Positions 1 to 32,058 of a stretch of DNA of 32,058 nucleotides are shown here, piece by piece. Location of the stretch: the NCBI GenBank assembly GCA_903838415.1, contig CAILYI010000268.1:1-32058 (forward strand). Direction: 5' to 3'. The DNA comes from an uncultured Anaerolineae bacterium. Lineage in GTDB: Bacteria; Chloroflexota; Anaerolineae; Anaerolineales; Villigracilaceae. The notes under the pieces were generated by a model that was given only the letters and a program-made list of their open reading frames with translations, ran no database searches and had not been told where the DNA came from. Made by a program: the position numbers and the translations under genes. Position 1 is the first letter of the stretch; the number at the start of each line of letters is the position of its first letter.

Positions 1-20
1 CCCTGTAGGGCCTTTTGATT
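1..20 (+). terminator. Possible right arm of a terminator cut by the window edge
   Basis: The first bases read CCCTGTAGGGCCTTTTG, a GC-rich block followed by a short T run, as expected for the 3' arm of a rho-independent terminator whose 5' arm lies outside the window. This cannot be confirmed without the upstream bases. The rest of the leader (21-181) shows no gene. It holds a small GCGC...GCGC dyad just before the Shine-Dalgarno of the first gene. Confidence 0.25.
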
Positions 21-181
21 TTGGAATCATTCTGATCCAGCGAAAGAACCGACACGCAAAATGGCTTCTTGCCCCGAAAACCATCCAATCTGTCAATTTC
101 CCAAAGTTGTATGACAAAGTATCCAATTTTGTGATTTAATTGAGACAGAGCGCAACCAGCGCTTAATAGGAGGCACTACTA

Positions 182-1600
182 ATGTGGACTGAATACATCA
201 CCGCCACAAGCACCGAACAAGCTGTCCGCATGCTGGCAGAAAAAGGCACCAAGGCCCGCATCGTGGCCGGAGCGACCGACCTGATCCTTGAACTGGAACG
301 CGGCGTTCGCACCGGGACTGAAACACTTATCGACATCACCCGCATCCCCGGGATCGATCGGATTACGATGGATGAAGACGGCGTCATCCATCTTGGCCCG
401 CTTGTCACACACAACCATGTGGCAGCATCCAAGCTGCTGCGCGAAAAAGCCTATCCGCTCGCCCGCGCAAGCTGGGAAGTTGGCGCGCCGCAAATCCGCA
501 ACCGCGGCACCGTGGCAGGCAACCTGATCACCGGCAGCCCCGCCAACGACACCATCACCCCGCTCATGGCGTTGGATGCCTGGTTGACTTTGCAATCGTC
601 ACGAGGCGAGCGCAAAGTCAAATTGCAGGATTTCTATACCGGTGTGCGCAAAACCGTTTTAGCGGCCGATGAAATGCTGGTGGACATCGCCTTTAAGGGA
701 TTGGACGCCACCCAGCATGGAACGTTCGTTAAAGTGGCCTTACGCCGCGCGCAGGCCATTTCCGTTATCAACCTGGCCATCATATTGACCCTTGACTCTG
801 CCACCGTTAAACAGGCCGTCATCACCCTGGGAGCTGTCGCCCCGAAAATCATTCACGCGACAGAAGCAGAATCCTACCTTAGCGGAAAAACACTGACGGA
901 CGAGGTCATCGCCAAAGCCGCAGAACTAACCCGCGACGCATCCAGGCCGATCGACGACATCCGCAGTTCCGCCGATTACCGGCGCGAAATGGTGAAGGTC
1001 TTCACCGCGCGCGGGTTAAAGTCGCTGCGCGATGGACAGGAACAAGCCGGAATGCCGGATGATCCTATCACGCTGATGGGCACGTCCCACTCAACCGGCG
1101 CAAACGGCTTCTCGGGCGCGCACCACACTGAGGGGTCGGTCATCCAAACCCGAATTAATGGCCGGGATTACACTTTTACATCCGGCTTTGAAAAAACCCT
1201 GCTGCGCCTACTGCGCGAAGATGCAGGCTTGATTGGCACGAAAGAAGGCTGCGCCGAAGGCGAATGCGGCGCATGTACCGTCTTCCTGGATGGCACAGCC
1301 GTGATGGCCTGCATGGTGCCTGCCCCGCGGGCGCACGGCGCAGAAATTGTGACCGTGGAAGGCCTGGCAAATGGCGAACAACTCCACCCGGTTCAGGAAG
1401 CTTTCATTCAAGACGGTGCGGTGCAATGTGGTTACTGCTCACCAGGATTCTTGATGTCGGCCGCCAAACTGCTGGAAGAACGCTCCAAGCCCACAAAAAA
1501 CGAAATCGAACAAGCAATTACTGGTAATTTATGCCGCTGTACTGGTTACTATAAGATCGTTCAGGCTATTGAGGACGCCAGCAATAAATTGGAGACATAA
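182..1600 (+). CDS. Molybdenum hydroxylase FAD-binding and 2Fe-2S subunits fused in one protein
   Basis: This 472-residue protein supplies the electron-transfer half of a xanthine dehydrogenase/CO dehydrogenase-family enzyme, passing electrons from the molybdenum site through two 2Fe-2S clusters to FAD. Residues ~1-175 are the FAD_binding_5 domain (AGATDLI near the start, then IRNRGTVAGNLITGSPANDT), and ~180-285 match the CO_deh_flav_C domain. A Gly/Ser/Thr-rich linker (~290-315) leads to the ferredoxin-like part. The plant-type cluster ligands are C357, C362, C365 and C377; the second cluster has C416, C419, C451 and C453 (QCGYCSPGF and LCRCTGY). The start has a clear AGGAGG nine bases upstream. 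The order FAD then Fe-S is the reverse of the usual fused XDH order (Fe-S then FAD). The catalytic partner is the gene at 2108. The substrate cannot be told from sequence. Confidence 0.93.
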   Translation: MWTEYITATSTEQAVRMLAEKGTKARIVAGATDLILELERGVRTGTETLIDITRIPGIDRITMDEDGVIHLGPLVTHNHVAASKLLREKAYPLARASWEVGAPQIRNRGTVAGNLITGSPANDTITPLMALDAWLTLQSSRGERKVKLQDFYTGVRKTVLAADEMLVDIAFKGLDATQHGTFVKVALRRAQAISVINLAIILTLDSATVKQAVITLGAVAPKIIHATEAESYLSGKTLTDEVIAKAAELTRDASRPIDDIRSSADYRREMVKVFTARGLKSLRDGQEQAGMPDDPITLMGTSHSTGANGFSGAHHTEGSVIQTRINGRDYTFTSGFEKTLLRLLREDAGLIGTKEGCAEGECGACTVFLDGTAVMACMVPAPRAHGAEIVTVEGLANGEQLHPVQEAFIQDGAVQCGYCSPGFLMSAAKLLEERSKPTKNEIEQAITGNLCRCTGYYKIVQAIEDASNKLET

Positions 1601-1601
1601 A

Positions 1602-2021
1602 ATGGCAAAATATAATACCTTCCAAAAGGCTAAAGAAGCGCCGCGCAACGTAATCCACCCGGTTTGGCGCGGAATTGGTTGTGTAATCATAGTTCTCATG
1701 CCGATTGTTTCGGGAGCTGCAGCCCAGCTTTTACTCGACTTTGGCAAAAGTCAGAAATGGCCATTCCTTTACGAACTCAGCACCGCGGTACGCTTTCCAG
1801 ATATCGTTTACAAGATACCCGGGGTTTTGGTGGTGGCAAATTATATTTCATCCATCCCGTACCTTAAAGCATTAACATTGTTTTTTGTGTTGGTGTTAAT
1901 CCTTTTATCGGGTATTTTTGCGGTGCTCAATTCGGTGCTTTATCGCGTGATCGGCCCGCCACGTTACACCCCGCTGGACGAACCGGCGCCACGCGTCAAA
2001 ACCAAACGCTATACACGCTGA
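1602..2021 (+). CDS. Small membrane protein of unknown function inside the molybdenum hydroxylase operon
   Basis: I do not recognise this 139-residue protein. The start at 1602 is chosen because GGAG (1591-1594) lies seven bases upstream, inside the end of the previous gene, with only one base between stop and start. It has two hydrophobic segments likely to span the membrane: ~25-47 (IGCVIIVLMPIVSGAAAQLL) and ~90-112 (ALTLFFVLVLILLSGIFAVL). The N- and C-termini are basic (KTKRYTR at the end), so both probably face the cytoplasm, with a ~45-residue loop outside. Its place between two subunits of one enzyme suggests co-expression and perhaps a role in membrane attachment or assembly, which is inference only. 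A later in-frame start is unlikely given the good ribosome binding site. Confidence 0.8.
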   Translation: MAKYNTFQKAKEAPRNVIHPVWRGIGCVIIVLMPIVSGAAAQLLLDFGKSQKWPFLYELSTAVRFPDIVYKIPGVLVVANYISSIPYLKALTLFFVLVLILLSGIFAVLNSVLYRVIGPPRYTPLDEPAPRVKTKRYTR

Positions 2022-2107
2022 AGCCAATCTGAAAGCAGGTTTTGCGTTCATCGAGCCACCGTATTATCAAGGGCTCTATAAGTATTATTTTCTGTATCGA
2101 GGCATTT

Positions 2108-4321
2108 ATGACCACCATCGTAGGACAATCTGTTCCACGTATTGATGCAAAAGAGAAAGTAACCGGCGCGGCACAGTATTCTGGCGATATCGTCATGCCG
2201 GGCATGCTCCACATGAAGCTTTTATTCGCGGATAGACCCCATGCCCGCGTGCTGAGTATCGACACATCCGCAGCCGAGGCGCTGGCGGGAGTGGCAGCTG
2301 TGCTGACCGCCAAGGATGTGCCGGTCAACGAATATGGCCTGCAAATCAACGATCAACCCGTGCTATGCGGCCCCGGTTCCAGCAAAGCTGGCGGAGATAT
2401 CATCCGCTTTGTGGGCGACCAGGTGGCGATTGTTGTTGCTGAAACCGAGCAAATCGCCGCCAAAGCCGTCAAGCTGATCAAGGTTGAATACGAAAATCTT
2501 CCAGTCATCACAGATGCAGAGGAAGCCATCAAACCGGGAGCGTATGCGCTGCACCCCGAAATTGGCGTTTCGAACATCTGCGTGCACGACAAAATCCGCA
2601 AAGGCGATGTGGAAGCTGCTTTCGCCAAGTCTGATGTCATCGTGGAGGGCGAATACCGAGTTCCTGTGCAGGAACACGCGTATTTACAACCTGAAGCCGG
2701 TGTGGCTTATGTGGATGAGAATGGCCTGCTGACCATTAAAGCCGCCGGTCAATGGACACATGCTGACCAGAAACAAATCGCCCATGCGCTCGGACTGCCA
2801 CAGGATCAGGTCCGCGTGCAATACCCGGTGATTGGCGGCGCTTTCGGCGGACGTGAAGACATGTCAGTGCAAATTGTGCTGGCCCTGGCGGCATTCAAAC
2901 TCAAAAGGCCGGTCAAAACCATCTGGTCCCGCAAAGAATCATTGTTCGGACACGGCAAACGGCATGCCATGGTCATCCGGGCTAAATGGGGCGCGACCAA
3001 AGACGGCAAACTGACTGCCGCAGAAACAACCTTTATCGCTGATGGCGGCGCCTACATGTACACCAGCAACAAAGTGCTGGGGAATGCCACCATCACCCAA
3101 ACCGGTCCGTACTACATCCCCAACTTCAAATCGGATGTATATGGCGTTTACACCAATAACGTGCCCGGCGCAGCTTTCCGCGGATTCGGCGCGCCTCAGG
3201 CGCAGTTCATGGCTGAGATGCAAATGAACAAGCTGGCCGAAAAACTGGGACTCGACCTGGTGGAATTCCGTCTACGCAACACGCTGAAAGAAGGCGATAC
3301 GCTGGATGTACAAACCCCGGCTGTCGGCCCGATTTCCACGGTTCAAGTCATCGAAGCGGCGGCGCGGCGCGCAGGCTGGGATAAAACCTCGCAGGGCTGG
3401 AAACGCGTCGAAAACGGACAATCAGCGGCTGGAAAATCTCCATCCAATCTTGTTCGAGGAGTTGGCCTGGCGGCTGGCTTCAAAAACATTGGATTCAGTT
3501 TTGGCTATAAAGATAATTGCTGGGCTCGCGTAGAAATCTATGGAAATGGTTCGATTGAACGCGTGGTGGTCTACAACGCCGCCGCCGAAGTCGGACAGGG
3601 AAATCACACCATCCTGGCGCAATTAGCGGCCGAAGCCATTGGCATATCTTTTGACAAAGTGGAAATGATCACGATGGACACGCTTAACATGGGCAGCGCC
3701 GGGTCGGCTTCAGCCTCACGGCTGACCTTCATGTCGGGGAATGCTGTCAAGGGCGCGGCAGAGCGGGCACGCGCAAAATGGGATGCCGAAGAACGGCCGG
3801 TCGTTGTCGAATATACGTATTTCGCCCCTGAAACCACACCTTTCGACAAGGAAACTGGGGAGTGCTTGCCCAATTTCGCGTACGCCTATGTTGCCCAGGC
3901 CGCGGAAGTGGAAGTCGATACCGAAACTGGTCAGATTCGTGTTTTGAAGATTATCTCCGCGGACGATGTTGGAAAAGCTATCAACCCGGCGCAGGTGGAA
4001 GGCCAGATTGAAGGCGGCGTAGTGCAAGCTATCGGCTATGTGATGATGGAAAACTACATTTCACGCGATGGCTACGTACTGACTGATCAATTCAGCACCT
4101 ATCTCATCCCCACCATTCTGGATATTCCGGTGAAAGTCGAATCGCTGGTAGTTGAAGTCCCGGACGAGCGTGGCCCCTGGGGCGCAAGAGGTTTGGGCGA
4201 ACTACCCTATTTGCCGATGGCCCCTGCCATCATGGCAGCCGTCCACGATGCGACGGGTGTTTGGTTCGATGAATTTCCGCTAACCCCAGAAAGAGTGCTG
4301 CGAGGTTTGGGAAAAATCTAA
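2108..4321 (+). CDS. Molybdenum hydroxylase catalytic (molybdopterin-binding) subunit
   Basis: This 737-residue protein is the molybdopterin-binding, substrate-oxidising subunit of the xanthine dehydrogenase/aldehyde oxidase/CoxL superfamily. The start at 2108 is preferred over 2042 because MTTIVGQSVPRIDAKEKVTG is the family N-terminus and GAGG sits five bases upstream. Residues ~15-125 form the a/b hammerhead domain. The molybdopterin-binding motifs are GGAFGGRED (243-251), AAFRGFGAPQ (355-364) and EVGQGNH (494-500), followed by a GSAGSASASR segment. The putative catalytic Glu is E698 in GLGEL. The selenocysteine/cysteine CoxL loop (AYxCSFR) is not seen, so CO oxidation is not indicated; a purine or another N-heterocycle or aldehyde is more likely. 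The region between ~568 and 575 appears a little shorter than usual. It closes the operon and is followed by a terminator. Confidence 0.92.
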   Translation: MTTIVGQSVPRIDAKEKVTGAAQYSGDIVMPGMLHMKLLFADRPHARVLSIDTSAAEALAGVAAVLTAKDVPVNEYGLQINDQPVLCGPGSSKAGGDIIRFVGDQVAIVVAETEQIAAKAVKLIKVEYENLPVITDAEEAIKPGAYALHPEIGVSNICVHDKIRKGDVEAAFAKSDVIVEGEYRVPVQEHAYLQPEAGVAYVDENGLLTIKAAGQWTHADQKQIAHALGLPQDQVRVQYPVIGGAFGGREDMSVQIVLALAAFKLKRPVKTIWSRKESLFGHGKRHAMVIRAKWGATKDGKLTAAETTFIADGGAYMYTSNKVLGNATITQTGPYYIPNFKSDVYGVYTNNVPGAAFRGFGAPQAQFMAEMQMNKLAEKLGLDLVEFRLRNTLKEGDTLDVQTPAVGPISTVQVIEAAARRAGWDKTSQGWKRVENGQSAAGKSPSNLVRGVGLAAGFKNIGFSFGYKDNCWARVEIYGNGSIERVVVYNAAAEVGQGNHTILAQLAAEAIGISFDKVEMITMDTLNMGSAGSASASRLTFMSGNAVKGAAERARAKWDAEERPVVVEYTYFAPETTPFDKETGECLPNFAYAYVAQAAEVEVDTETGQIRVLKIISADDVGKAINPAQVEGQIEGGVVQAIGYVMMENYISRDGYVLTDQFSTYLIPTILDIPVKVESLVVEVPDERGPWGARGLGELPYLPMAPAIMAAVHDATGVWFDEFPLTPERVLRGLGKI

Positions 4322-4340
4322 TCTTTTCCACGGAAACGCA

Positions 4341-4387
4341 AACGGTGTAAAGACTGAAAGACACAGTCTTTACACCGTTATTTTTTT
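4341..4387 (+). terminator. Rho-independent terminator of the molybdenum hydroxylase operon
   Basis: A perfect 16-bp stem (4341-4356 with 4364-4379) and a 7-base loop are followed by an A and seven T on the + strand. It starts 20 bases after the stop of the molybdopterin subunit. Confidence 0.92.
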
Positions 4388-4409
4388 ATCAGCCGGAAGA
4401 ACCCTGGTT

Positions 4410-4451
4410 AAGAAAACCCGCCGCTGGATGAGGGGGGCATCCAACGACGGG
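4410..4451 (-). terminator. Rho-independent terminator of the orphan riboswitch unit
   Basis: On the minus strand 4451-4438 pairs with 4430-4417 (14 bp including two G-T pairs) around a C-rich 7-base loop, and TTTTCTT follows at 4416-4410. There is no T run on the other side, so it works for minus-strand transcription only. It begins seven bases after the closing stem of the riboswitch-like element. Confidence 0.82.
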
Positions 4452-4457
4452 TACTTC

Positions 4458-4572
4458 GCACTTTGTGGCAGTCTGGCGGTCGTGATCAGTTCTACCAATA
4501 CAGCCTGCTCTGATTTTAGGCCCATGACTTTGCGTCGCTTGCTTTCACAAGCTTTGCTATTTGTCGAAGTGC
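4458..4572 (-). ncRNA. c-di-GMP-I (GEMM-I)-like riboswitch, orphan
   Basis: Read on the minus strand, this stretch carries the hallmarks of GEMM-I RNAs in the right order: ATAGCAAAGC (4560-4551), the P2 hairpin GCTTGTGAAAGCAAGC with a GAAA tetraloop (4552-4537), the linker GACGCAAAG (4536-4528), and a P3 helix beginning GTCATGGGCCTAAA with the CCTAAA...GGTAG tetraloop receptor (GGTAG at 4496-4492). A closing P1 stem can form between 4572-4567 and 4463-4458. The family binds cyclic di-GMP or, in variants, cGAMP. The 3' core (GACCGCCAGACTGCC) fits the consensus less well. No gene lies downstream on this strand: the element is convergent with the molybdenum hydroxylase operon and lies 3' of the sensor kinase gene. 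Confidence 0.7.
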
Positions 4573-4578
4573 ACTGTT

Positions 4579-4607
4579 ATTATTACATAAATTTTCATTT
4601 GAAGCAA
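4579..4607 (-). promoter_or_regulatory. Predicted promoter of the orphan riboswitch
   Basis: On the minus strand TTGCTT (4607-4602) and AATAAT (4584-4579) are separated by 17 bases. The predicted start of transcription falls at about 4572, the first base of the P1 stem of the riboswitch-like RNA. The -10 box matches five of six consensus bases, the -35 box only three. The surroundings (4573-4640) are AT-rich and hold no gene. Confidence 0.45.
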
Positions 4608-4669
4608 TATGATTTTTCATTCCTAATAAAATTGTAAGGTGCTCGCAATGATCTCACAAAACGATAAGT

Positions 4670-5836
4670 TTATTTCGCAAATGGCAGTGTGAAGAAAAAT
4701 GTACTGCCCTGTCCTTCGCCTGCGCTTTCAACCCAGATGCGCCCCGCGTGGGCTTCAACCATGTGCTTCGCTATCGTCAACCCAATGCCTGAGCCGCCAC
4801 CAGCCGCGCGCGAGCGGGATTTATCCACGCGATAGAAACGGTCAAAGATGTTGGTCAAGCTTTCAGCCGGGATGCCGATGCCGCTATCTTTGACGGAAAG
4901 CTGCATTTCGCCATCAATTTTTGCCGCCGAAACGACCACTTCACCACCAGACGGGGTATAGGCCAGGGCATTTCCGATTAAATTTGTCAGGACCTGGGTA
5001 ACGCGATCTTCGTCAGCCAGAACCGGCGCAAGGTCTGAAGCAAGGTTGCGGGTGAGAGTCACGTGCTTTTCATCATATTGATACTGAAGCCGTTTGATGG
5101 TCGTCTCCACCAACATAGAAATCATGACCGGATGAATATCCAAACGATACGAGCCAGCTTCCACGCGGCTGAGTTCCTGCAAATCATCCACCAACCGGCT
5201 GAGTCGGCTGGCTTCCATGCGCACTTGCTCAAAGGTTTCGGGCGTGACCGGCAAAACACCATCGATCAGGCCTTCCATGTATCCGCCAATGGCGGTGAGC
5301 GGCGTGCGCAGTTCATGGCTGACGTCGCCGATTAACTGGCGGCGCATGGATTCAGTTTGCTCAAGGCGTTCGGCCATGCGGTTGAAGCGCCCTGCGAGTT
5401 GGCCCAATTCATCAGAACCACTGACCTGCACGCGTTCGTCGTAGCGACCATCAGCAATGCGCTGGGAGGCGCTCATCAAAGCCTGTAAAGGGGCCACAAT
5501 CTGGCGGCTAAAGAAAATACTGACAACAACCGCTACGAGAATGGCCGCCAGCGTGGCATACGCAATCGCTGACAATACCCCAGCGCGGAAATTGGTAAAA
5601 CCCAATCCCTGGCCTTGCCCCAGCGCGCGTCCCATGCCCGAACCGGGCACGACACCATCCATCATGCCACGGGCAGGCGCGCCGTTGACAATCATCGCAC
5701 CACTCTCCATGTAATGACTGTAAGCGGCCGGAGTTGAAAAAAACACGACGATAATCAAAACCGCCACACCAACCAGTAAAACTGCCAGGTAGGAGAGCAA
5801 AATTTTGGAACTGATATGTTCCCGAATGTATTTCAA
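4670..5836 (-). CDS. Membrane sensor histidine kinase (HAMP, BaeS-like)
   Basis: A 388-residue two-component sensor. Transmembrane helix 1 is at ~12-34, a short extracytoplasmic loop rich in Gly and Met follows (~35-84), and helix 2 is at ~85-108. The HAMP domain is ~109-161. The dimerisation domain carries the phospho-acceptor His174 in DVSHELRTPL. The ATP-binding domain has the N-box Asn289 (NLIGNALAYTP), the G1 box DSGIGIP (317-323) and the G2 box GSGIGLTIAK. All catalytic motifs look intact. The start is a TTG that overlaps the stop of the response regulator gene by four bases (TTGA), so the two are translationally coupled. The small Met-rich sensor loop could suggest envelope or metal sensing, but the signal cannot be read from sequence. 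Confidence 0.93.
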   Translation of the reverse strand: MKYIREHISSKILLSYLAVLLVGVAVLIIVVFFSTPAAYSHYMESGAMIVNGAPARGMMDGVVPGSGMGRALGQGQGLGFTNFRAGVLSAIAYATLAAILVAVVVSIFFSRQIVAPLQALMSASQRIADGRYDERVQVSGSDELGQLAGRFNRMAERLEQTESMRRQLIGDVSHELRTPLTAIGGYMEGLIDGVLPVTPETFEQVRMEASRLSRLVDDLQELSRVEAGSYRLDIHPVMISMLVETTIKRLQYQYDEKHVTLTRNLASDLAPVLADEDRVTQVLTNLIGNALAYTPSGGEVVVSAAKIDGEMQLSVKDSGIGIPAESLTNIFDRFYRVDKSRSRAAGGGSGIGLTIAKHMVEAHAGRIWVESAGEGQGSTFFFTLPFAK

Positions 5837-6513
5837 ACCGGCTCATCCTCAAAGCGATAACCCACACCGCGCACAGTGGCAATTAATTCATCACCGTTGA
5901 TTTTTTGGCGCACATGCCCCAGGTGAACATCCACCACGCGCATTTCGCCAAAATACGAACCGCCCCACACTTTTTCGAGTAACTGTTCACGGGTCAGCAC
6001 GCGTCCGCGATTTTCGGCCAGGGCTTTGAGCAAATCAAATTCGATGGCGGTAAATTCGATCGGTTGACCGTCCACCGTTACAGAACGTGCGGCGGAATCG
6101 ATCGTGACCCGTTTAAAGGCCATGACGGTCGACTCCCCGAAACCTGTCCCCTTTTGCTGACGGCGCAACGCCGCCTTGATTCTCGCTACCAGCTCGCGGG
6201 GGCTGAACGGTTTCGTGACGTAATCGTCGGCCCCAACCGATAAACCGATAATTTTATCGGTTTCCTCGGTTTTCGCCGTCAACAGGATCACATACACATC
6301 CGATTCGCGGCGCAGGCGTGAGAGCAGTTCAATCCCATCCAGGCCGGGAAGCATCAGATCGAGCACGATTAAATCGGGCTTGTAGGCCTTGGCAGCCTTC
6401 AGACCCGTTACGCCATCAGCAGCGGTAAAAACTTCATAGCCTTCGGGCTTAAGATACGCGCTGACCAGATTGACAATGGACGGTTCGTCATCAATAATGA
6501 GGATTTTTGACAT
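5833..6513 (-). CDS. OmpR/PhoB-family response regulator
   Basis: A 226-residue regulator and the partner of the kinase that follows it. The receiver domain (1-~115) has the acidic pair D8/D9, the phospho-acceptor D52 (VLDLMLPGLDG), T79 and K101. The winged-helix DNA-binding domain (~130-224) has the typical FTAIEFDLLKAL, the recognition region VVDVHLGHVRQKI and the closing TVRGVGYRFED. The start ATG has only a weak upstream GGA. The leader (6514-6600) is AT-rich and probably contains the promoter of this two-gene operon, but no convincing -35/-10 pair was found. Its targets are unknown. Confidence 0.95.
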   Translation of the reverse strand: MSKILIIDDEPSIVNLVSAYLKPEGYEVFTAADGVTGLKAAKAYKPDLIVLDLMLPGLDGIELLSRLRRESDVYVILLTAKTEETDKIIGLSVGADDYVTKPFSPRELVARIKAALRRQQKGTGFGESTVMAFKRVTIDSAARSVTVDGQPIEFTAIEFDLLKALAENRGRVLTREQLLEKVWGGSYFGEMRVVDVHLGHVRQKINGDELIATVRGVGYRFEDEPV

Positions 6514-6594
6514 AGTTCCATTTTAGCAGATTGTTCTGCCCGAGAATAAAAACCCGGTAAAGCTATTTTAAAGATTGTGTAAAGGATATTCCAA

Positions 6595-6632
6595 AAGCAA
6601 AGGGTGACGGGAGCCTGGCTCCAATCACCCTT
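6595..6632 (-). terminator. Probable terminator of the YHS-domain gene
   Basis: On the minus strand AAGGGTGA (6632-6625) pairs with TCACCCTT (6607-6600), enclosing GGAGCC/GGCTCC after a two-base mismatch. TTTGCTTTT follows. It starts nine bases after the YHS gene's stop and would separate that gene from the response regulator operon. Confidence 0.6.
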
Positions 6633-6640
6633 CTTGTAAC

Positions 6641-6817
6641 TCACATCATTTGGATCAGCGGCCCTTTACCAGTCAAGATGGCTTCGGGGTCTTTCTCGAA
6701 GGTACGCTTGCAGCCAGGGGCGCAGAAGTAATATGTTTTGCCGTTATATTCAGATTTCCACTGGGCGGTTTCGGTTTCAACCTTCATTTTGCAGACAGGA
6801 TCAATTTCAATAGACAT
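6641..6817 (-). CDS. Small YHS-domain protein
   Basis: A 58-residue protein consisting of little more than one YHS domain. The motifs are DPVCKMKV at residues 6-13 and TYYFCAPGCKRTFEKDPEA in the middle, giving three cysteines (C9, C33, C37) that in this family are proposed to bind metal such as copper or heavy metals. The start has a strong AAGGAG six to seven bases upstream. It is divergent from the NYN gene with only 40 bases between the two starts, so their promoters share that gap. A hairpin terminator follows. Its short length means it is easily missed by automatic gene finding. A role as a metallochaperone or metal-resistance accessory is suggested by the family only. Confidence 0.88.
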   Translation of the reverse strand: MSIEIDPVCKMKVETETAQWKSEYNGKTYYFCAPGCKRTFEKDPEAILTGKGPLIQMM

Positions 6818-6845
6818 ACAAAGCTCCTTTCAGGATTTAAGCAAG

Positions 6846-6851
6846 TATAAT
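6846..6851 (+). promoter_or_regulatory. Perfect -10 box directly before the NYN gene (leaderless mRNA predicted)
   Basis: TATAAT lies six bases before the ATG at 6858, the distance at which transcription normally starts. The mRNA would therefore begin at or next to the start codon. There is no Shine-Dalgarno sequence. No good -35 box is visible; that region doubles as the Shine-Dalgarno and leader of the divergent YHS gene. Confidence 0.55.
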
Positions 6852-6857
6852 AAAAAT

Positions 6858-7634
6858 ATGCCAGAAGAGCAAATCTCATCCCTTTCAAGACGAAAAATCG
6901 CCATGTTGATCGACGGCGATAATGCCCAATCCAGCCTTTTGCCGCAAATGTTGGTGGAAGCCGGCAAGTACGGCATGGTTACCGTCCGCCGAATTTACGG
7001 CGATTGGACCACACCCAATATGAATTCATGGAAGGATGTGCTGAACTTCCACGCCATCCAACCGATTCAACAATTCCGCTACACCATCGGCAAAAACGCC
7101 ACCGACAGCGCCATGATCATCGACGCAATGGATATCATGCACTCGAGAGTAGTCGACGGTTTCTGCCTGGTCTCGAGCGACAGTGATTATACCCGCCTCG
7201 CCACCCGCATTCGAGAATCCGGCATTTTTGTGATGGGCATCGGAGAAAAGAAAACGCCCAAGCCTTTTGTCAATGCCTGCGACGTGTTTGTCTACACAGA
7301 AAACCTGGTCACCGAAGCAAAACCTGCCAAGCCACGCATCCGCAAGCCAACCACCACCAACAGCGGCAAAAAGAAAGAAGAAAAAGAAGAGAAAGAAGAA
7401 GCCGACCCGATGCCTATCCTTGAAAAAGCCTTTGAAATGGCTGTGCAGGAAGATGGCTGGGCCCGCCTCGACCACATGGGCAACGCGCTTTACCAACTGG
7501 ATCCGGGTTTCGACCCACGCACCTACGGTCAGCGCCAACTCTCGCGGCTGGTGGGAAATCTCAAAGACTATTTTGAAATGCGCTCACAGGAAACAGACGG
7601 GTCAAACCTGTTTTACGTCAAAATGAAGGAATAA
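6858..7634 (+). CDS. NYN-domain ribonuclease-like protein with C-terminal LOTUS/OST-HTH domain
   Basis: A 258-residue protein of the LabA/DUF88-type NYN family, PIN-fold proteins that are thought to cut RNA. The domain covers ~10-150 and keeps the acidic residues: D19 and D21 in LIDGDN, D83 in NATDSAM, D108 and D110 in SSDSDY. A lysine/glutamate-rich linker (~160-183, GKKKEEKEEKEEAD) leads to an OST-HTH/LOTUS domain (~185-258), an RNA-binding winged helix in other proteins. The start at 6858 is chosen because the NYN domain begins right after it and an upstream TATAAT would make the longer frame untranscribed. An RNA-processing or RNA-decay role is inferred. It is monocistronic, with a strong terminator 20 bases downstream. 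Confidence 0.88.
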   Translation: MPEEQISSLSRRKIAMLIDGDNAQSSLLPQMLVEAGKYGMVTVRRIYGDWTTPNMNSWKDVLNFHAIQPIQQFRYTIGKNATDSAMIIDAMDIMHSRVVDGFCLVSSDSDYTRLATRIRESGIFVMGIGEKKTPKPFVNACDVFVYTENLVTEAKPAKPRIRKPTTTNSGKKKEEKEEKEEADPMPILEKAFEMAVQEDGWARLDHMGNALYQLDPGFDPRTYGQRQLSRLVGNLKDYFEMRSQETDGSNLFYVKMKE

Positions 7635-7654
7635 GAAACAATAGAAATCCCCCC

Positions 7655-7689
7655 ACTGGGGCAGGTCTGAGACCTGCCCCAGTTTTGTT
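7655..7689 (+). terminator. Rho-independent terminator after the NYN gene
   Basis: A perfect 13-bp GC-rich stem (7655-7667 with 7671-7683) has a 3-base loop and is followed by TTTGTT. Confidence 0.85.
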
Positions 7690-7690
7690 A

Positions 7691-7719
7691 TTGCAATTGG
7701 ACATTTTTTATCGTAAAAT
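7691..7719 (+). promoter_or_regulatory. Predicted promoter of the alpha/beta hydrolase gene
   Basis: TTGCAA (7691-7696) and TAAAAT (7714-7719) are separated by exactly 17 bases. The predicted transcript starts about 20 bases before the ATG at 7747, and a weak AGGGA lies in that leader. Confidence 0.5.
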
Positions 7720-7746
7720 ATTGATATTCAGGGAAAAATTAAAAAT

Positions 7747-8754
7747 ATGCAAATACATCCGACACTTTTTATTAATCAATCTGACCGTATAATGCACGGA
7801 TTGCGCGTGATGCTTGGCACCTTGCGCCCGCGAAAAGATGACCTCCGCCTGCCAGAAATCCAGAAAACACCCAAAGGAAATGAATATCATATTTATTATC
7901 CGAGCGGAAAAGCCCGACGCACCGTTATCTTGATTTACGGGATGACGCTGGAGGGTGAAAATGATGGCCGTCTGCTGCGTTTTGCCCGCTCTTGCGCGGA
8001 CGCCGGTCTGAGGGTGATCGTCCCTCACTTGCCGGGGTTGATGGGTTTTCACGTTGCAAGGGGCGATATGCGTCGCCTGGTAGATATCGTCAGCTCGCTG
8101 TCGTTGGACAATGGCCCCAAAATTGGCCTGATCGGTTTCAGCACCGGCGGAAGTTACTCCTTGCTGCTGGCGGCCCGTCCGAAGCTGCGGGATAAGATTG
8201 GGCCGGTGGTATTGTTCAGCCCGATCTATGACGCCCGCGATGTGGCCGAACGCCTGCATGCCCCCGTAAACCCGGCGCCACAAACGCCCAAAGCCTGGGA
8301 TGAATTCTACTGGGCACAATTTGTGATCGCCTTTCGCAATCGCAAGCGGCTGGGGCTTGCTGCAGCAGTCCAGGAAGCGCTGCAAGTTTTTCTTTCCGAC
8401 TACGGCGATTACGATTTGGCGGTGAAACGCGTTTTCTACGAAAAATACATCGCCTGGTACCAACTGACCGATCGCGATGATCTGGTTAATGAAGGCTCAG
8501 CCCTCGATCAGCTTTCGGCGCGCGGTCAATTGGCTGAAGTGAAAAGCCCGGTTTTCATCCTGCATGACGCATCCGACCAAATCGTCCCGCCGCAGCATTC
8601 GCGCAGTATGTATGAAGAATTGGCCTTGCGCGGAACAGAATTTCAGCAGGAAGTGCTCGTCACACCCTGGTTGTCGCATGTCATCCTGCAAAATAACGGC
8701 AAGCTGTCTGAGCTGGCCAGGATCGTCTCTTTCACCGCTGAACTTTTCCGATAA
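7747..8754 (+). CDS. Alpha/beta-fold hydrolase
   Basis: A 335-residue alpha/beta hydrolase. After a ~45-residue N-terminal part, the core shows the first strand with oxyanion region (VILIYGMTLEGEND), and the nucleophile elbow GFSTGG places the catalytic Ser at 132. The acid is probably D274 or D277 (LHDASDQIVPP), and the His is H311 (WLSHVIL). There is no signal peptide, so it acts in the cytoplasm, probably as an esterase or a related hydrolase. The substrate is unknown. The next gene starts four bases after its stop, so it is probably co-transcribed with the FAH-family enzyme. A second ATG at 7792 is possible, but the promoter and leader fit 7747. Confidence 0.85.
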   Translation: MQIHPTLFINQSDRIMHGLRVMLGTLRPRKDDLRLPEIQKTPKGNEYHIYYPSGKARRTVILIYGMTLEGENDGRLLRFARSCADAGLRVIVPHLPGLMGFHVARGDMRRLVDIVSSLSLDNGPKIGLIGFSTGGSYSLLLAARPKLRDKIGPVVLFSPIYDARDVAERLHAPVNPAPQTPKAWDEFYWAQFVIAFRNRKRLGLAAAVQEALQVFLSDYGDYDLAVKRVFYEKYIAWYQLTDRDDLVNEGSALDQLSARGQLAEVKSPVFILHDASDQIVPPQHSRSMYEELALRGTEFQQEVLVTPWLSHVILQNNGKLSELARIVSFTAELFR

Positions 8755-8758
8755 ACCG

Positions 8759-9739
8759 ATGAAACTCGTCACATTTCTTCACTCCAAATCTGCAAGAAAG
8801 CCTCGGCTGGGGGCTTTACTCGATGACAGCGTGGTTGATCTTGTCGCTGCCAGTAACTGGTCAAAGGGAGGCGAGCACATGCCCGCCTCCCTGCTGGAGC
8901 TGATCGAAGCCGGGCCATCAGCCTGGGATTACACTCGTCGGGTTTTGGCGGAAGTTTCGCGGGCGGGCAACCCGACTCATTTAAGGGCGTCAAGCCGTCG
9001 GGTGGTTGGATTCAAGCGGAAAAAGGTCCGGTTTCTGGCGCCCATCCATCCAGTCAGCCTGCGCGACGCCTACGCCTTTGAGCAACACGTCAAAAAAGCC
9101 AGCGAGAATCGCGGACGACCTGTCCCGGAAGATTGGTACCGTTTTCCAGCCTTTTATTACACCAATCCGAACACCGTTATCGGACATGACGCCCCGCTGC
9201 CTTGGCCCCGTTATACCAAAGCGCTGGACTATGAACTGGAAATTGCCGCCGTGATTGGCAGGCGCGGCATCGATTGGGGCGCGGATAATGCCGCCAATTC
9301 GATCTTTGGCTTCACCATTTTCAATGATTGGTCAGCGCGCGATATTCAACGCGCCGAATTGAAAACCGGCCTTGGCCCGGCCAAAAGCAAGGATTTTGGT
9401 TCGTCGCTCGGCCCATGCATCATCACTCTCGATGAACTGGCTGATCGCGCCACCGGTCGTCCCGGCGTCTTTGACCTGGCCATGACAGCGCGCGTCAACG
9501 GCGAGGAAAAATCGCGCGGCAATTTCAAGGATATTTACTGGTCGTTCGGCGAGATCATCGCCCGCATTTCTGACGAAACGCCGCTCAGCCCCGGTGAGGT
9601 GATCGGCTCCGGCACGGTGGGGACAGGCTGCCTGCTGGAATTGACCAAAGGCGAAGGCCCCTGGCTGAAACCAGGCGACGTGGTGGAATTGGAAATTGAA
9701 CGGATTGGGGTACTGCGAAACACGGTCACAGACGTATAA
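8759..9739 (+). CDS. Fumarylacetoacetate hydrolase (FAH) family protein
   Basis: A 326-residue member of the FAH superfamily, metal-dependent enzymes that hydrolyse or decarboxylate beta-diketo acids in the breakdown of aromatic compounds. The metal ligands expected for the family are present: D103 (LRDAYAFEQH), E159 and E161 (DYELEIAAVIG) and D190 (IFNDWSARDIQ). KSKDFGSSLGP and GSGTVGTGC are further family signatures. The start at 8759 follows the hydrolase stop by four bases; longer upstream frames overlap that gene and lack homology. There is no clear Shine-Dalgarno, so translation is probably coupled to the hydrolase. The exact substrate cannot be assigned; 2-keto acid hydratase and fumarylpyruvate hydrolase are alternatives. 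Confidence 0.9.
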   Translation: MKLVTFLHSKSARKPRLGALLDDSVVDLVAASNWSKGGEHMPASLLELIEAGPSAWDYTRRVLAEVSRAGNPTHLRASSRRVVGFKRKKVRFLAPIHPVSLRDAYAFEQHVKKASENRGRPVPEDWYRFPAFYYTNPNTVIGHDAPLPWPRYTKALDYELEIAAVIGRRGIDWGADNAANSIFGFTIFNDWSARDIQRAELKTGLGPAKSKDFGSSLGPCIITLDELADRATGRPGVFDLAMTARVNGEEKSRGNFKDIYWSFGEIIARISDETPLSPGEVIGSGTVGTGCLLELTKGEGPWLKPGDVVELEIERIGVLRNTVTDV

Positions 9740-9818
9740 TTGGGTAACCTGAAAAATAAAGCGGCCCGGCGAGTGGGGAAAATGTGCCTATCCAATTCTA
9801 TTCTGTGCAGGAGGATCC

Positions 9819-11210
9819 ATGAATCGCAAAAGCGCCCTGGAAAAAATCAAGGAAAAGAAGTTCAAAAAACTGTGCGAAAACATCGTCGCAGAGATGAAAC
9901 GGCTGGATGTTCCAGGCGTTTCCGTTGGCATATGGCAGGCCGGGAAGGAATTCAGCGCCGGATTTGGCGTCACCAGCCTTGAAAATCCCTTGCCGGTGAC
10001 AGCCGATACGCTTTTTCAGGTCGGCTCGATCTCGAAGACCTTTACAGGCACGCTGCTAATGCGGCTGGTGGAAATGGGCAAACTGGAACTGGACGCCCCC
10101 GTCCGCAAATATTTGCCCACTCTGAAGCTTTCAGACTCTCGCGTGGCCGAAATTGTCACAACCCGGCACCTGCTGACTCACACCGGCGGCTGGACCGGCG
10201 ACTATTTCAATGATTTCGGCAATGGCAATGACGCCCTGGCAAAGATGGTCAAAAGCATCGCAAAGCTGCCACAAATCACCCCGCTGGGAGAAGTCTGGTC
10301 TTACAACAATGCCGGATTCAATATTGCCGGGCGTCTGATCGAAGTGCTGACGAAAAAGCCCTACGAACAGGCCGCGCAGGAACTCCTGCTTGATCCGCTC
10401 GGGCTGGCGATGAGCTTTTTCTTCCCGAGTGACATTCTCATCACGCACCGCTTCGCTGTCGGACACACGAAATGGGACGACGAAGTAAAGGTGGCACGTC
10501 CCTGGGCCATCGGTCGGGCGGGGAATGCCGTCGGCGGATTGGTCAGCACCGTCAAAGATTTGCTGGCTTACGCCCGCTTCCACATGGGCGCTGGTAAATC
10601 CGACAGCGACGAACAGATACTTTCGAGTGAAAGTTTGCAAAGCATGCGCCTACCGATCGCTGACGCAGGCGGACGCGGCAAAATGGGAATCACCTGGTTC
10701 ATCCGCCAGGCTGGCGATTTAACGATCTACAGTCACGGCGGCGCGACCAATGGTCAGCAGGCCGGGTTGCAATTCATCCCGGAAAAAGATTTCGCGCTGG
10801 CAGTCCTGACCAACAGCGATGACGGTGGCATCATCACCAGCAATGTGTTGAAATGGGCGCTGGAAATTTATTTTGACACGGCGCTGCCCGCTCCCATTCC
10901 GCAACAAAAACCCGATTCAGAATTGGCTGAGTATGCTGGAACCTACGATTTACCGCTTTCAGCCTTCACGCTGGAAGTGAAAGACGGCTATCTCGTGCAG
11001 AACGAAATCCCGCGCGGCGGATTCCCAACCCCCGAAACGCCGCCCGGCCCGCCTGCTCCGCCCATGCGACTGGCGATGTTCGAAAAAGACCGGACAATCA
11101 CCCTCGATGAACCGTCCCAAGGGTCGTTGAGTGAGTTCATCCGCGACAAAGATGGCAAACTGGCTTTCTTACGCAACGGCGGGCGAGTCCATCCCAAAAT
11201 CGTCCAATAA
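9819..11210 (+). CDS. Class C beta-lactamase-like serine hydrolase, apparently cytoplasmic
   Basis: A 463-residue protein of the beta-lactamase/EstB/penicillin-binding family. The active-site motifs are SxxK with S70 and K73 (GSISKTFTG), YxN with Y162 and N164 (WSYNNAGF) and HGG at 306-308 in place of KTG. The C-terminal ~90 residues form a separate small domain of the kind often attached to these enzymes (DUF3471-like position, not proven). The N-terminus is strongly charged (MNRKSALEKIKEKKFKK) and has no signal peptide. That is odd for a beta-lactamase and fits an intracellular esterase or peptidase better. A strong GGAGG lies just before the start. It is probably transcribed with or shortly after the FAH gene. 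Beta-lactam hydrolysis should not be assumed. Confidence 0.88.
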   Translation: MNRKSALEKIKEKKFKKLCENIVAEMKRLDVPGVSVGIWQAGKEFSAGFGVTSLENPLPVTADTLFQVGSISKTFTGTLLMRLVEMGKLELDAPVRKYLPTLKLSDSRVAEIVTTRHLLTHTGGWTGDYFNDFGNGNDALAKMVKSIAKLPQITPLGEVWSYNNAGFNIAGRLIEVLTKKPYEQAAQELLLDPLGLAMSFFFPSDILITHRFAVGHTKWDDEVKVARPWAIGRAGNAVGGLVSTVKDLLAYARFHMGAGKSDSDEQILSSESLQSMRLPIADAGGRGKMGITWFIRQAGDLTIYSHGGATNGQQAGLQFIPEKDFALAVLTNSDDGGIITSNVLKWALEIYFDTALPAPIPQQKPDSELAEYAGTYDLPLSAFTLEVKDGYLVQNEIPRGGFPTPETPPGPPAPPMRLAMFEKDRTITLDEPSQGSLSEFIRDKDGKLAFLRNGGRVHPKIVQ

Positions 11211-11253
11211 ATTCCGACCAATTCTCTGGCTGACTGCTTGCCGGTTGCCGTTG

Positions 11254-11259
11254 TATAAT
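11254..11259 (+). promoter_or_regulatory. Perfect -10 box seven bases before the GH31 start (leaderless mRNA predicted)
   Basis: TATAAT is followed by seven bases and then the ATG at 11267, and no Shine-Dalgarno is present. CTGACT at 11230-11235 is a possible -35 box with an 18-base spacer. Transcription would begin at about the start codon. Confidence 0.55.
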
Positions 11260-11266
11260 CGAGCCC

Positions 11267-13606
11267 ATGAGCGTTTCTCCCCACGTCCGCGAAATTGCGC
11301 CAAACGCTGTGCGCGTCACACACTTTGATCCAGTCCAGGGACAGCCGAACGACCGTCCCTGGCTGAAAGATGTGCTGCTTGACCTGCCCGAAAGCGAGCG
11401 GGACGGCAGCCCGATCAAAGTGGACACCCAAAACGGTCTCGTCCGCGCCCAAAACAGCGCGGGCCAGGTCTTTTTCAGCGAAATAGCCCTGCCCAAGCTG
11501 GGACTCCGCAAACGCCGTCCCTATTTCTATTTCGACATCCCCCAAACGGCTTTCTACGCCGGTCAGCATCGCGTCGACAACGGCTTGCAACTGACGTTGA
11601 ACGTTGCCCCGGGCGAATCCTTTTTTGGCTGGGGCGAATGGTTCAACGCCTTTGAGCGCAAATCCGGTCGCGTCGAACTCGACAACCGCAACGCGCTCTT
11701 CGGCGAACAGGATCGTCTGACCTACTCCGGCCTGCCGTTTTTCATCTCCAGCAACGGCTATGGCTTTTTGCTGCTCAATTCGCACCGCTCGCAGTGGGAT
11801 GTTTCCGCAACGCAGCTCACCGTCGCGGCTGACGGCCCCGGCGCCGATTACATTCTGATCTACGGCCCAACTTACCGGGAAATCCTGCGCACCTATACCG
11901 CGCTCACCGGCCGTCCGCCGCTGCTGCCGCGCTGGGGTTTCGGGGTTTGGGTCACCAGTTATCCACAGGAACATCAAAATCAAGTCCTGGATTTCGTGCG
12001 CCGTCACCGTGAAAAGAAAATTCCGTTGGATGCGGTCATTTTGGATTATCACTGGGAAGAGAAATTCCACAATTTTCAGTGGCGGCGCGGATTAATCCCC
12101 GACCCGGCAGCGCTGGTGGCCGGTCTACGGGCCGAAAACGCCCGCCTGGGGCTGATTCTGACTTCCTATCTCAACACCCGCAATCGACCATTGCAAAAAT
12201 GGCTGCTCAACACCTTCGGGCAAAACGTGACCCCCGGCATGGAACGCGACGATGAACGCGCCCTGGACGAATTCGCCGAGGCCAAATCGAAAGGATACCT
12301 GGCACACGAAAACGTGCGCTGGTGGTTTGGCGCCGGTGGCCTGCTCGACTTCACCAACCCGGCAGCCAGCGCATGGTGGCAGGAAAAACTGCGTCCGCTC
12401 TTTGAAATTGGCGCAGATTTCATCAAAAACGATGACGGCGAAGACCTGCCGGATGACGCGCAAGCCTGCAATGGCATGGATGGACGCGAATATCACAATA
12501 TTTACGGATTCTATTACGGACGGGCGACCTATGCGCGCCCGCCTGTCCAGGCCAAAGGACCTGCGGCGAGAACACTGATTTACGCCCGCACCGCCTGGAT
12601 CGGTTCGCAGCGCTACCCGGCGCTCTTCCTTGGCGATCAACAAGCCGATTTCGAGGGCATCCGTCGCAGTATGCGCGCCGGGTTGAACCTGGCGATGAGC
12701 GGCTTTTCCTACTGGACGGCAGACGGCTTTGGTCTGTCAGGAAAGACCGACCCAGAAACGCACATGCGCTATGCCCAGTGGGCACTGCTCAGCCCGGTGG
12801 CGCGCTACTTCGTCCGCCCGGCAGCGATTGACGAGACGCGCTTCCCCTGGTCGCACAATGCGCAGGTGGAAGCCAACTTCCGCAAGATGGCCGAACTGCG
12901 TCTGCGCTTGCTGCCGTATTACAACACGCTGGCGCACGAAAGCCACCGGTCGGGCATGCCGATCATGCGTCCATTGCTGCTCGAATTCCCAGGCGATGCC
13001 CGCCTGCGCAGCGTGGATGATCAGATCATGCTCGGCAGCCAGTTGATGATCTGCCCGGTCGTTGAGCGCGGCGCAACCTCCCGCAAGATCACGCTGCCTG
13101 AAGGTGTCTGGCACGATTTCTGGTCTGAGCGCTGCTGGGAGGGCGGAAGCGTCATCGAATATCCGGCTGCGCTGGATTGCCTGCCCTTGTTGGTGCACGG
13201 CGGGTCGATTTTGCCGATGGGCCCTGTTCTGCAATCCATCCCGGATGGGCACCAGTTCGATCAGCTTGAATTCCACGTCTGGGGGCCGTTCCCGGCGCAG
13301 GGACAGTTTATCGACGACGATGGGCAGTCCGTGGCCTATCAGGACGGCGCTTTTTCGCGCACCACGCTCCGCGCCGAGCAGGCCGCGAACCGGTTGAGAC
13401 TGCGCATATCAGGGGTGCAGGGAAAATTCGTCGGTCAGGTGAACAGGCGCCGAGTGGAGCTCATCCTGCACCAGGCCGGGGCGGTTGAAAATGCCCAAAT
13501 TAACGGTGAGAACGCGGCGGTTTCGAGCGCGCCTGATTTATTCCAAATCTCTTTTGAACATTCCGTCTTGAAAGACGCGCTGATCGAAATCCTTTTCAGC
13601 GCATGA
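11267..13606 (+). CDS. Glycoside hydrolase family 31 (alpha-glucosidase/alpha-xylosidase type)
   Basis: A 779-residue retaining alpha-glycosidase. The N-terminal ~210 residues are the beta-sandwich domain (NGLQLTLNVAPGESFFGWGEWF), the (beta/alpha)8 barrel runs from ~220 to ~560, and beta-sandwich domains close the protein. The nucleophile is expected at D389 in IKNDDGED, equivalent to KTDFGE of YicI-like enzymes. The acid/base is expected at D457 in LGDQQADFEG, and MSGFSYWTADGFG follows. The extra acidic residues of KNDDGED differ from the usual KTDFGE. There is no signal peptide, so the substrate must be imported or intracellular oligosaccharide. A close -10 box suggests a leaderless mRNA. 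The last four bases overlap the lipoprotein gene (ATGA). Alpha-glucosidase versus alpha-xylosidase cannot be decided. Confidence 0.93.
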   Translation: MSVSPHVREIAPNAVRVTHFDPVQGQPNDRPWLKDVLLDLPESERDGSPIKVDTQNGLVRAQNSAGQVFFSEIALPKLGLRKRRPYFYFDIPQTAFYAGQHRVDNGLQLTLNVAPGESFFGWGEWFNAFERKSGRVELDNRNALFGEQDRLTYSGLPFFISSNGYGFLLLNSHRSQWDVSATQLTVAADGPGADYILIYGPTYREILRTYTALTGRPPLLPRWGFGVWVTSYPQEHQNQVLDFVRRHREKKIPLDAVILDYHWEEKFHNFQWRRGLIPDPAALVAGLRAENARLGLILTSYLNTRNRPLQKWLLNTFGQNVTPGMERDDERALDEFAEAKSKGYLAHENVRWWFGAGGLLDFTNPAASAWWQEKLRPLFEIGADFIKNDDGEDLPDDAQACNGMDGREYHNIYGFYYGRATYARPPVQAKGPAARTLIYARTAWIGSQRYPALFLGDQQADFEGIRRSMRAGLNLAMSGFSYWTADGFGLSGKTDPETHMRYAQWALLSPVARYFVRPAAIDETRFPWSHNAQVEANFRKMAELRLRLLPYYNTLAHESHRSGMPIMRPLLLEFPGDARLRSVDDQIMLGSQLMICPVVERGATSRKITLPEGVWHDFWSERCWEGGSVIEYPAALDCLPLLVHGGSILPMGPVLQSIPDGHQFDQLEFHVWGPFPAQGQFIDDDGQSVAYQDGAFSRTTLRAEQAANRLRLRISGVQGKFVGQVNRRRVELILHQAGAVENAQINGENAAVSSAPDLFQISFEHSVLKDALIEILFSA

Positions 13607-14376
13607 AGGCCATTGTGAAAATATCCGAAGCAAACTTGATGATGATTTTATTGGCCGCCGCGCTGACAGGCTGCAATCTGCCATCCGCCGCGCCCAGCCA
13701 GGCGATTGACCCGGCGCTGGTGGGCACGATTGCCGCCCAAACGCTGGAAGCGGTGCTCTCGCAAACGGCCATCCCGTTGCCTTCTTCCACGCCCACGCCG
13801 CCCGCGACGCTGACGAAAACCCCGACCATCACCGCCACCTATTCGGTCCCTATGGTGCAATTTGATGGCAATACCAACTGCCGCAAAGGTCCTGGAACGG
13901 AATATGAAGTGGTGACCGTGCTGAATGCCGGGAAAAAAGTGGAGACGGTTGGGATTTCGGAGAAGGGGAATTACTGGTTGATCAAGCTATCCGACGGAAA
14001 GGAACCCTGCTGGGCTGCCAACGATTTTGCCAAAGCGTCTGGAAGTATTTCCGCCCTGCCGACGGTCACTGCGCCGCCCACGCCCACGCCCCGTCCGCCC
14101 AACGCACCGGTCTGGTCGACTTATACCTATACCTGCGATTTTGCGAGCGGCGGAAACAATATCACAATGAATCTGGCCTGGACCGACCGGGCCGATAATG
14201 AAGAAGGCTACATCGTCTACCGGGATGGGCAGGCCGTGATTACGCTGGCGCCCAACGCCAACAGTTACGTCGATGTGGCCTTTGTGGCGACCGGGCAGGA
14301 AGTGAGCTATGCGGTGGAAGTCTTCAACAAAACCTCGCACGCCAGCAGCAGTACCATCAAGGCCTCCTGTCAATGA
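13603..14376 (+). CDS. Lipoprotein with SH3b domain and fibronectin-III-like C-terminus
   Basis: A 257-residue surface lipoprotein. The signal peptide ends in the lipobox LTGC with the lipidated C24. A Pro/Thr/Ser-rich spacer (~45-75, STPTPPATLTKTPTITAT) leads to a bacterial SH3 domain (~82-150; NCRKGPGTEYEVVTVLNAG is the typical RxGPGxxYxVv pattern). A second Pro-rich spacer (TAPPTPTPRPP) leads to a beta-sandwich resembling FnIII (~170-257; AWTDRADNEEGYIVYRDG). SH3b domains bind cell-wall peptides or proteins. The protein probably sits on the outer face of the membrane. The start overlaps the GH31 stop by four bases and its stop overlaps the next start by four, so the three genes form one coupled unit even though GH31 is cytoplasmic. 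Confidence 0.88.
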   Translation: MKAIVKISEANLMMILLAAALTGCNLPSAAPSQAIDPALVGTIAAQTLEAVLSQTAIPLPSSTPTPPATLTKTPTITATYSVPMVQFDGNTNCRKGPGTEYEVVTVLNAGKKVETVGISEKGNYWLIKLSDGKEPCWAANDFAKASGSISALPTVTAPPTPTPRPPNAPVWSTYTYTCDFASGGNNITMNLAWTDRADNEEGYIVYRDGQAVITLAPNANSYVDVAFVATGQEVSYAVEVFNKTSHASSSTIKASCQ

Positions 14377-14636
14377 ACGAGCAGCGCATGAAAAATTCGC
14401 AGGTGGAATTGTTAAGGCTGCTGACTTCGCGCCTGGAACGTCTTTCAGTCGATTCGATCTGGGCGCGGCGCGCCAGTGGTTTGCGCGGCTCGCTGATTAA
14501 GGCGCTGGAATCCGCTGACGCCGGAAATGCCTACCCGCCAGAACACCTGGAGATGTTGATCGAGCGCAGCTTTGAGATTTTGCGCAACGCCGCCAGGGAA
14601 ATCCCCGACGTGGAAGCGCTGTGGCCCAGGCAATGA
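14373..14636 (+). CDS. Small helical protein of unknown function
   Basis: I do not recognise this 87-residue protein. It is predicted to be largely alpha-helical and charged (QVELLRLLTSRLERL; PPEHLEMLIERSFEIL), with no signal peptide or membrane segment. It is supported as a gene by the four-base ATGA overlap with the lipoprotein stop and by the absence of a competing frame. An internal ATG at 14388 could also be used. It is the last gene of the GH31-lipoprotein unit. No terminator was found after it; the next 20-70 bases contain a tandem repeat instead. Confidence 0.65.
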   Translation: MNEQRMKNSQVELLRLLTSRLERLSVDSIWARRASGLRGSLIKALESADAGNAYPPEHLEMLIERSFEILRNAAREIPDVEALWPRQ

Positions 14637-14656
14637 GACTCGACTGGGCAATTACA

Positions 14657-14711
14657 ACTTCACTATGTTTTCGGAAACACTTCACTATGTTTTTGAAAAG
14701 ACTTCATTATC
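14657..14711 (+). repeat. 22-bp tandem repeat (2.5 copies), candidate operator before the flavin-binding gene
   Basis: The unit ACTTCACTATGTTTTCGGAA plus two bases occurs at 14657-14678, again with few changes at 14679-14700, and half again at 14701-14711. The period of 22 bases is close to two helical turns, as for adjoining regulator sites. TTCACT (14681-14686) and CATTAT (14704-14709) with a 17-base spacer could be the promoter, so the repeat would overlap it. Confidence 0.6.
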
Positions 14712-14767
14712 TCCCGCCAGCCACATCCCCATGAGAGACGTTAAACAAAAACCCAACAGGAGCGAAC

Positions 14768-15346
14768 ATGCCAAGAAATTACGATCAGGCCAGCCCCACC
14801 CAATATCAGCGCATCCCAAGTCACACCCGCGACGAAGCCTGGACCAAGGAGTTTTTGCGGCGCTGCGAAATTGGACATATCGCCCACGCCCGCGGCGACC
14901 AGCCCTTCGTCACACCGACCAATTTCTGGTACGATGAAGCTCATCAGCGCATCATCTTTCACTCAAACATCGCCGGACGCACGCGCGACAACCTTGAACA
15001 CAATCCAAAAGTCTGCATGGAAGCCAGCGAATATGGCCGTTTTCTACCCGCCAACACCGCGCTGGAATTCGGCATTCAGTATCGCTCCGTGATGGTTTTC
15101 GGGACGGTACAAATCCTGGAAAATGACGATGAAAAGCGCGAAGTGCTGTACGCGCTGCTGAAAAAGTATTTCCCCAACCTGACGCCCGGCAAAGAATACC
15201 GTCCCATCATCGATCAGGAATTGGCGCGGACGACGGTCTACGCCATCCAAATCGAGTCGATCAGCGGCAAGGAGAATTGGGATGAACTGGCTGAAGAATT
15301 GCCCGATTGGCCTCCGCTACCCAAGGAATTTCTTCAAACCAGATAA
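14768..15346 (+). CDS. Pyridoxamine 5'-phosphate oxidase-like flavin-binding split-barrel protein
   Basis: A 192-residue cytoplasmic protein of the FMN-binding split-barrel superfamily (PNPOx-like, NimA/flavin-nucleotide-binding group). Recognisable parts are the N-terminal CEIGHIAHARGDQPFVTPT strand pair, FHSNIAGRTRDNLEHNPKVC (the segment that contacts FMN phosphate), YRSVMVFGTVQIL and the C-terminal YAIQIESISGKENW. Such proteins bind FMN or a deazaflavin and reduce small molecules such as nitro compounds. The true substrate is unknown. AGGAG eight to nine bases upstream supports the start. It stands alone after the 22-bp tandem repeat, which may be the binding site of its regulator. Confidence 0.85.
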   Translation: MPRNYDQASPTQYQRIPSHTRDEAWTKEFLRRCEIGHIAHARGDQPFVTPTNFWYDEAHQRIIFHSNIAGRTRDNLEHNPKVCMEASEYGRFLPANTALEFGIQYRSVMVFGTVQILENDDEKREVLYALLKKYFPNLTPGKEYRPIIDQELARTTVYAIQIESISGKENWDELAEELPDWPPLPKEFLQTR

Positions 15347-15348
15347 GG

Positions 15349-15354
15349 TATAAT
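15349..15354 (+). promoter_or_regulatory. Perfect -10 box of the glutaredoxin-like gene pair
   Basis: TATAAT lies three bases after the stop of the flavin protein gene, giving a leader of only ~14 bases that carries GGAG nine bases before the ATG at 15375. No convincing -35 box is present. Confidence 0.5.
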
Positions 15355-15374
15355 CCGCGCCGGAGAATGAAGCA

Positions 15375-15644
15375 ATGACAAATCCAGACATCTACAACCT
15401 CAAACCAAATGGCATTGTGCTGTACGGCGCAGACTGGTGCCCGGATTGCAAACGCTCGAAAGCATTTCTGGCCGCCCACAACATTCAGTATTTGGATGTG
15501 AATATCGGCAAAGATAATCTGGCCTATGCTTTCATCGAAAAACTGACGCGGCGTGTCGTGATCCCGACGCTGATCTTTCCTGACGGCGCCATTTTGGTCG
15601 AACCATCTGACGAAGCCTTGAGCCTCAGACTTGGAATCCGATAA
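15375..15644 (+). CDS. Glutaredoxin-like protein (CPDC active site)
   Basis: An 89-residue thioredoxin-fold protein of the glutaredoxin/mycoredoxin type. The redox motif is WCPDC (in YGADWCPDCKRSKAFL), and the cis-proline loop is VIPTLIFPDG. It would reduce disulfides or mixed disulfides in the cytoplasm. The reductant is unknown, but Chloroflexota lack known glutathione synthesis in most cases, so a mycothiol-like or thioredoxin-reductase partner is possible. The next gene is a close paralogue starting one base after the stop, so the pair arose by tandem duplication and is co-transcribed. Confidence 0.88.
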   Translation: MTNPDIYNLKPNGIVLYGADWCPDCKRSKAFLAAHNIQYLDVNIGKDNLAYAFIEKLTRRVVIPTLIFPDGAILVEPSDEALSLRLGIR

Positions 15645-15645
15645 T

Positions 15646-15924
15646 ATGACTGACCTTTACAGCCTCACTCCAACCGAGATCATCCTGTACGGCGTCACCT
15701 GGTGCGGAGATTGCCGCCGCGCGCGGCAGGTATTCACCGAAACCGGAATTAATTTTGTCGACATCGACATCGATCAGGACGAAAAAGCGGCCGGCTTCGT
15801 CAGGCAGCTCAATCGCGGTAGCCAGAGCGTCCCGACAATAGTCTTTCCAGATGGCACAACGCTGACCGAGCCGGACAGATTCACCCTGGCGAATAAGCTC
15901 AAAGAATACGGACAAACCGCCTGA
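15646..15924 (+). CDS. Glutaredoxin-like protein (CGDC active site), paralogue of the previous gene
   Basis: A 92-residue thioredoxin-fold protein similar along its length to the preceding gene: LYGVTWCGDCRRARQVF carries the redox motif WCGDC, and SVPTIVFPDG is the cis-proline loop. The start at 15646 follows the previous stop (15642-15644) by one base; an upstream TTG at 15631 would overlap and is less likely. Translation is probably coupled. The two members differ in the residue between the cysteines (Pro-Asp versus Gly-Asp), which often alters redox potential. The stop codon lies inside the terminator hairpin. Confidence 0.88.
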   Translation: MTDLYSLTPTEIILYGVTWCGDCRRARQVFTETGINFVDIDIDQDEKAAGFVRQLNRGSQSVPTIVFPDGTTLTEPDRFTLANKLKEYGQTA

Positions 15925-15939
15925 AAAGGCGGTTTTTTT
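15914..15939 (+). terminator. Rho-independent terminator of the glutaredoxin-like pair
   Basis: AAACCGCCT (15914-15922) pairs with AGGCGGTTT (15927-15935) around a GAAA loop, with a run of seven T at 15933-15939. The coding region ends inside the stem. Confidence 0.9.
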
Positions 15940-15993
15940 CCACTTGAAAGCCTGCCCGGTTATTTTCAGGAAATCGCCAACCCAGGAGCATCC

Positions 15994-17250
15994 ATGACGA
16001 CCGCACCAACTCCAACGCCGCGTTTTGCGGCTTTACAGCACCGAAACTTCGTCCTGCTTTGGGCGGGCCTGATCGTTTCCAACACCGGCACCTGGATGCA
16101 AAACGTGGCGCAAGGCTGGCTGGTTCTGCAGTTGACCAATTCCCCGCTCTGGCTGGGATTGCTCGGATTGAGCTTTGCCGTCCCAATGATTGTCCTGCCG
16201 TTGGTAGGCGGAGCCGTCGTCGACCGCATCGACCGCATCAAGCTGCTTTACGTCACCCAGACCGGCGCCATGCTGACCGCTCTCGTGCTCGCCATCATGA
16301 CCTGGACCGGCACAGTCCACATCTCCTACATCCTGATCGCATCCTTTGTCAGTTCCTGCCTGCTGGCCTTCGATAACCCCGCCCGGCAGGCGCTGGTACC
16401 TGACCTTGTGCCGCAGCGCGACCTGCTCAACGCTATCTCGCTCAATTCCGCCACCTACACTGGCGCGGCGCTGGTCGGCCCGGCCATCGCCGGGATTTTG
16501 CTGGTTCCGCTCGGCGCCGGGACGTTATTCTTCCTGAACGCCGTCAGTTACCTGGCAGTGCTGATTGCGCTGACCTTCATGCGCAACGTCCAGGCCCGCG
16601 GCAACGCCACCCAACACGCTTCCATCGCAAAATCCATGCTGACCGGTCTCTCCTATGCATGGAAAAACCGGCTGATCCTGTCGCTGCTTGGGCTTTCGGC
16701 GCTGGCGGCGCTTTTCGGCCGCTCCTACCAAAATCTCCTGCCAATTTTCTCGCGCGACATCTGGAACGGCGGCCCGGCAGGCTACGGCATCCTGCTTTCC
16801 ACTTCCGGCGCCGGGGCACTGGTCGGGGCGTTTGGGCTGGCCTCCGCGCGCAGCGTTAAGCGCCAGGGCGCCATCATGATCGCCAGCGGGCTGATATTCA
16901 GCCTGTGCGTCATCCTGTTCGCGCTCAGTTCCAGTTTTTGGCTGGGGGCCGCCATGCTTTTCATCGGTGGCATCGCGGTCACCATTTTCAGTACAATCAT
17001 TTCCACCTTTATCCAGGTGACGGTTCCTAACGAGCTGCGCGGGCGCGTCATGAGCCTGTACTCTATCACGCTGATCGGCCTGCCCTCGCTCGGCGCGATG
17101 GGCAGCGGCAGCCTGGCCGAATTATTGGGCGGCGTTTCGGGCGCTCCGCGCGCCGTTCTGCTTGGCGGCATCGTGGTCGGTATCGTTCTGATATTAGTCA
17201 CACCCCTGTTTTGGAATCGCAGCATCGCGGCCTTCAAGAAAACAACATGA
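15994..17250 (+). CDS. MFS transporter (MFS_3/EntS-like exporter)
   Basis: A 418-residue polytopic membrane protein with about 12 hydrophobic helices and cytoplasmic ends. The N-terminal FAALQHRNFVLLWAGLIVSN followed by NTGTWMQNVAQGWLVLQLT is typical of the MFS_3 group, which includes EntS and other small-molecule exporters. The loop DRIDRIKLLYVTQ between helices 2 and 3 is the major facilitator motif A region. The equivalent repeat is seen in the second half (ELRGRVMSLYSI). AGGAG seven bases before the ATG supports the start. Its stop overlaps the start of the methyltransferase gene (ATGA). The cargo is unknown. Confidence 0.9.
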   Translation: MTTAPTPTPRFAALQHRNFVLLWAGLIVSNTGTWMQNVAQGWLVLQLTNSPLWLGLLGLSFAVPMIVLPLVGGAVVDRIDRIKLLYVTQTGAMLTALVLAIMTWTGTVHISYILIASFVSSCLLAFDNPARQALVPDLVPQRDLLNAISLNSATYTGAALVGPAIAGILLVPLGAGTLFFLNAVSYLAVLIALTFMRNVQARGNATQHASIAKSMLTGLSYAWKNRLILSLLGLSALAALFGRSYQNLLPIFSRDIWNGGPAGYGILLSTSGAGALVGAFGLASARSVKRQGAIMIASGLIFSLCVILFALSSSFWLGAAMLFIGGIAVTIFSTIISTFIQVTVPNELRGRVMSLYSITLIGLPSLGAMGSGSLAELLGGVSGAPRAVLLGGIVVGIVLILVTPLFWNRSIAAFKKTT

Positions 17251-18245
17251 GTGCCATTTCGGAATATCTTGACATGGCGCTCGCCGCGCGAAAGGACTCA
17301 ATCGACGAAAAGCACGAATCTGCCTTTCGTCTTTTCAACGGTTTTCTGGAAGGTTTCCCAGCCCTCAGCATCGACCTCTACGCCCGCACCGCCCTGCTGC
17401 ACAATTACGCCGAATCCGCCTCGGATAGCGACGCCGCTATCGCGCAAAATTGGATTCTCGAAAAGTTACCCTGGGTGCGCTGCGTCATCGTCAAAACCCG
17501 CAACGGTCAGAGCGACAGCGAAAAACGCGGCATCCAGACCTATGGCGCAAATCCCGACCGCAAAATCCGTGAACACGGCACCTGGCATGCCATCGATCTG
17601 ACCATGAACCGTGACGCGAGTCTCTACCTGGATACGCGCAACTTAAGGCTTTGGGCGCAAAAAAATCTCAGCGGAAAGACGATCCTGAACACCTTTGCCT
17701 ACACCGGCAGCCTGGGGACAGCGGCGCTGGCAGGCGGCGCGGCGCGCGTCATCCAACTCGACCGAAATCGTTATTTCCTGGATGTTGCCAAGACCAGCTA
17801 TATGCTCAACGGCTTTCCCATCGACAAGAAAGATTTCATCGCTGGCGATTTTTTCCCCACAGTCAGCCAGTTCAAACGCAGCGGGCAGACATTTGACTGC
17901 GTTTTTCTCGACCCGCCCTTCTTCGCCTCCACTGCCAAAGGGACGGTTGACCTGGAATCCGGCAGCAGCAAACTGATCAACAAAATCCGCCCGCTGATCA
18001 GGGATGGCGGCTGGTTGGTCACCATCAACAACGCCCTCTTCGTCAGCGGCAGGGATTATCTCACCGTGTTGGAAAGTCTGTGCGCGGATGGCTATCTCAG
18101 CCTCGAACAATTAATCCCCATCCCCGAAGATTTCAGCGGCTTCCCCGAAACGCGCAGCGGCAAGCCGCCGGTGGACCCGGCTCCGTTCAATCATTCCACC
18201 AAAATCGCCATCCTGCGCGTACGGCGAAAATCCGCGGCAGATTGA
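17247..18245 (+). CDS. Class I SAM-dependent methyltransferase, RlmI/RlmK-like
   Basis: A 332-residue methyltransferase resembling the 23S rRNA (cytosine-C5) methyltransferase RlmI and the RlmK domain. The start at 17247 overlaps the MFS stop by four bases. An N-terminal part (1-~135, DEKHESAFRLFNGFLEGFPAL, with YGANPDRKIREHG later) precedes the Rossmann domain: LDTRNLRLWA, the SAM loop NTFAYTGSLGTAALAGGA, the acidic residue ending VIQLD, and the motif IV CVFLDPPFF. The N-terminal PUA domain of RlmI appears missing or reduced, as the protein is ~65 residues shorter than E. coli RlmI. An rRNA target is likely but not proven. Coupling to an exporter is probably only transcriptional. Confidence 0.85.
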   Translation: MSAISEYLDMALAARKDSIDEKHESAFRLFNGFLEGFPALSIDLYARTALLHNYAESASDSDAAIAQNWILEKLPWVRCVIVKTRNGQSDSEKRGIQTYGANPDRKIREHGTWHAIDLTMNRDASLYLDTRNLRLWAQKNLSGKTILNTFAYTGSLGTAALAGGAARVIQLDRNRYFLDVAKTSYMLNGFPIDKKDFIAGDFFPTVSQFKRSGQTFDCVFLDPPFFASTAKGTVDLESGSSKLINKIRPLIRDGGWLVTINNALFVSGRDYLTVLESLCADGYLSLEQLIPIPEDFSGFPETRSGKPPVDPAPFNHSTKIAILRVRRKSAAD

Positions 18246-18292
18246 GAAGCGGGAAAACTGTCAGCAAAACCTTAATTCCGGCAAGCATCAAC

Positions 18293-18298
18293 TATAAT
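18293..18298 (+). promoter_or_regulatory. Perfect -10 box upstream of the UPF0175-like/kinase fusion gene
   Basis: TATAAT lies 40 bases before the ATG at 18339, giving a leader of ~33 bases without a good Shine-Dalgarno (only GGA before the start). No clear -35 box is visible. Confidence 0.45.
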
Positions 18299-18338
18299 AT
18301 TTATCGGGCACGCCCACCTTTCGTCGACCGGACAAGTA

Positions 18339-19145
18339 ATGGAAACAACGAAAATTGAAATTCCAACCGAACTGCTTGAAGCCGCAGGCCTGACGCCGGA
18401 AGACGTCAGGCTCGAACTTGCGGTGCATTTATTCAAGCAGGGCCGCATCACGGAGGCGCAAGTCCACGCCCTGGGCGGCAATCCTATCCGGCGGGAAGAG
18501 CTTCTGCCAGGAACAGAGCCGTTCAAAATGGATGCATTCATCTCCAGCTCGGCTCACGATCTAAAATCACCGCTGAATGCCATCATCGGTTTCACCAAGG
18601 TCGTGCTCAAGGGGATCGACGGCCCGCTGACTGACCTGCAAGTGACTGATTTGAGCTCGGTCAACGTGAGCGGGCAGCGCATGTTGACACTCATCACCAA
18701 CCTGATTGAGATGGCGCGCCTGAGCAATGGCGATATCAAGCTGGAGAAAGCACCCTGCGACCTGGCAGAAACGCTTTTCGAGGCTGCCAACCGCTGGAAA
18801 ACCCAAAATCCGGGGAAGCTGCTGGAAACTGACCTCGCCATCAACGCCCCAGGCATTGCCGTGGATAGCGCGCGCACCCGTCAAATCATCAGCGGACTGT
18901 TGACTTACGCCGCAAACCACGTCGCTGAAGGGGGCGCAATATCCCTGCGCGCCAAAGCTGATGAAACCAGCCTCCAGGTTGAAATCGAAAGCCGCGGGGA
19001 AAAAGCCAGGGACAAATTCGAGCTGGAACTGTCCATGCAGGAGTATATCTGTCGCGGGTTGATCGGTCTGCACGGCGGCAGCCTGGAAATCGACAAAGAC
19101 ACCGGCGCCGGTCTGGCATTAAGTTTCCGCCTGCCAAAGCGCTAA
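18339..19145 (+). CDS. Degenerate histidine kinase with UPF0175-like N-terminal region
   Basis: A 268-residue soluble protein. Residues ~7-50 (IPTELLEAAGLTPEDVRLEL, then AVHLFKQGRITEAQ) resemble the UPF0175 family of small ribbon- or helix-turn-helix antitoxin-like proteins. Residues ~64-140 are a HisKA domain with the phospho-acceptor His73 in SAHDLKSPLNAIIGF. The C-terminal part (~145-268) has the order of a HATPase_c domain, but its key residues are lost: the N-box Asn is Tyr190 (GLLTYAANH), the G1 box reads IESRGEKA instead of DxGxG, and the G2 glycines are missing (FELELSMQEY). The terminal LHGGSLEI and GLALSFRLP are retained. ATP binding is therefore doubtful, and the protein may serve as a dimerising phosphotransfer or regulatory platform. 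No partner regulator is adjacent. Confidence 0.75.
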   Translation: METTKIEIPTELLEAAGLTPEDVRLELAVHLFKQGRITEAQVHALGGNPIRREELLPGTEPFKMDAFISSSAHDLKSPLNAIIGFTKVVLKGIDGPLTDLQVTDLSSVNVSGQRMLTLITNLIEMARLSNGDIKLEKAPCDLAETLFEAANRWKTQNPGKLLETDLAINAPGIAVDSARTRQIISGLLTYAANHVAEGGAISLRAKADETSLQVEIESRGEKARDKFELELSMQEYICRGLIGLHGGSLEIDKDTGAGLALSFRLPKR

Positions 19146-19200
19146 ATTGAGCCTTTATTAGTTGACACCCACGTTTTGTGATCGAATTGGACAATAGTAA

Positions 19201-20100
19201 ATGAAGAAAATCATCGGCATCATTCTGATCGTCATCTCAGCCACCTCCTTTGGCACCCTCGCCATTTTTGGTCGCTATGCTTTCGCCAATGGCATTGACA
19301 CTTTTACCCTGTTATTCCTGCGCTTCTCTGTCTCCGCCGTGCTGATGGGCGGACTGCTCATCCTGCGCCGCGAATCCCTGCCGCGCGGGAAAACCCTGCT
19401 GCAATTGATCGGCATGGGCGCGCTCGGATATGTGGGCCAGTCATTTTCGTACCTGACCGCCATTCGCTATGCTTCCGCCGGGCTGGTGGCGCTGCTGCTG
19501 TATCTGTACCCGGTGATTGTCGCCATCCTTTCCAGCCTGGTGCTGCGCGAAAAAGTCACCCCGGTGAAAGCGCTGGCCCTGACCATCGCGCTGACCGGAA
19601 CCGCCTTCACCGTCACCCCGGAAGGCGGCCAACTTCCAGGCATCCTGCTGGCGCTGGCCGCAGCCGTGATTTACTCGCTCTATATCATCGTCGGGACACA
19701 GGTCATGAAGAAGGTATCCGTCCTGCAATCTTCGACCGTCATTTTTGCCTCGGCCGGATTGGTCTATGGCGTTTTGATGATCTTCAATGGGCCTCACCTG
19801 CCCACGAGTGGATTTGGCTGGGAAGTTATCGCCGGAACGGTGATCGTGGCAACAGTCATCCCTGCGATGGCCTTTCTCGCCGGGCTGCAGCGCATCGGCG
19901 CGACAAATTCGTCCATGCTTTCGACGCTGGAGCCGGTCGTGACGGTCATCCTGGCGGCGGTTTTGTTCCACGACACGCTTAAACCGGTCACACTGTTCGG
20001 CGGCGCAATGATCCTGGTCGCGGTCATCCTGCTCACGCACAGCGAACTGCGCCAAAACGGCCCGATCGGGGAAGTTGGCGAAGTCAGCAAATTGGTTTAG
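19201..20100 (+). CDS. EamA/DMT-family transporter
   Basis: A 299-residue drug/metabolite transporter with ten predicted membrane helices in two EamA repeats: 1-~140 (IILIVISATSFGTLAIFGRY) and ~145-290 (GILLALAAAVIYSLYIIVG). YLYPVIVAILSSLVLREKVT is the typical end of the first repeat, and TLEPVVTVILAAVLFHDTL that of the second. The cargo is unknown; amino acid or metabolite export is common in the family. The start at 19201 has no Shine-Dalgarno. A perfect TTGACA lies at 19162-19167, but the corresponding -10 position is poor, so the promoter is uncertain. Confidence 0.9.
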   Translation: MKKIIGIILIVISATSFGTLAIFGRYAFANGIDTFTLLFLRFSVSAVLMGGLLILRRESLPRGKTLLQLIGMGALGYVGQSFSYLTAIRYASAGLVALLLYLYPVIVAILSSLVLREKVTPVKALALTIALTGTAFTVTPEGGQLPGILLALAAAVIYSLYIIVGTQVMKKVSVLQSSTVIFASAGLVYGVLMIFNGPHLPTSGFGWEVIAGTVIVATVIPAMAFLAGLQRIGATNSSMLSTLEPVVTVILAAVLFHDTLKPVTLFGGAMILVAVILLTHSELRQNGPIGEVGEVSKLV

Positions 20101-20124
20101 CGCGCATTCCACCCAGAAAACACG

Positions 20125-21399
20125 ATGAAATCTTCCCTGTCAAAAATCAACCTTCCGAAATTATCCAACGAGCAAAAAGACGTTTTGATCGGTCTGGTGC
20201 TGGTACTGGCAATTGCGGCCATTTATTACGCCCAGTGGGGCTATTACCTGACCAGCGTCACCGACAGCAAAATCAACGTCGATTTCCCCCAAAAGTTCTT
20301 CTGGTGGGCTGACGACTCGCGCGACTACCGCCTGACCGGCGACTGGATGTTTGGCAAATCCCAGGAAAGCGTCATCGACTTGCGCCCGTGGGTCTATCCG
20401 CTTTTTGTGGGGCTGGCGCGCACACTGTTTGCCGCCAACGGCGAAAGGGTTTTGTGGATCAGCCAATTCATCCTATGGCTGGCGAGCGCAGCGCTCATTT
20501 ACCTGACGCTTTACAACGCCACCCGCAAAGTCTATTTGGGGATATTCGCCGCGACCCTCTTTTTCACCCATCCATCCCCGCTGGCGCTGACCTTTCACGG
20601 CATGACGGAAACGCTGAACATCTTTTTGCTGACCGTTTTTTGCTGGCTGCTATCCGCGAAAGTCAAATTCAAAACCCTGGCAGCCATTTTCCTGTTCAGC
20701 CTGCTGACCACCACCAAACCAACCTACCAGATTCAACTGACGCTGTTAATCATCTACCTGGCCGCGCGCACCATTCGCACAATTGGGATGCCCAAGCTCA
20801 AACAGATCGGGCTCGTTCTCCTGGTGCTGTCGCCCATCTGGATTCAGCTGGCGTTTTCATTTTCCTACAATCACACGTTGGGCGTCTCCAACATCGGGCC
20901 GAACACCTTCAAATATTTCTTCGTGGCCGTGGTCTACGCGCGCGAAGAAAACAAGGAATGGCGTCAGAGCCTGAAAGAAATCGAAGCCTGGGACACAAAA
21001 CAGGAACTGAACTACCTGTGGGCGCATCAGCGCGAAACCCTGCTGACCTACCGCCGCAACCTGATCGACACCAACCAGTGGGTCGGCTCCTTCTTCATCC
21101 GCGGCGAAAACAACCGCATGATCGGTTTTGTCGAAACGGTCAACGCTTTTTCGCTCTATTTGCACCTTTTCATGCTGCCACTGATGTTCTACTTCCTGCT
21201 TTCAGCGAAATATTCCCAAAATAAAGAACTGATTTTGTTGATTTACGCCGTCTTTGTGATCCAGACTCTCATTTCGGGGATTTCCACCGGACAGGACGAC
21301 CGTCTCACCGTCACCGGCATTCCGTTATGGATAGTTTCATACTTACTGGTCATTTATTCCGTCTTCTCCACCCGCCAATCGACAGTTTTGCCAGATTAA
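20125..21399 (+). CDS. Polytopic membrane protein, possible GT-C-type glycosyltransferase
   Basis: A 424-residue integral membrane protein with about nine to ten hydrophobic helices. After the first helix (~23-42) comes an external loop with acidic residues, WWADDSRDYRLTGDWMF, followed by PWVYPLFVGLARTLF. This arrangement resembles lipid-linked sugar transferases of the GT-C fold, in which a loop-1 Asp is catalytic. A large soluble loop (~270-325, rich in E, K and W) separates the last helices. No family can be named with certainty. It starts 24 bases after the DMT transporter without a clear Shine-Dalgarno and ends 12 bases before the PPK2 pair, so it may be in the same transcript as either. 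Confidence 0.65.
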   Translation: MKSSLSKINLPKLSNEQKDVLIGLVLVLAIAAIYYAQWGYYLTSVTDSKINVDFPQKFFWWADDSRDYRLTGDWMFGKSQESVIDLRPWVYPLFVGLARTLFAANGERVLWISQFILWLASAALIYLTLYNATRKVYLGIFAATLFFTHPSPLALTFHGMTETLNIFLLTVFCWLLSAKVKFKTLAAIFLFSLLTTTKPTYQIQLTLLIIYLAARTIRTIGMPKLKQIGLVLLVLSPIWIQLAFSFSYNHTLGVSNIGPNTFKYFFVAVVYAREENKEWRQSLKEIEAWDTKQELNYLWAHQRETLLTYRRNLIDTNQWVGSFFIRGENNRMIGFVETVNAFSLYLHLFMLPLMFYFLLSAKYSQNKELILLIYAVFVIQTLISGISTGQDDRLTVTGIPLWIVSYLLVIYSVFSTRQSTVLPD

Positions 21400-21411
21400 A
21401 AAGGAAATCCC

Positions 21412-22191
21412 ATGCTGGAATATGTCAACCTGGAACTGGCTCTGCCTAAAGAAGAATATGACAAACGCGTGCGCCTGTTACAACAACGGCTCTACGAGCT
21501 GGAACACGCCGTCTACGACGCCAAAGTGCCGGTGATGATCGTCTTCGAAGGCTGGGCCGCCACCGGCAAGGGACGCATCATCAGCATCCTGGCCGAACGC
21601 ATGGATCCGCGCGGGTTTCGCGTGGTGCCGATCACCCCGCCGCGCACGCTGGAAACCCGCTATCCGTGGCTGTGGCGCTTCTGGCTCAAAATCCCGGCGC
21701 GGGGGCAGATGGTCGCCTACGACACGTCCTGGTACCGGCGCGTGCTGATTGACCGCATCAACAAAACGGTCGACAAAAAAGCCTGGGAATCCGCCTATCA
21801 GGATATCGCTGAATTTGAAGAGCAGTTATCCGCCGATGGCGTGGTCATTCTCAAATTCTGGCTGCACATCAGTAAGGACGAGCAGGAAAAACGCATCAAA
21901 AAACTGCTCAAAGACAAACTAAGCGCCTGGCAGGTCAGTATTGAGGATCTTGCCCAGCAAAAGAAATATGACAAATACAGCCAGGCCGTGGAAGATATGC
22001 TTTCGCGCACCGATTCTCCGCATGCGCAGTGGACAATTGTCGAGGCTACGGATCGCTATTACGCGCGCGTCAAGGTGCTGGAAACGATCATCAAAGCGCT
22101 GGAAGCGCGCCTGGGCCTCCCCTCCAGCCTGGACCCCAAAGCCAAACGCCGCCGCAAATCTGAAGAACTGCAAGGAGCCGTCAATGCTTGA
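21412..22191 (+). CDS. PPK2-family protein with altered Walker motifs (N-terminal half of a split class II PPK2)
   Basis: A 259-residue polyphosphate kinase 2-family protein that aligns without gaps to the following gene over the first ~115 residues. Walker A reads FEGWAATGKG: K53 is kept, but the conserved Asp of GWDAxGKG is Ala49. The Walker B/lid motif reads YDTSWYRR in place of FDRSWYGR, so the essential Arg is Thr105. In fused two-domain class II PPK2 enzymes (polyP:AMP phosphotransferase), the N-terminal domain has likewise lost catalytic residues, and this gene looks like that domain encoded separately. It overlaps its active paralogue by eight bases and ends in a basic tail (KAKRRRKS). 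It probably forms a heteromer with it rather than acting alone. Confidence 0.88.
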   Translation: MLEYVNLELALPKEEYDKRVRLLQQRLYELEHAVYDAKVPVMIVFEGWAATGKGRIISILAERMDPRGFRVVPITPPRTLETRYPWLWRFWLKIPARGQMVAYDTSWYRRVLIDRINKTVDKKAWESAYQDIAEFEEQLSADGVVILKFWLHISKDEQEKRIKKLLKDKLSAWQVSIEDLAQQKKYDKYSQAVEDMLSRTDSPHAQWTIVEATDRYYARVKVLETIIKALEARLGLPSSLDPKAKRRRKSEELQGAVNA

Positions 22192-22891
22192 CCGACTCGA
22201 TTTATCCCTGAGCACGCCGCGCGAAGAATACGATCAGCGCATCAAGGAATTGCAGGCCGAATTGCATCAACTGGGCTATCAAGTCTACATGCAAAAACGA
22301 CCGGTGGTGATTGTCTTTGAAGGTTGGGATGCTTCTGGAAAAGGCGGCACGATCAAGCGCCTGACAGAAAAAATCGATCCACGCGGATACGTGGTCTGGC
22401 CGATTGCCGCCCCCGCTGGCGAAGACCGTGAACGACATTATCTCTACCGCTTCTGGCGGCGACTGCCGGAGCAGGGCCAGATCGGTATCTTTGACCGCTC
22501 CTGGTATGGACGCGTGCTCGTCGAACGCCTGGAAGGTTATTGCAGCGCCGACGACTGGAAACGCGCCTACAGCGAAATCAACCAGTTTGAGCGCCAGCTG
22601 ACTGACTTTGGCGCTGTCATCTTCAAATTCTGGATGCACATCAGCAAGGCCGAACAGCTGCGTCGTTTTCAGGAACGCAAGCGCACCAACTACAAATCAT
22701 GGAAAATCACGGATGAAGATTGGCGCAACCGCGGCAAATGGGAGGATTACCAGGTGGCCGCCGAAGAGATGCTGCTCAAAACCAGCACGCCCAACGCCCC
22801 GTGGACGCTGGTGGAAGCCAATGATAAATATTATTCACGCCTCAAGGTGCTGCATACCGTCGCCGATAAGCTCAAACACACCCTGAAGTAA
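22184..22891 (+). CDS. PPK2-family polyphosphate kinase, catalytic half (probable polyP:AMP phosphotransferase)
   Basis: A 235-residue kinase that transfers phosphate between polyphosphate and nucleotides. The Walker A motif FEGWDASGKGG (D49, K53), the lid/Walker B motif FDRSWYGRVLVER (D104, R105) and DPRGYVVWPI are intact. The start at 22184 is chosen because AAGGAG lies six bases upstream and the product begins MLDRLDLSLSTPREEYDQRI, parallel to MLEYVNLELALPKEEYDKRV of the previous gene. Pairing with an inactive partner points to class II specificity (AMP to ADP with polyP), though class I and III activities are possible. It would link AMP recycling to stored polyphosphate in the cytoplasm. 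It ends six bases from the convergent feoB stop, leaving no space for a separate terminator. Confidence 0.92.
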   Translation: MLDRLDLSLSTPREEYDQRIKELQAELHQLGYQVYMQKRPVVIVFEGWDASGKGGTIKRLTEKIDPRGYVVWPIAAPAGEDRERHYLYRFWRRLPEQGQIGIFDRSWYGRVLVERLEGYCSADDWKRAYSEINQFERQLTDFGAVIFKFWMHISKAEQLRRFQERKRTNYKSWKITDEDWRNRGKWEDYQVAAEEMLLKTSTPNAPWTLVEANDKYYSRLKVLHTVADKLKHTLK

Positions 22892-22897
22892 ACGCGC

Positions 22898-24607
22898 TCA
22901 CAGAACCAGCATTAACACTCCGCGCGCCGCCAAAGCCGCAGCCAGCGCCACAATCACTGTCAGCGCCGTGATCCACAGCATGCCTTTTGTGCCGAGTTCA
23001 CGGCGCAACATGATTAAAGTGGCCACGCAGGGCACGTAGAACATCACAAAGACGGTGAACACAAACAATTGCGTCGGCGACATGACCGAGGCAAAATTCA
23101 TCGTCCCCAGCGCCTGGCCCAACATCACCAGCGAAAGTTCCTTGCGCAAAATGCCGAAAATGAGCGGCACGCCAACGGCAGAAGGCAATCCCAAAATCCA
23201 GGTCAGGGGGCGGGTCAGCAGATTGAAATAAATCGCCAGGTTGTAGTAGCTCAAAACCGCCAGCACGCCGCTGCCCGCAATCAACGTCGGCCAGGCTTCC
23301 ACCACAAATTCGCGGATACGGAACCAGGCTTTATTGACGACCGCCTTCAGGGTCGGGGTGCGGTATGGCGGCATTTCAAAAATCAAGCCGGGAGTATCTT
23401 CTGGCATCAGTTGGGTCAAAATCCGCCCGGTGATGGCGATGACAAACAGGTTGAAAACGTATAATCCCAGCGCCGCAAGCGGCCCGAGATAGAACGCCAC
23501 CAGTCCGAAAACCACGGCCAGCCTGGCCGCGCACGGGACCAGCGTCGCCAGGGCTGCGGCCATGAACCTGTCGCGCGGCTCTTCCAGTGTGCGCGTGGAC
23601 ATGACGGCCGGAACGTTGCAGCCGTAGCCCAAAATGAAAGGCACAATCGCCTTGCCATGCAGGCCAATGCGATGCATGAGCGAATCCATCAAAAAAGCCA
23701 CGCGCGGAAGGTAGCCGACATCTTCCAACAGGCCGAGCCCGAGCAAGAACGGCAGGAGATAAGGCAGAACGATCGCAATACCGGCTGTCACGCCCTGTAA
23801 AATCCCTTCCAGCACGATACCCAAAAAGCTTTTCAGTCCAAATGGCCCGGTGGCAGTTTTGATCAGTCGATCGAAAATTGCCAGCAGCGGCGGCTCGATC
23901 AGCCGCCCAATCCCATAAACCGTCTGGAAAAAAGCCAGCAGCACCAACAACAATGTGACATAGCCCCAGACCGGATGCAGAAGAACGTCGTCCAGCCGGT
24001 CACGCAAGGTCAAATTCCGCGCGCCCTGGCTGACAAATTCTTCGGCCAATTCCTGCCCCAAACGGTGACGCGCCAGAGCGTCGGCTTCGCCCGCTTGAAA
24101 ACGCGCCTCGTAATTCGGCAAGGCGCCCGCGGCATCCTTGCCAGCCAGGAACAGGCCCTTAATCCCGCGGCCTTTGCTGGCCACCAACGGCAGCACCCGT
24201 ATTCCCAGCTTTTTCTCCAGGCCCGGCCCATCGACTTTCAAACCCAGCCGCATGGCCTCGTCCATCATGTTCAAAGCCAGGATGACCGGCCGCTTAACGG
24301 TCAGCAATTCAAGGGTCAATTCCAGCGACTGCGCCAGGTGTGAGGCATCCGCCACATTGATGATGACATCGACATCGTTGGAAGCCAGGTAATCCATCGC
24401 CACCGCTTCCGCCGGGTTGGATCCCGCCAGGGTGTAGGTGCCGGGCAAATCGACCAGATTGACAACATCGCCCACCACGCGTACTTTGCTTTCAGTAAAC
24501 GTGACCGTGGTACCATGAAAATTGCCGGTTTCAGCTTTATACCCGGCAACTTGATTGAATAGCGTACTTTTTCCGCAGTTTGGGCGGCCCACAAGCGCAA
24601 ATCTCAT
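22898..24607 (-). CDS. feoB: Ferrous iron transporter FeoB
   Basis: A 569-residue Fe(II) permease with an N-terminal GTPase-like domain. The G motifs are G1 GRPNCGKST (7-15), G2 with Thr around HGTTVTF (31-37), G3 DLPG (53-56) and G4 NMMD. A helical spacer domain (~150-205) leads to about eight membrane helices with the Gate regions PFILGYGCNVPAVMSTRTL and FYVPCVATLIML, both carrying the conserved Cys. It is shorter than E. coli FeoB (773 residues), mostly through a compact C-terminus, but all core parts are present. The start overlaps the feoA stop by four bases (ATGA), so the two are coupled. Confidence 0.96.
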   Translation of the reverse strand: MRFALVGRPNCGKSTLFNQVAGYKAETGNFHGTTVTFTESKVRVVGDVVNLVDLPGTYTLAGSNPAEAVAMDYLASNDVDVIINVADASHLAQSLELTLELLTVKRPVILALNMMDEAMRLGLKVDGPGLEKKLGIRVLPLVASKGRGIKGLFLAGKDAAGALPNYEARFQAGEADALARHRLGQELAEEFVSQGARNLTLRDRLDDVLLHPVWGYVTLLLVLLAFFQTVYGIGRLIEPPLLAIFDRLIKTATGPFGLKSFLGIVLEGILQGVTAGIAIVLPYLLPFLLGLGLLEDVGYLPRVAFLMDSLMHRIGLHGKAIVPFILGYGCNVPAVMSTRTLEEPRDRFMAAALATLVPCAARLAVVFGLVAFYLGPLAALGLYVFNLFVIAITGRILTQLMPEDTPGLIFEMPPYRTPTLKAVVNKAWFRIREFVVEAWPTLIAGSGVLAVLSYYNLAIYFNLLTRPLTWILGLPSAVGVPLIFGILRKELSLVMLGQALGTMNFASVMSPTQLFVFTVFVMFYVPCVATLIMLRRELGTKGMLWITALTVIVALAAALAARGVLMLVL

Positions 24608-24831
24608 TCTGCCAGCTCCACCAGTATTTTATTTGCCACAGCCCGCCCCAGCGCAATCTCGCGTCCGCTCACTTCTACCAGCAGCGGCCCCTTTAATGGC
24701 GCGGCGCGCAAAATCCGCGCCCGGTCGCCAGGATAAAGCCCGTGCTGCAGCAAACGATCCTGGAATTTCTCGTTCCCCTCAAAACCCAAGACACTGACCC
24801 AAATTCCTTGTTCGGCATCGATTAACCGCAT
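24604..24831 (-). CDS. feoA: FeoA-family protein (SH3-like iron transport accessory)
   Basis: A 75-residue FeoA domain protein. The start at 24831 is preferred to the ATG at 24852 because it has AAAGGA five bases upstream, and because a TAAAAT -10 box at 24859-24854 would start transcription around 24847, after the longer start. The product begins MRLIDAEQGIWVSVLGFEGN and keeps the family core LLQHGLYPGDRARILRAAP and VSGREIALGRAVANKILV. FeoA binds the cytoplasmic side of FeoB and is needed for iron uptake. No Fur- or DtxR-type box was identified with confidence in the leader. Confidence 0.92.
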   Translation of the reverse strand: MRLIDAEQGIWVSVLGFEGNEKFQDRLLQHGLYPGDRARILRAAPLKGPLLVEVSGREIALGRAVANKILVELAE

Positions 24832-24943
24832 GGCAATCCTTTCTGCGTGCATTATTTTACCGTAGAAGAGTAAATTCGATGAGAAATATCTGATATGCTC
24901 CCTATATTGGGCATTTTATTTCAACATCCCCCATATACAGCGC

Positions 24944-24980
24944 AAAAGAAGAGCCTTTCTCAAAAAGGCTCTTCTTTTTT
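24944..24980. terminator. Bidirectional rho-independent terminator between feoA and the NarL-type regulator
   Basis: A perfect 15-bp stem (24944-24958 with 24964-24978) and a 5-base loop carry T runs on both strands. It is positioned to end the minus-strand kinase-regulator operon before the feoA promoter. The remaining gap, 24981-25182, shows no gene or recognisable element. Confidence 0.88.
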
Positions 24981-25182
24981 ACTACAGTAACCTTACAGTT
25001 ATTCGTTTTTCGGAGGCGAAAAGACTACCCTTTTGACGTTTGTTCGCGGCACCCAACGTGCAGGTTGAGCGCGATCTGGCGATGGCATTAATGGCTCATG
25101 ACGAAAAAAGAAGAACGCCCAGGCACAGTACTGACCCTGTCACCGACAGGTATTTCTGTTTGAGTTGTTCAACCGCTGCGCT

Positions 25183-25881
25183 TCATGCTCCTTTGGAGGC
25201 TTTCACCCCGCCAAATCCCTGGCGCACGAAGAAGGCAATCACCTGGGCGCGATTCTCCATATTGAGATGCTTCAAAATCAAGGACATATGGTACTTGACG
25301 GTGCGTTCGCTCAGATTGAGTGTTTCGCCAATCTCTTTGTAGGATTTCCCCTGTATGACGAGTGTCAATACCTGCACCTGGCGTTCGCTTAGATCGGTTG
25401 GGACGGTCAAATTCTCCAAATCAACCGGATTCTCTTCGGGCTCGCGCCGGGGTGGTTGTTGTTTTGAGATTCGCGCAAACTCGCTAAGGACTTTTTCGCC
25501 CAGCCCCTTGGAGAAAGGCAGATCGCCATTCGTCAGATTGCGGAAGCCCTCCAAAAATTCATCCGAGGGGGCTCCCTTGAGCAAATAACCGGAGGCGCCG
25601 CTCTTGATCGCTTCAAAAAGATGTTCGTCCTCTTCGGAAATGGAAAGGATCACAATTTTGATCCTGGGGAACTCAGCTTTGATCAAACGCGTGGCTGCCA
25701 GTCCATCACAGATGGGCATCTCGATATCCATCAGGATCACATCCGGGCGCAGTTCACGCGCCATTTCAAATGCGTTCAATCCGTTCGTCGCTTCGCCAAT
25801 CACCTCAATGTGATGCGATGTTAACAAACTGGCTACGCCTTTGCGAAAAAGCGCGTGGTCGTCGACCAACAAGACTCTCAT
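25183..25881 (-). CDS. NarL/FixJ-family response regulator
   Basis: A 232-residue regulator. The receiver domain (1-~122) has D7/D8, the phospho-acceptor D52 (VILMDIEMPICDG) and the conserved Ser/Lys positions (VILSISEED; GYLLKGAP). An acidic linker (~145-160) leads to a LuxR-type helix-turn-helix (~163-225: LSERQVQVLTLVIQGKSYKE, then LNLSERTVKYHM). The ATG overlaps the stop of the kinase gene by four bases. It would bind DNA as a dimer after phosphorylation by that kinase. Targets are unknown. Confidence 0.94.
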   Translation of the reverse strand: MRVLLVDDHALFRKGVASLLTSHHIEVIGEATNGLNAFEMARELRPDVILMDIEMPICDGLAATRLIKAEFPRIKIVILSISEEDEHLFEAIKSGASGYLLKGAPSDEFLEGFRNLTNGDLPFSKGLGEKVLSEFARISKQQPPRREPEENPVDLENLTVPTDLSERQVQVLTLVIQGKSYKEIGETLNLSERTVKYHMSLILKHLNMENRAQVIAFFVRQGFGGVKASKGA

Positions 25882-27689
25882 TTACTTTCTCCTCGTACCG
25901 TTTCGCGCAGTGGCACCCTGATGGTAATGCGGGTGCCCTGGCCTGGTTCGGACTGCACGTGAAACTCGCCTCCGGCCAGCTGGGCCCGCTCTTGCATAAA
26001 GCCCAGTCCAAAGTGGGACCTATCTTCGATGAAATCCATAGGTGTGAAACCTTTCCCATCATCCATGATGACAATCTCAGCCTGGCGGCGGTCCGGGCTT
26101 TGTGAAATCTCGATGCGCATGCTGGCCGCGTTGGAATGTTTGGCGGTGTTGTTGAGCGCCTCTTGCAGGATGTTTATCAGCTGGGTGCTGACGTTGCTGT
26201 CAAAGCCGCGCTTTCTTACCGCCGGATCAATTTCCTGCTGCACGCGGATACCGTAATTGTGCTCGAATTTCGCGATGAACAGGGCCATTTTTGAAAAAAA
26301 ACGCCGTTCGATCTTCCCGGGAGTTTTTAGTTCGCGGATGGTTTTGCGCAGCTGCAGCTGAGAGTCCAGCGCAGCCTTCGAGATGGATGCCAACTGGGCA
26401 TCCATTGCGCTCAAATCTGAATCGCGCAGGTATTGACGCGAAGCTTCTGCCTGCATGCTAAAGAAGCCTAAAACCTGGCCCAGGTTGTCGTGCAGATCGC
26501 GCGCCAGGCGCTCACGCACTTCCATGACGGCCAGCAAACGCTGTTGTTCAAAAACCTGGTTCTGGGCAATCTCCCTGGATGTCATTTCTTCTACCAGACG
26601 CTGGTTCAAATTTTCCAGCAGGTCCCTGGCTTCCTTTATCGCAACTTCGCGCCTGTGCAGCTCATTGATATCGCGGATAATGGTCATTCTGCCGGAGAGG
26701 CGTTTGCGCCAATCATAGAGCGGGGTGATACTCATTGAAAAATACATCGGTGCTTCCGGTGTCCCCAACTGTAATTCTTCCTGTAAATTCCAGGAATTCT
26801 GGTATGTGCTCAATTTCGGCACCTCGTATGGCATGAGCTGCTGCAAGGAATACCCCAGCGCCTGATTTCGGGTGAGGCCCAGAAAGTTGAGCGCTGTACG
26901 GTTGATATCGATCACCCGATCGTACATATCGAGGATGGCGAACGCATCTGGCATGGTTTCAATCGCCTGGCTGCGCGGAATCGCGCTCAACCCCAGAATG
27001 CGGTTACCCATAAATCCCCAGAAGAAGATGAGGACCATCAAGGTAAACCCGGGCAGGGTCAGATCGAGCTCTGGAATGAAATTGACGCCACTCATGTAGA
27101 TCAGGTTTCCAATGAACGGAAAGAGGGTGGCGGCCAGCAGAATGGCGGCCTCTTTGCGCCGCAATCCGCGCGTACTGTGGAATATTTTTGCAAAACCAAA
27201 GGTGCTGAAGGCCCCTGCCAGGTAATAGAATCCGAGGTAAACCCAGAAAAATGCTCCGTAGCGGAAGCTCAATAAGGATATTCCAGAATAATTACCCGAC
27301 TGGATATCGATCCAGATCAGGTGATGCGCTTCATTGGTCCAGGCCAAAAGCGCACCAGTCAGCGGCACCAGGGCGATTAATAGCTTATTGCGCCAGGTCA
27401 GCCAGCGCGTATATCCGGCATAGGTCATCGTCAGGCTGATCAACCCGATGATCAGGATGCCGGCTCCCAGGAATTGGAATTTTGCCCAAAAAACGCGCGC
27501 GCCGATATCGTAGGTGCTGGTGGCGGCCCCATAGCCGAACAGCCAGAGCGCATCCCCCAGCAGCAGCAGCGCAGGGGGCGCTTCAACATCATTTCTCTGC
27601 AGCCAGGCGAACAGAGCCAGCCAGCCAACACACCAGCTGATGGACAGATATGCCACAGATACCGCATTCAGGTGCCAGATTGTTGCCAT
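25878..27689 (-). CDS. Seven-helix membrane histidine kinase with PAS domain (HisKA_3 type)
   Basis: A 603-residue sensor kinase of the NarX/LiaS/DesK class. The N-terminal ~235 residues contain seven membrane helices of the histidine-kinase 7TM sensor type. A PAS domain follows (~240-345: MPDAFAILDMYDRVIDINRT), then a coiled-coil (~345-390). The HisKA_3 motif RLARDLHDNLGQ carries the phospho-acceptor His400. The ATP-binding domain is complete: N-box LQEALNNTAKHS, G1 MDDGKGF and G2 HFGLGFMQERA. It is the first gene of an operon with the NarL-type regulator. The ligand is unknown. A TATAAT at 27719-27714 and AAGG before the start support the assigned beginning. Confidence 0.93.
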   Translation of the reverse strand: MATIWHLNAVSVAYLSISWCVGWLALFAWLQRNDVEAPPALLLLGDALWLFGYGAATSTYDIGARVFWAKFQFLGAGILIIGLISLTMTYAGYTRWLTWRNKLLIALVPLTGALLAWTNEAHHLIWIDIQSGNYSGISLLSFRYGAFFWVYLGFYYLAGAFSTFGFAKIFHSTRGLRRKEAAILLAATLFPFIGNLIYMSGVNFIPELDLTLPGFTLMVLIFFWGFMGNRILGLSAIPRSQAIETMPDAFAILDMYDRVIDINRTALNFLGLTRNQALGYSLQQLMPYEVPKLSTYQNSWNLQEELQLGTPEAPMYFSMSITPLYDWRKRLSGRMTIIRDINELHRREVAIKEARDLLENLNQRLVEEMTSREIAQNQVFEQQRLLAVMEVRERLARDLHDNLGQVLGFFSMQAEASRQYLRDSDLSAMDAQLASISKAALDSQLQLRKTIRELKTPGKIERRFFSKMALFIAKFEHNYGIRVQQEIDPAVRKRGFDSNVSTQLINILQEALNNTAKHSNAASMRIEISQSPDRRQAEIVIMDDGKGFTPMDFIEDRSHFGLGFMQERAQLAGGEFHVQSEPGQGTRITIRVPLRETVRGESK

Positions 27690-27713
27690 TGTGTGCTTCG
27701 ACCTTTCTGGTTC

Positions 27714-27719
27714 ATTATA
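27714..27719 (-). promoter_or_regulatory. -10 box of the 7TM kinase operon
   Basis: TATAAT is found on the minus strand 24 bases before the ATG at 27689. A GAAAGG Shine-Dalgarno-like sequence lies between. The -35 region is weak. Confidence 0.5.
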
Positions 27720-27772
27720 GCAAACCTCGCCACAGAAGAACGAAATCCCCCGTCCATTTTTTCACAAGACTA

Positions 27773-27836
27773 TCCCTGGGACACAGGCAGACTGTACTTT
27801 GGTACAACATTTGACTGTACCCAGGGACAGTGCCAG
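27773..27836 (+). repeat. Dispersed ~65-bp repeat, copy A
   Basis: This shares with 28950-29014 the core GGGACACAGGCAGACTGTAC followed by TTT, and after a variable patch TGACTG and ACCCAGGGACA. The ends TCCCTGGG and CCCAGGGA form an inverted repeat, so the unit can fold. The rest of the gap from 27837 to 28296 has no convincing gene. Confidence 0.7.
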
Positions 27837-28085
27837 AGAATGAATGGCTGTGAATTCTCCACAGGGATACATTTTTTCGCAATAGCGCAAAACTTGTTAT
27901 TTGGGTACAAAACCTATTGAACCGCCAAGACCGCAAAGGCCGTGAAGGTTTTTAAATTCAGGCAGGGCAAGCCTTATGCCTGGAGAAAATGCGATTCCTG
28001 GCTTTTGGCAAAAAAATCTGTAAGCGTGGGAGCCTGCACAGAATTGATAATGGTTTTCTTCGCGCACTAGTCCCCGGCCTCCATT

Positions 28086-28135
28086 AAGATGTAGGGTCAA
28101 TCTACCGGATTTTAGCCTGTCTGGCCCTACATCTT
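28086..28135. repeat. 11-bp inverted repeat in the intergenic island
   Basis: AAGATGTAGGG (28086-28096) pairs with CCCTACATCTT (28125-28135) across a 28-base loop. It may be a transcription terminator remnant or part of a small repeat. The flanks contain GGCGGT-type blocks (ACCGCCAAGACCGCAAAGGC near 27920 and TTGGCGGTCTGGCGGTTGG near 28155) that look like a common intergenic repeat. Confidence 0.45.
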
Positions 28136-28296
28136 TAGAAAGTTCGGGCACTTGGCGGTCTGGCGGTTGGTTTTCTCTTTGCCTCGACAAGCTCGGCAAC
28201 CGTTCTGGCTTGGCCAGGGTAGGTCTATTCTGCAAAAACCTTTCTAACCACGACAGACACAAGTAGCGCGAAGAAATATCAGGTGTTTTCGTGTCG

Positions 28297-28357
28297 AATC
28301 GAGCCAGCTCGACGGACGAATCGAGCCAGCTTGACGGACGAATCGAGCCAGCTCGAT
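28297..28357 (+). repeat. 22-bp tandem repeat with internal palindrome, ~2.7 copies
   Basis: Units AATCGAGCCAGCTCGACGGA plus CG occupy 28297-28318 and 28319-28340, with a partial third at 28341-28357. Each contains the dyad TCGAG-CCAG-CTCGA, with one C-to-T change in the second unit that weakens the hairpin. It lies just beyond the terminator of the HU-like gene. Confidence 0.8.
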
Positions 28358-28364
28358 TGCAAAT

Positions 28365-28397
28365 AAAAAGCCCGCGCGTTCCTGGGAACGCGCGGGC
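28365..28397 (-). terminator. Rho-independent terminator of the HU-like gene
   Basis: A 12-bp GC-rich stem (28397-28386 with 28381-28370) and a 4-base loop are followed on the minus strand by TTTTTATTT. It begins 14 bases after the stop codon of the HU-like frame. Confidence 0.9.
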
Positions 28398-28411
28398 CGG
28401 GTAGTACCGCT

Positions 28412-28802
28412 TTACTCAATCTGATCGCCGGGGTGCAGGTTGTTCCACATGACAATAATCTCGGCCTCGGTCTTGCCGATATTATCAGCATTGCGCCACT
28501 TGCCGCGGAAGTTCTGACTGACCTTCTTGACCAGTTCGGGGTTGACGCGCACGTCCACTTCAATGCTGCCGTCCTTCTTGCCGGTCGGCCTGAAGTGCGT
28601 GCCGTTGGGCAGCTGCACGATGCGGCCTTCCTTCAAACCAATCTCGGTCTGAGCATCCAATTCGTCCAGCACCGCCCGAACACTACCGCGGGCTCTGGTT
28701 GGTGGCTCCCACAATCCGCTCGATCAGCCCTTCTGGAGTGATCGGGTCAGCGGGTTCGAGGCGTGGACCAAACACTGTCCAGGCTTGAATCTTTTTTGCC
28801 AT
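28412..28802 (-). pseudogene. HU-like DNA-binding protein gene interrupted by a frameshift
   Basis: The reading frame starts at 28802 (MAKKIQAWTVFGPRLEPADP) with a strong GGAGG five to six bases upstream, and runs into a TAG at 28685-28683 after IVGATNQSPR. The protein continues without loss in another frame: SVRAVLDELDAQTEIGLKEG, then RIVQLPNGTHFRPTG and VRVNPELVKKVSQNFRGKW, ending at 28412. Together the two parts (~130 residues) match the HU-HIG type of HU/IHF-like DNA-binding proteins. The break lies in CCGCGG at about 28687-28692 and is explained by loss of one CG from CGCGCG, or by one extra base. The ribosome binding site, reading frames and terminator are all otherwise intact, so this is a recent mutation, an assembly error or a programmed +1 shift at the TAG. 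Confidence 0.78.
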
Positions 28803-28949
28803 ACTACCCTCCTGCCTGCGTTGCTCGCAGGCACATAAAAAAGAAAAAAAATGGGATGGATGCGTGGGGCGTCTTTCTGAATCCCCCTTCGCTACAAAAA
28901 TTATACAACAAACCGAGGGCAAAAAGCTACAGTCAATTTTCGCGGATTG

Positions 28950-29014
28950 TCCTTAGGGACACAGGCAGACTGTACTTTCGTGCAAGCCCTGACTGCACCC
29001 AGGGACATTGTCAG
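28950..29014 (+). repeat. Dispersed ~65-bp repeat, copy B, followed by degenerate partial copies
   Basis: This is similar to 27773-27836. It is followed directly by further fragments of the same motif (CAGACTGTACCCAGGGCC at 29012-29029, TACTGTACTTAGGGCAGG near 29038-29055, and GGACTGTTCC to GGACAGGGAC up to 29080), so this copy is expanded. No gene is supported in 28803-29144. Confidence 0.7.
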
Positions 29015-29079
29015 ACTGTACCCAGGGCCACGGCAGTACTGTACTTAGGGCAGGCAGGGACTGTTCCTGCGGACAGGGA

Positions 29080-29134
29080 CGAAAAATGAATGAGAGTGTA
29101 TCCTTTACCTGGTTACACTCTCATTCATTTTTCG
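29080..29134. repeat. Perfect 21-bp inverted repeat with 13-base loop
   Basis: Positions 29080-29100 are the exact reverse complement of 29114-29134. The outer ends carry CGAAAAA/TTTTTCG and the inner part GAGAGTGTA/TACACTCTC. It lies ten bases before the ATG of the next gene. It could act as a terminator on either strand (T run inside the stem end), a regulator site or a mobile-element remnant. Confidence 0.85.
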
Positions 29135-29144
29135 ATAGGCGGCC

Positions 29145-29498
29145 ATGTCAACATTAAGTTACGTCATCCTTGTGGGTGATTCTATTTATATCGTCGGGCT
29201 GGCGCTCAGCCTGTCGGCATACCTGGATATTGTCGTCACCATAGTGGATTATGGCGGCGAGGCGACCGAGGCGGCGCTATCCAGATATCCAGCGCCGGTC
29301 GTGATTTATGAAGTCAGCGTGGAGCTGCCAGCCAGCACAGCCAGGATTCTGCAACAGAATTCCGATCTGAAACTGATCGGCGTTGACCCTAACAACAAGC
29401 TCGTCCGGGTTCCATCCGGTGAGATGGTGATGATCTTGACCATGCAGCAGCTGGCCGACACGATCCGTTCCAACTATTCGCAGACAGTCGAACTGTAA
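29145..29498 (+). CDS. Small alpha/beta protein of unknown function, receiver-like
   Basis: I do not recognise this 117-residue protein. It alternates hydrophobic strands and helices: SYVILVGDSIYIVGLALSLS, DIVVTIVDYG, PVVIYEVSVE, KLIGVDPNNK. This is the pattern of a CheY-like or other flavodoxin-like fold. The site that would hold the phospho-acceptor Asp reads IYEVS, so if it is a receiver it is a degenerate one. There is no signal peptide; the first hydrophobic stretch is more likely a buried strand and helix. GGCGG just before the ATG is a weak Shine-Dalgarno. It stands between the perfect inverted repeat and the secreted beta-helix gene. The gap 29499-29664 holds only GC-rich dyads and the ribosome binding site of the next gene. 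Confidence 0.6.
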   Translation: MSTLSYVILVGDSIYIVGLALSLSAYLDIVVTIVDYGGEATEAALSRYPAPVVIYEVSVELPASTARILQQNSDLKLIGVDPNNKLVRVPSGEMVMILTMQQLADTIRSNYSQTVEL

Positions 29499-29664
29499 CC
29501 CTTACCCCCAGTTTGACGGGCTTCAGCACTGCAGGATGTGGCAGGCAAGCCTTTTGGGCCCGCCAGGGCCTCGCAGATGCACGAAAAGGTAAGTTTTATG
29601 GATGAAAGCCCCGGCCAGGATCAGCTGCCGGTTCACAACCAGATGTCAAAACAAGGAGAATGTC

Positions 29665-31968
29665 ATGACCCTGAATAAACGACCCAACAAGTTTTTCTAT
29701 ATTCTCACGCTGCTGGTCTTCCTGGCCCAGCTGGCCCTGCCAACCGGCGCGCGCGCCGAAGGGGAAACCCCGCCCGCCGACCCGGCCGTGACTGAAGTTG
29801 CGACCCAAGCCGCCCCGGCTGACGCCGCCACGCCCGAAGCGGCCCCGGCTGACGCCACCGAAGCCGCGCCCGAACCTTCCGCCACAGAAGCCCCCGCTGC
29901 CGAACCGGTCATTGACCTGACGGCAGTGCCGGATGGCACCGAAGTGGTGGTGCTCGATGAAAACGGCCAACCCCTGCCGTTGGGCAGCCAGGCTGCCGCG
30001 GATGTGGTAGCCCAGGGCGACCCGATCTGGTGTGCTGATAATGTGGATCCCGTTGCCCTTGCATCTGGGTCTTTCAGTAGCGCTGGTTGTACTCCAACTC
30101 AGAGTTCATTAACAGATCTTGATACTTATATTAAGGCCACCCTAACCTATGGTTGGTACGACTTGCCTAACGGTGTGATCTGGATTGCAAATTCTGCGAT
30201 TACTGAATCTGCAAATGTGTTTATCAGTGGAATAGGTAATGAAAATAGCTTGAGGGTTCAAGGCGGTTGGGATGGTACGAGTACATACCGAGCTGCCGAT
30301 TATGCCTTATATGGCACAGCCACCACTTTTACCAAGGCGATCAAGATCTCCTGGTGGGGGCCGTTAACCATCAATAACCTGACCGTGGATGGCGGCGGCG
30401 CAACCCCGGCCAATCCTGTACCCTCCTTGCTCGATGTCATAGAAAACGGCGAATCCGATGTATCCCTGAGCAATATCACGGTCAAGAGGAGTGCTAGCGA
30501 GAAAACAGGTCTGACTGTGACCAGCATTAGCTCCTCTAAGAATGTTACTCTTAATTCCGTGAATGCCAGCAACAACGGCGGGCACGGCGCAGCACTAGTC
30601 GGCTCCAACACCGCAAACTACATCATTACCAACAGCACCTTCAGCAATAACGGCGGCCAAACTGTCGCTGACCAAGACAACTACAACGGTTTGATTGTAA
30701 CAACCACGGGCAATATCAGCCTAGATCACGTTACCGCCAATGGCAATTCGCTAGACGGCGCACAACTGAACTCTCACGATGGGGATGGCACCAGCACTGG
30801 CACCGTTACCGTCACAAACAGCACCTTTGGCGAAAAGCAGAACATCTGGAATGGGGCCGCTGATAACTCTAACCAAAGCTCATGGGGCAATGGCAGAGAC
30901 GGTCTGAGCATCATTTCGGCCGGGGCGACCAGCCTGAATGCCGTCACCGCCGATTACAACGGTTCAGATCACCAGCATGGCGGAAATGGCATCGTAGTGA
31001 AGAATTACCTTACCGGCGGCATCAGCCTGAGCGGTGTGACTGCCAATCATAATTATAAATACGGCGCTGATTTGACCAGCGCCCACGACCTGGATGTGAC
31101 AGGCAGCACCTTCAACTATAACGGCGATTATTACCCTAGTGGCGGCGTGCTTACTGACATAGGCGGGCATCAGAATTTTACAACCACCGAAGCCAACTAT
31201 AACTATTATTCCGGACTTTACCTGGGTGCAGGCAATTCTGAGGGACTGTCCGACTTCCCCGACACCACCGGGGAAGTCAGCCTGACATCCGTGACCACCC
31301 ACGACAATGGCTGGGGGTGGGCGGATGATCGTACTGATCCCCCTATTGATCCACTCTGGGCCGGCATTTCAACCAAGCTGACAGCACCCTTCGCCTGCAG
31401 CAACTATAGCAGCTACGATAATGGCCAGCCTGATTCGATCACCTGCATCGAGGTTCCCAGCGGCGGCGAGACCCCCGGCGGCGGAGAAACGCTTCCTTCC
31501 GGCGGCGATGACTGGAAACATGACCCATCCTTCCCGGAAGATCACGGCCTGGGCATCAAGAACGTCGAAGTTTCAGGCGGCCTGAGCGTTGACCTGAGCT
31601 GCGGCGGCGGCATCGGCGGCTACAACCTGGGGCTGGGCGGAAATCAAGTCTCCCTGCCCTGCGGCAGCCTGTCCGGCGACGGCGACGGCACCAGCGCGGC
31701 GTTGACCTTCACGCCCGGCGCGCAGCTGCCCGCCGCGGTCGACAGCCAGTTCAGCTTTGTGGCGGGCCTGGAAGTCAAACTCTCCGCGTCGCTCAAGGGC
31801 GACATGCTGGTCAGCTTTGCCCTGCCGGCAGGCGCGAAGGCCTCCAGCTTCAGCATCCTGTTCTGGGATGGCAGCAAATGGATCGACCTGGGCGGCTTTG
31901 AATCTGCCAACGGCCTGTTCAACGTCAAGACCACGCAGGGCGGCATCTACGTCCTGGTCAGCAAGTAA
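29665..31968 (+). CDS. Large secreted protein with right-handed beta-helix repeats
   Basis: A 767-residue exported protein. The start at 29665 has AGGAG seven bases upstream and opens a signal peptide (MTLNKRPNKFFYILTLLVFL, ending around GARA-EG). An Ala/Pro/Glu-rich spacer (~35-95) is followed by a Trp/Cys-containing segment. A parallel beta-helix domain (~215-590) then shows repeats such as SNITVKRS, NVTLNSVNASNNGGHGAAL, YIITNSTFSNNGG and ISLDHVTANGNSLDGAQL. A Gly-rich linker (GGETPGGGETLPSGGDDW) leads to a C-terminal beta-rich domain (~630-767) ending LFNVKTTQGGIYVLVSK. Beta-helices serve as adhesins or polysaccharide lyases; no catalytic set is recognised, so adhesion or matrix binding is more likely. 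There is no LPXTG motif or C-terminal membrane helix. Confidence 0.88.
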   Translation: MTLNKRPNKFFYILTLLVFLAQLALPTGARAEGETPPADPAVTEVATQAAPADAATPEAAPADATEAAPEPSATEAPAAEPVIDLTAVPDGTEVVVLDENGQPLPLGSQAAADVVAQGDPIWCADNVDPVALASGSFSSAGCTPTQSSLTDLDTYIKATLTYGWYDLPNGVIWIANSAITESANVFISGIGNENSLRVQGGWDGTSTYRAADYALYGTATTFTKAIKISWWGPLTINNLTVDGGGATPANPVPSLLDVIENGESDVSLSNITVKRSASEKTGLTVTSISSSKNVTLNSVNASNNGGHGAALVGSNTANYIITNSTFSNNGGQTVADQDNYNGLIVTTTGNISLDHVTANGNSLDGAQLNSHDGDGTSTGTVTVTNSTFGEKQNIWNGAADNSNQSSWGNGRDGLSIISAGATSLNAVTADYNGSDHQHGGNGIVVKNYLTGGISLSGVTANHNYKYGADLTSAHDLDVTGSTFNYNGDYYPSGGVLTDIGGHQNFTTTEANYNYYSGLYLGAGNSEGLSDFPDTTGEVSLTSVTTHDNGWGWADDRTDPPIDPLWAGISTKLTAPFACSNYSSYDNGQPDSITCIEVPSGGETPGGGETLPSGGDDWKHDPSFPEDHGLGIKNVEVSGGLSVDLSCGGGIGGYNLGLGGNQVSLPCGSLSGDGDGTSAALTFTPGAQLPAAVDSQFSFVAGLEVKLSASLKGDMLVSFALPAGAKASSFSILFWDGSKWIDLGGFESANGLFNVKTTQGGIYVLVSK

Positions 31969-31975
31969 ATAAAAC

Positions 31976-32033
31976 CGTCCCGAAGCCTTGCAGAGCGGCT
32001 CAACGCTCGCATCAAGGCTTCGGGACGTCCTTT
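31976..32033 (+). terminator. Terminator after the beta-helix protein gene
   Basis: A 15-bp stem (31976-31990 with 32013-32027) encloses a second small hairpin (GAGCG/CGCTC at 31993-31997 and 32004-32008) and is followed by TCCTTTT. It begins seven bases after the stop. Confidence 0.75.
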
Positions 32034-32058
32034 TGCTCCTTGTCTAGCAGGAGTTGGA

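Follow-up and report, generated by a model that had tools for sequence, protein, structure and literature searches.

Riboswitch aptamers are mostly taken to be elements that control genes in cis, and free-standing examples are rare. When the open-access literature was screened by title and the beginning of abstracts, the merRNA of Bdellovibrio bacteriovorus was the sole case of another free-standing c-di-GMP aptamer RNA. In the consulted part of its description, merRNA is a non-coding RNA of 445 nt with one riboswitch, has no conserved downstream frame and is conserved only in Bdellovibrio, and its authors proposed that it serves as a reservoir for c-di-GMP (PMC3627812). Three c-di-GMP-I units in tandem make up Bc3-5 of Bacillus thuringiensis, which the excerpt consulted describes as three complete riboswitches in the cspABCDE 5'-UTR (PMC4759541). 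A survey from 2022 counted, in the section used here, 347 doublets and 12 triplets of tandem GEMM elements (PMC9481103), and the portion consulted of a 2025 survey of contiguous riboswitches names Chloroflexota once, for a general riboswitch enrichment (PMC12452182). The cGAMP riboswitches (GEMM-Ib) of Geobacter and its relatives are placed upstream of genes in the parts of the reports drawn on here (PMC6456294, PMC8835794, PMC9481103), and an A at the selectivity position is given as the mark of cGAMP-responsive variants in the pertinent section of one of them (PMC9481103).

Here we consider a 32,058-nt stretch of DNA (the window) from an uncultured Anaerolineae bacterium, one region of which is, judging from sequence comparison, a reduced copy of an RNA gene that is specific to one lineage and has three cyclic-dinucleotide units. 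The RNA resembles c-di-GMP-I riboswitches (RF01051) in aptamer sequence and structure, and in its relatives the pocket bases are nearly invariant. Unlike those riboswitches, it has no downstream gene here and no visible expression platform, the three units of the relatives share one outer stem, and the window aptamer carries A rather than G. It shares with merRNA the absence of coding capacity, the aptamer and the lack of a conserved downstream frame, but in relatives it has three units in about 275 nt. In contrast to Bc3-5, its tandem units have no terminators between them and no gene in common, and it differs from the cGAMP riboswitches, whose A it shares, in having no gene in cis. We found no prior description of a triple-GEMM RNA in the open-access literature, a scope that leaves most subscription journals outside.

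A single aptamer in a convergent gap

A first-pass annotation had proposed an orphan GEMM-I aptamer on the minus strand of a convergent gap, and the covariance model bears this out. In an Rfam scan of the whole window on both strands, RF01051 (c-di-GMP-I) was the sole match, at 4464-4568 (-), with 62.7 bits against a gathering threshold of 35 bits (E 3.5e-10, model positions 1-87), and the GEMM-I signatures that had been named are present in the minus-strand letters. From closing stem to closing stem, the RNA occupies 4454-4574 (-), as delimited by sequence and by the positions of the promoter and terminator. The 5' arm of the closing stem (TGCACTT, 4567-4573) pairs with the 3' arm (AAGTGCG, 4457-4463) in the predicted fold, and the counterparts of both arms covary in relatives. 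Two registers had been suggested for this stem as a possible switch. Both can be written, but only the pairing of 4573-4567 with 4463-4457 matches the closing stem of the relatives, and the switch itself finds no counterpart there: in none of the other 15 RNAs compared is the closing stem followed by CGAAGT, and the terminator arms pair with the RNA no better than shuffled sequence does.

The promoter-like pair lies as described, with TTGCTT at 4607-4602, a spacer of 17 nt and AATAAT at 4584-4579, all on the minus strand. The -10 hexamer has a TG one base ahead and sits in the same position as in relatives. The -35 hexamer is weak, relatives mostly having TTGAAA or TTGAAT; because it fits TTGACA at only 3/6 positions, the pair is missing from a generic promoter scan. 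The proposed rho-independent terminator was likewise found just 3' of the aptamer, as a hairpin at 4452-4416 (-) that begins 4 bases past the closing stem, has 15 pairs (9 of them G-C) and a loop of 7, and is followed by the tail TTTTCTTAAC at 4415-4406. These signals predict a transcript from about 4573 to about 4408, roughly 165 nt long. Of 200 shuffled versions of the 181-nt stretch, 199 fold less well than the native sequence (z -3.9). The 128 nt that leave out the terminator are unremarkable (z -0.8, with 43 of 200 shuffles equal or better), so it is the covariance model that carries the argument for an aptamer.

Upstream on the same strand lie a sensor histidine kinase gene (4670-5836; Pfam HAMP, HisKA, HATPase_c) and a gene for an OmpR/PhoB-type response regulator (5833-6513; Pfam Response_reg and Trans_reg_C, with MtrA and PhoB as best NCBIfam matches, below cut-offs). 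Downstream, the next gene is convergent and encodes the molybdopterin-binding subunit of a xanthine-dehydrogenase-like hydroxylase (2042-4321, +; Pfam MoCoBD_1, MoCoBD_2, Ald_Xan_dh_C). As had been noted, no minus-strand gene follows: past 4416 there is only the antisense of the hydroxylase gene, and the window has no gene-like frame of at least 80 codons downstream of the RNA on that strand. There is thus no gene to control in cis at this locus. The hydroxylase gene is followed by a strong terminator-like hairpin of its own (4341-4379, +; 16 pairs, tail ATTTTTTTAT), so both converging units have a terminator. Farther along, at 6738-7634 (+), the window holds an NYN and OST-HTH/LOTUS gene, likely for an RNA-binding protein or nuclease, and in eight relatives from the two-component clade the RNA has homologues of this gene group (c8) nearby.

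The genome to which the window belongs (G000) has 10 RF01051 matches, among which the window element is the weakest. Three of the 10 (L004 506-582, L006 1502-1592 and L007 1298-1386) fit c-di-GMP-I-GGC (RF03167) best.

The triple-GEMM RNA of related genomes

We searched 61 genomes for RF01051 and, within the genus, for homologues of the window kinase. The orphan arrangement was to be sought in related genomes, and the same place is indeed occupied there, but by an RNA with three units where the window has one. Six genomes of the genus (G001, G002, G004, G005, G006 and G010) show a kinase gene, then 80-100 nt, then two or three GEMM matches on the same strand at a pitch of about 85 nt, and then a convergent hydroxylase gene. 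The RNA of the relatives, about 275 nt long, has three tandem GEMM-I units and a closing stem that brings its two ends together, and it comes with a sigma-70 promoter close to consensus and with a terminator; in order, these are the promoter, TTGCACTTCGA or similar, the three adjacent units, CGAAAAGTGCAA or similar, and the terminator. The triple RNA is also found in different surroundings in other genera.

An alignment of 15 copies (A1), made free of structure, was used for structure prediction. RNAalifold returned the helices of three GEMM-like units plus an outer stem joining both ends, with 96.8% of 897 cells able to pair and 42 of 60 pairs varying on both sides. The covariation score of these 15 RNAs was 0.569, compared with 0.240 (sd 0.013) in shuffled and 0.029-0.103 in slid alignments, the slid control favouring the structure since it was derived from A1 itself. 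The arms of the closing stem paired better with their own partners (14.84) than with swapped ones (mean 13.31, maximum 13.95 in 200 swaps), although an arm-to-arm helix other than the closing stem came out best in 9 of the 66 RNAs.

A covariance model built for the triple RNA (R1) gave 62 matches of 211-272 bits, one per genome, in 62 of 152 genomes of the family and, by hand count, in 11 genera; the next best score was 156. Five matches of 138-156 bits, all in genus g23, appear to represent a diverged version of the triple RNA. In these five (L269-L273), the closing stem is longer (e.g., GAACGCTC with GAGCGTTC) and the selectivity positions read A-G-G in 5/5. Matches of at least 210 bits numbered 10 among 396 genomes of the class and 10 among 400 of the phylum, in identical genomes that all belong to this family, under the stricter filters that apply to searches over more than 40 genomes and that lose weak matches. 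Within the genus of the window organism (11 genomes), the triple RNA is present in eight, the single form in G000, and neither in G007 and G009. Two public records that contain the triple RNA, CAIVSQ010000400.1 (L106) and CAIJPN010000142.1 (L107), are both labelled uncultured Anaerolineae bacterium. For the one RNA compared with Rfam (L228), parts are described only as RF01051, and a distant blastn search with the same intact RNA found no match in 50,697 phage records that would indicate a phage origin. Frames that start with ATG within the 62 RNAs range from 6 to 68 codons and share no length.

The ligand pocket is nearly invariant. In units 1, 2 and 3, respectively, the first G of the GC pair is present in 62, 62 and 62 of 62 RNAs, its C partner in 62, 62 and 61, and the A after it in 62, 61 and 62. 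Three working sites are not assured, since the middle unit is often degenerate, with no RF01051 match in L228 and none listed for G004 and G006.

Model position 11, which we take to be G20 of Vc2, is the position that bears on selectivity. Among the 62 RNAs, it is A in 51 and G in 11 for unit 1; A in 56, G in 5 and C in 1 for unit 2; and G in 45, C in 12, A in 4 and a gap in 1 for unit 3, so that the pattern A-A-G runs across the units of 38 RNAs. In the window aptamer it is A (4558), as in GEMM-Ib, and not the G of the c-di-GMP type. Other GEMM-I units in the sampled loci have G in 53, A in 11, C in 4 and T in 2 (n = 70), and against these the enrichment of A gave Fisher p values of 5e-15 for unit 1 and 4e-19 for unit 2, which are indicative only because the sequences are related. 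These 70 control units were collected by regular expression from loci L001-L039 (without L010) and L084-L105, are mostly best-scoring and are biased to the consensus. It is possible, though we think it unlikely, that two cGAMP-type (A) aptamers and one c-di-GMP-type (G) aptamer form a hetero-specific buffer or a ratio sensor, without control of an adjacent gene. In Hypr GGDEF proteins, as presented in the part of the source consulted, Ser replaces the canonical Asp (PMC6456294). A Hypr enzyme was considered as a source of cGAMP and was not found among the domains examined in G000 and G018: in G000, the 15 distinct domains examined of 32 matches all have Asp and none the Hypr-type Ser, which is also absent from the 13 of 17 examined in G018 (11 Asp, 1 Asn, 1 misaligned). 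Within that scope, this speaks against a cGAMP reading. Since every one of the 152 family genomes has GGDEF domains, a link between GGDEF content and the RNA is uninformative.

The family also contains GEMM doublets, which look like ordinary leaders. Their two units are separated by a terminator-like hairpin, and the gene called next codes, at 6 of 8 loci, for a protein with the conserved motif RGVY...QQP...AHN; the loci are C138 6305-6596 of G000 (L278, L007) and seven similar ones (L274-L277, L279-L281).

Promoters, terminators and neighbours

Statistics on promoters and stems were taken from 66 RNAs, 61 strong and 5 divergent (genus g23), L253 being left out because it lies at a contig edge. 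The best upstream -35/-10 pair reached a score of 9/12 or more in 61 of the 66, a level attained by 96 of 3000 positions drawn at random from these loci. Spacer length is 17 in 59 of 66, a TG stands one base ahead of the -10 hexamer in 51, and the end of the -10 hexamer is at most 7 nt from the R1 start in 65, so the predicted transcription start coincides with the 5' arm of the closing stem. A terminator is present in 65 of 66, 0-15 nt beyond the R1 end.

The promoters also have upstream elements that are specific to individual clades. With one mismatch allowed, TAGAACANNTGAGTGATTGAA occurs once per genome in 39 of 152 family genomes, and its reversed control never; 37 of the 39 sites are just upstream of a strong R1 match, one (G137 C105) precedes a partial R1 match at a contig end, and one (G147 C264) is on a contig with no R1 match listed. 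Because this pattern and that of the 11-nt repeats described below were written after the sequences had been seen, the counts show specificity and not discovery. In 37 genomes, a near-invariant TAGAACA-N2-TGAGTGATTGAA lies some 46-49 nt ahead of the RNA, one copy in each (e.g., G018 C1 2991738-2991758). A LexA-like operator (TAGAACA..TG) was considered for this place and dropped by eye, its second palindromic half being absent from most loci.

In 8 of 9 intact loci of the two-component clade, 11-nt direct repeats of the CTTANA type lie upstream of the RNA; L070 is without them, and the window keeps one half, ACCTTACAAT at 4631-4640 (-), which repeat comparison identifies as a remnant of the element. 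All 10 matches to the repeat pattern on both strands of the nine loci (165 kb) lie upstream of the RNA, and the one match in the window lies upstream of the regulator gene. The OmpR/PhoB-type regulator encoded beside the RNA may bind these repeats, and may in this way control the RNA.

Neighbouring genes were called as ORFs of 80 aa or more by a simple picking rule, so that short ones may be spurious, and were grouped by single-linkage blastp; the group names were taken from the Pfam matches of a few members. The upstream neighbour is a HlyD-like gene in 42 of 62 loci and a kinase gene in 7, with others making up the remainder; two upstream neighbours scored as divergent (L231 and L260) are probably broken hlyD genes and were not used as evidence. 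Downstream, 45 of the 62 loci have a gene on the same strand (ruvB in 32, others in 13), 14 have a convergent gene, and 3 have none or reach the contig end. The early proposal of a free-standing small RNA gains from this comparison, because the block made up of promoter, RNA and terminator stays together across 62 genomes and 11 genera as the neighbours vary, which supports the reading that it would be a free-standing transcription unit, independent of both neighbours.

Two further early suggestions tied the RNA to its neighbours. One made it a 3'-UTR element of the sensor-kinase operon, and in the window and six relatives it does lie on the same strand about 100 nt past the kinase stop. Yet the RNA has what appears to be its own promoter, and its upstream neighbour is HlyD-like in most loci and divergent in two: in L070 (G008), it is flanked by a divergent NYN-like gene (its NCBIfam match is weak) and by the hydroxylase gene, and a two-component operon is not adjacent, and in L066 (G003) it lies upstream of the two-component operon, its opposite flank being taken by a divergent glycosyltransferase gene. 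We regard a 3'-UTR element of the kinase operon as very improbable. The other suggestion, ligand-controlled antisense transcription against the molybdenum hydroxylase, draws on the fact that read-through of the terminator would enter 2042-4321 in antisense; but the hydroxylase gene is downstream in only 7 of 62 intact relatives, and no switchable pairing is visible, which leaves scarcely any weight to this explanation. A fixed tie to the kinase was also rejected: of 59 kinase loci, the 35 from named genomes were searched, and the RNA is present at only 2 of these. Second close homologues of the kinase occur in G001 (C22 2395-3537, L072; 62% identity) and G005 (C412 14337-15491, L073; 57% identity), genomes that also have the RNA-linked kinase, and a search with the GEMM core word found no GEMM beside either homologue.

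An argument can also be made that the RNA is an ordinary riboswitch with a conditional terminator, for example for ruvB in the main clade, and that the window copy is a relic that has lost its gene. The same-strand position of ruvB in about half of the loci is consistent with this, as is the cis role of known tandem GEMM riboswitches in the parts of the literature drawn on (PMC9481103, PMC4759541). But other genes take that position in 13 loci, and in the 14 convergent cases (three of them ORFs of 91-113 aa that may be spurious) the RNA cannot be a leader. Moreover, the pairing expected of an aptamer/terminator switch was not seen in 61 relatives, where complementarity of the terminator arms to the RNA averaged 13.92 versus 13.98 for shuffled sequence, with 24 of 61 above their own control; in the window, the hairpin begins past the closing stem. 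The doublets of the family differ as well, having a hairpin between the units and then a conserved gene. We judge the conditional terminator to be quite unlikely as a general explanation, with regulation of ruvB in cis conceivable for the main clade.

The reduced copy and a putative messenger buffer

Against R1, the window RNA scores 65.1 bits (E 7.7e-20), spanning 4574-4326. It agrees with the triple-GEMM RNA in its neighbourhood, in where its promoter lies, in its closing stem and in its terminator, with a weak -35 hexamer and an incomplete repeat element; in place of three tandem units it has one hybrid unit, which makes it a derivative and not a full member. The single aptamer (4464-4568, -) combines parts of units 1 and 3 of the relatives. 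In comparison with nine relatives, its first 20 nt have an identity of 0.65-0.85 to unit 1, 0.45-0.60 to unit 2 and 0.30-0.50 to unit 3, and its last 30 nt have 0.70-0.80 to unit 3, 0.43-0.63 to unit 1 and 0.33-0.57 to unit 2. For whole halves, the 3' half has a mean identity of 0.68 to unit 3 versus 0.51 and 0.48 to the others. The 5' half has 0.73 to unit 1 versus about 0.65 and 0.64 to units 2 and 3, after removal of the L068 values for units 2 and 3, which were anchor failures, and with several relatives giving no value because the anchor word was absent. Since the margin in the 5' half is modest, we lean on the end segments. The window copy is best read as one hybrid aptamer from which the stretch between units 1 and 3 has been lost; a deletion, or a collapse in assembly, would have fused unit 1 to unit 3 and left one unit.

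The copy could instead be a decayed, non-functional relic, or an intact triple RNA collapsed in assembly. The single unit, the weak -35 hexamer and the incomplete 11-nt repeat all fit such a history, as does the state of the G000 assembly (5.67 Mb in 311 contigs, with 8.63% contamination). However, the aptamer, its pocket bases, the closing stem and the terminator are all intact, and the longest exact words that units 1 and 3 share in the nine relatives are at most 15 nt, which is short for a collapse and makes one less likely. On balance we hold decay or collapse to be unlikely.

We infer that the RNA is transcribed and that, given its aptamer, it would bind a ligand, putatively a cyclic dinucleotide. 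The RNA has, on sequence comparison, its own promoter and terminator and no downstream gene in the window, as in merRNA. Our preferred reading, to which we assign a probability of about one half, is that it is a free-standing RNA gene whose product binds cyclic dinucleotides and buffers or sequesters the messenger, with its supply set at the promoter. A sigma-70 promoter would start transcription at the 5' arm of the closing stem, the stem would hold the cyclic-dinucleotide-binding units (three in the family, one in the window), and transcription would end at the intrinsic terminator a few bases after the stem. The RNA would then buffer or sequester c-di-GMP, perhaps also cGAMP, in amounts set at the promoter and, in this genus, possibly by the adjoining two-component system. 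We propose buffering because no gene follows, no pairing for an aptamer/terminator switch is visible and there is almost no room for an antisense seed, and we place it first because only the aptamers and the end signals are conserved.

The evidence for a free-standing unit would serve equally well for a ligand-gated RNA acting in trans, in which binding of the messenger changes pairing with an mRNA or capture of a protein. In the window and in L064 and L068 the terminator loop contains CCCCCCT, for which G-rich sites would be possible pairing partners. But this loop sequence is not common to the other RNAs compared, and the 0-15 nt between the R1 end and the terminator stem offer little room for a seed; a role in trans seems to us somewhat unlikely.

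A single-copy, triple-unit RNA gene of this kind, shared by dozens of genomes within a single Anaerolineae family that also has ordinary GEMM leaders, would make RNA buffering of bacterial second messengers directly testable, and the A/A/G pattern across its units would offer a natural test of how selectivity evolves in GEMM-I aptamers.
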